Positions 1 to 42,917 of a stretch of DNA of 42,917 nucleotides are shown in pieces. Location of the stretch: IMG/VR virus record IMGVR_UViG_3300020596_000043, positions 1-42,917 of that record, one strand, 5' to 3'. Position 1 is the first letter of the stretch. The number at the start of each line of letters is the position of its first letter. Made by a program: the position numbers and the translations under genes. The notes beneath the pieces were generated by a model. The model did not search any database. It saw nothing but the letters and a program-made list of their open reading frames with translations, and was not told the origin of the DNA. The DNA is from a virus.

Positions 1-127
1 AGGCGCGGCCTGGCTTGGCAAGGCATGGCAGGCGAGGTGCGGCATGGCCGGGCAAGGCGCGGCCTGGCTTGGCAAGGCATGGCAGGCGAGGTGCGGCATG
101 GCTGGGCAAGGCGCGGCCTGGCTTGGC
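1..127. repeat. 127-bp terminal redundancy (copy 1), circular assembly overlap
   Basis: Bases 1-127 are identical to bases 42791-42917. An exact 127-base overlap is the size expected from a de Bruijn assembler run at k=127 on a circular or circularly permuted molecule. It therefore most likely marks a complete genome of 42,790 bp rather than a biological terminal repeat. Because the overlap lies inside a tandem repeat, the true copy number of the 54-bp unit at the junction is uncertain. Confidence 0.9.
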
Positions 128-146
128 AAGGCATGGCAGGCGTGGC
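1..146. repeat. GGC-pentamer tandem repeat tract, junction-proximal part
   Basis: The sequence is built from 5-mers of the form GGCNN, organised in a higher-order 54-bp unit that restarts at positions 1, 55 and 109. Each unit has ten pentamers plus one 4-mer. It continues the tract at the other end of the window, so on the circle the array is about 380 bp. The + strand is very G-rich. All frames are open through much of it, but the encoded peptides are only a readout of the repeat. Its function is unknown; recombination, packaging or replication roles are possible. Confidence 0.9.
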
Positions 147-174
147 GGGACGGGGTCTAGACAGGCCCCGTCCC
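147..174. other. perfect 9-bp inverted repeat bordering the GGC tract
   Basis: GGGACGGGG (147-155) and CCCCGTCCC (166-174) are exact reverse complements around a 10-base loop containing TCTAGA. The hairpin stands at the right edge of the pentamer tract, about 55 bases before the first replication gene. There is no U-run after it, so it is not a classic intrinsic terminator. It could be a protein-binding or structural element. Confidence 0.6.
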
Positions 175-230
175 AACAGCGGGCAGTATCTGCTTAGAAT
201 GTAAGCGCATGACTACATGAGGGTGACAAA

Positions 231-1142
231 TTGAGCGGTTACACACCTGTTTTCGATAGTGTTTATCACGGCACGCTGTGCGGCCGATGGCCTACTTTGC
301 CGGTTTGGATGACGATTTTGCCGATGGCCGACAAACATGGCCGAATTGACATGACCTACCAGGCCATGTCTGCGCTCACCGGCTGGCCGATCGAGCTGCT
401 GAAACAAGCCATTGCAGAGCTGACAGCGCCAGACCCGGAAAGTCGCAGTAGCGAGCACGAAGGGCGACGATTGGAGCTGATAGACCCAGAATCGAGAAGT
501 TGGGGCTGGGTTGTGGTCAACCACACGAAATACCGCGAGAAGGCGCGCAAGGCCGCTTTCGACGTCAGCCGGAAAGAGGACGGGCGAAACAAAGAACGCA
601 TGGCCGCTCGACCCATGCCGGCTGAACACTGTGAGACCGCCGATGACCCGCGCTCACCCGCGATGACCCGCGATGACCCGCGACGACCCGCGATGACCCG
701 CGCTCACCCGCCCTCAGACTCAAACTCAGACTCAAACTCAGACTCAGACTCAGAGAAAGACACGGATCAGAATCAGACGCGCGCGAGGGCTAGGATTGTT
801 CCACGTGAAACAAACTTCCCGGAATTCCGCGCCGCATACCCGGCAGGGACGCACACCGAGTCAGCTTGGCTGCTGGGGGAACGCGCTTATTTGCGCTGCT
901 GTGACGACGACTCGACCCACGCCGAACTCATGGCGCTCGTTTGCGCTTACGCCGACCAACAGCGCGCGAAGGGGTCAGTCGGCACGCAGTTTGTGCGCGC
1001 CCCAGCTAAGTTTTTCACCGATCGCTTCTGGCGCGGCCCGTTCCCGTTACCGAAAACAAAAGCCCAGGTCTCACAAGACGCGAACGTCGATGCAGGTCTG
1101 GCATGGCTTCAAGAACAGGAAAACACCGATGCAGCTGTCTGA
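231..1142 (+). CDS. phage replication initiator-like protein
   Basis: A 303-aa protein starting at TTG with GAGGGTG eight bases upstream. The N-terminal part (about 1-125) resembles phage replisome organisers: it begins with a WPTLPVW segment, a winged-helix-like region (MTYQAMSALTGW) and a WGWVVVNHTKYRE element. A disordered linker (about 138-190) is encoded by short tandem repeats. The C-terminal domain (about 195-285) has the FPEFRAAYP and FVRAPAKFF motifs of O-type replication proteins that contact helicase or loader. The next gene, a helicase loader, overlaps its end by 14 bp. The family is recognised by pattern only. Origin binding is inferred. Confidence 0.7.
   Translation: MSGYTPVFDSVYHGTLCGRWPTLPVWMTILPMADKHGRIDMTYQAMSALTGWPIELLKQAIAELTAPDPESRSSEHEGRRLELIDPESRSWGWVVVNHTKYREKARKAAFDVSRKEDGRNKERMAARPMPAEHCETADDPRSPAMTRDDPRRPAMTRAHPPSDSNSDSNSDSDSEKDTDQNQTRARARIVPRETNFPEFRAAYPAGTHTESAWLLGERAYLRCCDDDSTHAELMALVCAYADQQRAKGSVGTQFVRAPAKFFTDRFWRGPFPLPKTKAQVSQDANVDAGLAWLQEQENTDAAV
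641..754. repeat. 10-bp and 6-bp tandem repeats inside the replication gene
   Basis: Seven 10-bp units of the CGATGACCCG type (641-710; variants CGCTCACCCG and CGACGACCCG) are followed by seven hexamers CTCAGA/CTCAAA (713-754). They encode the linker, including an SNSD-rich run. Ten is not a multiple of three, so gain or loss of one unit would shift the frame, while the hexamers are frame-neutral. Confidence 0.9.
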
Positions 1143-1647
1143 AAAGGTCGAAATGGTCAAGATCCTCGCCGGCCTCTCGACGATCAAGCCGGGCGTCAAG
1201 CTCACGCCGGAAGCGTTCGAGGTCTGGTGGCTGGCGATGCGGGATTGGCCGCTGGACGAATTCAGGGCCGCCGCCGCCCGACTCGCGCTGACGTCCGAAT
1301 TCATGCCCTCGCCGTTCCATTTCCACCAGTTACGCAAAGCCGCCCGGCAGACTGCAGGCGAGGCATGGGCCGATGCTCTGAAGCACGTTAGGAGCGGCGA
1401 CTGGCGCATGGGCGCGCTGGGCGACTATCACACCGAGCGGGCTGTGCGTGCTATTGGCGGGTGGGTTGCGATTGCGATGTGCAACGAGGACAAATTGCAT
1501 TTTATCGAACGCCGCTTCGCCGAGCACTACGAAGCGATGATGGACGCTGAGGACACGCGTGAAGCGCTCCCAGCGATCGCCGGCCCGTCCCGCAAGCCAG
1601 TCAGGCTCACCGCCGACAAGCTTCTCCACAGCTTGGTACCGCGATGA
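1129..1647 (+). CDS. G39P-like helicase loader candidate
   Basis: A 172-aa protein. The ATG at 1129 overlaps the end of the replication initiator by 14 bp. The frame is open further upstream, but this is the first start next to the initiator's end. Residues 1-70 follow the pattern of the phage SPP1 G39P helicase-loader/inhibitor N-domain: a helix ending in EMVKILAGL, then TPEAFEVWWLAMRDWP, then a helix and an EFMPSPFHFHQLRK segment. That family binds the replicative helicase and delivers it to the initiator. The partner gene directly upstream supports this. The remaining 100 residues are unassigned. Confidence 0.6.
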   Translation: MQLSEKVEMVKILAGLSTIKPGVKLTPEAFEVWWLAMRDWPLDEFRAAAARLALTSEFMPSPFHFHQLRKAARQTAGEAWADALKHVRSGDWRMGALGDYHTERAVRAIGGWVAIAMCNEDKLHFIERRFAEHYEAMMDAEDTREALPAIAGPSRKPVRLTADKLLHSLVPR

Positions 1648-1787
1648 ACGGCGACCCGGGCCTCAGGCAAATGAAGGCCGAACAATGGTTCATTTCAAAA
1701 CTACGCGCCATAGCCCCGGAGAAGGCCGTACGGGTGTTTTCAGGGACAACTGATTCAGCATCAGGGCTGAGCGTGCAGCCGCCCTAA
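1644..1787 (+). CDS. small hypothetical protein (47 aa)
   Basis: The ATG overlaps the stop of the helicase-loader gene as ATGA, so translation is probably coupled. The product is hydrophilic with no recognised domain (it begins MNGDPGLRQMKAEQWF). Coupling is the only evidence that it is real. Another reading frame takes over in the same stretch from 1760 (see next entry). Confidence 0.4.
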   Translation: MNGDPGLRQMKAEQWFISKLRAIAPEKAVRVFSGTTDSASGLSVQPP

Positions 1788-1897
1788 TAGCGGCTGAAGG
1801 CCTCACAGACATTGTTTGCGGTAAGACAGCAGGCCAGCCGGTCACATTTGCGCAGGCTCACGAGCGGCTTTATGGGCACACCTTAAAAATAGTTTAA
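1760..1897 (+). pseudogene. conserved-looking 45-codon frame without a canonical start
   Basis: From 1760 to TAA at 1895-1897 the frame encodes a peptide with natural composition, including EGLTDIVCGKTAGQPVTF and AHERLYG, a pattern I associate with small early phage proteins. The frame is closed by TGA at 1751-1753 and has no ATG, GTG or TTG. The first possible codon is ATC at 1760. Upstream of the TGA the same frame is open back to an ATG at 1685. It may be a decayed gene, an opal readthrough, an ATC start or an assembly error. Nothing decides between these here. Confidence 0.4.
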
Positions 1898-1905
1898 AAG
1901 AGTGC

Positions 1906-1934
1906 TTGCGTTAGTGCTAACGGTGCGGTATAGT
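1906..1934 (+). promoter_or_regulatory. sigma70-type promoter with operator palindrome
   Basis: The -35 is TTGCGT (1906-1911) and the -10 is TATAGT (1929-1934), separated by exactly 17 bp. CGTTAGTGCTAACG (1909-1922), with exact 6-bp arms around TG, overlaps the -35 and the spacer, the classic position for a repressor operator. It would fire rightward into the genes starting at 1972. Candidate regulators are the RHH-like protein encoded just downstream and the Cro-like protein at 40899. Confidence 0.65.
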
Positions 1935-1971
1935 TCAGCCATAGATTCAGCAACCAGACGGAGCAAGCAAC

Positions 1972-2130
1972 ATGATCACCAACACCAACACCGCTCAAGA
2001 CCTTCAGGAAATGATGAATGGCTGGAACAAGATAATGGCAGCCGCTCGCCGGGAGTTCCCGACCGCCACAGAAGAAAATCTGTTCCAGATCGCCAGCGGC
2101 GCGATGAAGAATGCGCTGGGGGTGAAATGA
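1972..2130 (+). CDS. small hypothetical protein, first gene after the operator promoter
   Basis: A 52-aa acidic-amphipathic protein. The ATG has GGAG eight bases upstream and lies about 35 bases after the predicted transcription start. It contains NGWNKIMAAARREFP and ENLFQIASGAMKNAL, which look like two short helices. There are no cysteines and no known domain. It is coupled (ATGA) to the RHH-like gene, so the pair may act together, but no function can be assigned. Confidence 0.6.
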   Translation: MITNTNTAQDLQEMMNGWNKIMAAARREFPTATEENLFQIASGAMKNALGVK

Positions 2131-2303
2131 GCCAAGGCGCTAAGACTGGCGCCCAGCGTCAGGCCGATCTGAAGGCCCGGCGCATTGCGGCCGGCCTGGT
2201 GGCAGTCACAAACCTGTGGGCGCACCGGGGCGACGTGCAGGCCGTGCGCGAAGCTGCTGCAAAGCTTGCCCGCCGTCGCGCAAAATTCCGCGCAGTTGTT
2301 TGA
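2127..2303 (+). CDS. ribbon-helix-helix-like small DNA-binding protein candidate
   Basis: A 58-aa basic protein overlapping the previous gene by ATGA. The order (basic RQADLKARR, then a short strand VAVTNLWAH, then two helices around DVQAVREAAAKLARRR) matches the strand-helix-helix plan of MetJ/CopG-like dimers. The strand would insert into the DNA major groove. Placement right after a promoter with a palindrome suggests autoregulation. The fold is inferred from pattern only. Confidence 0.45.
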   Translation: MSQGAKTGAQRQADLKARRIAAGLVAVTNLWAHRGDVQAVREAAAKLARRRAKFRAVV

Positions 2304-2336
2304 GGAAGTGCCAAAGCCGGTGCAGGTTGGGTTGAT

Positions 2337-2600
2337 ATGACAATGGATTTTCGAGCCGAATACGGGCTGTTGCCAAAGCCGATCAAGCGCTGTCCGACCT
2401 GCAACGTGGCGATCTGGAAAACAGCCAACGCTTGCCGGGTGCACAACTCGCGGCGCAAATATCATCGCGAGTACTACAGCCAGAACATCGAAGTTCGACG
2501 GGCAGCTGCCGTGCGCTCGAACAGACGACGCAGCGGTGCGCGGTTCGTGTTGCGCTGGATCAAGTTGCTATCGCGAGCCATTGACCAGGGTCGCGCATGA
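2337..2600 (+). CDS. small zinc-finger-like basic protein
   Basis: An 87-aa protein, strongly basic in its second half. CPTC near residue 19 and CRVH near residue 33 could form one C2CH zinc knuckle. The rest is Arg-rich (RAAAVRSNRRRSG). Its stop overlaps the RusA start by ATGA, so the two are probably co-translated. An alternative start two codons downstream is possible. A nucleic-acid-binding role is inferred from composition. Confidence 0.55.
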   Translation: MTMDFRAEYGLLPKPIKRCPTCNVAIWKTANACRVHNSRRKYHREYYSQNIEVRRAAAVRSNRRRSGARFVLRWIKLLSRAIDQGRA

Positions 2601-2974
2601 CGCCATCAAAAGGCTCTGTTGTAGAGTTTGAGATTGACGGCGTTACGCCGAGTCTCAACAAGACACTGCGAATGCACTGGCGGGTTCGTCAGCGGCAACA
2701 AGCGAACTGGTACAACCTTATTGCTGAAGCTCGAGGGCGGGCGAAATACTGGGACCGGCCGAGTTATGAGTCAGCCCGGATCAGCATCATCAGGCAATGC
2801 ATGCGACCGATTGCCGATATCGACAACCTGATCGGCGGTGGAAAGGGCCTGATCGATTCGCTGGTGCAGCATCAAATCGTCGCAGACGATTCTGCGCACT
2901 GCATCGGCGCACCGAGCTGGACGCAATCGAAAGGCCCAGCCCGCATGTTCGTGAGGATCGAGCCGATGCCCTGA
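2597..2974 (+). CDS. rusA: RusA-family Holliday junction resolvase
   Basis: A 125-aa protein of normal RusA length. The family signature is clear at residues 70-100: the P-x-x-D-x-DN-L motif (PIADIDNL), then GLIDSL and VADDS. These acidic residues form the Mg-binding site. RusA is a dimer that cleaves four-way junctions during recombination-dependent replication or before packaging. The N-terminal GVTPSLNKTLRMHWR segment also fits the family, which usually reads P-x-x-N. It is coupled to the preceding zinc-knuckle gene by ATGA. Confidence 0.88.
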   Translation: MTPSKGSVVEFEIDGVTPSLNKTLRMHWRVRQRQQANWYNLIAEARGRAKYWDRPSYESARISIIRQCMRPIADIDNLIGGGKGLIDSLVQHQIVADDSAHCIGAPSWTQSKGPARMFVRIEPMP

Positions 2975-2987
2975 GCAGGACTGCAAT

Positions 2988-3404
2988 ATGGTGTTGACAT
3001 ATGCTATAAAAGGCGCGACACCGGGCGGGCATACTTCCGCGCAGGCAAGTCGCGCTTTAGGGGTTCAGCCCTTGCAATCCGTCTCAGGCAACGTTACCCG
3101 GCTAAGAGGTCGCGGCCTGATCGCTCGCAATGCCCGGTTGTTGCAGCGTGAACCGCTCTGCAGGATCTGCAAAGCACTCGGGCTCGTTTCTGTTGCCACG
3201 GAGGTCGACCACATCGTCTCACTGTTCCGTGGCGGCAAGGATGAAGAAGCGAACCTGCAGCCGCTTTGCGTTCCATGCCATCACCGCAAGACAGTCAACG
3301 AGTTCGGGCTGAAGGACGAGTACGGCACTGACGGTTGGCCGTTGACTGAGCAGGACACACCGCAGCAGGCGAACGTAGAGCCACGCAGAGGGCTTCGACG
3401 ATGA
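2988..3404 (+). CDS. HNH endonuclease
   Basis: A 138-aa protein. The C-terminal half holds a complete HNH module: CRIC (residues 58-61) and CVPC for the structural zinc, VDHIVSLFRGG with the catalytic His, an Asn in EANLQPL and the last His in CHHRKT. Such small phage HNH proteins assist terminase in cos cleavage and normally lie next to the terminase genes. Here 6.7 kb separates them. The N-terminal 45 residues are not part of the domain, so an internal start is possible. The gene is followed by a G-run (3436-3442). Confidence 0.88.
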   Translation: MVLTYAIKGATPGGHTSAQASRALGVQPLQSVSGNVTRLRGRGLIARNARLLQREPLCRICKALGLVSVATEVDHIVSLFRGGKDEEANLQPLCVPCHHRKTVNEFGLKDEYGTDGWPLTEQDTPQQANVEPRRGLRR

Positions 3405-3545
3405 CCCCTGATGGGACCGTGGGGGTGGGATGCCACGGGGGGGAGGTGTCGACTGCGTTTGATAACGAAGCGGAAATCGCACACCCAAGTCCGCGTATAG
3501 AATTGACCAATGTTTCTAGGGCCTAAGTGACCGGGTGCAGCAACT

Positions 3546-3797
3546 GTGAACGACGAAGAGCTTGGGCCAAAAAATGGGCAGCCATCGCTGCAGAACGTGT
3601 CGCAATCGTACTTGGTCGAACTGGTGCACGGGATTCGCAGCGATCTCGGAACGGTGCTCCGCTGCCAGCACGAGCTGCTGACGATCTTCTCCCAGGTGCT
3701 ACAGCAGCACCAAAAGCTGATTGATAACCTGCCGCCAGCAGCGGCTCAGGATGAGGAAGACATCGAGCTCACGCTCGACGGAAAACGGGTGAGGTAG
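3546..3797 (+). CDS. hypothetical protein (83 aa)
   Basis: GTG start; the gene ends one base before the large virion-like gene. The product is helical and acidic at the end (QDEEDIELTLDGKRVR) with a heptad-like middle (LLTIFSQVLQQHQKLIDNL). No family is recognised. The roughly 140 bases before it hold no gene. They contain a G-rich run and a weak TATAGA box at 3496, which I do not count as a promoter. Confidence 0.6.
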   Translation: MNDEELGPKNGQPSLQNVSQSYLVELVHGIRSDLGTVLRCQHELLTIFSQVLQQHQKLIDNLPPAAAQDEEDIELTLDGKRVR

Positions 3798-3798
3798 T

Positions 3799-5688
3799 AT
3801 GGCGACGCGACTTAAAACGGTTGAGTACTGGTTCCCGCTTCTGACGCCGGTCGCGGACAACACGCTGACCGCTGCGACGCAGATCACAGTTCATATCCCC
3901 GAAGCCGCAGCTGGTGTGGTCACGTTCCGCACTGTTTTCGTTGACTTAGTCATTGCTGACGCGAATACAGCCGCCGCGAACGTCACGAACCGCAACATCC
4001 AGCTAACCATTCAGGGCGCGTCTGCGAGTACCGTGAGCAACGGGCAGACTTACACGACTTCCGGCGAGCAGTTCATCTTTCAGCATTCCGCCGATTTTAC
4101 GGGCTACTTCACGAGCAACTGGGGCAGCAACGCATCGCGCACTCTCGATTGCTCGGTGCTTGTGAATACCGGCGTGCTGGGCTGCACCAATGCTTCGATC
4201 AAGGTCGTCATCACTTACGCTTTCGACGACACGCAGCCGACGCACGTTAAGACGGTTTGGATTCCTCTCAATGCGGTTCTAATCGCGCTGGCCACGAGTA
4301 AGCCCGGCTCGCCGATTTCCACCATTCCCGCGCTCGACACGTATCTACCCGAGGCGGGCAAGACGATTGTACAGACCACAATCGTCACTCAAGGAAACAC
4401 CGAAGCCGCAAACGCCACCGACAAGTCCCTCTCCTTGGAGCTGGGGACCTCCGGAGTGATCACTTCGGGGTTGTTCGAGTCGGGCTTTATCTCGGACTGC
4501 TGGTACAGACTGAACCAGGTTGTTACGTTCAACACGAGCACGGCGCACGACTTCTTCATGTGGGCCAGCACTGCCGATTTCGACCACCCGCAGAATTGGC
4601 TGGTGGTGACGTATACGTTTACCGTCTCGGGCACCAGCAGGATTATGAACTCGTTGCTGTTGCCGATGGAGTTCGGCGGAGCGATGGGTGCTACGGCAGC
4701 GGCGGATTTTCAGCGTGGTCGCAGATCGTTGTGGATTGAAGAGCCGGGCACGATCACGACAGAACGTGTCGCGTGCATGGTTTTCTGGGATCAGCTCGCC
4801 CCGTTGACGGGCTTGAATGCGCGAATGGGAACGGGCGCTTATTTGGCGTACACCAGTGTTGCGACCATGCTGTGCGGCGGCTGCGGGTTGATGATTCGCA
4901 ATGATGCGGCTTTCACGCTGGCGAGAGGCAGGCAGGACCTCACTGTTGATATCTACAACACAGACACCGTGGACTTGGGCTATAACCTCGCGGCGCTGTG
5001 GATGGTCAATTACTCGAGCGACGTCCCTAGCAACGGGATCTGGGCAGCGAATCACACAGTGATCAGAAACCTTCGCGTCGTGGGAACCACCGCGGCGTCG
5101 GCGCAGAGTTTGATCGCGACGGTCGCTCCTAGCATTCCAGAAACCGATTATTTCATCACTTCAGTTGGCATCCACTACGTCTACACCAGCAACACCACGG
5201 GCACCGCTGCGGGCGTTCACATCGGCGCGGAGAACTCGACAGACGGCGGCTGGGAGAATGTTTACGAGTCGATGGGCGGGACTGATCCTGAAACGGGAAT
5301 TCGGCAAGCTTTAGCGACAGCTCGAAGAGTGTTCAATCGCTGGAGCGGAGACCCAGAAGCGGGGAGGCTGGACTTGCAGACCGAGCGCCGTTGGCGCGTG
5401 ATGCTTGGCGGGAACTGCGCCAGCTTCGATCATCTCGATATGTACCTGACCTACCACTCGATCACGTTCACCGTCTCCGGCACAGTCACCGATTCTGCGG
5501 GCGGGGTTGTCGATCTGTCCTTGCATCGCGAGAGTTCCGGCGAACGCATCAAGGTCGCCTCTCGAACCGGGAACGGCAGCTATTCATTCACCTGGTTCGA
5601 TAACACCGCGAGCGTCTATGTCGACGCATACGAAAACGCAACCCACACCGGCCGCAGCGCCGACGCTGTGGCAACGGGGACACCATGA
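3799..5688 (+). CDS. large beta-rich virion-like protein with three tandem domains
   Basis: A 629-aa protein rich in Thr, Ser, Val and Asn and without Lys-rich stretches, as in phage surface proteins. Residues about 6-145, 150-280 and 285-420 look like repeats of one domain. Each opens with a W/L-x-P-L type strand, a PE(A) segment appears in the first two, and each closes with an ITYAF, VTYTF or LAALWMVNY type strand. Residues about 555-625 resemble a carboxypeptidase-regulatory/Cna-B fold (VSGTVTDSAGG, then SYSFTW). It is likely a decoration or fibre protein. There is no signal peptide. It overlaps the methyltransferase gene by ATGA. Confidence 0.6.
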   Translation: MATRLKTVEYWFPLLTPVADNTLTAATQITVHIPEAAAGVVTFRTVFVDLVIADANTAAANVTNRNIQLTIQGASASTVSNGQTYTTSGEQFIFQHSADFTGYFTSNWGSNASRTLDCSVLVNTGVLGCTNASIKVVITYAFDDTQPTHVKTVWIPLNAVLIALATSKPGSPISTIPALDTYLPEAGKTIVQTTIVTQGNTEAANATDKSLSLELGTSGVITSGLFESGFISDCWYRLNQVVTFNTSTAHDFFMWASTADFDHPQNWLVVTYTFTVSGTSRIMNSLLLPMEFGGAMGATAAADFQRGRRSLWIEEPGTITTERVACMVFWDQLAPLTGLNARMGTGAYLAYTSVATMLCGGCGLMIRNDAAFTLARGRQDLTVDIYNTDTVDLGYNLAALWMVNYSSDVPSNGIWAANHTVIRNLRVVGTTAASAQSLIATVAPSIPETDYFITSVGIHYVYTSNTTGTAAGVHIGAENSTDGGWENVYESMGGTDPETGIRQALATARRVFNRWSGDPEAGRLDLQTERRWRVMLGGNCASFDHLDMYLTYHSITFTVSGTVTDSAGGVVDLSLHRESSGERIKVASRTGNGSYSFTWFDNTASVYVDAYENATHTGRSADAVATGTP

Positions 5689-6254
5689 GAACTGAACGCG
5701 ATAAGTACGAGGCGATGTGGGACCGGGCGGAGTACCGCAGAAACTCTCCCGGGGAGCGATGCCTCGCGCAGTTTCTTTCGCTTGCGGGGGATGTTTCGGG
5801 CAAGACGTTCGCGGACTTCGGCTGTGGGACCGGCCGCGCGTCCTTGCTGCTCGCAAAGTCGACCGCCATCGGCAAGATCACGCTTGTGGATATTGCGCAC
5901 AACTCTGTGGACCCGGAGGCGCGCGAGTTCGACAAGGGCATGGAGTTCTTGGTCCACGATCTCTCGCAGCCGCTGGCGCTGAGGGTGGACTTTGGGTATT
6001 GCTGCGACGTTATGGAACACGTACCGCGCAACCAAGTCGACGCCGTTCTCAGTACGATAATCAGTTGCGCGGAGCGCACGTTTTTTCAGATCGCAACATT
6101 CCCCGATCATTGCGGCAAGCTGATTGGGGAGGAACTGCACCTGACGATCGAGCAGGGGCCGTGGTGGTGCGAGAGGCTGAAGGATTGCGGGGCCTCGGTG
6201 GACTGGCTCAAGTTTACATCGACTCACTGTTTGTTTTACGTGAGCAATAGCTAG
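5685..6254 (+). CDS. class I SAM-dependent methyltransferase
   Basis: A 189-aa protein. Motif I is FADFGCGTG (about residues 43-51), followed by an acidic residue after the second strand (TLVDIAH) and a motif-IV-like segment FGYCCDVMEHVP. This is a Rossmann methyltransferase of the UbiE/Methyltransf_11 type. No DNA-methylase catalytic motif (NPPY or PCQ) is present, so a small molecule, glycan or protein substrate is likelier. It lies between virion-like genes and is coupled by ATGA, which suggests modification of a virion component or of the host surface. Confidence 0.8.
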   Translation: MRTERDKYEAMWDRAEYRRNSPGERCLAQFLSLAGDVSGKTFADFGCGTGRASLLLAKSTAIGKITLVDIAHNSVDPEAREFDKGMEFLVHDLSQPLALRVDFGYCCDVMEHVPRNQVDAVLSTIISCAERTFFQIATFPDHCGKLIGEELHLTIEQGPWWCERLKDCGASVDWLKFTSTHCLFYVSNS

Positions 6255-6289
6255 TTTTTTCTGACCTTTAACCTGTAGGAGAAATTGAT

Positions 6290-6688
6290 ATGATCAAAAA
6301 TGGCTTGAAAAGAATTCGTGGCTGGTGGCTTGTTTTCTTGGCGACGGTGCTGGGCATTGGCGGCATAGTCGTATCGCAAACGGTGACTGACGTTGTGCGC
6401 TGGGCCGCTCCAACCGAGCGCGTTGACGGTACCGCACTCCCCTCCGCGCAACTGCGGGAATATCGGGTGTCGATGGGCACGACTCCGGGCGGCTCGAAAG
6501 CTGTCGTCGCGACTATCCTGCACCCCACGCTGACTGCGACAGTTCCACGTGGATCGAACCCAATTGGCACTCGCTGCTACACGGTCACGGCAGTCGATAT
6601 CAATGGGATGGAATCGGCACCGTCTGGCGAGGTATGCAAGAGCATCAACGCGATCCCGAACGCTCCATCGTCGGTCACTGTTCAGTAA
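6290..6688 (+). CDS. membrane-anchored fibronectin-III-like protein
   Basis: A 132-aa protein with TAGGAG nine bases upstream of ATG. A basic N-terminus precedes a single hydrophobic segment (about 12-30, WWLVFLATVLGIGGIVVSQ) that could be a membrane anchor or uncleaved signal. The rest resembles a fibronectin type III domain ending in the usual CYTVTAVDINGMESAPS strand and loop. Two Cys near the end may pair if exported. It may be exported to the host envelope or be a virion accessory. Confidence 0.6.
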   Translation: MIKNGLKRIRGWWLVFLATVLGIGGIVVSQTVTDVVRWAAPTERVDGTALPSAQLREYRVSMGTTPGGSKAVVATILHPTLTATVPRGSNPIGTRCYTVTAVDINGMESAPSGEVCKSINAIPNAPSSVTVQ

Positions 6689-6704
6689 GCGATAGAGTAA
6701 GCCG

Positions 6705-9002
6705 ATGCCTACGATTGTTTCTGATACGAATGGCGACGCATTCGGCAGCACAACGTGGACCGCGACTTTCACGAGTATCGGCGGCACCGCCCCTGTCAAC
6801 GGCAACAGGGTGGTGCTGCTGTTTATTTCAGAGCAAGCACCTGCCACGGCTACTGTCGGCAGCAACACGCTGACGCAACGCAGGACTCGGGCTGCGGACG
6901 GGACCAACAATCTTTATCTGTATGACACTGAGGCAATAACAGGATCGCCGACAGATTTCACTATCACATTTGCTGTGGCGAGCGACGGGTGGCTGCTGGC
7001 GTTTGAGTTGTCGGACGTGGACGCGACGACGCCGCGTGACGTGCTGTTTGACGGAACGGGAAGCGGCAGCGCGATCTCTACTGCCTTCACCACCACCGTT
7101 GCCAGCGTAACTGTGTTGGGGATGGTGAGGGCTGTTAATAACGGCGGCTTAACATCCGGGTCGGGCTACACCGCTTTGGGGACGGCGGGAAATTGGGAAC
7201 GGTGGATGAGCCGCGCAGACGCGGGCGCGGCAGGGTCGAAGGATTTTGACGCAACGCTTACTAACTCGCCGACTTGGTACACCATCGGCGTAGCGTACCG
7301 CCCTGTTGCAATCACGTCTCTTGCGGTTGGCGATAGCGCGCATCTGCACGCAGCGGACGGCCTAGGGCTGACGCAGGCCGCGTCCCTTGCGGTTGGCAGC
7401 AGCGCACATCCGCATGCATCGGACGGCCCAGCGCTGACGCAGGCTGCGTCCCTTTCGATCGGCAGCAGTGCGCACCTTCACGCATCGGACGGCCCCGCGC
7501 TAACGCAGGCCAACAGCCTCGTCGTCGCAAGTAGCGCGCACCTGCACGCAGCGGACGGCTTAGATCTGACGGCGGGCTCGTCTCTTGCGGTCGACGGCAG
7601 CGCGCACTTGCATGCATCGGACGGCCTAGGGCTGACGCAGGCTGCAACGCTAGCGATCAACAGCAGCGCTCACTTTCATGCGAGCGACAGTGCGAACCTG
7701 ACGCAGGCCGCGTCCCTCGCAATCGGCGATAGTGCGCATCTGCACGCGACGGACGGCCCAGCGCTGACTCAGGCCGCGTCTCTTACGGTCGGCAGCAGCG
7801 CACACCTACACGCATCGGACAACCTAGCGCTGACGGCGGGCGCGTCTCTTACGGTCGGCAGCAGTGCCCACGCGCACGCGACCGATGCGACGCTGCTCGT
7901 TCAGTCCGCCTCGCTGACCGTCCTCGAGTCGGTCCACGCGCACGCGACCGATGCTGTCGTGGTAACGGTAGCGTTCACGCTTACGATCGATGGCTCGGTT
8001 CACGTTCACGTATCAGACCAGCCCGTTGTGTCGCTGGCGCTGTCTCTCGTCGTCGATGAGTCCGCGCATCTGTTCGTGTCGGACGGCGCGGCGCTGACTC
8101 AATCATCCTCGCTCGTCGTCGAAGGATCAGCCCACGCTCACGCAAGCGACGCAGCGGACCTCGCCCAAGCATCTTCGCTGGCCGCGCAAGACTCCGCGCA
8201 CACCCACGCAAGCGATACAGTCGTGCTCGACCAGTCGGCGAACCTTGCGCCGCAGGACTCCGCTCATGCTCACGCGAGCGATGCGCCAGGACTGACGCAG
8301 GCATCGACGCTCACCGTCGACGGTTCAGCCCATCTCAACGCGACCAACTCCGCGAACCTCATTCAAGGTAACGCAGTCAGCCCGGCAGATTCGGTTCATG
8401 TCCAAGTAAGCGACGAACCGAGCCTCACGCAGGCCAGTGCACTGGCTGTTGGCGAGTCGGTCCACGCGCACGCTTCCGAATCGCTTGCGCTTACCGAATC
8501 GGCGGCCCTGGGGATTGGCGAGTCGGTGCACCTGCATTACTCGGATCAGCCCGCAGTCTCGACGGTTCCGTTCTTGTCTGGCCTCGAGTCGGTGCACCTG
8601 CATGTGGCGGATGGGGTTGGCTTGACGCAGGCATCGACACTGGCTGTGGCGGGCTCCGCTCACAGCCACGTATCGAGCAACCCCGCGCTGGGATTCGGCA
8701 TCACTGTGTTTGCCGACGACTCATTCCACGCGCACATCTCGGACTCATTCGAGCTCAGCGCGTCATCAACATTGGCCGTGGGTTCGTCCGCACATTTAAA
8801 CTTCGCCGAAAATACTGTATTATCTCAGGCAAGTTCGTTAGCTGTCGGCGAAAGCGTCCACATCCTGACCAGCTCATTTGTTGCGCTGATTCGTCCGGGG
8901 GAACTCACAGATGGGAATGTTTTCTTTGTCGACAGAAACCCTCGTCTTTATTCCGCGATCAGGACAGACCAGTACAGCGCGGAAAGGAACGGCAGGGACT
9001 AG
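6705..9002 (+). CDS. fibre-like protein with 24 tandem HxH repeats
   Basis: A 765-aa protein. Residues 1-200 form a beta-rich N-domain (it begins MPTIVSDTNGDAFGS and ends at WYTIGVAYRPV). Residues 205-732 are 24 consecutive 22-aa repeats with consensus SLAVGxSAHLHASDGxALTQAA, most with the His-x-His pair. A 33-aa tail ends the protein. In T4 the long tail fibre tip carries HxH motifs that bind iron along the trimer axis; the regular spacing here suggests a similar metal-stabilised rod, which is inference. Repeats 1-9 are the most alike, and the later ones drift to SVH or lose one His. Confidence 0.65.
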   Translation: MPTIVSDTNGDAFGSTTWTATFTSIGGTAPVNGNRVVLLFISEQAPATATVGSNTLTQRRTRAADGTNNLYLYDTEAITGSPTDFTITFAVASDGWLLAFELSDVDATTPRDVLFDGTGSGSAISTAFTTTVASVTVLGMVRAVNNGGLTSGSGYTALGTAGNWERWMSRADAGAAGSKDFDATLTNSPTWYTIGVAYRPVAITSLAVGDSAHLHAADGLGLTQAASLAVGSSAHPHASDGPALTQAASLSIGSSAHLHASDGPALTQANSLVVASSAHLHAADGLDLTAGSSLAVDGSAHLHASDGLGLTQAATLAINSSAHFHASDSANLTQAASLAIGDSAHLHATDGPALTQAASLTVGSSAHLHASDNLALTAGASLTVGSSAHAHATDATLLVQSASLTVLESVHAHATDAVVVTVAFTLTIDGSVHVHVSDQPVVSLALSLVVDESAHLFVSDGAALTQSSSLVVEGSAHAHASDAADLAQASSLAAQDSAHTHASDTVVLDQSANLAPQDSAHAHASDAPGLTQASTLTVDGSAHLNATNSANLIQGNAVSPADSVHVQVSDEPSLTQASALAVGESVHAHASESLALTESAALGIGESVHLHYSDQPAVSTVPFLSGLESVHLHVADGVGLTQASTLAVAGSAHSHVSSNPALGFGITVFADDSFHAHISDSFELSASSTLAVGSSAHLNFAENTVLSQASSLAVGESVHILTSSFVALIRPGELTDGNVFFVDRNPRLYSAIRTDQYSAERNGRD
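7317..8900 (+). repeat. 24 x 66-bp coding repeats (22-aa units)
   Basis: The unit is 66 bp, in frame, and tandem without spacers. SxH recurs at a fixed 22-residue step through the whole block. Copies 1-9 are close at DNA level (sharing the GCGCACCTGCACGC type core), so expansion by unequal recombination is likely. Later copies are diverged. It is not CRISPR, because there are no unique spacers and the repeat is a reading frame. Confidence 0.9.
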
Positions 9003-9041
9003 ATGGCTGGGCAGGATTAACTACATGAGAGGCGCGAGGAT

Positions 9042-9263
9042 ATGAAGCGAATTGAATGCCTGACGGATTTCCGATCCAAGGGTCAAAACTACTACAAGGG
9101 CGAGCTGCGCGTGGTCTCAGAAGGCGACGCTGGGCATTTTTGCAGCACTGGCTGGGCGCGGGATATTTCAGGAGAGATCCTAACGGGCTCCCCGGATTTG
9201 TCGCCGAAGATTGTGCGGCCGGACGAAACTATTGTTGGTCAAGAAACCGAAGGAGTTAAATAA
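9042..9263 (+). CDS. small hypothetical phage protein (73 aa)
   Basis: GAGG lies just before ATG. The pattern (strand, FRSKGQNYYKGELRVVSE, then GHFCSTGWARDI) matches a small SH3-like phage protein type in which a K-G-E turn is followed by an FC-x-x-GWA segment. These are usually found near head or tail genes, and the function is not known. It is followed with no gap by the next structural-like gene. Confidence 0.6.
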   Translation: MKRIECLTDFRSKGQNYYKGELRVVSEGDAGHFCSTGWARDISGEILTGSPDLSPKIVRPDETIVGQETEGVK

Positions 9264-9644
9264 ATGGCGCGCTTTGCACCGAATAATTTTTATAGTAACG
9301 GGTTCAATTCGATCCGCAACGCAGCAGCGCGGCGGATTGTTGTGCTCACTTCGGAGATCACAGTCTATGCGAACATCGCAGCGGGCACGCTCGCCGCGAC
9401 AGCGCTTGTGGATGCGAACCTGACGGAAGCGGCTGGCTCGGTTTCCGGCCGACGATTGAACGTGGCCGCCTTCAACGACATCAGCATCTCCACGAGCGGC
9501 GACGCGACGCATGTGGCGATCGTGGACGACGATGCGGATGTGGTGCAGTACATCACGACATGCACGACGCAGACACTCACGGCCGCAGGAACGGTGACTA
9601 TTCCGACCTGGGGGATTGAGGTTCGTGCGCCCGCAGCGCCGTAG
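9264..9644 (+). CDS. virion-like hypothetical protein (126 aa)
   Basis: The start follows the previous stop directly, with GAAGGAG upstream. The protein is Ala/Thr-rich and probably all beta, with an N-terminal FAPNNFYSNGFNSIRN and repeated T-V-T type strands. Composition and location suggest a decoration or tail accessory protein. I recognise no family, and there is no signal peptide or membrane segment. Confidence 0.55.
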   Translation: MARFAPNNFYSNGFNSIRNAAARRIVVLTSEITVYANIAAGTLAATALVDANLTEAAGSVSGRRLNVAAFNDISISTSGDATHVAIVDDDADVVQYITTCTTQTLTAAGTVTIPTWGIEVRAPAAP

Positions 9645-9653
9645 TAACTGAAT

Positions 9654-10151
9654 ATGGCCTGCCGCATAGTTGGGCGAGATTGCAAGCTGGCAGGCGAGTC
9701 GCTGCCGGTGCAGATTGACCTGACCGACTTCTGCGAACGAAGGTGGGACGCTGTGTGCGGTACGGGGATATATCGGCTGGGCGATTACGTCCGGCCGAAT
9801 CCTTTCAGCCGCAACGGCTACGAGTACGAGTGTACGCAAGCGGGACAGGTCGGAGTCTCCGAGCCAGCATGGCCAACGACGATTGCCGCAACGGTGAACG
9901 ATGGTTCCGTTGTGTGGACTTGCAGAGCGATCAGCAACAACAGCCTATTCAAGACGGTTGTCTCTGCGGCCTGGAGCGGCGACGGGTTCACGATCACCGA
10001 TGAGTTCATCGTCAACAGCGCTGGCGAACAGCGCGTCTCCTGCTACATCAACGGCACGCAGCCCGCTGGGAAGTATCGCGTCGAGGCGCTGGTGACTTTC
10101 TCCGGGCCGCACGTCGAATCGTTCGGCATCGAAGTGAGGATGGAACTGTAA
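9654..10151 (+). CDS. virion-associated protein with carbohydrate-binding-like motif
   Basis: A 165-aa protein. Residues about 40-85 hold a motif frequent in phage tail and surface proteins: YRLGDYVRP, then YECTQAGQVG, EPAWPT, and DGSVVWTC, similar to small chitin-binding-like modules. The C-terminal half is beta-rich (SGDGFTITDEFIV through SFGIEVRM). Two Cys pairs are present. It overlaps the small terminase gene by one base. It probably belongs to the same accessory virion block as the 24-repeat protein. Confidence 0.6.
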   Translation: MACRIVGRDCKLAGESLPVQIDLTDFCERRWDAVCGTGIYRLGDYVRPNPFSRNGYEYECTQAGQVGVSEPAWPTTIAATVNDGSVVWTCRAISNNSLFKTVVSAAWSGDGFTITDEFIVNSAGEQRVSCYINGTQPAGKYRVEALVTFSGPHVESFGIEVRMEL

Positions 10152-10525
10152 TGGCAATACGAGGCGTGAAAGTGATCCCCCCTGATCTGCGGCTGTTGCA
10201 GGGCAGGCCGACCAATGGTGCTTCGATTGTGCAGATGGACGGGGAATGCGAACAGCCTGATTTTCTTCTGCTGCCAAAAGCGATCCGTTACTGGAATCGG
10301 TACATCGTCCCGGCGCACTGGCTCACGAGAGCTGATGAAACGAAGTCGGCTATCTGGTGCAACCTAATGGCGGAGTATGAAGCGGACCCCGAGAAGATGA
10401 TCGCAGCGAAGATGTGGCAGCTTCGTGGACTGGGTTCTGAGCTTGGTTTTGATCCTGTTTCCCGTACACGCATAGGATCTCGAAAAGGTGTCAAAAAGGA
10501 CGCGCTCGACAAGTACCGCAGCTGA
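10151..10525 (+). CDS. terS: terminase small subunit, P27 family
   Basis: A 124-aa protein. The segment PKAIRYWNRYIVPAHWLTRAD followed by a helical region and a basic C-terminus fits P27-type small terminases, which recognise phage DNA and recruit the large subunit. It starts on the last base of the upstream stop and overlaps the large-subunit gene by 38 bp. TerS-TerL adjacency supports the call. Confidence 0.8.
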   Translation: MAIRGVKVIPPDLRLLQGRPTNGASIVQMDGECEQPDFLLLPKAIRYWNRYIVPAHWLTRADETKSAIWCNLMAEYEADPEKMIAAKMWQLRGLGSELGFDPVSRTRIGSRKGVKKDALDKYRS

Positions 10526-12254
10526 TCCGGTCACGGATTGGGCTCGCCTCGTCGTCGCTGGCGAGGTTGTGCAAGGGCCTTGGGTCCGGGCAAGTTGTGC
10601 GCGCCATTTGCGAGACCTAGAAGACGGCCCCGCCCGTGGGCTGTTTTGGGACCTGAAGGACGCCCACCGAAAAATCGAGTTCTTCGAGGAAGTGTTGCTC
10701 CTGAACGGTGGCCAATTCGAGGGGCAGCCGTTCGTGCTGCATCCGTCGCAGGTATTTAGAATTGGCTCGATCTTCGGCTGGAAGATCGGCGACGTTAACG
10801 GCCCTCGTCGTTTTCGTCGGTTCTATGACGAAGAGGGGAAGGGGAACGGAAAAACGCCGATGCTCGCCGGGATTGGCCTGATTGGGCTGATGGCCGACAA
10901 AGAGCCGCGAGCCGAAGTTTACGCCGCTGGCGCAAAGAAGGACCAGGCCCAGGTCATGTTCCGCGACGCTGTGGCTATGGTCGATCTATCGCCAGTCCTC
11001 AGCGCACGGACAAAGAAGAGCGGCGGCACGCCTGTGTGGAATATTGGACACCCTGAGTCCGCTTCGTTCTTCAGGCCCATCAGCTCCGACGACAGCCAGA
11101 GCGGCCCGCGTCCGCACATGGCGCTGTGCGACGAGATCCACGAGCACAAGGACCGAATAACTGTTGACATGCTGGAGCGCGGGTTTAAGTTCCGCAGGCA
11201 GCCGCTACTTGCTATGGCGACGAATGCGGGCAGTGATCGAAATTCGATCTGTTGGGAAGAGCACGAACACGCGGTGAACGTTGCTCGAGGACACGACGAT
11301 TCAGGCGTAGAAGTTTTCGACGACACAACGTTCTCATTCGTCTGCGCGCTCGATGAGGGGGACGATCCGCTGAATGATCCTTCATGCTGGTCGAAGGCCA
11401 ACCCGCTTCTCGGCGTCACGATCACAGAAGACTACCTATCCAAGCAAGCCGCTATGGCCAAGGCCATGCCCGGGAAACGTAACGGAATATTGAGGCTGCA
11501 CTTTTGCGTTTGGACTGAGGCGGAGACGGCATGGCTTGAGCGGGAAGCGTGGGAGCAGATCGAAGACGCTTCATTTTGTCTCGAAGATTTCGCGAACAAG
11601 CCCTGCTGGATTGGATTGGATCTTGGTTCTTCTCGTGACTTGACGGCGAAGGCGCTGGTCTGGCCGGATGGAGAGACTGAGGACGGGCGCACCAAGTTCG
11701 CCGCGCACGTTCACGGCTACCTCCCGAAGGAGGGCATAAAGGAAAAATCCGAAGAGGATCGAGCTCCTTATGATATCTGGGCCGAAGAGGGGTATTTGAC
11801 AGCGACTCCGGGCAAGGTTACGCGCCTCGACTATGTTGCGCGGGACTGCATAGAGGATTCGCACCTGTACGAGCTGCAGGCGCTGGTTTATGACGTGTGG
11901 TTAATCAAGCGATTCAAAGAGGAACTCGACGCGATCGGCGTGGAGCTGCCCGCGCTCGAGCATCCGCAAGGATTCAACCGCCGCAAGAATTCAAACCTCT
12001 CCATGCCAGAGTCTGTGCAGGCTTTAGAGAAGTTGATCCTGGAGGGTAGGCTCCGCGTCAGCGTCAGCCCTCCGCTTCGATCCGCTATAATGTCGGCGCG
12101 CTTCGACGAAAGCCCTATTGGGTTGCGTCGTTTCTCGAAGCAACGAGCAAAGGGCAGGATTGATATGGCCGTCGCGCTTGCTATGGCGATCGGCGCTGCT
12201 GTGACTGCGCAGGGTGTAGCGGCCCCTGAATATAAATTATTTTTTGTTGGCTAG
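10488..12254 (+). CDS. terL: terminase large subunit
   Basis: A 588-aa protein, normal for Terminase_1/HK97-type large subunits. The ATPase part has Walker A GKGNGKTP (about 117-124) and Walker B MALCDE (about 211-216). The nuclease part has an acidic residue in WIGLDLGSS (about D378), a second in LVYDVW and a third in RIDMAVALAMA near the C-terminus. It pumps DNA into the prohead and cuts it. GTG start with AAAAGG upstream; the long overlap with terS suggests coupled expression. Confidence 0.93.
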   Translation: MSKRTRSTSTAADPVTDWARLVVAGEVVQGPWVRASCARHLRDLEDGPARGLFWDLKDAHRKIEFFEEVLLLNGGQFEGQPFVLHPSQVFRIGSIFGWKIGDVNGPRRFRRFYDEEGKGNGKTPMLAGIGLIGLMADKEPRAEVYAAGAKKDQAQVMFRDAVAMVDLSPVLSARTKKSGGTPVWNIGHPESASFFRPISSDDSQSGPRPHMALCDEIHEHKDRITVDMLERGFKFRRQPLLAMATNAGSDRNSICWEEHEHAVNVARGHDDSGVEVFDDTTFSFVCALDEGDDPLNDPSCWSKANPLLGVTITEDYLSKQAAMAKAMPGKRNGILRLHFCVWTEAETAWLEREAWEQIEDASFCLEDFANKPCWIGLDLGSSRDLTAKALVWPDGETEDGRTKFAAHVHGYLPKEGIKEKSEEDRAPYDIWAEEGYLTATPGKVTRLDYVARDCIEDSHLYELQALVYDVWLIKRFKEELDAIGVELPALEHPQGFNRRKNSNLSMPESVQALEKLILEGRLRVSVSPPLRSAIMSARFDESPIGLRRFSKQRAKGRIDMAVALAMAIGAAVTAQGVAAPEYKLFFVG

Positions 12255-12268
12255 GAGTTCAACTAATT

Positions 12269-14239
12269 ATGAAAACGGGCCGAGCCTACAGCGTCCTGAA
12301 CGTGAAGAGCGTAGAGGAAGAAGTCGAGCACTACGTCATCACCGGCGTCGCCACGACTCCGAAGCCAGATCGATATGGCGACGTGGTCAACCCAATGGGC
12401 GCGAAGTTCGCTCTGCCGATGCCTTTGCTCTGGCAGCATGACGCGCGCCATCCTGTCGGCTTCGTGGATTTTGCGAAGCCGCAGAAAAACGGTATCCCAT
12501 TTGAGGCAAAAATTCCGAAGGTTATTGAACCCGGGAAGCTCAAAGATCGAATCGACGAGGCCGTCCATTCAATCAAGTACAAGTTGATCGCGGGCGTTTC
12601 GATTGGCTTTCAAGCGCTGGAATCAAACGTCGAGTTCCTCGACGGTGGTGGCGTCAAATACGATCAATGGGAATGGCTGGAGCTTTCGCTCGTCACCATC
12701 CCAGCCAACGGCGATGCAACGATCACAAACATTAAGGCTCTCGATCAGAAGCTATTGACCGCGTCAGGTCGCAACAGCTCGCGGACTGTGAGCATTAAGA
12801 AAACTGCCGGCGTCACGGCGAAACTAAACAAGCCCCAGGAGGGCAATGCAATGAATGTTCAAGAGCAACTGAAACAGTTCGAGGCGAAGCGCGCAGCGCT
12901 CGCTGAGCGACTGGAAGCGATCATGAAGGCCGCAGCCGATGAGGGCCGCACCTTGAATGAAGCTGAAGAGGAAGAGTATGACGGCCTGGAGCTGGAAGTT
13001 AAGACGGTGGACACGCACCTCGTGCGCCTTCGTCGTCTTGAGGTCAGCAACATGAAGTCAGCGCAGCGCATTGTCGCTCCGCAGGACTCGACGGTGGCCG
13101 AGAGTGCAGCCGCACTGCGTTCGCCGTCGATCGTTGTGACCGAGCCGAAGCTCGACAAGGGTATCGAGTTCGCGCGTTACGCGATGTGCCTTGGCGTGTC
13201 GAAGGGAAACCTTCCGCAGGCCGAGCTGATCGCCAAGCAGCGCTTCCCGAACTCACCCCGCATCCACACCGTGCTTAAAGCGGCGGTGTCCGCGGGTACC
13301 ACGACAGCAACGGGTTGGGCGGCGGAGCTGGTTGAATACAACCAGTTCGTCGGCGACTTCGTTGAGTTCCTTCGACCGCAGACGATCATTGGAAAGTTCG
13401 GCGTTGGCGGCGTTCCGTCGCTTCGTCGGATTCCGTTCAATGTTCACATCCGCGGTGAATCGGCGGGTGGTTCCGGGTACTGGGTTGGGCAGGGCGCACC
13501 GAAGCCCCTGACGCGCAGCACCTTCACGGACGCTTATCTTGGTTGGGCCAAGGTCGCGAACATTGCCGTTCTGTCGGAAGAGCTGATGCGATTCAGCAAC
13601 CCTTCGGCTGAGGCGATTGTTCGCGATACGCTGGCTTCAGCGCTGATCGCGCGGTTGGACATTGACTTCGTGCTGCCCGCAAAGGCGCTCGTTGCCAACG
13701 TCTCACCCGCTTCGATCACCAATGGAGTTGTGGCGATCACGTCAAGCGGCAACAACGCGGCTGCGGTCCGGGCTGATGTTAGCGCAGTGATGTCGGCATA
13801 TATTGCCGCCAACATTACGCCGACGACTGCTGTCTGGATCATGCCGTCGACAGTGGCATTGGCGCTCTCGCTGATGCGCAACACATTGGGCCAGAAGGAG
13901 TTCCCCGACATCACGATGATGGGCGGGACTTTTGAGGGTCTGCCGGTGATCGCCTCGGAGTATGTGCCGACTGTGACCGGTGGGGCCATCGTGATCCTTG
14001 CCAACGCTTCGGATATCTGGCTAGCCGACGATGGTCAGGTGGTACTCGACGCGAGCCGCGAGGCGTCCTTGCAGATGGACGATGCGCCGACCAATAACTC
14101 GGTTGTGCCTACGGCAACCACTATGGTGTCAATGTTCCAGACCAACTCTGTCGCCATGCGCGCCGAGCGTTGGATCAATTGGCAGAAGCGACGGCCTGCT
14201 GCTGTGCAGGTTCTCGACGATGTCAACTGGACTCCGTAA
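12269..14239 (+). CDS. HK97-type prohead protease fused to major capsid protein
   Basis: A 656-aa reading frame. Residues 1-150 are the prohead protease, with likely catalytic His57 in LLWQHD, Ser111 in AGVSIGF and Glu138 in WLELSLV. Residues 160-195 are a linker. Residues 195-270 form a charged coiled coil like the HK97 delta scaffold domain, and 290-656 are the capsid fold (EYNQFVGDFVEFLRPQT, RIPFNV, GKFGVGG, then QTNSVAMRAERWINW at the end). A strong internal start at 12851 suggests the capsid is also made alone. Such fusions occur in other phages. The protease would release the mature capsid. Confidence 0.88.
   Translation: MKTGRAYSVLNVKSVEEEVEHYVITGVATTPKPDRYGDVVNPMGAKFALPMPLLWQHDARHPVGFVDFAKPQKNGIPFEAKIPKVIEPGKLKDRIDEAVHSIKYKLIAGVSIGFQALESNVEFLDGGGVKYDQWEWLELSLVTIPANGDATITNIKALDQKLLTASGRNSSRTVSIKKTAGVTAKLNKPQEGNAMNVQEQLKQFEAKRAALAERLEAIMKAAADEGRTLNEAEEEEYDGLELEVKTVDTHLVRLRRLEVSNMKSAQRIVAPQDSTVAESAAALRSPSIVVTEPKLDKGIEFARYAMCLGVSKGNLPQAELIAKQRFPNSPRIHTVLKAAVSAGTTTATGWAAELVEYNQFVGDFVEFLRPQTIIGKFGVGGVPSLRRIPFNVHIRGESAGGSGYWVGQGAPKPLTRSTFTDAYLGWAKVANIAVLSEELMRFSNPSAEAIVRDTLASALIARLDIDFVLPAKALVANVSPASITNGVVAITSSGNNAAAVRADVSAVMSAYIAANITPTTAVWIMPSTVALALSLMRNTLGQKEFPDITMMGGTFEGLPVIASEYVPTVTGGAIVILANASDIWLADDGQVVLDASREASLQMDDAPTNNSVVPTATTMVSMFQTNSVAMRAERWINWQKRRPAAVQVLDDVNWTP
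12837..12853 (+). promoter_or_regulatory. internal ribosome-binding site for the capsid part
   Basis: AGGAGGG (12837-12843) lies seven bases before an in-frame ATG at 12851. It sits exactly at the junction of the protease linker and the delta-like coiled coil (the protein would start MNVQEQLKQFEAK). This is the strongest Shine-Dalgarno sequence in the head region and would give a 462-aa capsid precursor, far more abundant than the fusion. Confidence 0.65.
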
Positions 14240-14260
14240 TCGATCAGCTTGAGGTAACGG

Positions 14261-14290
14261 CAGGGGCGGCAATTTGGCCGCCCCTGTTTT
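14261..14290 (+). terminator. intrinsic terminator after the capsid gene
   Basis: A perfect 10-bp stem CAGGGGCGGC / GCCGCCCCTG with a 6-base AATTTG loop is followed by TTTT. It lies 22 bases after the capsid stop. It would reduce transcription into the portal and connector genes, a common way to make capsid mRNA more abundant than minor-protein mRNA. Confidence 0.85.
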
Positions 14291-14306
14291 AACGGAGGGC
14301 ATTCTG

Positions 14307-14558
14307 ATGATGGTGAAGCTAGTTGCGATCAATCGAGTTGATTACGGTAAAAATCGGATAAAGGCGGGAGAAGAATTTGAGGCATCGGTAAGCGATGCAT
14401 CGGTGCTCGTGGCGATCGGATTGGCGAGGCTGCAGCAGCTAGATCAGGCGAAGAGACCAGACCTGTTTGAAGGAGGTTCAGAGAAGGCCGCGCGAAGGAA
14501 GTACAAGCGACGTGACATGACTGCCGAAAATAGCGGAGCAGAGGATGGTGAAGAGTGA
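14307..14558 (+). CDS. small hypothetical protein between capsid and portal (83 aa)
   Basis: The ATG at 14307 has GGAGGG seven bases upstream. A longer frame starting at TTG inside the terminator is unlikely. The N-terminal half is like short phage head proteins (strands around KLVAINRVDYGKNRIKAGEEFE, then ASVLVAIGLARL). The C-terminal half is basic then acidic (RRKYKRRDM ... GAEDGEE). It overlaps the portal gene by GTGA. A head-accessory role is inferred from position only. Confidence 0.65.
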   Translation: MMVKLVAINRVDYGKNRIKAGEEFEASVSDASVLVAIGLARLQQLDQAKRPDLFEGGSEKAARRKYKRRDMTAENSGAEDGEE

Positions 14559-16042
14559 ATGCCGTTGCCCGCTTCGCGCGTCGATTGATTCCCAAATCAT
14601 TCCTTGCTCCGGTCGGGTCTACTGGCTGGTGGCCGCGGTCTATTGAATCTTTTCCCGGAGCGTGGCAGCAGAACACGGTCGTCGATCGATTCTCGGCCGG
14701 ATCTTACTGGGCGGTGTTTGCCTGCATCACGCTCATAGCCAAGGACATTTCCAAAATGCGCCCGCGCGTCATGCAGCGCGACCGAGCTGCAGGGATCTTC
14801 AGTGTGACGGAGATGCGCCCAGTTCTGAATAAACCGAACCATTACCAGACGCGCGTTGAGTTTCTATTCTCATGGATCATCTGCCAGATGCTCTACGGCA
14901 ACACCTATGTGTTGAAGCGTCGGGACGAGCGCGGTTTTGTAGACGCGCTGTACATACTCGACCCTAATCGTGTGATGCCTTTGGTATCGACGGATGGGTC
15001 TGTTTACTATCAACTTCACGCCGACAACCTCGCCAACATGCAGGAAGGGATTGTTGTTCCGGCCTCTGAAATTATCCACGATCGCATGTACACGCTGCAC
15101 CATCCGCTCGTCGGCGTTTCCCCGATCTACGCTTGCGGCATCGCCGCCGTGCAGGGCCTAGCGATTCAAGACAACAGCGCGAAGTTCTTCCAGAACATGA
15201 GCCGCCCAAGCGGAGTTCTTACCGCCCCTGGCGCGATCTCTGACGTGACGGCGACCCGCCTCAAGACCCTTTGGGAAGAGAACTACTCGGGCAACAACAT
15301 CGGGCGAGTTGGCGTGCTGGGCGACGGGTTGAAGTACGAGGGGATGACAATCACGGCGACGGATTCGCAGTTGATCGAACAGCTCAAAATGACCGGGGAA
15401 ATGATCGCCGCGTGCTTCCATGTCCCCGGCTACAAGATCGGCGTCGGCGCGATGCCGACCGTCAGCAACACCGCCGCTCTCAACCAACAGTATTACGATC
15501 AGTGCCTGCAGTACATCATCGAAAAGCTCGAGCTGCGATTGGACGAAGGGCTTGAGATCGAGCCGCCATTCGAGACGTGGCTTGATTTGAGCGGACTGCT
15601 CAGGATGGACCCGGAAGCGCGGTACAAGTCTCACAACGAAGCGATCAATGGCGGCTGGAAGTCCCCCAATGAGGCTCGCAGGGAGGAAGATCTGAAGCCC
15701 GTTGCCGGGGGCGATACTCCGTACATGCAACAGCAGAACTATTCGCTGGCAGCTCTAAACGATCGTGACCGGAAAAGCTCACAGCAAGACCTCAGCAATC
15801 AGGTCGCCGCCCTGCAGTCTTTGATGACCGCGGGGGCAACGGCAGCATTGCCGATTGAATCCATAGCCGCCGCCATGCGCGTCGCTTTCCCGTTCCTTAC
15901 CGATGCTCAAGTTTCTGCGATCGTGAACCCGCTCAAGCCCGTTGAACCGCCTCAGCCTCAGACGCCAGACGAAGGGACGATGGAGCAGGCCTTGTCGTTT
16001 CTTAGGACAGAGATTAGAGGCTCAAATCATGCACGATATTAA
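14555..16042 (+). CDS. HK97-family portal protein
   Basis: A 495-aa protein. Typical segments are VFACITLIAKDIS near residue 55, FLFSWIICQMLYGNTYVLK (about 108-126), a proline-rich entry to the stem, SPIYACGIAAV, and IAACFHVPGYKIG ... NTAALNQQYYDQCLQYIIEKLE in the stem-crown part. It forms the dodecameric ring through which TerL packages DNA. GTG start overlapping the previous stop. It comes after the capsid gene, whereas HK97-type clusters normally run portal-protease-capsid. Confidence 0.92.
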   Translation: MNAVARFARRLIPKSFLAPVGSTGWWPRSIESFPGAWQQNTVVDRFSAGSYWAVFACITLIAKDISKMRPRVMQRDRAAGIFSVTEMRPVLNKPNHYQTRVEFLFSWIICQMLYGNTYVLKRRDERGFVDALYILDPNRVMPLVSTDGSVYYQLHADNLANMQEGIVVPASEIIHDRMYTLHHPLVGVSPIYACGIAAVQGLAIQDNSAKFFQNMSRPSGVLTAPGAISDVTATRLKTLWEENYSGNNIGRVGVLGDGLKYEGMTITATDSQLIEQLKMTGEMIAACFHVPGYKIGVGAMPTVSNTAALNQQYYDQCLQYIIEKLELRLDEGLEIEPPFETWLDLSGLLRMDPEARYKSHNEAINGGWKSPNEARREEDLKPVAGGDTPYMQQQNYSLAALNDRDRKSSQQDLSNQVAALQSLMTAGATAALPIESIAAAMRVAFPFLTDAQVSAIVNPLKPVEPPQPQTPDEGTMEQALSFLRTEIRGSNHARY

Positions 16043-16880
16043 GGCTCTCATGATCGGTATTGCCTCGGTGGTCATTGAGCACACGAATGAATTGCGCAAA
16101 GAGTTCGCCGAAGCTCGAGCGGCTGACGCTGCTGCGTTCGCTGCGTTGAATGAAGAAAAGGACGCGCAAATGGCGGGGCTGGTATCAGCCCTAAACGAAA
16201 AGGCATCAAAGGGAGATCTCCTTCAGGACAGAAACGATCAGGGCGCGCTGGTGGCCGCCCAGTTCGATAAGGCTGTCGCGCTGTTCGCTTCGATGAAGCC
16301 CGCAGACGGGAAGGACGCAACGGACGAGCAGGTGAGCGCGGCGGCTGAGCCGGTCTTGCGCTCAATCGAGCGTGATTTGGTTAAGAAGATGGATAGCTGG
16401 ATCGATGAAATTAAGCTACCCGAAAATGGCGCGACGCCGAGCGACGAGGACGTTGGCAGAGCTGTCGAGAGGGTCGCGGCAAAATGGCAGCTGGAGTTCG
16501 AGCGTCGCGCATCCGACAAGTACGACAAATTTATGGCCGCCCTTCCGAAAGCGAAGGACGGTATTGACGGGCTGGGTTTCGATGATGTCAAGGTCGAGTA
16601 TGACAATGAGCGCGCGCTCGACATCGTATTTGAGCGGGACGGCGCTGAGCGCAGATTCACAATGAAGCTGCCCTTGCCGATATACCGCGAAGTGTTCAAG
16701 CCGGGGACAAATTACGAGCACCACGATCAAGTCACCTATGCGGGCAGCACGTGGCACGCTCTTAAGGCCACCGACGCTCGGCCGGGCGAAGGGAACGAGG
16801 ACTGGCGCCTGGTCGTAAAACGCGGTCGTGACGGGAAGGACTTTGAGCGCGGGTTGGTCGTTGGTAAGGGGGGCAAGTGA
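16029..16880 (+). CDS. coiled-coil protein with C-terminal carbohydrate-binding-like module
   Basis: A 283-aa protein. The ATG at 16029 has GAGG eight bases upstream and overlaps the portal gene by 14 bp. Residues 1-190 are charged and helical (long coiled coil). Residues 215-265 contain FKPGTNYEHHDQVTYAGSTWHALKAT and WRLV, matching the small chitin-binding-like module seen in phage surface proteins. The protein then ends GRDGKDFERG, a short collagen-like stretch. It may be a head or neck surface protein. Collagen-like tails are often repeat-rich in relatives, but here only one Gly-x-x run remains. Confidence 0.6.
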   Translation: MHDIKALMIGIASVVIEHTNELRKEFAEARAADAAAFAALNEEKDAQMAGLVSALNEKASKGDLLQDRNDQGALVAAQFDKAVALFASMKPADGKDATDEQVSAAAEPVLRSIERDLVKKMDSWIDEIKLPENGATPSDEDVGRAVERVAAKWQLEFERRASDKYDKFMAALPKAKDGIDGLGFDDVKVEYDNERALDIVFERDGAERRFTMKLPLPIYREVFKPGTNYEHHDQVTYAGSTWHALKATDARPGEGNEDWRLVVKRGRDGKDFERGLVVGKGGK

Positions 16881-16882
16881 CC

Positions 16883-17218
16883 ATGAAGCTGCTCGTGTCT
16901 CTCGAACTCATGCGAAAGGATTTGAACATGGATCACGACGATTCAGACGAAGAGATTGAAATGAAGATCGCAATGGCGTCGTCAGTGGTCCTGAATTATC
17001 TGAAGGTGCCGTTGACGTTTTATGATGACAGCTCGGGCAGTATTCCAACAGATGCGAATGGTGAACCGGACGTGCCTTTTGAGGTTCGCGCGGCGACTAT
17101 GCTTATGGTCAGGGAATTTTTCAGCGATGACCCGAAGCGCGGCCTCATGGAACACGGCTACTTGCCGCGGCCCGTTATGGCGTTGCTGTATCCGCTACGC
17201 GACCCGGCGCTGGGGTAA
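16883..17218 (+). CDS. head-tail connector, gp6-like
   Basis: A 111-aa helical protein. The ATG at 16883 is preferred over the GTG at 16877 because GGGG lies about ten bases before it. The pattern (LELMRKDLNMD, then DEEIEMKIAMASSVVLNYL, then VRAATMLMVREFF and PRPVMALLYPLRDP) is typical of the gp6/Phage_connect_1 ring protein that sits under the portal. Neighbours on both sides are portal and head-closure genes. Confidence 0.85.
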   Translation: MKLLVSLELMRKDLNMDHDDSDEEIEMKIAMASSVVLNYLKVPLTFYDDSSGSIPTDANGEPDVPFEVRAATMLMVREFFSDDPKRGLMEHGYLPRPVMALLYPLRDPALG

Positions 17219-17221
17219 TGC

Positions 17222-17560
17222 GTGGCTTTTGACTCGCGATCACTTCGGCACCGCATAACGATCGAGCGACCGATCGCCAGACAGAATGCGGACGGCACCG
17301 TGACGACATCATGGCTCCAGGTCGCGGCCAATGTGCCCGCGCAGATAGTGCCGTTGAGCGTGCGCGAGTTCATCGCTTCGCAGTCTGTGCAGAGCGGCAT
17401 AACGACTCGCATCGTGATTCGTTACCGGGCGGGACTCGATGCGGCCATGCGAATCTTGCACAACGGCAGGATATATAATCCGCAGGGCTGGCTAGCGGAT
17501 GCCGACAGCGGCATCCAGTACCTGACAGCGCCATGCTCAGAGGGATTGAATGAAGGATGA
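17222..17560 (+). CDS. head closure / head-tail joining protein
   Basis: A 112-aa beta-barrel-like protein with the SPP1 gp16/Phage_H_T_join pattern: LRHRITIERP, then TSWLQVAANVPAQIVPLS, then SGITTRIVIRYRAGL and MRILHNGRIYNPQGW. It closes the connector after packaging. GTG start, and the end overlaps the next gene by ATGA. Confidence 0.85.
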   Translation: MAFDSRSLRHRITIERPIARQNADGTVTTSWLQVAANVPAQIVPLSVREFIASQSVQSGITTRIVIRYRAGLDAAMRILHNGRIYNPQGWLADADSGIQYLTAPCSEGLNEG

Positions 17561-18087
17561 GCACGTGGACTGTTCTCGCTACCGGACCGAGCATGTCGCA
17601 GGGCTTGGCAGATTTCGTGCGCGGGCGCTGCTGCGTTGTTTCCGTGTCAGACGCCTACCTCCTTGCGTCGTGGGCGGACGCGCTGGTCAGCGCAGACGCG
17701 GCATGGTGGCGTCAGAGACCGGATGCGCTGCTGGTTCCGTCGCGCAAGTTCTCTGCTGTGGATGTGCCGGGGGTGACTCTGGTTCCGCATTGCCCGGAGT
17801 TCGTGCAGGGGACCAACAGCGGGCTGTTGGGCATGAGGGTCGCAAGGATGCTGGGGGCTTCTCGAATCCTGCTGTTGGGATTCGACGCGCAAGGAACTCA
17901 TTTTTTTGGGCCGCACAAGTTACCGTTGAAAGATACCTCCGTGCAAAGGCGCAAGATGTTTGCAGATCAATTTTCAAGATGGCCGCAGGAGCAATGCCCA
18001 GTCATCAACTGCACTCAGGGGAGCGTCCTGACTTGCTTTCCGATGGGCGACATATCGGAGGAACTTCCAAGTGACCCAGCCATTTAG
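17557..18087 (+). CDS. MptE/DUF115-like Rossmann protein
   Basis: A 176-aa protein. It opens with a strand and loop TVLATGPSMSQGLADF and a CVVSVSDAYLLASWADALVSAD segment, and has LGASRILLLGFDA in the middle. These features recall the DUF115/6-hydroxymethylpterin-pyrophosphokinase (MptE)-like and sialyltransferase-like fold. It lies between head closure and the HK97 gp10-like gene and overlaps both, a place where a virion protein is expected. It may modify nucleotide or sugar components. The true substrate is unknown. Confidence 0.55.
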   Translation: MSTWTVLATGPSMSQGLADFVRGRCCVVSVSDAYLLASWADALVSADAAWWRQRPDALLVPSRKFSAVDVPGVTLVPHCPEFVQGTNSGLLGMRVARMLGASRILLLGFDAQGTHFFGPHKLPLKDTSVQRRKMFADQFSRWPQEQCPVINCTQGSVLTCFPMGDISEELPSDPAI

Positions 18088-18541
18088 GCTCCAAGGCACC
18101 GATTTGGCGATCCGTCGATTAAAACAGTTCGGCCCGCAGCTTCAAAAAAAGGGCCTTGGCCGATCGCTGCGCAAGGGCGCTGTGATTGTGAAGAACGCAG
18201 CGGTTCAGAATGCGAAGCGCATCGATGACGAGAGCACGGCGGCGAAGATATGGCGAAGCATTTTGATAAAGACAGATACGCGACTCGGCCGCAGAAACGG
18301 CGGACTGGCATTTAAGGTCGGCGTTCGCGGCGGAGCAAGAAAGACAAAAACGGGGTCGGCTTCGATGGGGCAAACGCCTGACTTGTTTTATTGGCGCTTC
18401 GTAGAATTTGGGACCTCCAGGACTACAGCCAGACCATTCTTGCGCCCAGCACTGGCGGATAACGTCGAGCGCGTGACGGCTGCCGTGGCTGTTGAACTCA
18501 ATAGAGCGGTCGGCATAATTGCGGAAAGAGGTCGCGGCTGA
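18071..18541 (+). CDS. HK97 gp10-like neck/tail component
   Basis: A 156-aa basic protein with the HK97-gp10 pattern: GLGRSLRKGAVIVKNAAVQNAK near residues 28-50, a variable beta hairpin, and FYWRFVEFGTSRTTARPFLRPAL near residues 106-128. The last segment is diagnostic for this family, which sits at the head-tail junction. GTG start overlapping the upstream gene by 17 bp. Confidence 0.9.
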   Translation: MTQPFRLQGTDLAIRRLKQFGPQLQKKGLGRSLRKGAVIVKNAAVQNAKRIDDESTAAKIWRSILIKTDTRLGRRNGGLAFKVGVRGGARKTKTGSASMGQTPDLFYWRFVEFGTSRTTARPFLRPALADNVERVTAAVAVELNRAVGIIAERGRG

Positions 18542-18906
18542 TGGTCCCGATTTTCGAGCTTGCGATATCAGATGCCGCGGTGCGGCTTGCGCTCGGGAAT
18601 AATCCGACCCGGTTCTATACTTTCGGGGAGGCGCAGCAGAACGTGCGCACTCCATACGCTGTCTGGCAACTCGTGTCTGGACTGCCGGAGAATAAACTCG
18701 CTGGCACTCCTGACGAGGATACATTCTCAGTGCAGATCGATTCCTACGCGGACACCGCCGCTCAAGCGAGGACTTCCGCCGTCGCGCTGCGCGGCGCTTT
18801 GGAGCCGCACGGTTACGTTGTTTCGTACAATGGAGAAACAAGAGAGACCGACACGCGGCTTTTTCGTTACTCTTTTTCGATGGACTTGATGGTTGGTAGA
18901 ATTTAA
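18541..18906 (+). CDS. tail completion protein, DUF3168
   Basis: A 121-aa protein. Conserved parts are the N-terminal helix, TPYAVWQLVSG, the strand DTFSVQIDSYADTAAQA and the LRYSFSMD-like ending (FRYSFSMDL). This is the gp17/DUF3168 type that caps the tail tube on the head side. It starts on the last base of the preceding stop codon. Confidence 0.88.
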   Translation: MVPIFELAISDAAVRLALGNNPTRFYTFGEAQQNVRTPYAVWQLVSGLPENKLAGTPDEDTFSVQIDSYADTAAQARTSAVALRGALEPHGYVVSYNGETRETDTRLFRYSFSMDLMVGRI

Positions 18907-18924
18907 TGAACAGGAGATGTTGAG

Positions 18925-19404
18925 ATGAAAACGCAGGGCACAGAACTGTATGTGATTAACCCGGGATCTCCGGCGACGCTGCTGGTCGTCGGCTGCATTA
19001 CGTCAATCGACGGAATCGATGTGACAATTGAACAGAACGAGGTAACGTGTCTTCAGGATCTCGTTCGCCGTTACGAGTCGGGGCTTGGGACGCCAGGCAC
19101 GGCGTCATTCGGGATCTACACTGACCCGTCCGACACTTCGCACGTGCGCTTGCACGTGTTGAAAGTCCTCGGCACTTCGCTTGTGTGGGCTGTGGGTTGG
19201 AGCGATGGAACGGGGGTTGATCCTTCTGTGACGACGCCAACGTCGGGAATTCCCCAGTTCACGCTACCGACTGGTCGCTCGTGGTTGACGTTTGAGGGCT
19301 TCATGAACTCCTTCCCGTTCAGCTTCCAGCAGAACACATCGGTGCAGTCCGCAATCGGGATTCAGGTCTCCGGCGAACCGTTGCTGATTCCTGCGACAAC
19401 CTAA
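18925..19404 (+). CDS. major tail tube protein
   Basis: A 159-aa beta-rich protein with GGAGATG upstream. It starts with TQGTELYVIN, contains two long strands and ends with an insertion and FMNSFPFSFQQNTSVQSAIGI, a typical ending for lambda gpV-type tubes. Its position right before the G/GT chaperone gene supports the call. Tail polymer length is set by the tape measure downstream. Confidence 0.85.
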   Translation: MKTQGTELYVINPGSPATLLVVGCITSIDGIDVTIEQNEVTCLQDLVRRYESGLGTPGTASFGIYTDPSDTSHVRLHVLKVLGTSLVWAVGWSDGTGVDPSVTTPTSGIPQFTLPTGRSWLTFEGFMNSFPFSFQQNTSVQSAIGIQVSGEPLLIPATT

Positions 19405-19416
19405 GAGGGACGACGA

Positions 19417-19752
19417 ATGAGCACGATTGAAGAACTGCAAGCAATGGGCGCGTTTGTGCCCGATGAGCTTGTGCAGCGTACATTGCGGTTCAAACTCGGT
19501 GCAGAAGGCGATGAGCAGGAGGCCACAGTGTTTGTGCGTCGCCTGAGCATCGGTGCGCAAGAGTCGGTGTTCAAGAAGAGCGATGACCCGGATGTTGGGT
19601 ACTCCGTGAAGATGATCTGCGCGGCTATACGGTTGGGCGAGAAAGGCGAGCAGTTGATCCCGCTCGCTATGTCGAAGCAGCTACACCCCGCCATTGCTAC
19701 CGCCATGCTCGATGCTATTTCGGAGGTGAGCGACGCGAAAATAAAAAACTAA
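19417..19752 (+). CDS. tail assembly chaperone, G-type zero-frame product
   Basis: A 111-aa protein: a beta-rich N-part (LRFKLGAEGDEQEATVFVRRLS) and a helical C-part. It lies between tail tube and tape measure, the invariant place for the chaperone G. It ends at TAA (19750-19752) directly after a slippery A AAA AAC, so a fraction of ribosomes will make the longer GT form. Confidence 0.85.
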   Translation: MSTIEELQAMGAFVPDELVQRTLRFKLGAEGDEQEATVFVRRLSIGAQESVFKKSDDPDVGYSVKMICAAIRLGEKGEQLIPLAMSKQLHPAIATAMLDAISEVSDAKIKN

Positions 19753-20075
19753 CAGCCACTGATCGCTTTTATTTCGATCTCGCGCTCGCGCTCGGTGGCA
19801 CCACAGTTGGCGAGCTTAAGCAACGGCTAACACAGGACGAGGTGATTGGGTGGCAGATGTACATATCACAGAACGGTCCGCTCAATCTCGGTCTGCGCTT
19901 CGACTGGGCAATCGCTCGAGCGGTGCAGCCTTTTCTAAAGGATGCCACTGTGCGGCAGCTGATGCCGTTTCCGAAGGAAGACGAAAGAGTGGCGACGCTG
20001 GACGACATGGCGGCATTGTTTAAGGTGGCAGCCGCGAAGACGAAGGCCGTAAAGGTGAAGGCTGATGGCAAGTAG
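19417..20075 (+). CDS. tail assembly chaperone GT fusion via -1 frameshift
   Basis: Slippage on A AAA AAC (19743-19749) moves ribosomes into the -1 frame, where the next codon is CTA at 19749 and the frame stays open to 20075. The added 108 residues (LTATDRFYFDLALALGGTT, VGELKQRLTQDEVIGWQMYI, and a charged end) have the usual T-domain pattern, in which the helix VGEL-x-x-R is typical. The fusion is 219 aa. The T frame has no convincing start of its own. GT binds the tape measure during tail assembly. Confidence 0.88.
19743..19749 (+). promoter_or_regulatory. slippery heptamer A AAA AAC
   Basis: The zero-frame codons are ATA AAA AAC TAA, so both tRNAs can re-pair perfectly one base back. The stop codon follows directly. 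A A AAA AAC/G site at this place is standard for lambda-like tails. No clear downstream pseudoknot was found by eye. Confidence 0.88.
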
Positions 20076-22347
20076 ATCCCTTGGTACGCTGACGCTTGAC
20101 CTGATCGCAAAGATTGGCGGGTTTAGGACCGGCATGGATCAGGCCGCGCGCATTGCCGACACTCGCACGCGATCGATAAACCGATCAATGCAGACTCTGC
20201 AGCGCAGCATCACCACCGTCCTCGGGGCCATCGGCGGCGCGCTGCTCGTTCGCAAAGTCGTCGCCGCCACAATCGAACAGGAGAGCGCGCTGGCGCAGCT
20301 CGAGGCGCGCCTGAAATCTACGGGCAACGCGGCAGGGTTTACTGTCTCCGAACTGTCCAAGATCGCCGGCGAGCTTCAAGGTGCCACAACGTTCGGCGAT
20401 GAAGAGATCCTGGACCTGCAAGCCCGCCTCGCGGCCTTCACGCGGATCACAGGCGAGAATTTCACAGCCGCGACTAAAGCGGCTCTCGATCTCGCTACCG
20501 CAATGGGCACTGACCTTAAATCTGCTGCGCAGGTCGTCGGCCAGTCTCTCAACAACCCATTGCTGGGCATTACGCGGCTGCGCCGTTCGGGCATTGAGTT
20601 TACGAAGACTCAGCAGGATCTCATCAAGGGTTTCGTAGCCACCGGCCAGACGGCCGAAGCGCAGAGCGTCATCCTCGGAGAGCTGAATAAAATCTATGGC
20701 GGTTCTGCACCAGCGGCAGCCGACACGTTTGCAGGAGCCATTGAACAGCTCAAGAAGGCTTTCGGCGATCTGTTCGAGGGCAACGGTGGAATCGGCGACA
20801 ACAAGGCCACAATCCAGGAGCTTGTAGCGTTCCTTCGTTCGCCAGAAACGGTAGCAGCCGCAGCTACTTTAGCCAACGCCATCATCAAGTCATTCGGAGC
20901 CGCCGCCAAGTCCATCGTGTTCCTAGTGCGCCAAGGCGAGGCTCTAGGAAAGTTCTTCATAAGATTCAGAGATTTGACGGCAAACGACGATATCGACGCG
21001 CTGAATGCTCGTGTGAAAAAACGGAGCGCTTCAATAGAGAAGCTGAAGAGCCCGTTTGCGCTTGATTTTACTGGTAGCGTCTCCGCGGCGCTGGAGAAGG
21101 AACGCGCTCAATTACTCCTTCTCATAAAAGACTATGACGCCGCGAAGGCCGCGAGAGAATCGGCGGGCGGCACGACGACTGGGACGGCAGTGATCACGAC
21201 TGCGACTGTTGCGCCACCGTCGCAAGAATTCCTCAAGCTGGAAGAGCAGCTGGAGAAACAGATCGCGCTTTTTGGCAAGGCAGGCGAGGCGGCGAGATTG
21301 GCATACGAGATCGCGTCTGGATCGCTTGCTGACCTGAGCGAGAAAGAAGCGGCGCGCATCCTATCCTTGGCTCGTCAGATCGACGCGCAGGCAGCCTCAG
21401 CGGAGGCGGCAAAGGCGACGGCAGCAGAGCAGCAGCGGATCACTGACGACTTCGCAAAGCGAGAGGAAGCATATGATTCGCTTATAAACAAGACCAACGA
21501 ACTGACCGAAGTCGAGAAGCTTCGCGTTGAAATAAATAACGGGGTCCTTCTCGGGATCACGAGCCAGCAGCAGTCAATCCTCGAATCCCTCGCGCAGCAG
21601 GTCGACGCGGTGAATGCGGTGCGCGAGGCTGAGGACGCTCGCGCGGTAGTCCTGGAGCGCGGCCGTTCGATTATCGAGGCAACCCGCACGCCGTTGGAGA
21701 AGTACGTCGAGCAGCTCAAGGAGATTTATGACCTGTACAACCGCGGGGCCTTTGGCGAAGATCCCGACGCGGCTGCAGAGACCCTGATCAGGGCATCCCA
21801 GCAGGCCGCGAATGAGCTCGAGGCAAGCGCTGAAAAAATCAACAAGTTTGGCGAAGAAGCAACGCGACAGATTCAGGGCCTGATTGCGAACTTTCTGCAA
21901 GACCCATTCCGGGACGGGCTGCAGGGACTCGCTCGCGACTTCGCGCGCCTGCTGCTGCAGATGCAAGCGCAGGCATTGGCGGCGAAGATCGGTGAGAAGC
22001 TTTTTGGCGCTGATGGACTCGGCTCTGGCGGTGGGGGTTTCCTCAGCGGTCTGTTCAGATCAATATTCGGCGGCACACGCGACAGCGGCGGCAGAGGGCA
22101 GCCGGGCCGAGCGTATGCGATCGGCACTGGCGCGCAGCCGGAGATGTTCATTCCAGATTCGCCCGGCACCTTTGTCCCGCGCGACATGATGAGTTCGCCG
22201 AACATCACCGTCCGGCCGCAGATCGTGAACGTTCGCGACCCGTCAGAGATACCCCAAGCGCTGCAGTCCAACGAAGGCGAGCAAGCGATCCTGAACGTTA
22301 TAGCGCGCAACCCCAGCTTCGTGCGCGGGTTGCTGCAGGGAGGATGA
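20065..22347 (+). CDS. tape measure protein
   Basis: A 760-aa protein. It opens GTLTLDLIAKIGGFRTGMDQAAR, as in lambda-H-type tape measures, and has a hydrophobic helix near 48-68 (TTVLGAIGGALLVRKVVAA). Long coiled coils run from about 370 to 600. A basic/Gly-rich C-domain carries AYAIGTGAQPEMFIPDSPGTFVP near 688-710, the standard ending. At about 1.5 angstrom per residue it predicts a tail of roughly 110 nm. It overlaps the GT frame by 11 bp. Confidence 0.92.
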   Translation: MASRSLGTLTLDLIAKIGGFRTGMDQAARIADTRTRSINRSMQTLQRSITTVLGAIGGALLVRKVVAATIEQESALAQLEARLKSTGNAAGFTVSELSKIAGELQGATTFGDEEILDLQARLAAFTRITGENFTAATKAALDLATAMGTDLKSAAQVVGQSLNNPLLGITRLRRSGIEFTKTQQDLIKGFVATGQTAEAQSVILGELNKIYGGSAPAAADTFAGAIEQLKKAFGDLFEGNGGIGDNKATIQELVAFLRSPETVAAAATLANAIIKSFGAAAKSIVFLVRQGEALGKFFIRFRDLTANDDIDALNARVKKRSASIEKLKSPFALDFTGSVSAALEKERAQLLLLIKDYDAAKAARESAGGTTTGTAVITTATVAPPSQEFLKLEEQLEKQIALFGKAGEAARLAYEIASGSLADLSEKEAARILSLARQIDAQAASAEAAKATAAEQQRITDDFAKREEAYDSLINKTNELTEVEKLRVEINNGVLLGITSQQQSILESLAQQVDAVNAVREAEDARAVVLERGRSIIEATRTPLEKYVEQLKEIYDLYNRGAFGEDPDAAAETLIRASQQAANELEASAEKINKFGEEATRQIQGLIANFLQDPFRDGLQGLARDFARLLLQMQAQALAAKIGEKLFGADGLGSGGGGFLSGLFRSIFGGTRDSGGRGQPGRAYAIGTGAQPEMFIPDSPGTFVPRDMMSSPNITVRPQIVNVRDPSEIPQALQSNEGEQAILNVIARNPSFVRGLLQGG

Positions 22348-22351
22348 AGCG

Positions 22352-23392
22352 ATGGCATGGGCAAGCGGAACGGCAACAGATTGGATGGACTTCTTGAGGA
22401 AGATCCGCGACTACTCGGATGGCACGATTGATCCAGCGGTCCACGCTTCGATAACGAGCGGGGTCATTGTTCCCGTTGCGGATCGATGGACTGTGCTGAC
22501 GAACGGAGCAGGCCAGCCGGGCATTCCCGCGTCGGGCTTCGCAACGGACGGAGAGGTGTATTTGCAGGGGCCTGGGTCTGATCCGACCGACGAGGTGATC
22601 GTCGGGCTTAGGACCTACAGGAACGCGGGCGCGAATATCTTCGGCATTGAGCTTAGGGGCTACACGGCATTTGACGACGGCCTGACCTTCACAACGATGC
22701 CGGGCAGATCCCCCGCGGCCCACTCTGCATTCGACGACGCGACATTCAACTGTTGGTTCTGGGTCAATCGTCGACGCGTGATGGCGCTGGCTAGGGTCGG
22801 CACCACTGACATTTTAATCCACTTCGGTTTCATTCAACAGTTCGGCACGCGCAATCAGTTTCCATACCCGTTGCTGATCTCTGGGTCTGCATCAGATACG
22901 GCGATCTCTTTTCAGACAAACAACTTCGCCCATTCATGCCTGCCAGACCCCGCGCTAAATGCCGCGCATCTTCGTTGGGTTGATGGAACGTGGCAGAGCT
23001 TCTCCAACTATGGCGCAGTGGTTAATTCTGGAAGGACTCAGGCCAGAAACTCGACTGGCAACGTCATATGGCCGCAGCGAAACCCGACTACTGATTCAGG
23101 CGAAGCTGCAGCGAACTTGTCGGCGGGTAACGAGGACGCAGTGTTTGAGGCATTCACGACGGGCGTAGCGCCATACGTAACCTCTTCGCTTATAGGTGCT
23201 TACAGCATGTTCCCGGCCACGCTGTTCAACGCTTCGGCGATTGTGGGAAGGGTGGACGGATTATTCGCAACCTTCGGGCTTGGACTCGTTCCAGGCGATA
23301 CACTGACTGATGCCTCTTCACAGATCCACGACGTTTTCGCGAACACTTGGCGAACAGAGCCGCTGGACTTTTTCGCGATTCGCAGGGAGTAG
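22352..23392 (+). CDS. minor tail protein A (paralogue pair)
   Basis: A 346-aa beta-rich protein placed between tape measure and tip genes. The N-terminal helix (TDWMDFLRKIRDY) is followed by a strand-rich body with IVGLRTYRNAGANIFGIELRGYTAF, and by NCWFWVNRRRVMALARVG, which reads like a binding-face strand set. It appears related to the next gene in length and layout (helix, GLR strand, long loop, VPGD near the end). A virion tip role is inferred. Confidence 0.6.
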   Translation: MAWASGTATDWMDFLRKIRDYSDGTIDPAVHASITSGVIVPVADRWTVLTNGAGQPGIPASGFATDGEVYLQGPGSDPTDEVIVGLRTYRNAGANIFGIELRGYTAFDDGLTFTTMPGRSPAAHSAFDDATFNCWFWVNRRRVMALARVGTTDILIHFGFIQQFGTRNQFPYPLLISGSASDTAISFQTNNFAHSCLPDPALNAAHLRWVDGTWQSFSNYGAVVNSGRTQARNSTGNVIWPQRNPTTDSGEAAANLSAGNEDAVFEAFTTGVAPYVTSSLIGAYSMFPATLFNASAIVGRVDGLFATFGLGLVPGDTLTDASSQIHDVFANTWRTEPLDFFAIRRE

Positions 23393-23395
23393 CCA

Positions 23396-24400
23396 ATGTC
23401 AATTTCCCGCCTAACAAATGTCACGAACTTTGATGCGCTACTCGGAGAGATTCGCACCTTCATCAACGCAACCGGCGACTGGACGATTCACGAGAATCTT
23501 CGCTCACCGTCCACTGGCGCAGCAGCAGGCGGCAGAGAGCTCATCGCCTCGAATGGCGACGTTCTCGCAGGACTGCGTTCAACGACCACAGGTGTTGGCG
23601 CTGATCGTTTGTACCTTTTCGATGGCGTTCCGGCTTATGCGTCGTCCGACATAGACGAGATGAATGGTAACTCTGGCATCCGGGCCGATGCCGACATAAT
23701 AGCTGCAGGAGATCCGACTGCGCGCTGCTTCAACCCGCAGTTCACTGGGCCGTTCCCGACCGCTACGCTGTTCAGCGACGATCCGAGTACATACTGTCAC
23801 GTTGTCGTCGAAGTCGTAGCGGGACGCTTTCGACATCTCCTGTTCGGAAACCTGATCAAGTTCGGCACATGGACTGGGGGCGCATATTATTCGATGATGC
23901 GCTGGAACCAGTCAGCGGCGTTCGTGGACAGGCCAGGCAACAACAACCACACCACGCCGTTCGATTCATCGCAGCTCGGTCAAGGCGGCACATCGGTCCA
24001 TTGGACGCTGCACTTCGTAGACGGTGCCGTGAGCTGGCGCTGCCCGGCTGAGGCCACCCTCAACTCCATTGTTCGATTAGGGTGTAGGGGCTCGGCTCGA
24101 GGCGGTTTCGGCCACGCCTTCACGAACATCGCAGAGACCCCATACTCTGCTTTGATCGCGTTGATGCCAGTCACAGTGTGGCCGGTAACGATCGCCGACA
24201 CGCCGCCCACGCAGCGCTGCGCGGGCCAGGTTCCCGACATCGCCACGGTCAATATGCGGAACCTCATCCCGGGGGAGTCTTACTTTATCGGGGCCGATGA
24301 GTGGGTCGTCTTCCCGACCGCGCGCAAGTCCAGCCCAGCACTGCAGGACGACACAGAGAACTCCGGCGACTACGGCATCGCTTATCGAGTCATTCCTTAG
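23396..24400 (+). CDS. minor tail protein B (paralogue pair)
   Basis: A 334-aa protein. Segment order matches the preceding gene: FDALLGEIRTFIN, then VLAGLRSTTTGVGADRLYLFDG, then YCHVVVEVVAGRFRHLLFGNLIKFG, then LIPGESYFIGADEWVVFP. Similarity is at the level of layout and a few motifs, so the duplication is old. It lies four bases after its neighbour and overlaps the next gene by one base. Probably a tip or baseplate-like component. Confidence 0.6.
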   Translation: MSISRLTNVTNFDALLGEIRTFINATGDWTIHENLRSPSTGAAAGGRELIASNGDVLAGLRSTTTGVGADRLYLFDGVPAYASSDIDEMNGNSGIRADADIIAAGDPTARCFNPQFTGPFPTATLFSDDPSTYCHVVVEVVAGRFRHLLFGNLIKFGTWTGGAYYSMMRWNQSAAFVDRPGNNNHTTPFDSSQLGQGGTSVHWTLHFVDGAVSWRCPAEATLNSIVRLGCRGSARGGFGHAFTNIAETPYSALIALMPVTVWPVTIADTPPTQRCAGQVPDIATVNMRNLIPGESYFIGADEWVVFPTARKSSPALQDDTENSGDYGIAYRVIP

Positions 24401-26091
24401 TGCCGAACTACGCCGCATTCGTGCTGCCGCTGCCGATTATGTACGAGCAGCCAATCACGTCTTCCCTCGACGATGGGCTGAACCGGCCCGAAGCGTATGA
24501 GATCGCTTTCGCCCCTCAAGGCTTCCACGTGCTCACGGCGACTGCTGGCACGCGGGCGGCGACGCCGAGACTGGTGAGGGCGAATGATTGTTTCGTGTTC
24601 CCTGAATGGTCGTCTAATCTTTTCAACCACATCATCGTCAGACCATCTCGTCTCGCTCTCGGCAACGTCCTCACCGACCAGACCCGCACCGTGGAGGTGG
24701 CGAATCTGTGGCTCACCACGAGATCGTGGTCAAGTCTCCTGACGAGCATCACCGGACTCACGTTCAACAATGCGCCCACGTTCCCGCTGGACATTTTGCC
24801 GTTCGGGAGCTTCTTGCTCGAGATTGGGATAAGTGCTGACGGCCCGTCGACAATAATCGGATCAATCACGATCATCACCGACTCAGAGACAATCGTTGTC
24901 CCTGTTTCGGGACGGCGCGTTATCGTCTTCCACTTCAAGCCACTCTCCCCAGTGCTGGAACGATTGGAGTGGTCGACCGATATGTTGCGAGCAGAGGACG
25001 GCACAGAGCAGCGAATCGCGCTGCGTCCCGCTCCGCGCCAATCCTTCACCTATCGCGTCCTGCCAATTGCAGCTCGGTCGCGCCGCAGGGTTGATGCGCT
25101 TCTGTTTGATTGGTTGGACAAGATATTCGCGTTTCCAATCTGGCACGAGGCATTGACACTCACCACGCCGGTGATCGCTGGCGACTTGGGCGTGACCATA
25201 GACACAACGACCAGCGACTACCGGGTTGGCTCGTCGTGCATGCTGTTCAATGATGAAGAGTCCTTCGAGGTGCTGCAGGTCGACGCCATCACACCGACCG
25301 CATTGACGTTCGCATCGGCAGCGACTCGTTCATATGAAGCGGGCGCAGCGTATGTCATGCCCGTCCGCACAAGCTACATGCGAACAGTGCCGAGCGCGAG
25401 GCGGGTGTTTGAGAAAGTGACGGAGTACCGGATAGAGTTCCAAGTGATTGACAACGTCGATCTATCCGACACCACAGGCGCTTCGACTTACGCGGGCCGT
25501 GTGCTGCTGGACGACTGCAATTTTATTGAAACTGGAAACGAGAATCGATGGTCGCGAGACGTAATTGTGTTGGACGCTGAAACCGGATTGGTGTTTCAGC
25601 AATCGCTGCAGGACCGCAGCAAGTTCTACACGAAGAAGATCTGGAAGGAGTTCAGCCGCGAGGACCTTTGGCGTGTAAGGAGGTTGGTGCATTCTTTTGT
25701 TGGTAATCAGAAATCGTTCTGGCTGCCTTCGTTCTCCAAAGACATGCAGCTCTCCGCTACGATTGGTCCGAATGCGCTGACGCTGCGAGTCGAGGAAACC
25801 GGCATAACATCCTTTATCGGCCTCCGGTTCCCATTCGCAGATATCCGCCTCGTGAGAACCAACGGCGAGGCGATCATCCGCAGGGTCATCGGCGTAGAGG
25901 CGGACAGCGATGACGATGTGTTGACGATCAGCGAGACCTTCGACGCGATCAACCCGATCACAGCCGCAGAGGTCGCGAGAATCGAATGGGTGCGGCTCGT
26001 TCGTATGTCCAATGACTCGGTAGAGATCACTCATGAGCCGAAGAACAGGGCCGTGATAGAGATGGACGTTGTGACGACGAAGGACCAATAA
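24400..26091 (+). CDS. distal tail / tip protein
   Basis: A 563-aa protein. GTG start on the last base of the upstream TAG. A longer frame from 24301 would run through the previous gene and is rejected. The N-domain (1-200) is beta-rich with TVEVANLWLT and VSGRRVIVFHFKP. The middle contains a hairpin domain (LTTPVIAGDLGVTI). The C-terminal part has WRVRRLVHSFVGNQKSFWLPSF, the R-x-FWLP type segment common in distal tail and tail assembly proteins. It lies right before the BR0599-like hub gene, as Dit-type genes do. Confidence 0.6.
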   Translation: MPNYAAFVLPLPIMYEQPITSSLDDGLNRPEAYEIAFAPQGFHVLTATAGTRAATPRLVRANDCFVFPEWSSNLFNHIIVRPSRLALGNVLTDQTRTVEVANLWLTTRSWSSLLTSITGLTFNNAPTFPLDILPFGSFLLEIGISADGPSTIIGSITIITDSETIVVPVSGRRVIVFHFKPLSPVLERLEWSTDMLRAEDGTEQRIALRPAPRQSFTYRVLPIAARSRRRVDALLFDWLDKIFAFPIWHEALTLTTPVIAGDLGVTIDTTTSDYRVGSSCMLFNDEESFEVLQVDAITPTALTFASAATRSYEAGAAYVMPVRTSYMRTVPSARRVFEKVTEYRIEFQVIDNVDLSDTTGASTYAGRVLLDDCNFIETGNENRWSRDVIVLDAETGLVFQQSLQDRSKFYTKKIWKEFSREDLWRVRRLVHSFVGNQKSFWLPSFSKDMQLSATIGPNALTLRVEETGITSFIGLRFPFADIRLVRTNGEAIIRRVIGVEADSDDDVLTISETFDAINPITAAEVARIEWVRLVRMSNDSVEITHEPKNRAVIEMDVVTTKDQ

Positions 26092-26093
26092 CG

Positions 26094-26918
26094 ATGCCAT
26101 TCCAGACCGAAGAGACGAGCGTCGAGGATTCTTCCCCGGTCGAACTCTATGCGTTCACGTACCCGGGCGAGAATTTCTACTACACCTCCGGCCCGCTTCC
26201 CGTCACGTATGACTCCCGCGACTACATACCAGTGCCAGGTCTCTCTCGATCCGCGATCACCGATGTGGGCGAGATCAACAAGTCGGCGCTGTCTCTTACT
26301 GCGCCCGATACGTTTGACGTGGCGCGGTTGTTTGAAGTCGCTCCGCCATCGGACGTTGTGGAGCTGGTCGTGCGTCGGCTGCACCGTGGCGATGCGGCGG
26401 ACGCTAGAATAATATGGCTCGGCCGAGTGCTCAACGTCTCATGGCAGAGCGGATACTCGAAGATCATGTGCGAGTCCCTATACACGAGGCTCCGCTCCCC
26501 AGGGCTTCGTCGAATTTACTCGCGCAACTGCCCGCATGTTCTTTATGGCGCGGAGTGCGGCGCGTCCCAGATAGCCTTCGCTAGCGTCGTCGTCATGGAC
26601 ACCGTGCCGTCATCCCCCTACGAGCTTTCAGCAACCGGCTTCGGCACATTACCGGCAGGCTCGCTGGCGGGCGGAAAACTGATCTGGGAGCCCGGGGGCG
26701 GCATCATCGAACGGCGCGGCATCCGTCGCCACAACGGCACAACGATCACGCTCACCCATCCCATCCCCGGTATCCTCTCCACGTCCACCGTCACCGTCTA
26801 CCCGGGTTGCGATCGGACGCGGACTATATGCGAGAGCCGGTTCAGTAACCTCGTGAACTTTGGAGGGTTCCCGTACATCCCGCGCAAGAATCCCTTTGGT
26901 CAGAGTTCGGTGTTCTAA
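26094..26918 (+). CDS. phage BR0599/DUF2163-family tail hub protein
   Basis: A 274-aa protein. The C-terminal signature YPGCDRTRTICESRF, NLVNFGGFPYIP and KNPFG is diagnostic, together with SRNCPHVLYGAECG near residue 140. All Cys of the motif are present. These proteins link the tip to the tip-attachment protein encoded next, functionally like lambda gpL. There is only a two-base gap from the previous gene. Confidence 0.88.
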   Translation: MPFQTEETSVEDSSPVELYAFTYPGENFYYTSGPLPVTYDSRDYIPVPGLSRSAITDVGEINKSALSLTAPDTFDVARLFEVAPPSDVVELVVRRLHRGDAADARIIWLGRVLNVSWQSGYSKIMCESLYTRLRSPGLRRIYSRNCPHVLYGAECGASQIAFASVVVMDTVPSSPYELSATGFGTLPAGSLAGGKLIWEPGGGIIERRGIRRHNGTTITLTHPIPGILSTSTVTVYPGCDRTRTICESRFSNLVNFGGFPYIPRKNPFGQSSVF

Positions 26919-29588
26919 ATGATTTGGCCGCAGATAATTGGCTACTTCGTCACGCTGGCGCTGTCGATCGCGCTCGCCCCAAAGCCGCGCGCACCGAAGG
27001 CCGCGGCGCTAGAGGACTTCGCATTCCCGACAGCTGAGGAAGGCAGAGAGATCCCAGTCGTGTTCGGAGAGATCGATATAACCGGGCCGAACATAGTTTG
27101 GTACGGGGATTTGGCTGTCGGACGTATCCGCAAGCGGAGCGGCTTCTCGAGAGTCACAGTCGGTTATCGCTACTCGATCGGTTTCCATGCCGCGCTGTGC
27201 CACGGCCCGGTAAACGCTATTGCGCGGATCGCGTGGGACGACAAAGAGGTCTGGGCCGGGAGCATCACGTCCAACGCCGTCGCCTCTGTGAACTCGCCGT
27301 CCTTGTACGGTGGGGAGGGGCGGGGCGGTGGCGTCATTGGTGACTTCGATATCGAGATGGGCGGGGCAGCACAGACCGCCAACGCATACCTAACGGCGAG
27401 CATCGGCGAAACGCCGCCAGCGTATCGAGGCGTGTGCGCGGCGGTCTGGAAGGGCGGGTACATAGGGGATTCAGAATCAATCCGCCCGGTATCCTTCCGC
27501 GTCCAACGCACCACGGCGGGATGGTCGGGATCGGCCTGGTACACCGCAGCAGCGGCTGTTGGGACGGCGATGAACCCAGCGCACATCATCTACCAATGCC
27601 TCACCGATCCCCGGTGGGGTATGGGCGTATCGACCGCGTTCATCAATGACACGGTTTTTAGGAACGTCGCCGACGATCTATTTGACGAGGGGTTTGGGCT
27701 GCACTTGATCTGGAATCAATCCACGTCAATCGAGGACTTCATCCGCCAGATCCTCGAGCACATCGACGGCGGCCTGAGCTTTAACCTTGCGCTGGGCCTG
27801 TATGAATTGACCTTGTTCCGTGCTGACTATGATCCCGATTCGCTGCTGGTATTCGACGCGAGCAACATCCTCGCCTTTTCCAAGTTCGAGAAACAGGGCT
27901 GGGGCGAGACGGTAAACGAGGTCACGCTCACGTACACGGACCCCGCGACGCTTAAGGCCACATCGATCACTGCGCAGGACCTAGGCAACATCGATGCGCA
28001 AGGCTCACGCCTGCCCGCGCTCGTGTCGCTTCCCGGCATCCGCGACCATGCCATCGCACAGCTCGTGCTCGCTCGCGAGGTCGCTTCTCGATCGACGCCA
28101 TTGACGCGGGTTAAATTCACAGTCAACCGCAGCGCTTGGGCGCTGGGCTTCGGTTCGCTGTTCCGCTTGAACCGGCCCGAGCGGCAATGCGTTGAGCGCG
28201 TCTTCCGGGTGCTGAATATCGATCGCGGGACACTGCAAGATAACTCGATCACTGTCGATGCGATCGAGGACATATACCAGAACGAACTCGGCGTGGGCAT
28301 CGGTTCACAAGCGCCGAGCGTCGCCCCAGTCGGCCCCTCGACCAGCGAGGACGCGATCGACGCGGGAGCGAATGTGGTCTCCGCCACAGTGACCGCTCCG
28401 CCCGGCGTGCCGGTCGACGGCGACACGTACTACGTACCGCCCGGGGGCACCGGGGACTGGGTGGGGCAGGACGGGACGCTCGCGGAGTGGGACGCGACGG
28501 CGGGCGCGTGGACGTTCGCCTCGGTGCCGGATGGGTCGATATTCTATGATGTCGCCAACGACGAAACCCTGCAATCGGTGGGCGGGGTCGTCGCACCTTT
28601 CGGCGGTTCCTCGGGGAGCACGCTGACGACCGTGGGCGACTTGCTGACGCATGACGGGACGAACCCTGTTCGCCTGCCCGTAGGGACCGCAGGACAGGTC
28701 CTACGGGCCGACCCGATCGCCCCTGCAGGGTTGGCCTGGGGCACGTTGTTCGGTGCGGCAGGCCAGGCCTCGGGCGCAGCCGTGAGGCTTTCCCGGAGCG
28801 CGCTGCAATCGATTCCGGACGCGACGCCGGAGCCCATAGACTGGACGGTTGAAGAGTTCGACACCGAAGGTTTCTACCTCCCTAGCAGCGGGGACCGAGT
28901 CACGGTCGATCGCGCCGGTAAGTACCTGGCCACGGCGAGCGTTCAGTGGGACTCGAACGCGACGGGAATACGGCAGCTGTATGTCGTCGTGAACCCGGAC
29001 GCGACCGGAGGCGGGGTTATCTCCGGCTATGCGTCCTCGCCCGCGCTCGCGAACCTGACGCTCGAGGTGGCAACGGTGCTGGACCTTGCGCAGGGCGATG
29101 AGGTGCAGATCCTCGTCGAGCAGGACAGCGGCGGAGCGCGGGATATAATCGCCACCGAAGGCGTGCCGCACATGACTCTATCGAGGGTCGGTGCGTTCAC
29201 CGTCCCCACAATCCCGCGCGGTGCGACGTGGGTGCGGTCGGTGGGGACGATCAGTGTGCCCGTGAATGATGTCGTGGTGCATGTGCCCAGGAACGCGCGC
29301 ATTGTCGGCTGGGCGGTTTACGGGTATGGGCCGGGCCGAACCACGCCCACTGGCTCTGCATCTATCGACGTTTGGCGGACTGATGCGGCAGGTTTCCCGC
29401 CGACTGTCGCAGATTCGATCGCGGCATCGGATAAGCCGCGACTAAGTGCGCAGAGGATAAACTCGTCCTCGGCGTTGACGGGATGGAGCGCGGACCTACT
29501 GGCGGGCGACTCGCTGACGTTCCGGCTCGAGTCGGTGTCGGGGTTCGCTGCGCTATTCGTCACACTGTTCTTGCAAGAGGTGGATTGA
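26919..29588 (+). CDS. tail tip protein with C-terminal C1q-like and sandwich domains
   Basis: An 889-aa protein. A hydrophobic N-terminus (about 5-20) leads into a gpJ-like hub (IPVVFGEIDITGPNIVWYGD, then AHIIYQCLTDPRWGMG near 223, and FIRQILEHIDGGLSF). Residues 488-548 resemble DUF2793 (PGVPVDGDTYYVPPGGTGDW). Then comes LTHDGTNPVRLPVGTAGQVL. Residues 617-755 have the C1q/TNF jelly-roll pattern (VRLSRSALQSIP, AGKYLATASVQW, GDEVQILVEQDSG). Residues 756-889 form a second sandwich (IDVWRTDAAGFPPTVADSI). Host-cell binding by the C-terminal parts is inferred. Confidence 0.82.
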   Translation: MIWPQIIGYFVTLALSIALAPKPRAPKAAALEDFAFPTAEEGREIPVVFGEIDITGPNIVWYGDLAVGRIRKRSGFSRVTVGYRYSIGFHAALCHGPVNAIARIAWDDKEVWAGSITSNAVASVNSPSLYGGEGRGGGVIGDFDIEMGGAAQTANAYLTASIGETPPAYRGVCAAVWKGGYIGDSESIRPVSFRVQRTTAGWSGSAWYTAAAAVGTAMNPAHIIYQCLTDPRWGMGVSTAFINDTVFRNVADDLFDEGFGLHLIWNQSTSIEDFIRQILEHIDGGLSFNLALGLYELTLFRADYDPDSLLVFDASNILAFSKFEKQGWGETVNEVTLTYTDPATLKATSITAQDLGNIDAQGSRLPALVSLPGIRDHAIAQLVLAREVASRSTPLTRVKFTVNRSAWALGFGSLFRLNRPERQCVERVFRVLNIDRGTLQDNSITVDAIEDIYQNELGVGIGSQAPSVAPVGPSTSEDAIDAGANVVSATVTAPPGVPVDGDTYYVPPGGTGDWVGQDGTLAEWDATAGAWTFASVPDGSIFYDVANDETLQSVGGVVAPFGGSSGSTLTTVGDLLTHDGTNPVRLPVGTAGQVLRADPIAPAGLAWGTLFGAAGQASGAAVRLSRSALQSIPDATPEPIDWTVEEFDTEGFYLPSSGDRVTVDRAGKYLATASVQWDSNATGIRQLYVVVNPDATGGGVISGYASSPALANLTLEVATVLDLAQGDEVQILVEQDSGGARDIIATEGVPHMTLSRVGAFTVPTIPRGATWVRSVGTISVPVNDVVVHVPRNARIVGWAVYGYGPGRTTPTGSASIDVWRTDAAGFPPTVADSIAASDKPRLSAQRINSSSALTGWSADLLAGDSLTFRLESVSGFAALFVTLFLQEVD

Positions 29589-29590
29589 TT

Positions 29591-30484
29591 ATGGCGACGA
29601 CGAGCTGGTCAAGTAGATTTCGTCACGACTCCGACGCGACATTCCGCGAGTGGGGCCTCGAGCTGTCGACCCGTCTCTCGACTGTCGGGCTCGTGCAGAC
29701 GGCAGACACCGGGCAGATAAACTGGACGACGGTGAACCGGGCGGGAACGGGCGCTTTGGCGGGGTACGAGGTTTGGCGGTTCGCCGATCCGCTGCAGGCG
29801 ACTGTGCCCATTTTCATTCTCATCGAATATAGAACTGGCGGCACCACGACCACGCCAGAGCTGCGCTTTAGGGTTGGCGAAGGTTCCAACGGATCAGGCG
29901 CGCTGACAGGTATTCAAAGCACAACCCGGAACATCATGGGATCTGCTGGAGCGACAACCGACACCGCATATTCTAGTTACATCTGCCTCGTCGATGGCTT
30001 TCTCGGAATAGAGCACAAGGCATCTATCAACAACCTCACAGGCTCCTTTTTCATCAGCCGCTCATCCGACTCTGCCGGAGACGAAACGGCGGAAGGGCTC
30101 ATGATCTCTTGGGGGGCGGGGACCGCGGGCGGCATCGGCGCGCGCGTGTGCCATCGCCGCGCCTCGCCATCACCAGGTGCTTTAGAGGTACAGGTCTCGG
30201 TCGCCAACGCCATGCTCGGGTTCATGCCCTTCGCCCCAGTGTCGACGATCGTGGACGGAGATACGCAAGTAGCGCTGGGGTTTATGTCTCTACCGCGACC
30301 CAATCCGATTTTCTCTTTATGCGGCGTCTACACCTCGGAGCTGGCTCCGGGCGGAACGTTCACCACCACGCTCGTCGGCTCAACACCGCGAACGTTCATA
30401 GCGCTTTCGACACAGTCGGGACCGTTCGGTTCGATATCGTCCTTATCGGTTGGCGGGTTGGCTTTCGCGATGCTGTGGGAATAG
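29591..30484 (+). CDS. virion-like tail protein (297 aa)
   Basis: The ATG at 29591 is chosen. The longer frame from 29483 would overlap the tip gene by 100 bp. The protein is Thr/Ser/Gly-rich and beta, starting SSRFRHDSDATFREWGLELS and with WRFADPLQATVPIFILIEYRTGG. This kind of sequence is frequent in phage tail proteins next to the tip gene. Exact role unknown. Confidence 0.65.
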   Translation: MATTSWSSRFRHDSDATFREWGLELSTRLSTVGLVQTADTGQINWTTVNRAGTGALAGYEVWRFADPLQATVPIFILIEYRTGGTTTTPELRFRVGEGSNGSGALTGIQSTTRNIMGSAGATTDTAYSSYICLVDGFLGIEHKASINNLTGSFFISRSSDSAGDETAEGLMISWGAGTAGGIGARVCHRRASPSPGALEVQVSVANAMLGFMPFAPVSTIVDGDTQVALGFMSLPRPNPIFSLCGVYTSELAPGGTFTTTLVGSTPRTFIALSTQSGPFGSISSLSVGGLAFAMLWE

Positions 30485-30488
30485 GTGG

Positions 30489-30671
30489 ATGGCGGTAATC
30501 GTTTCACCAGTCCTCGACCCCGCAGGCATCACCGCGCCAGTGATCATCGTGGCGGATGTCGCGGTTAAAAGCCCTGTGGGCGTTTTGTCGTATACTTCGC
30601 CCGTGGTCGCGGTGCCGCAGTCCTCGACCATCGCCGCTGATCCGGCGAGCGGCTACGCCACGAGCGGCTAG
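30489..30671 (+). CDS. small hypothetical protein (60 aa)
   Basis: The ATG at 30489 lies four bases after the previous stop, with AGGTGG directly before it. Strongly hydrophobic strands (AVIVSPVLDP, APVIIVADVAV) and a Ser/Ala-rich end suggest a small beta protein or a structural peptide. No family is recognised. A longer in-frame start at 30450 would overlap the previous gene and is not preferred. Confidence 0.5.
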   Translation: MAVIVSPVLDPAGITAPVIIVADVAVKSPVGVLSYTSPVVAVPQSSTIAADPASGYATSG

Positions 30672-30684
30672 GAGGGGATCAAGG

Positions 30685-31170
30685 ATGATTCTATCGAGGT
30701 TGGTAGATTTTGCTGTCGGTGACTTGACTATAGAAGATCGCAGGAGATTCTCGTCAATGTTCTTCAGGAGCCTACTGGTGTTTCACATTGCGTGGGCTTG
30801 CGGGTTGTTGGTAGCCGTTGGGCTGCCGCAGTCCGGGTTTCTTCAGGCGCAGGACTTGTCATCTGTACACGAAGAGGTGCAGGCCAATCAGTCGTCCTTA
30901 AAGAAACTGGACGATAACCTGAAGACGTGGCGGAAGGTGCTGTTTGTGCAGCAGCTAGAGACAGAAATAAAGCGCTTGGATCAAGAGATCTTCAACATAG
31001 ACATGCGAGTCTCAGAGCGGACGCGAGCCGGAGCAATACCAGACCGCATTTATATGGAACGCCTCTCAGACCTTCGATCAGAAAAAGCCCGAGTCGAAAA
31101 TCGCCTTCGGTCATTCATGAATTCCAACCCGACGATAACCGCGATTGATGGCCGGGATTTACAGGAGTAA
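30685..31170 (+). CDS. membrane-anchored coiled-coil protein, lysis-associated candidate
   Basis: A 161-aa protein. The ATG at 30685 has GGAGGGG upstream. A transmembrane segment lies at about 26-48 (FFRSLLVFHIAWACGLLVAVG). A long charged coiled coil follows (about 60-140, with EEVQANQSSLKKLDDNL and QLETEIKRLDQEIF). Position before the amidase and the N-in/C-out layout resemble an inner-membrane spanin, but a structural or holin-partner role cannot be excluded. Confidence 0.5.
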   Translation: MILSRLVDFAVGDLTIEDRRRFSSMFFRSLLVFHIAWACGLLVAVGLPQSGFLQAQDLSSVHEEVQANQSSLKKLDDNLKTWRKVLFVQQLETEIKRLDQEIFNIDMRVSERTRAGAIPDRIYMERLSDLRSEKARVENRLRSFMNSNPTITAIDGRDLQE

Positions 31171-31173
31171 CCA

Positions 31174-31629
31174 ATGGCATTTTCACCGCAGGTTAGCAAC
31201 CGCATCCGCACCGACTTCATCGCCGTACACTGCTCGGCGACGCCGCCGACGATGAACGTGGACGAGAACGAGATCCGAGCATGGCATCGGGCGAAAGGTT
31301 GGAACGATATCGGCTACAACGTCGTGATCCCTCGCGACGGGACAATTCAGGTCGGCCGCCCCATCGACGCGGCTGGCGCGCATGTCTCCGGGTACAATTC
31401 CCGTGCGGTGGGTGTGTGCTTGGTGGGAGGGGTGGATGAGAAGAAAAATCCAGAGAACAATTTCACAGAGAAGCAACTCACCGCGCTCATCGCCACCCTT
31501 CGCTTCCTTCGTCTATATGCGCCAGGGGCGCGAATCCAAGGGCACCGGGACTTTCCGAATGTGGCGAAAGCGTGCCCGTCTTTTGATGTACGGGAGTGGC
31601 TGAAGAAGGCCGCGCCCGATTTGCTGTAA
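31174..31629 (+). CDS. N-acetylmuramoyl-L-alanine amidase (T7 lysozyme type) endolysin
   Basis: A 151-aa protein, the same size as T7 lysozyme. Zinc ligands are visible as His in AVHCSAT, His in QGHRDFPN and Cys in KACPSFD. The catalytic Tyr lies in DIGYNVVIPRDG and Lys in VAKACPS. GAHVSGYNSRAVGVCLVGG is the conserved substrate-groove segment. It cuts the amide bond between MurNAc and the stem peptide. There is no signal peptide, so release needs a holin. Confidence 0.95.
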   Translation: MAFSPQVSNRIRTDFIAVHCSATPPTMNVDENEIRAWHRAKGWNDIGYNVVIPRDGTIQVGRPIDAAGAHVSGYNSRAVGVCLVGGVDEKKNPENNFTEKQLTALIATLRFLRLYAPGARIQGHRDFPNVAKACPSFDVREWLKKAAPDLL

Positions 31630-31647
31630 ACAATAGGAGCTAGTTAA

Positions 31648-31890
31648 ATGCAGGCCATTCCATTCTACAAGTCGAACACGATCCGCGCGCTAGTGCTCGC
31701 GGTTGTGGCACAGGTGCTGATCCTGATGGGCGTTGCGGATGCAACCACAGTCGACGCGCAAGCGGGCGAGTTGGTCGAGGCGGGCTTTCAGCTTGTGCAG
31801 CTCGTCGCCATAACATGGGGCATGTATGCCCGCACCTTCATGCCAACCCCGCCAATCAATGGCATGGGCCAGGATGAGTTGCCGCGATGA
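31648..31890 (+). CDS. holin candidate
   Basis: An 80-aa protein after AGGAG. A short polar N-terminus (FYKSNTIRA) is followed by two hydrophobic stretches (about 14-31 LVLAVVAQVLILMGVA and about 49-64 QLVQLVAITWGMYA). That topology and position, between endolysin and lipoprotein, fit a class II holin that permeabilises the membrane. The sequence itself matches no family I know well. It overlaps the lipoprotein gene by ATGA. Confidence 0.65.
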   Translation: MQAIPFYKSNTIRALVLAVVAQVLILMGVADATTVDAQAGELVEAGFQLVQLVAITWGMYARTFMPTPPINGMGQDELPR

Positions 31891-32237
31891 ATTTACTTAA
31901 AAGAAAATCCACTGCATTCGCGATCGCCGCGCTGTTCGCGCTCAATGCGTGTACCGCGTTTGGGGTCAGGAGCCCCGAGACGTTCAACGAGCGCCTAGCG
32001 GTCGGCTATGTAACGGTGACCACGGTCCGAACGACTGCGCTGTCGCTTTTGCAGAGCCGACAGATATCGGTCGAAGACGCGGAGAACGTCCAAGCGCAAG
32101 CCGACAACGCTCGCGCCGGGCTCGATATTGCTGTGACGTTGAGTGGGACGGATGTGACGGCGGCAGAGAACAGGCTCGCCGTCTCGCTCACCGTGCTCAG
32201 TGCATTGCAGTCATATCTACAGGAGCGAACCCCATGA
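31887..32237 (+). CDS. phage lipoprotein, possible outer spanin
   Basis: A 116-aa protein with a typical lipoprotein signal: basic MNLLKRK, a hydrophobic core, and lipobox LNAC with the lipidated Cys at 22. The mature part is helical (ENVQAQADNARAGLD, AENRLAVSLTVLSAL). In the lysis cassette an OM lipoprotein usually acts as o-spanin. It is longer than lambda Rz1 and not proline-rich, so the role is tentative. Residue +2 is Thr, compatible with OM sorting. Confidence 0.65.
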   Translation: MNLLKRKSTAFAIAALFALNACTAFGVRSPETFNERLAVGYVTVTTVRTTALSLLQSRQISVEDAENVQAQADNARAGLDIAVTLSGTDVTAAENRLAVSLTVLSALQSYLQERTP

Positions 32238-32434
32238 GCAATGTATTGGTTGCCACAAGTCTTCTCATTCAGCTATTGCAGCAAGCGCAGCAGATCAGCG
32301 TGCTGTTGCGAGGTGCAGAAGAAGAGGGCCGGGACATCACGCTCGAAGAGCTGCAGGGCCTCGCACTGAAGGACGACGCAGCGCGGCAGGCGCTCGAGGA
32401 CGAAATAGCGAGGCAGAAAACGAACTTGCGCTGA
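32234..32434 (+). CDS. small helical protein (66 aa) closing the late operon
   Basis: The ATG overlaps the lipoprotein stop by ATGA. It has a helical, amphipathic start (LVATSLLIQLLQQAQQISVL) and an acidic helix (GRDITLEELQGLALKDD). It lacks a clear transmembrane segment of normal length. It is frequent in this place in related cassettes by my impression only. It may be a regulator or partner of lysis. Confidence 0.6.
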   Translation: MSNVLVATSLLIQLLQQAQQISVLLRGAEEEGRDITLEELQGLALKDDAARQALEDEIARQKTNLR

Positions 32435-32442
32435 GAAGTCCG

Positions 32443-32482
32443 CCCCAGCACCTAGCCTCAAGGGTCGGCTAGGTGTTTGGGG
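32443..32482. terminator. bidirectional hairpin at convergent operon ends
   Basis: CACCTAGCC pairs perfectly with GGCTAGGTG across a 9-base loop, and CCCCA/TGGGG extend the stem on the outside. It lies ten bases after the last rightward gene and 160 bases past the end of the leftward operon, so it could stop both. There is no long U-run on either strand; a T-tract is missing. Confidence 0.55.
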
Positions 32483-32644
32483 TCGCCGCGTGCGCCGGCC
32501 TGTTCTAATCGAAGCTTGAGTAAACTAATAACTCAATTCTTGTCTAAAGAAACCAAATAGATCGCTTAAGTTAATATATAAATCAGCTAGTTATAAGCAA
32601 TCAATAACTCAATGCTTGTCTAAAGAAAAAGCATAAATGCCGAT
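32483..32644. other. AT-rich convergent intergenic region, candidate origin
   Basis: No gene is present. The first part is GC-rich, then 32520-32640 is strongly AT-rich in an otherwise GC-rich genome and contains a 26-bp direct repeat. Two copies of AATAACTCAAT(T/G)CTTGTC continuing into TAAAGAAA lie at 32527-32552 and 32603-32628 (25 of 26 identical), with TTAATATATAAAT between them. Iterons plus an easily melted segment suggest a replication origin. A binding site for packaging or recombination is the alternative. Confidence 0.45.
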
Positions 32645-32830
32645 TTAGTTAACGGGTTTCGTTGATTCCTGCGGGAACACCCAGCGCTGTGAGCGTTCGT
32701 CCCAAGACTGATAGATGCCTTGCGCAATCTGCGCTTCAGCCCACGAGTGAAAGGCCAGATAGCCAGCCGGTCGCGGGCAGCCCTTAGGATATTGCTCGAC
32801 CAGACCGGCGATGCGATCGGCTTCGGTCAT
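32645..32830 (-). CDS. small hypothetical protein, last gene of leftward operon
   Basis: A 61-aa protein. The ATG overlaps the upstream gene's stop by ATGA, which fixes this start against a longer frame. It has YPKGCPRPAGYLAFHSWAEAQ and ends WVFPQESTKPVN. Tryptophans (three) and one Cys suggest a small compact fold. No family recognised. It is not a member of the ELRAEW family. Confidence 0.65.
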   Translation of the reverse strand: MTEADRIAGLVEQYPKGCPRPAGYLAFHSWAEAQIAQGIYQSWDERSQRWVFPQESTKPVN

Positions 32831-33039
32831 GGCTGCTTTTCCTTTTCCTTCGCTAGCGCGGAGCGGTACGCCTCCCACGCGGTGCGCTCAGCCTTCTCCG
32901 CCAAACGGGTTGCCGCGTCCATCAACTCCACCTCCGCCGCACGAGCCGCCGCCCGCACCTCCCACTCCGCCTGTCCCGCCGCCACCGTAGCGTTCGCCGC
33001 GTTCCACTCCGACCGCAATACCTCTACCGTCTTGCTCAT
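32827..33039 (-). CDS. ELRAEW-family microprotein (copy y)
   Basis: A 70-aa Ala-rich, almost all-helical protein. It opens MSKTVEVLRSEWNAANATV and closes AWEAYRSALAKEKEKQP, the start and end typical for the family. The middle is a run of A-x-x-A heptads with alternating Glu/Arg. Overlaps at both ends (ATGA) couple it to its neighbours. No signal or membrane segment is present. Function unknown; likely a small protein-protein interactor. Confidence 0.75.
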   Translation of the reverse strand: MSKTVEVLRSEWNAANATVAAGQAEWEVRAAARAAEVELMDAATRLAEKAERTAWEAYRSALAKEKEKQP

Positions 33040-33230
33040 AGCAGCTGTTCCTTTTTCAGTGCGGCTAGGTACGCTTCATGCGCATCCATCTCCGCCGACC
33101 ACGCCAGCGCTGCATCTTCACATGCATCGCGATGCGCAAAGTGACGCCGCGCCGCCAGACTATCCGCCGCCCCCGTTGCCCGCCGCGCCGCACTCCAATC
33201 CGCCCTCAGTTCCTCTACCGTCTTGCTCAC
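33036..33230 (-). CDS. ELRAEW-family microprotein (copy x)
   Basis: A 64-aa protein. GTG start at 33230 (GTGA overlap with the DUF1364 gene). Opening MSKTVEELRADWSAARR and ending AYLAALKKEQLL match the family. The middle has extra His residues (ARRHFAHRDA). Its last codons contain AAAAAGGAACAGC, the Shine-Dalgarno sequence of the next gene. Confidence 0.75.
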   Translation of the reverse strand: MSKTVEELRADWSAARRATGAADSLAARRHFAHRDACEDAALAWSAEMDAHEAYLAALKKEQLL

Positions 33231-33511
33231 TTCAACACCCCCTGTTTGTGCAGCCTGATCAACGTCAACGCACAGTAGTGCAAAAATAGCTCGCTCCACT
33301 CCCAGCGTTTCAGTTTGTCCCGACTGCTGGTGTCCATTTCCAAATGACAGCGTGCACACAAATGCGCGGCAATCAGGTCGTTACCCTTACGGCCCATGCC
33401 GCCGCCATAAGCGTGCCGACGCGGCCCGAAGTAGTGCGCGAGAACGACCGTGCCATCCTGTGCACCGCAAGCGACGCAAGACTGATCGCGGGCAGCATTG
33501 CGCAACTTCAT
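33227..33511 (-). CDS. DUF1364 / YbcO-type HNH-like nuclease
   Basis: A 94-aa protein with the DUF1364 pattern: LRNAARDQSCVACG (zinc Cys), TVVLAHY, GMGRKGNDLIAAHLCARCHLEMD (second Cys pair and the His of the HNH-like core). YbcO of E. coli and its phage relatives are nucleases acting with recombination functions. It overlaps both neighbours, and lies beside the DUF1367 gene, with which it is often found in phage early regions. Confidence 0.82.
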   Translation of the reverse strand: MKLRNAARDQSCVACGAQDGTVVLAHYFGPRRHAYGGGMGRKGNDLIAAHLCARCHLEMDTSSRDKLKRWEWSELFLHYCALTLIRLHKQGVLK

Positions 33512-33936
33512 GCTGCACGCTGGCTGGCATAGACCGCAACCTGGTCGGCCAGCTCATCGACGTTCATATCAAAGAGCAGGTGCGCACATACGGTCATCAT
33601 CGAGGCCATGACCTTGCCGAATTCGATCTCATCTAAAGCGTCATAAGAAAGGCTGGCCGGCAATCGCACAATTTCACCGTCAAGCCCGACAAGCTCGGTG
33701 CTGTGCCCGGCAGCCAGTGCCACAGCTTTGCGGAAATCCTCGAAGTTGCCGTACCGATCCTGATTTTGATAGGTCAGGCCCAGCAGCGCAAAAGCGAGCT
33801 TGTGGTGCTGGTAGTTGCGAGGCTTAACAATGTCGGCCTTGTAAACTTCCCCCAAGCGATACCCGCGCACGGCTTCTGTGCTGGCTTCATCAGCTGGCAC
33901 AAACCCGGTCAACGTGCGCTTGAGATAGACGCGCAT
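33508..33936 (-). CDS. DUF1367 protein
   Basis: A 142-aa protein. The ATG at 33936 overlaps the upstream stop as TGATG. The family's hallmark PRNYQHHKLAFALLGLTYQNQ (usual form PRN-x-x-x-H-x-x-FFALL) is at about 41-60. DUF1367 proteins occur in phage recombination/replication blocks. Biochemistry is not established. The C-terminal acidic helix region is normal. Confidence 0.82.
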   Translation of the reverse strand: MRVYLKRTLTGFVPADEASTEAVRGYRLGEVYKADIVKPRNYQHHKLAFALLGLTYQNQDRYGNFEDFRKAVALAAGHSTELVGLDGEIVRLPASLSYDALDEIEFGKVMASMMTVCAHLLFDMNVDELADQVAVYASQRAA

Positions 33937-34616
33937 CAAAGCACCGCGATGAATCGCTTGTGGATCTCACGCACCCGCATCACGTCAGCCTTGCAGTGTT
34001 CGACGACTTTAAGCGGGTCGCTCGCCCAGGCTTCGGCTACCTGTGAGCCGTCTATATCCTCATTCAGGTCGCCCAGCAATTCGCGGCTTAAATCCTTCAA
34101 CTTCACAAAGCCCTTGTATCCCGCCCACATGCGCATCGTGTCCAGCGATCGGTAGCGTTCCGTTTTGAAATCTACCGCAGCAGCCATGTATCGCGGCAAC
34201 CTAACCCCGTGCCTGACTGCCCGTTGAAACAGAAACTGCAAATCAAAGTTGATGTTGTGACCCACACAGATCAGGTCACCATCTATTGTCCCACTGCGCG
34301 GTAAGCTGGCCTTGACGATGGTTGCGAATGTTTCTTGTATCAATGTCGACTCGCTGCGACCCTCCAGCGGTGGCAGACAGAAAATGTCGCCATCATCAAT
34401 CGCCCAGCCAATGGCGCACACCTCGCCGTAAAGCCCATTCAACGCCAGTTTGGCGTGTTCCTCGTGTGCAGCAGCGGTGGCGTTTTCAGCCATCCACGCT
34501 TTGATGGAGTCCTCCTTTTTGTACTGACCGGGCGGCTTTATGTTCGCCAGGATGCGGTCGAAATGCCCACCGGATTGCGGTGGGAGTGTTTCAATGTCTA
34601 GGTATAAAAATGCCAC
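33936..34616 (-). CDS. DEDD-family 3'-5' exonuclease
   Basis: A 226-aa protein from GTG at 34616 (a longer frame to 34670 would run into the previous gene). Exo I: FLYLDIETLPP. Exo II: GHNINFDLQFLFQRA. Exo III: HCKADVMRVREIHKRF. This is a RNase-H-fold DnaQ/PolB-type exonuclease. The tyrosine typical of DEDDy (Y-x3-D) is a His here, though the spacing to Asp is kept. It likely trims DNA ends in phage replication or recombination. Confidence 0.82.
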   Translation of the reverse strand: MAFLYLDIETLPPQSGGHFDRILANIKPPGQYKKEDSIKAWMAENATAAAHEEHAKLALNGLYGEVCAIGWAIDDGDIFCLPPLEGRSESTLIQETFATIVKASLPRSGTIDGDLICVGHNINFDLQFLFQRAVRHGVRLPRYMAAAVDFKTERYRSLDTMRMWAGYKGFVKLKDLSRELLGDLNEDIDGSQVAEAWASDPLKVVEHCKADVMRVREIHKRFIAVL

Positions 34617-34623
34617 TGGTTTC

Positions 34624-35259
34624 TCAGAATGGAATGTCGTCGTCAAAATCCGCATCGCCGGCTGGTGCAACAGAATTTGCAGTCTTTACCGACTGAGCGC
34701 TCACACGTTCCTGCAGCTTTTCCTTGATCCATTTCGGCAGCTGCTCGAATGTGTCAGCATCAGGATCATCAAGACTGTATAGCAACACGCCCACTTCGGA
34801 TTTCGCCACCGACGCTTTCGCGCGTTGCTCTTTCGACAACCCGATGATGCCGGTAATGTTGGCGTAGGTTTTACCTTCGCCCTCAGTGTGTGTGACCATC
34901 AGCTGGCAGCATTTGCCGGCCACGCTTGAGATATCAAAGCCCTTGAGTTCGTCGGCAGTAAAGGGCTTGCCGCGCCAGTTCTCCAACACCTGTCGCAGCT
35001 TCGCCTTTTCGTGTAGCGATAGCGTGTAGGTCGAGCCAATCGAGCACGGCCCTTCAGTTTCTTTGCCGTCCTTTTCGTAGGTGATCCGTTCGTCCGGCAC
35101 TTCCCAGCGCAAATAAACCTTGTGCTGAGATTTAACCTGGCCCTGGAATTCACTACGCTGCACACCCAAATCAACCACCATATTGCAAATCGCAAAATGG
35201 CAGCCCGGCGGGACTTTCTTGAAGTCCTTACCGCCCGTGTCTGATGCATAAATCGCCAT
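34624..35259 (-). CDS. single-stranded DNA-binding-like protein
   Basis: A 211-aa protein with AAGGAG six bases before ATG. The beta-rich N-half (VPPGCHFAICNMVVDLG, HKVYLRWEVPD, TYTLSLHEKAKLRQVL) fits phage replication/ssDNA-binding proteins. The C-terminus ends ADFDDDIPF, matching the acidic DDDIPF tip by which SSB recruits partners. Co-transcription with exonuclease, DUF1367 and DUF1364 supports a role in recombination. The fold is inferred, but the tip is clear. Confidence 0.7.
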   Translation of the reverse strand: MAIYASDTGGKDFKKVPPGCHFAICNMVVDLGVQRSEFQGQVKSQHKVYLRWEVPDERITYEKDGKETEGPCSIGSTYTLSLHEKAKLRQVLENWRGKPFTADELKGFDISSVAGKCCQLMVTHTEGEGKTYANITGIIGLSKEQRAKASVAKSEVGVLLYSLDDPDADTFEQLPKWIKEKLQERVSAQSVKTANSVAPAGDADFDDDIPF

Positions 35260-35280
35260 GTCATTCTCCTTCGTTACTAG

Positions 35281-35382
35281 TCAAAAATAATCGCGCCCAC
35301 CACGACTGGTCCGCCAATTCGGCACCGGCAGTCGGCCGTTATCGGCAAGCAGTCGTTTAAGCCATTTTCTAAATCGTTTCAT
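35281..35382 (-). CDS. 33-aa basic peptide, ATGA-coupled
   Basis: The ATG (35382) overlaps the upstream stop (TGA at 35379-35381). The product is very basic (MKRFRKWLKRLLADNGRLP, then NWRTSRGGRDYF). It is too short for standard gene calling. Its N-terminus looks like an amphipathic cationic helix, so nucleic-acid or membrane binding is possible. Confidence 0.55.
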   Translation of the reverse strand: MKRFRKWLKRLLADNGRLPVPNWRTSRGGRDYF

Positions 35383-35609
35383 TTCAAGTTTTCCTCAAGT
35401 TTCGTAAGCTGATCTTTAAGAGTCGTCAGGTGTGACCTGGCCGTAAGCAAGTCAGCCTCAAGCCGTCTCACGCGCACACGTTGCGCGATCGCTTCACGGG
35501 CGATCAGCCACACCTGCTCGGCATGGTTCGCGCTTTCATCGACGACATAGTTAGGCTCGGGGGCGTAGTCAACAGTCGCGAAGTCACGCTGGAAATAGTC
35601 GCGGCTCAT
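35379..35609 (-). CDS. coiled-coil protein (76 aa)
   Basis: The N-half is acidic/aromatic (DYFQRDFATVDYAPEPNYVV). The C-half is a clear coiled coil (RRLEADLLTARSHLTTLKDQ and QLTKLEENLK) with Leu at heptad positions. It couples upstream and downstream through ATGA-type overlaps. No family recognised. Confidence 0.7.
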   Translation of the reverse strand: MSRDYFQRDFATVDYAPEPNYVVDESANHAEQVWLIAREAIAQRVRVRRLEADLLTARSHLTTLKDQLTKLEENLK

Positions 35610-35968
35610 CGTGATATCTCAATCGCGCTGAGTGATGCCCACTGCCACTTGATAGGCGAGACACTAATCAGCGGCAGCCGTGAGCTGTGGACGGAGACAG
35701 GGCAACCCATGCGGGCGGCATTTCGCTGCATATCCGCCCGGCGCGCGTAGCCTTCTGACGCGCTGCCGATGATCCGACCGTTGCCCGCCCACAGTCGCCA
35801 GCGCCACTCCTGCCCGTCCTCAGTCGTGTAAAGCTCCCACACTGCAGGCGCGTTCCTGCGTCGAGATCCCAGTTGACTGGGTATTTTCGTGAATATCACC
35901 CAGTGAATAATGTCCCCGTTCAATATTGCGTATCGGGTTATGTGACGCGGTATTTTTTTAGGTTTCAT
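35606..35968 (-). CDS. DUF1508-like protein
   Basis: A 120-aa basic protein. Residues about 45-90 contain VWELYTTEDGQEWRWRLWAG, NGRIIGSASEGYARRADMQR, then NAARMG, the strand-turn-helix pattern of DUF1508 (YegP). That domain is usually duplicated in bacteria; here it is single, with a longer N-terminus. It overlaps both neighbours by ATGA. Confidence 0.72.
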   Translation of the reverse strand: MKPKKIPRHITRYAILNGDIIHWVIFTKIPSQLGSRRRNAPAVWELYTTEDGQEWRWRLWAGNGRIIGSASEGYARRADMQRNAARMGCPVSVHSSRLPLISVSPIKWQWASLSAIEISR

Positions 35969-36075
35969 GATTCGTCCTCGTCACGTTCCAACCACATGCA
36001 ACACAGCGCCATGATCGCGATTGCTCCCAGCAGCAACGCCAGCACAGCCCAGTTCGATTCAATTATCGGCGTCAT
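35965..36075 (-). CDS. 36-aa single-span membrane peptide
   Basis: A short protein with one hydrophobic helix (WAVLALLLGAIAIMALCCMW) between a polar start and the acidic end LERDEDES. ATGA overlaps at both ends support that it is a gene. Similar tiny membrane proteins are common in phage early regions. Possible roles include superinfection exclusion or modulation of host membrane proteins, which is speculation. Confidence 0.6.
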   Translation of the reverse strand: MTPIIESNWAVLALLLGAIAIMALCCMWLERDEDES

Positions 36076-36218
36076 TTGTCGCGCTCCTTTGCGTATAGTG
36101 CGGCTTGACACTCGTTCCACGCTGCGATCTCCGCCTTGACCGCCACCTCCGCTGCCGCCTGTCCCGCCGCGTATGTCGCTTCCAACTCCGCCCGCAATTC
36201 CTCTGTCGTCTTACTCAT
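36072..36218 (-). CDS. ELRAEW-family microprotein (copy o)
   Basis: A 48-aa protein. It opens MSKTTEELRAELEATYAAG and has AAWNECQAALYAKERDK at the end, the shortest version with both family ends except copy l. Ala-rich and helical throughout. ATG at 36218. It overlaps the membrane peptide downstream by ATGA. Confidence 0.7.
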   Translation of the reverse strand: MSKTTEELRAELEATYAAGQAAAEVAVKAEIAAWNECQAALYAKERDK

Positions 36219-36229
36219 GTCCTGGGCTC

Positions 36230-36952
36230 CTACTTCGACAGTCGGCGCTGCAACTGCCGGCGCTCTCGCTCAGCTAGTTCGTCACGGGTCACGTAAGCCG
36301 ACATGTCTGGCACCGGGGCAGCCAGCACGACAGGCGCGACCGGCGTACACGTCGGCAGTACTACGCCCCGTTTTGCGGCTCTCCGGCCCGCCTTGGACAC
36401 GTTCAGCACAGCGCACGCGGCTTGCTGCTCGCCGACCGACGCGAACGCCTGCGCGAGCATAAAATCGTAGCACTGTGCCGACGTAAACCCGACGCCCAAG
36501 AACGCCGCGCCGCCGGCAGACGATCCACCCGCGTTGCCCGCGACGCCGCAACCTTGAATCGCGAATGAGCCCTGGCCGATGGCTGGGGCTTGGCGGATCT
36601 GCCGGTCGCCCTCGATCATAATTTGGTTGTTCGCTACCGCAGCGGAATCCCCGCCGTCCGCATTGCCACCGGCAGCGGAGACTCCTGACACCGAACCGCC
36701 GACACCACCAGCGCCGCCGGTCGCGTTCGCGTTCGAGTTGCCGCCAGCGCCGCCGGTCGCGCTCGAGTTGCTTGCTGCCAGTGCAGCCGCTTCGGCAGCC
36801 GCTTCGGCAGCCGCTTCGGCAGCCGCAGCCGCAACCGACACCGCAGCCGACTGCGAGTTCGCGTGGCTTTTTACGTAGGTGGCAGGGGCAGGGCTGACAG
36901 CAAACGCTGCCAACGGGGCCGACGCCAGTATTGCAAATATAGCTGATTTCAT
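36230..36952 (-). CDS. secreted Ala/Gly-rich protein
   Basis: A 240-aa protein. The ATG at 36952 is the natural start because it opens a signal peptide (MKSAIFAILASAPLAAFA). An Ala-rich region follows (EAAAEAAAEAAA, encoded by 12-bp repeats), then a Gly/Asn-rich low-complexity part (TGGAGG type), a Cys-containing domain (QGCGVAGNAGG, AQCYDFMLAQAF, QAACAVLNVSK) and a Pro-rich stretch. It ends with a basic helix (AERERRQLQRRLSK). An envelope or extracellular role is inferred. Confidence 0.65.
   Translation of the reverse strand: MKSAIFAILASAPLAAFAVSPAPATYVKSHANSQSAAVSVAAAAAEAAAEAAAEAAALAASNSSATGGAGGNSNANATGGAGGVGGSVSGVSAAGGNADGGDSAAVANNQIMIEGDRQIRQAPAIGQGSFAIQGCGVAGNAGGSSAGGAAFLGVGFTSAQCYDFMLAQAFASVGEQQAACAVLNVSKAGRRAAKRGVVLPTCTPVAPVVLAAPVPDMSAYVTRDELAERERRQLQRRLSK
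36783..36830. repeat. 12-bp tandem repeat in the secreted-protein gene
   Basis: Three copies of GCAGCCGCTTCG (36783-36818) plus a partial fourth encode the EAAA repeats on the minus strand. Being a multiple of three they can change length without frameshift, so the helix length may vary among related phages. Confidence 0.85.
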
Positions 36953-36963
36953 GTTTGTGCTCC

Positions 36964-37146
36964 TTAAACCCGGATCGTCAGCGGGCACAGCTTCACCACG
37001 TTGATCGTGATCGTGTACTCGTCGCCGAGATAGTCGTATACGCACTGCTTGGTCATGCCCGTCTCGCGCTCGTACTGGAGGAAGGCCGTGCCTGCGTAGG
37101 CTGTGCCTGCGGCCAGTGTCATCGCGATCAACAGAATCGTCTTCAT
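36964..37146 (-). CDS. small secreted protein (60 aa)
   Basis: The ATG at 37146 has GAGG eight bases upstream. A short cleavable signal (MKTILLIAMTLAAGTAYAG) precedes a 40-aa mature domain with two Cys (KQCVYDYLG and KLCPLTIRV) likely forming a disulfide. I associate this pattern (K-Q-C-x-Y-D ... CPL-x-I) with small phage periplasmic proteins. It is paired with the larger secreted Ala/Gly protein immediately after. Confidence 0.7.
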   Translation of the reverse strand: MKTILLIAMTLAAGTAYAGTAFLQYERETGMTKQCVYDYLGDEYTITINVVKLCPLTIRV

Positions 37147-37168
37147 CGTGTTTCCCTCGTTGTGTGAT

Positions 37169-37288
37169 TCAATCATTTACCTGATCCGCCGTCTGGACCG
37201 TCGCGTCGTGCATAGCGTTCCACGCTTTGTTGACCACCGCGCACGCCGCGAGCCACTCCGCCCGCAGTTCGTTGGATGCCGTGGTCAT
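37169..37288 (-). CDS. ELRAEW-family microprotein (copy l, shortest)
   Basis: A 39-aa protein. It opens MTTASNELRAEWLAACAVVN and has AWNAMHDATV, then ends without the KKEQQS tail. It appears truncated at the C-terminus relative to its relatives, consistent with the next gene having its own strong ribosome-binding site. ATGA overlap with the upstream gene. Confidence 0.6.
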   Translation of the reverse strand: MTTASNELRAEWLAACAVVNKAWNAMHDATVQTADQVND

Positions 37289-37449
37289 TTGCCGCACGCC
37301 CTGAGCGCTTCGTGGGCGTCCAGCTTCTCGGCTTCAAGCAGGGCATCGCGAAAGCACTGCACCATATTTTCACCCATTGCCTCACCCATCGTTTTGTTAA
37401 GCACGAGTACTAAATAATCCTCAATCACTGTAAGTCTGTTTTCACTCAT
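37285..37449 (-). CDS. small helical protein (54 aa)
   Basis: Overlaps both neighbours (ATGA). It is not of the ELRAEW type: it starts MSENRLTVIEDYLVLVLNKT and has MGEAMGENMVQCFRDALLEA. It is met by its frame, coupling and acidic helical composition. Possibly a remnant or an independent small gene. Confidence 0.6.
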   Translation of the reverse strand: MSENRLTVIEDYLVLVLNKTMGEAMGENMVQCFRDALLEAEKLDAHEALRACGK

Positions 37450-37646
37450 GGCTGCTGTTCCTTTTTCAGTGCGGCCTGCACCTGCTCGTTTTCAGCGCGC
37501 AGAGCTTCTTGGACCGTCTGATGATCGACCGAGCCGGTCAGCAGCCAGCGCATCATCGTGGGCACATCCCACTCCGCCTGTCTCGCCACCACCGTAGCGT
37601 TCGCCGCGAGCCACTCCGCCCGCAATTCCTCTACCGCCTTGCTCAT
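37446..37646 (-). CDS. ELRAEW-family microprotein (copy j)
   Basis: A 66-aa protein. It opens MSKAVEELRAEWLAANATV, then has a unique middle (TMMRWLLTGSVDHQTVQ), and ends QAALKKEQQP. The start and end match copies g, h, x and y closely, while the middle differs. The pattern fits domain-level shuffling between conserved ends. Confidence 0.72.
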   Translation of the reverse strand: MSKAVEELRAEWLAANATVVARQAEWDVPTMMRWLLTGSVDHQTVQEALRAENEQVQAALKKEQQP

Positions 37647-37882
37647 GACTGCTGCTCCCTCGTCAATGCGCTGCTGAAACAGTGCGGGCAGATATACCCG
37701 GCGCGGCTGCGAATCAGCATGCCCGTTTCGTGGTAGTCACTCGCCAGCTCGCTGCAGTCAGTCTCGCTGGGTGTTGTCGTCGTGCGCTCGCAATCCGCGC
37801 ACCTGTAAATAGGTGGCAGCAACTCGCCAAGCCGTCGCTGCAGGCCGATCAGGTTGGCGATCAATTCAGCCTTGGTTGTCAC
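37643..37882 (-). CDS. zinc-ribbon protein with family-type tail
   Basis: A 79-aa protein from GTG at 37882 (GTGA overlap). Zinc-ribbon Cys pairs: YRCADCERT (about 31-34) and YICPHCFSS (about 68-71). Its start (MTTKAELIANLIG) and the ending REQQS share the family's ends, although the body is different. It suggests that the coupling tail is retained by unrelated genes of the operon. Confidence 0.68.
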   Translation of the reverse strand: MTTKAELIANLIGLQRRLGELLPPIYRCADCERTTTTPSETDCSELASDYHETGMLIRSRAGYICPHCFSSALTREQQS

Positions 37883-38055
37883 GACTGCCGTTCCTTTAGC
37901 TGTGCGTCCAGGTACGCGTCCCAAGCCACGTTCTCCGCCTTCACCGCCGCGTCCCTCGCATCTCCCCAAGAAAGGTGCTTGGCCTTCACCGCCGCCGTCA
38001 GCGCGTTATCCGCCGCGTCCCACTCCGCCCTCAATTCCTCTTTCGTCTTGCTCAT
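37879..38055 (-). CDS. ELRAEW-family microprotein (copy h)
   Basis: A 58-aa protein. It opens MSKTKEELRAEWDAADNALT, has AAVKAENVAWDAYLDAQ and ends LKERQS. It is the closest to the family consensus. AAAGGAACGG in its last codons is the ribosome-binding site for the following gene. Confidence 0.75.
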   Translation of the reverse strand: MSKTKEELRAEWDAADNALTAAVKAKHLSWGDARDAAVKAENVAWDAYLDAQLKERQS

Positions 38056-38258
38056 GACTGCTGTTCCTTTTTCAGAGCGGCTTGGTACGCCGCCCACGCA
38101 GCATTCGCCGCATTCTCGGCCGCCATTGCCGTATTGTGCGCCGCAGACTCGGCCGCCAATGCCGTATCGCACGCACGATCTGCCACGTCCCACTCATCCC
38201 GCAGTGCATTGACCGAGGCTTCCCATTCGGCGTGCAGCTCTTCCGGTGTCTTGGTCAT
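38052..38258 (-). CDS. ELRAEW-family microprotein (copy g)
   Basis: A 68-aa protein with MTKTPEELHAEWEASVNALR at the start, a run of Ala-rich heptads in the middle (AAESAAHNTAMAAENAANAA) and AAYQAALKKEQQS at the end. The middle looks internally duplicated. Coupled at both ends by ATGA. Confidence 0.75.
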   Translation of the reverse strand: MTKTPEELHAEWEASVNALRDEWDVADRACDTALAAESAAHNTAMAAENAANAAWAAYQAALKKEQQS

Positions 38259-38473
38259 GACTGCCGTTCCTTTAGCTGTGCGTCCACGTAATTTGCCATT
38301 GCCTCATCCGCCGCCTGCCAGACCGCGTCGTGCGCCACGCGCGCTTCGCGCAATTCGATATCCGCCGCCTTAACTTTTAGTCCCGCCTCTTTAACCCTTA
38401 CTGCCGCCGCCACTAACAACGATGCCGCCGCATCCCATTTCGCCCTCAATACAGCCACCGTGTTCGTTGTCAC
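38255..38473 (-). CDS. ELRAEW-family microprotein (copy f, diverged)
   Basis: A 72-aa protein from GTG at 38473. LRAKWDAAASLLV corresponds to the family's ELRAEWDAA. The middle is rich in Val/Ala/Lys (VKEAGLKVKAADIE) and the end YVDAQLKERQS is the same as in copy h. Coupled by GTGA to the gene before it. Confidence 0.7.
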   Translation of the reverse strand: MTTNTVAVLRAKWDAAASLLVAAAVRVKEAGLKVKAADIELREARVAHDAVWQAADEAMANYVDAQLKERQS

Positions 38474-38676
38474 GTTGACACCGCCGTCAAAATTTCGTAC
38501 CTGCGCCAGGCTGCATACGCAGCGTCGCGGGCTATGGCGGCCTCGGCTTGGGCTTTAGTCACTACCGCATCAGCTGCTGTTACCGCCTCAGTGGCTTCTC
38601 GCCACGCTTTAGCAGCCGATGCCGCCTCTTTAGCAGCCATTGCGGCCCGCAGCTTGTCGATGGCTTTTGTGTTCAT
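38470..38676 (-). CDS. Ala-rich helical microprotein (copy e, distant)
   Basis: A 68-aa protein. KLRAAMAAKEAASAAKAWRE corresponds loosely to the family start. The body is Ala-rich helix (TEAVTAADAVVTKAQAEA, AAWRRYEI). The tail is lost (LTAVST). ATGA-coupled. Relation to the family is likely but not certain. Confidence 0.62.
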   Translation of the reverse strand: MNTKAIDKLRAAMAAKEAASAAKAWREATEAVTAADAVVTKAQAEAAIARDAAYAAWRRYEILTAVST

Positions 38677-38993
38677 GACTGCGCCGCCTTCGCTGCCTGC
38701 TTTGCCAGCTCCAGCTGTGCCAGTCGCGCTTTCCATTTTGCATCCCGCTCTAGCCAATCCTCGCGAGCCTGCGCATCCCGTGCGTTTCTTTTTTCCTCAT
38801 ACGCTACCCGCAGTTCTTTGGCTGTCTTTGCCGCGCTTGACGCACACTCCGCAGCCCAGGATGGCCCGAACCATTCTACGATTTGCTGCACTTCGACAGG
38901 AGACGCGCCCCTGCCCTGTGCCCGCATGCGCGTCAGCATGATGGCGTAGTCGGTCGCCGCTGCGCGTTCGAGTTCAGTCGTGTTCGTGGTCAT
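38673..38993 (-). CDS. small helical protein (106 aa)
   Basis: The longest of the array. An N-terminal unique part (ATDYAIMLTRMRAQGRGASP, IVEWFGPSWA) is followed by a charged Ala-rich helix (KTAKELRVAYEEKRNARDAQ, AREDWLERDAKWKARLAQLE). KELRVAYEE may derive from the ELRAEW element, which would place the family motif mid-protein. ATGA overlaps at both ends. Confidence 0.62.
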   Translation of the reverse strand: MTTNTTELERAAATDYAIMLTRMRAQGRGASPVEVQQIVEWFGPSWAAECASSAAKTAKELRVAYEEKRNARDAQAREDWLERDAKWKARLAQLELAKQAAKAAQS

Positions 38994-39211
38994 TTCGCAC
39001 CCGCGTCAATGAGAGCCTGAGCTTCTTCCAGTTCCGACAAAACGTCCTCAGCGAAGTCCTGCGCCAGTATCATTTCCCACGCTCGTTCTTCTTGTTCAAT
39101 CTGGTCAGGATGATTGTTCTTAGTCATATGCTTGCTGACCGCGACAGCCGCATATGCCTCCAGCTGAGCGTTGAACAGGTTCTTTTTCGCATTTTCTATT
39201 TCGGTGTTCAT
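38990..39211 (-). CDS. small acidic helical protein (73 aa)
   Basis: It starts MNTEIENAKKNLFNAQLEAY and has QEERAWEMILAQDFAEDVLS, then EELEEAQ-like helix at the end. Helical and acidic, no Cys. ATGA overlap on both sides. It resembles the array members in size and composition only. Confidence 0.62.
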   Translation of the reverse strand: MNTEIENAKKNLFNAQLEAYAAVAVSKHMTKNNHPDQIEQEERAWEMILAQDFAEDVLSELEEAQALIDAGAK

Positions 39212-39420
39212 GACTGCACCTTCTCGGCCTTGTACTTGCGCCCGACGTTCTCCGCGTGGTCGGCGGCTTTATCCAGCGCGCGGCGCGCAGCCTTTACAGC
39301 GGCCTGCGCTGCTGTGAGCGTGGCCAACGCCTGCTCTAGCGATATCAGCGCCGTCGCCAGATCTTGCTTTGTCCCGCTCTGGTAGTCGGAGGGGATCTGG
39401 TCGGTCGTGTTCGCGATCAT
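39208..39420 (-). CDS. small helical protein (70 aa)
   Basis: A Ser/Thr-rich start (MIANTTDQIPSDYQSGTKQD), then an Ala-rich helix (LISLEQALATLTAAQAAVKA, ARRALDKAADHAENV) and end AEKVQS. The tail VQS is the same as that of the gene upstream (EVQS) and echoes the family's QS ending. ATGA-coupled. Confidence 0.64.
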   Translation of the reverse strand: MIANTTDQIPSDYQSGTKQDLATALISLEQALATLTAAQAAVKAARRALDKAADHAENVGRKYKAEKVQS

Positions 39421-39587
39421 GACTGCACCTCGCTATCGCTTGCGTCGGCTTTATACGCGCGCCAGTACGCGCGCGACGCCATCCCTTCCAAGCTTGCGCG
39501 GAATTCCTTCCGGTACGCCACCAGCGCGGCCTTGCGCGCTGCTTTTGCGGCCTGCGGCTGGTCGATGGTCTTTGTGTTCGTGTTCAT
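39417..39587 (-). CDS. small basic protein (56 aa), first gene of the array
   Basis: The ATG at 39587 has GAAGG about twelve bases upstream. Basic and Ala-rich (QPQAAKAARKAALVAYRKEF), with SLEGMASRAYWRAYKADASD, ending EVQS. It lies about 30 bases after the predicted -10 box and so is the first translated gene from that promoter. Confidence 0.66.
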   Translation of the reverse strand: MNTNTKTIDQPQAAKAARKAALVAYRKEFRASLEGMASRAYWRAYKADASDSEVQS

Positions 39588-39620
39588 TTCGTTCTGCCTT
39601 CTGTTGTGTGATTCGATGTA

Positions 39621-39651
39621 GCTATATTAACAGCTTGTTGCCTGCTGTCAA
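39621..39651 (-). promoter_or_regulatory. leftward sigma70 promoter of the microprotein operon
   Basis: On the minus strand, a consensus TTGACA lies at 39651-39646. The -10 is TAATAT (39629-39624, 16-bp spacer) or TATAGC (39626-39621, 19-bp spacer). Transcription would start about 25-30 bases before the array's first ATG. It overlaps nothing and lies four bases below the methyltransferase stop. No obvious operator. Confidence 0.7.
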
Positions 39652-39654
39652 GCA

Positions 39655-40812
39655 TTACTTGTGCAAAAGTTCATCCACAACTGCTATCCGCTCGCCAATC
39701 CATCGCATAACTGGGACCGCCATACTGTTACCCAGCGCCTTGTAACGCGGGCCGTCCTTCGCGAGCTTGCGGCGATACGGCAGCCGAGTGTGGTCGTCAG
39801 GAAAGCCCTGCAAGCGCTCGCACTCGCGAGGCGTGAGTCGGCGCACGGATGTCGCTCCGACCACCGCCTGGGAATGCCCGTCCGTATCGAGCGGCCCGGC
39901 TAGGTTGCCATACTGGACCACGGAGCTTTGCCGCGCGTCGAAACAGTGGGCCGGCGCAGGGATCAGCGTCTCCGACTCCGCGTCGATCCTGCCCATGCCG
40001 CCGGCGTTCAGACAGCGCGACACAACGGGGATCAGATAGCCCTGATCTGCGTCTTGCAAACTGTTACCAGGCACAGCGTGACCGCCAGCGGAATTCAGGC
40101 ACCCCGCTATAATCGGAATTCCTCGCCCGGTCCCGTCTTCGCTGGCGTCGAACCCTTCCGCCCGCAGCGCGTGCGTGACTACTCGCTGCACTTCGCCGTT
40201 GCCGCGACCGCGGTCAGGGCGTCCAGCAGGGCTGGCGGCAGATCCTTCCCGCGTTTCGCGGCTCGGCGCAGGATGCCCGCGCAGGCTCTCGGACTCAAAA
40301 AGTACCGCGGCGGCACTGGCCCATCCTCTAGCACTTCCGACAACGAACACACGCTTCCGTCGCTGGGCCAGTCCGAAATATTGAGCGTCAAGAACCCGGT
40401 AGGCCCACCCATACCCGAGCTCTGCCAATCCACCGACGAAGCTTCCAAAAGCGCCTGTTCGGTCCGATAGCACGCCGGGGACGTTCTCCCACACCAGCCA
40501 GTCGGGGCGGTAGCGTTCAGCAATTTCAAGGTAGGTAAGGGTGAGGTTTCCCCGCGGGTCAGCAAGTCCGCCGCGAAGGCCCTCGACGCTGAAAGATTGG
40601 CAGGGGGTTCCTCCCACAAGAACATCGATATCTGCATCAGGCCACTCCTTAAATTTTGTCATGTCACCGTGATTCGGCACGCCCGGGTAGTGATGAGCGA
40701 GCGCGGCGCAAGGGTAAGGCTCGATCTCGCTGAAAAACGCGGGCTTCCAGCCCAGCTCGTGCCATGCCGCGCTCGCCGATTCGATCCCACTGCACACGCT
40801 ACCGTAAATCAT
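39655..40812 (-). CDS. C5-cytosine DNA methyltransferase
   Basis: A 385-aa protein with the motifs of C5-MTases in order: I YGSVCSGIESASAAW, IV GGTPCQSFSVEGLRGG (catalytic Cys), VI WENVPG, VIII QRRKRVFVVG, and IX-X SVRRLTPRECERLQGFP through ALGNSMAVPVMRWIG. The variable target domain between VIII and IX is about 150 residues and Gly/Ser-rich. It methylates phage DNA, likely protecting it from host restriction. No cognate restriction enzyme is seen, so it is solitary. A second frame overlaps it at 40179-40637. Confidence 0.92.
   Translation of the reverse strand: MIYGSVCSGIESASAAWHELGWKPAFFSEIEPYPCAALAHHYPGVPNHGDMTKFKEWPDADIDVLVGGTPCQSFSVEGLRGGLADPRGNLTLTYLEIAERYRPDWLVWENVPGVLSDRTGAFGSFVGGLAELGYGWAYRVLDAQYFGLAQRRKRVFVVGSARGWASAAAVLFESESLRGHPAPSRETREGSAASPAGRPDRGRGNGEVQRVVTHALRAEGFDASEDGTGRGIPIIAGCLNSAGGHAVPGNSLQDADQGYLIPVVSRCLNAGGMGRIDAESETLIPAPAHCFDARQSSVVQYGNLAGPLDTDGHSQAVVGATSVRRLTPRECERLQGFPDDHTRLPYRRKLAKDGPRYKALGNSMAVPVMRWIGERIAVVDELLHK
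40179..40637 (-). CDS. overprinted ORF inside the methyltransferase gene
   Basis: A 152-aa reading frame shifted by +1 against the methyltransferase. The ATG at 40637 has AAGGAG (40650-40645) exactly seven bases upstream, the same codons that give Lys-Glu in the host frame. The product has natural composition (SMFLWEEPPANLSASRAFAA, PTGWCGRTSPAC, SVCSLSEVLEDGPVPPRYFL, ACAGILRRAAKRGKDLP). I associate this pattern with ORFs found inside phage Dcm-like genes, which may mean either a true overprinted gene or a conserved shadow. Not assigned to a function. Confidence 0.5.
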   Translation of the reverse strand: MQISMFLWEEPPANLSASRAFAADLLTRGETSPLPTLKLLNATAPTGWCGRTSPACYRTEQALLEASSVDWQSSGMGGPTGFLTLNISDWPSDGSVCSLSEVLEDGPVPPRYFLSPRACAGILRRAAKRGKDLPPALLDALTAVAATAKCSE

Positions 40813-40824
40813 GCCTGCATGATT
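40807..40824. promoter_or_regulatory. 18-bp palindrome at the methyltransferase start
   Basis: AATCATGC-CT-GCATGATT, exact in both 8-bp arms, covers the ATG of the methyltransferase (40812) and part of its predicted -10 box. It looks like an operator for autoregulation or for the nearby HTH protein. On the minus strand the left arm also gives a three-codon ORF (ATG CAG GCA TGA) whose TGA overlaps the methyltransferase ATG. Confidence 0.6.
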
Positions 40825-40847
40825 AGCTTATCTTTGCCACCAGTCAA
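40820..40847 (-). promoter_or_regulatory. leftward promoter candidate for the methyltransferase
   Basis: On the minus strand TTGACT (40847-40842), 16-bp spacer, TAATCA (40825-40820). Transcription would begin at about the ATG itself, giving a leaderless mRNA, and there is no strong Shine-Dalgarno sequence before that ATG. The palindrome overlaps the -10 and the start. The region to 40898 is AT-rich and must also hold the rightward promoter for the HTH gene, whose boxes I cannot fix with confidence. Confidence 0.4.
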
Positions 40848-40898
40848 ACGATTAATATTTATATTGACGCTCGGCAACAGCCGTGAAACACTGGCGCA

Positions 40899-41090
40899 AT
40901 GAAAGAGCTTACAAAATACATAAAAGCAAACGGACTCAACCAAGCTGAGTTCGCCCGTCTGGTCGGTATCAGTGAATCGGCCTTGTGCCGCTGGCTGAAG
41001 GGTGAGCGGGTGCCGCAATACCCAGCACTCAAGCGGCTGGCGGCGGTGACCGGGGTCTCAGTCGAAAAGATCGCTCGGGGGTTCGAGTGA
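40899..41090 (+). CDS. Cro-like helix-turn-helix regulator
   Basis: A 63-aa protein of the size of lambda Cro. The HTH runs through LNQAEFARLVGISESALCRWLKGERVP, a canonical XRE type with the recognition helix SESALCRWL. Divergent from the methyltransferase gene, so it probably controls the region between them and possibly the operator at 1909. No repressor-size partner with a dimerisation or protease domain is seen. Confidence 0.88.
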   Translation: MKELTKYIKANGLNQAEFARLVGISESALCRWLKGERVPQYPALKRLAAVTGVSVEKIARGFE

Positions 41091-41290
41091 GAAACAGATC
41101 GCAAGCACAGGCCATTGCAGCGCACCTGCTCACAAACCGACCCATTACCGCCCTAGCGGCGCTGAGGCTTTACGGCTGCTTCAGGCTGGCCGCCAGGGTG
41201 TACGAATTGAGGCAGGCAGGGTGGGTGATACACGCCCGGGCAACGGTCATAAAGGGCAAACGCGTAGCGGAGTATTGGATTCCGAGCTAG
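41087..41290 (+). CDS. winged helix-turn-helix-like protein
   Basis: A 67-aa protein. GTG start overlapping the regulator's stop (GTGA). The pattern (SQAQAIAAHLLTNRPITALA, ALRLYGCFRLAARVYELRQ, AGWVIHARATVIKG) fits the phage helix-turn-helix family PF14090: two helices, the LAARVYELR recognition helix and a beta wing. It may bind DNA with or without its neighbour. Confidence 0.75.
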   Translation: MRNRSQAQAIAAHLLTNRPITALAALRLYGCFRLAARVYELRQAGWVIHARATVIKGKRVAEYWIPS

Positions 41291-41329
41291 TTGCCGAGTT
41301 TGAATCCGGCGCGGGCAGCGGCACTGCTC

Positions 41330-41380
41330 GTAGTAAGGGCCTGAGGTGGTGACGGCACATCCTTACTACACGAAGTCACC
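41330..41380 (+). ncRNA. structured 5' leader, possible pseudoknot
   Basis: Two interleaved stems can form: GTAGTAAGG (41330-41338) with CCTTACTAC (41361-41369), and GGTGAC (41348-41353) with GTCACC (41375-41380). The order 5'A-5'B-3'A-3'B is that of an H-type pseudoknot. It ends four bases before the Shine-Dalgarno GGAGAG (41384-41389) of the next gene, so it could regulate its translation. Confidence 0.4.
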
Positions 41381-41395
41381 ATTGGAGAGATTCAG

Positions 41396-42040
41396 ATGGC
41401 ATTTGCTAAGAAAGATGAGGGTATTGCGGTCGTTCATCCGGCCAATATTGTTCGTGCGATTGTGCGAATAAATGGGACTGCTCCGTTCGTGCAGCATCGA
41501 TTCTGGAAAAAAGCAGAAATGATGGAAGGCATGGCCACCGCAAAGGCGGACAAGAAGACCAAAAATCAGCGACAAATTCGAGATTACGATGCAGAGTTTC
41601 TGGCAGCACAACACCGGAGCACAGATGGATGGCCAGGCATTCCATGTCCCGCCTTTCGATCTGCGATGATCGGCGCCTGCAGAACGGTCGGGCTGGTTAT
41701 GACGACTTCTAAAATGGCCGTGTTCGTGATCGCTGACGGATTCGACGTTGAGGACGGCACGCCGCTTGTGCGGATAATCGGCGGTGAGCCTGAGCGACTG
41801 GATGCGGCTGTGCGCAATGCCAATGGCAGCGTGGACATTCGCGTGCGGCCGATGTGGCGTGAATGGAGTGCGGACGTGACGATTGAATTCGACGCGGACA
41901 TGATATCCCCTGAATCCGTGATCAACCTTCTAGACCGAGCAGGTCGACAAGTTGGGGTGGGTGAAGGCCGCCCGTTCAGTAAAAACAGCGTCGGGCAGGG
42001 CTGGGGAACCTTTGCTGTCGACACATCACACGGAGCATGA
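41396..42040 (+). CDS. phage early protein of unknown function, RAMP-like features
   Basis: A 214-aa protein. It begins after a strand with INGTAPFVQHRFW and contains WPGIPCPAFRSAMIGACR, VDIRVRPMWREWSAD, and a Gly-rich end AGRQVGVGEGRPFSKNSVGQ. The combination of an 'I-x-G-T-x-P-x-x-x-HRF' start and a glycine-rich C-terminal loop is seen in a widespread unnamed phage family and recalls RAMP (Cas5/Cas7) folds, but I cannot prove this. It is in the rightward early operon, with SD GGAGAG six bases before ATG. Confidence 0.5.
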   Translation: MAFAKKDEGIAVVHPANIVRAIVRINGTAPFVQHRFWKKAEMMEGMATAKADKKTKNQRQIRDYDAEFLAAQHRSTDGWPGIPCPAFRSAMIGACRTVGLVMTTSKMAVFVIADGFDVEDGTPLVRIIGGEPERLDAAVRNANGSVDIRVRPMWREWSADVTIEFDADMISPESVINLLDRAGRQVGVGEGRPFSKNSVGQGWGTFAVDTSHGA

Positions 42041-42564
42041 ATATGAAAAAGCCACATAGCGTAACGATGCAAGACATTCGAACAGCTGCTTTAGAGGCGT
42101 TGATTCAAAGTCACGATGGTCAGATTGGGCCGCAAATATTGCTTGATTCTGCACGGTGCGGAAGCAGCCCATTTCACGGTGATTTCGAGTGGGATGATGG
42201 AGATGCGGCTGAGCTTTACCGGCTCGTGCAGGCCGGGCACATCATTCGCAGATGGAAAGGCGTGATCGTCAAGATTGAACCGAGCACAAAAATAATCAAA
42301 GTCTCGGCAACGCGATCAGTGCAAAGCCCACAAAGCGGTCGCGGCAACGGTCCGAGTTACAAGCGGGTCAGCGACATCATGGCTGATCCCGTTTTGCGGG
42401 CCGACATGCTGCAAACCGTTCTGCGAGAACTGCTGTCTTATCGCAAAAGGTACTCGGGGCTCTCTGAGCTTGCTGATATTTGGGCGGCGGCTGATGAGGC
42501 TGTCGATCGATATTTGATAGAAAAAAAGAAGCGGGATTCTGACGATCAGCAGCCTTCGGCCTAA
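42037..42564 (+). CDS. hypothetical phage protein with HGDFEWDD-type motif
   Basis: A 175-aa protein coupled to the previous gene by ATGA. SSPFHGDFEWDDGDAAELYR, LVQAGHIIRRWKGV (about 44-75) matches a recurrent motif of phage proteins (H-x-x-FEWDD ... A-x-x-YR-x-x-QA-x-x-LI). The C-terminal half is helical, with a leucine-rich region. Function unknown. Co-expression with the RAMP-like gene suggests they act together. It ends at the pentamer tract. Confidence 0.6.
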   Translation: MNMKKPHSVTMQDIRTAALEALIQSHDGQIGPQILLDSARCGSSPFHGDFEWDDGDAAELYRLVQAGHIIRRWKGVIVKIEPSTKIIKVSATRSVQSPQSGRGNGPSYKRVSDIMADPVLRADMLQTVLRELLSYRKRYSGLSELADIWAAADEAVDRYLIEKKKRDSDDQQPSA

Positions 42565-42917
42565 AAGCTCGGCTGGGCTTGGCGGGCTAGGTCTGGCCGG
42601 GTATGGCAAGGCCAGGCCTGGCACGGCAAGGCTCGGCAGGGCTTGGTGAGGTAAGGCGGGGCAGGCGCGGCATGGCTTGGCGAGGCTGGGCGTGGCTCGG
42701 CGAGGCGAGGCACGGCATGGCAGGCGGGGTTCGGCAAGGCCGGGCGAGGCGCGGCAAGGCATGGCAGGCAGGGTTCGGCAAGGCGTGGCGAGGCGCGGCC
42801 TGGCTTGGCAAGGCATGGCAGGCGAGGTGCGGCATGGCCGGGCAAGGCGCGGCCTGGCTTGGCAAGGCATGGCAGGCGAGGTGCGGCATGGCTGGGCAAG
42901 GCGCGGCCTGGCTTGGC
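42565..42917. repeat. GGC-pentamer tandem repeat tract, left part
   Basis: From the stop of the previous gene to the end the + strand is almost entirely GGCNN pentamers (GGCTT, GGCAA, GGCAT, GGCGA and so on). The first 220 bases are irregular and the last 130 are the regular 54-bp units. It continues at position 1 on the circle. There is no gene in it. ORFs read from the opposite strand are Pro/Cys/His-rich repeats only (PCLAKPG type). Confidence 0.9.
42791..42917. repeat. 127-bp terminal redundancy (copy 2)
   Basis: Identical to bases 1-127. See the entry at the start of the window: it indicates a closed circle in assembly. Confidence 0.9.

Follow-up and report, generated by a model that had tools for sequence, protein, structure and literature searches.

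A probable exchange zone of translationally coupled microgenes, bounded by conserved coding sequences, in the early region of a viral genome

A 42,917-nt viral record (IMGVR_UViG_3300020596_000043, analyzed over its full length and referred to here as the window) carries, within an early region of nin-like type, an array of ATGA-coupled microgenes that appears to be expandable. We consider that the array probably constitutes an exchange zone whose conserved boundary sequences serve at the same time as coupling junctions. It has this appearance because breaks in homology between phages fall within short shared blocks at the gene ends, and because the same blocks occur on unrelated genes.

The array and its genomic setting

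Genes for a terminase, a portal protein and a tape measure protein were detected in the 42.9-kb record. The array shares a minus-strand, early-type block with genes for an SSB-like protein (34624), an exonuclease (33936), a NinB/Orf homologous recombination mediator (DUF1367, 33508..33936; phrog_319 with an E value of 6e-28, PF07105) and a YbcO-like HNH nuclease (33227..33511; PF07102, phrog_131; DUF1364 in an initial annotation of this DNA), in agreement with the early-type setting that the annotation had described. Such a neighborhood resembles the nin region of lambdoid phages. A promoter-like site (TTGACA-16-TAATAT with an extended -10, TG; 39624..39651, minus strand) directly precedes the first microgene; it is a consensus match only, at 10 of 12 positions, and sigma-70-like sites across the region are no more numerous than in shuffled sequence. 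The leader motif GAATCACACAAC, read directly from the sequence, lies at 39603..39614 (minus strand), and a copy is found at 37170-37159, past the truncated member at 37169 and ahead of a 60-aa gene at 36964. The Dcm-type methyltransferase gene at 39655-40812 contains a nested 152-aa ORF (40179-40637, same strand, other frame), which is intact in contigs L008 and L010.

All of the microgenes listed in the initial annotation were recovered on the minus strand, and eight are paralogs at the DNA level: members of 70 aa (32827..33039), 64 aa (33036..33230, ending ALKKEQLL), 48 aa (36072..36218), 39 aa (37169..37288, truncated), 66 aa (37446..37646), 58 aa (37879..38055, ending QLKERQS), 68 aa (38052..38258, ending ALKKEQQS) and 72 aa (38255..38473, with a GTG start and ending QLKERQS). 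The common start and end ascribed to the seven clearest members hold for most of them, but 33036 starts with GTG, and 37169 consists of the 5′ half only, its 3′ end running into the leader copy. Among three candidates described as more diverged, 38255 is a true member, with 94% DNA identity to 37879 over its last 36 nt, whereas 38470 and 38673 gave no match to the family profile. The former (38470..38676, 68 aa, Ala-rich) instead shares a different 5′ block with a 56-aa gene ending ..VQS (39417..39587, minus strand; 86% over 35 nt); the latter (38673..38993, 106 aa) has a partial DNA match in contig 3300020219_000484. Two further minus-strand genes stand between them and 39417, namely a 73-aa ATGA-coupled gene not detected as a member (38990..39211) and a 70-aa Ala-rich gene ending ..KVQS (39208..39420), with a 77% DNA match in the same contig.

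Two nonmembers are interleaved with the family on the minus strand: a coupled 54-aa gene (37285..37449), which starts from the Shine-Dalgarno (SD) sequence in the 3′ block of 37446, and an unrelated Cys-rich 79-aa protein (37643..37882), which ends in the family 3′ block (TREQQS, AGGGAGCAGCAGTCATGA). The members are less scattered than the tens of genes given in the initial annotation, with eight genes between 33036 and 36072 and two between 36072 and 37169. The 240-aa Ala/Gly-rich protein encoded at 36230..36952 (minus strand) has a signal-peptide-like start; its gene contains a 12-bp tandem repeat (3.7 copies at 36783-36826) and is common to other phage types at 86-97% identity, with more distant versions in several larger viral contigs.

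Conserved ends and variable cores

A full-length member consists of a 5′ block ([STN]KTxEELRAEW), a core of variable length and a 3′ block (AWxAYxAALKKEQ). In an alignment that includes members from other phages, the core ranges from 0 to ∼40 residues, and a 36-aa member in contig L149 is nearly the N-block and C-block alone. All-versus-all DNA comparison of the eight core members gave 20 of 28 pairs at E<1e-3 and 14 of 28 at E<1e-6. Across 40 codon-shuffled sets the mean was 0.25 pairs at the first threshold and 0 at the second; this loss of matches indicates that the similarity of the family is not a chance product of Ala-rich composition, and the claim that the shared ends exceed what is expected of Ala-rich helices is upheld. 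The contrast between fixed ends and varying middles was also correctly perceived: in 32827 and 37446, the first 85 nt are 90.6% identical and the last 20 nt 95% (E 3e-30), and between these near-identical ends the middles are unrelated.

This last pair bears on another account of the array, in which a single coiled-coil gene was duplicated in tandem and drifted in the ordinary way, its helix ends tolerating less change. Some neighboring copies are indeed similar, helical proteins vary in length, and short tandem repeats occur in the cores. We nevertheless regard this account as improbable in view of near-identical ends around unrelated cores within one phage, the occurrence elsewhere of one core under different 5′ blocks (P1273/S13505), and the blocks on unrelated genes described below.

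Translation signal and protein constraint in the two blocks

The DNA of the 3′ block (e.g., CTGAAAAAGGAACAGCAGTCATGA) puts AAGGA ahead of the start of the next ATGA-coupled gene, at a distance of 5 to 10 nt in most members. The terminal Lys-Glu codons are AAG-GAA or AAG-GAG in 17 of 17 family 3′ ends, while Lys before Glu is encoded by AAG in 8 of 16 cases in the other genes of the phage (Fisher P 9e-4). Judged from codon choice and placement, the 3′ block encodes a Shine-Dalgarno sequence positioned for the next coupled gene. SD-like sequences are commonplace ahead of phage genes; here, the service of the 3′ block as ribosome-binding site of the next gene is one reason why the 3′ end is fixed, and one that the initial annotation had missed. 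The same kind of junction is formed where the block ends the unrelated Cys-rich gene at 37643.

The 5′ block presents a different picture. Across 23 sequences, pN was well below pS at K3, T4, E7 and L8; from this low nonsynonymous change it follows that the protein itself probably matters in the N-block, and on these substitution patterns the 5′ block is partly constrained at the protein level. Ortholog pairs gave pN/pS values of 0.2 to 0.7, with one pair at 1.3, and most core comparisons showed no excess of amino-acid change.

Relatives of the array and breaks in their homology

The family is present in three kinds of phage contig, with members at differing sites and in differing order, namely near-identical contigs with the same array, the podophage-like contigs L092, L009, L095 and L149 (a working name for short contigs known from sequence alone) and L151 (3300020219_000484), all carriers being metagenome contigs. 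Together with the DNA paralogy, these altered sites and orders support the earlier suggestion that copies have duplicated and moved. The array is identical in three near-identical contigs; hence, at that scale it is not rearranged rapidly, and turnover is visible only between somewhat more distant relatives. The podophage-like contigs and L151 have other recent DNA in common with the window (87-93% for the 240-aa gene, 86% for the Dcm methyltransferase), and individual cores recur: that of 32827 (ELMDAAT.LAEKAE) in L092 (8989-9192) and L187 (14402-14611), and that of 33036 (RATxAADSLAA) in L092 (8320-8493).

Among isolate phages, no relative of the array was found by megablast or distant blastn, and tblastn with whole and minimal members gave nothing useful, low-complexity filtering limiting its sensitivity. 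Scanning 85,000 prokaryote genomes with one short peptide pattern, again at limited sensitivity, yielded no confirmed relative, and among open-licence papers none was found that described the motif or arrays of this kind. A looser 5′-block pattern returned mainly chance matches and was set aside.

Homology between phages ends at the blocks far more often than random block placement produces. Of 31 HSP ends, 18 lie inside blocks in both phages (mean 0.1 and maximum 3 in 2000 random trials), a count inflated by short HSPs, as two homologous microgenes necessarily cease to match close to the gene ends. Long flanking HSPs are free of this inflation. Contigs L092 and L149 have flanks that are 97% identical, and between two 5′ blocks L149 has an extra 1265 bp, absent from L092, in which the 240-aa gene and additional microgene units are found. 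On L092, the two stretches homologous to L149 overlap by 37 nt, and this overlap falls within a 5′ block. Comparison of L092 with L009, also 97% identical, shows that the array between the metallophosphatase and the MKLIVG.. gene has been replaced, the left break falling 31 nt into a 5′ block and the match resuming at the end of the last gene. On the 3′ side of the 240-aa gene, five contigs have a 5′ block followed by DNA that differs between them. Thus, gene borders carry a short conserved sequence, unrelated genes are joined at one boundary in different phages (the 240-aa gene in five contigs), and breakpoints between close relatives fall at the boundary (L092/L149 and L092/L009). From these homology ends in metagenome contigs we infer that crossovers have occurred in the array.

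The blocks also occur on genes that are unrelated to the family. In L092, the MSKTVE 5′ start is fused to a DPPY methyltransferase (339-869), and a Dcm methyltransferase carries an in-frame microgene tail that ends at 2639; the Dcm enzyme of the window ends VDELLHK, whereas that of L092 runs on as VDELRAEW, the join lying at GTGGATGAACT. A protein with the sequence LWGGADYSLPP.. is found with and without the 3′ block. L092 is a single contig, and assemblies can be misjoined at short repeats; other junctions, however, are found again in L009, L095 and L149, which come from different samples. These fusions point the same way as the homology breaks and would agree with exchange at the blocks.

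Fixed ends with variable middles bear a superficial likeness to programmed diversification by a reverse transcriptase (diversity-generating retroelement, DGR) or by a shufflon-like site-specific recombinase. However, the cores differ in length and by whole blocks rather than by point changes relative to a template, and RVT_1 (PF00078), Resolvase (PF00239) and Phage_integrase (PF00589) had no match in six carrier records, which are possibly incomplete, while positive controls were detected. We therefore rejected both mechanisms as highly improbable.

A second class of microgenes

A scan with the C-block alone identified a second class (class B; MTKLEELKAA...AYxAELKKTQEENSND) in other viral contigs. 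Its 5′ block occurs in 54 stretches (∼54 viral contigs), with up to five exact matches each, and the SD core is in place at 47 of 56 junction starts, as compared with 15% at random positions. Class B resembles the window family in its fixed ends, Ala-rich variable core, ATGA coupling and SD in the 3′ end, and its blocks, too, are found on unrelated genes; it differs in belonging to other phages and in its AT-richer codons, and its 5′ block has neither T4 nor W12, so the two classes do not share an identical block. Profile similarity to the window family exceeded 12 bits for 17 of 51 sequences, against 0 of 1020 shuffles, which do not preserve helix periodicity, and 0 of 51 reversed sequences, which do. 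By these scores the classes are related beyond composition, and common descent and convergence are both possible. Matches by blastn of class B to Sashavirus 536P12 and Vibrio phage MZH0603 were Ala-repeat matches in other genes only and were discarded. The two classes named here are unannotated, and neither was found among the isolate phages searched, within the limits that low-complexity filtering sets to such searches.

The minimal class B gene encodes 20 aa, and some class B cores are frameshifted. L191 reads its 3′ block in another frame (..YYRIKLN), and the SD is intact. Six contigs (L198, L199, L234, L236, L244 and L246) have the same frameshifted core, in which the Ala-rich helix gives way to a Leu/Met-rich, membrane-like tail (AARLLMLLGMLLMMLT). 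In L230 (99-335), MTKLEELKAA stands on an apparent membrane protein (..LPTAVPAIISYFVAAQ..IIFKKKG).

A model for exchange at coupling junctions

Short conserved boundary sequences have been conceived as recombination points between phage gene modules (PMC3029335). In the model that we propose, the junction unit would consist of the 3′ end of one gene with AAGGA(A/G), followed by the start codon and ∼12 codons of the next gene. Such junctions may serve as short homology arms (∼12-40 nt) in homologous recombination by the phage or the host, possibly assisted by the neighboring NinB/Orf. Units could then be lost, exchanged, relocated or fused without uncoupling translation of the operon.

Two known systems offer comparison. 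The boundary-sequence concept has been applied to the nin-type region of lambdoid phages, which likewise has short shared border sequences that enclose different genes, ATGA-coupled early genes, and NinB/Orf and YbcO neighbors. The boundaries described here differ in being coding (the 5′ block a selected N terminus, the 3′ block a C terminus plus SD) and in that one boundary recurs many times per genome and across phages; it is these coding, repeated, cross-phage boundaries that are new. In tandem paralog arrays, or gene accordions, copy number changes by recombination between repeats. The present array resembles them in this respect, but only the ends are repeated here, and what lies between them is exchanged for other sequence and does not simply increase in copy number.

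The question of how phage genomes join their modules is an old one, and the sequences at which modules meet can rarely be recognized. In this array the boundary can be seen; it is coding, occurs repeatedly and is common to different phages, and its use is therefore directly testable. The conserved C termini of small phage proteins also gain a plain explanation, in that they encode the ribosome-binding site of the next gene. It is possible, and we propose it only tentatively, that this class of microgene in several kinds of phage combines three roles, those of a protein, of a ribosome-binding junction and of a landing site for recombination; such a portable, self-coupling adapter would dock new genes into early operons and shuffle short helical effectors.

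Predicted products of the microgenes

AlphaFold2 modeled the product of 32827 as one continuous helix (pLDDT 97), and its large hydrophobic residues follow a period of 3.6 residues more strongly than shuffles do. The products are thus predicted to be single Ala-rich amphipathic helices, which likely form coiled coils. Searches of PHROG, Pfam, PADLOC (whose models are for defence, not anti-defence) and PDB identified no clear relative of the family; weak matches to Alanine_zipper, DUF5703 and DpdD, in one member each, were treated as composition.

The initial annotation found a diversifying set of host-takeover or anti-defence microproteins an attractive reading. In such a set of effectors, the N-block would bind a common partner, the cores would vary by host target and protein-level selection would keep both ends. 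The early-type setting, the very small size of the proteins, the purifying selection at N-block residues, the replacement of the array between 97%-identical phages and its spread among different phages with common recent DNA would all fit. None of the four databases provided an informative match in its favor, however, and most core comparisons lack an excess of amino-acid change; moreover, conservation of the 3′ end stems at least partly from the SD, the 3′ block sits on unrelated proteins, and in class B it can be out of frame (L191). We rate this reading as conceivable, short of an even chance.

The opposite extreme is neutral or selfish filler: repeats equipped with a start, an SD and a stop would multiply by recombination with little protein function, maintaining translation of the operon and helping to fill the head. 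Weak constraint on the cores, truncated and fused copies, minimal genes of 36 aa and 20 aa and the frameshifted class B cores are what such filler would leave. Yet pN lies below pS at the N-block, pN/pS is 0.2 to 0.7 in most ortholog pairs, reading frames are open in more than 20 copies and amphipathic periodicity is retained, and we therefore hold filler to be unlikely. Under the exchange-zone model, the microgenes probably encode real proteins that are under weak constraint and present a conserved N-terminal surface (K-T-x-x-E-L). A more speculative step, to which we would give somewhat less than even weight, is that these are early accessory proteins with rapid turnover that bind partners from the host or the phage.

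Other features of the window

A 132-aa gene in the structural region (6307-6689) has 86% identity to DNA of contig 3300020219_000484, in which there is no TerL_ATPase match. A 765-aa protein (6705-9002) contains many ∼22-residue repeats (SLAVGSSAHLHASDGPALTQA). Repetitive minus-strand ORFs at the end of the window (42561-42899; CQARPRLARPCRTSPAMP) suggest a short tandem repeat.
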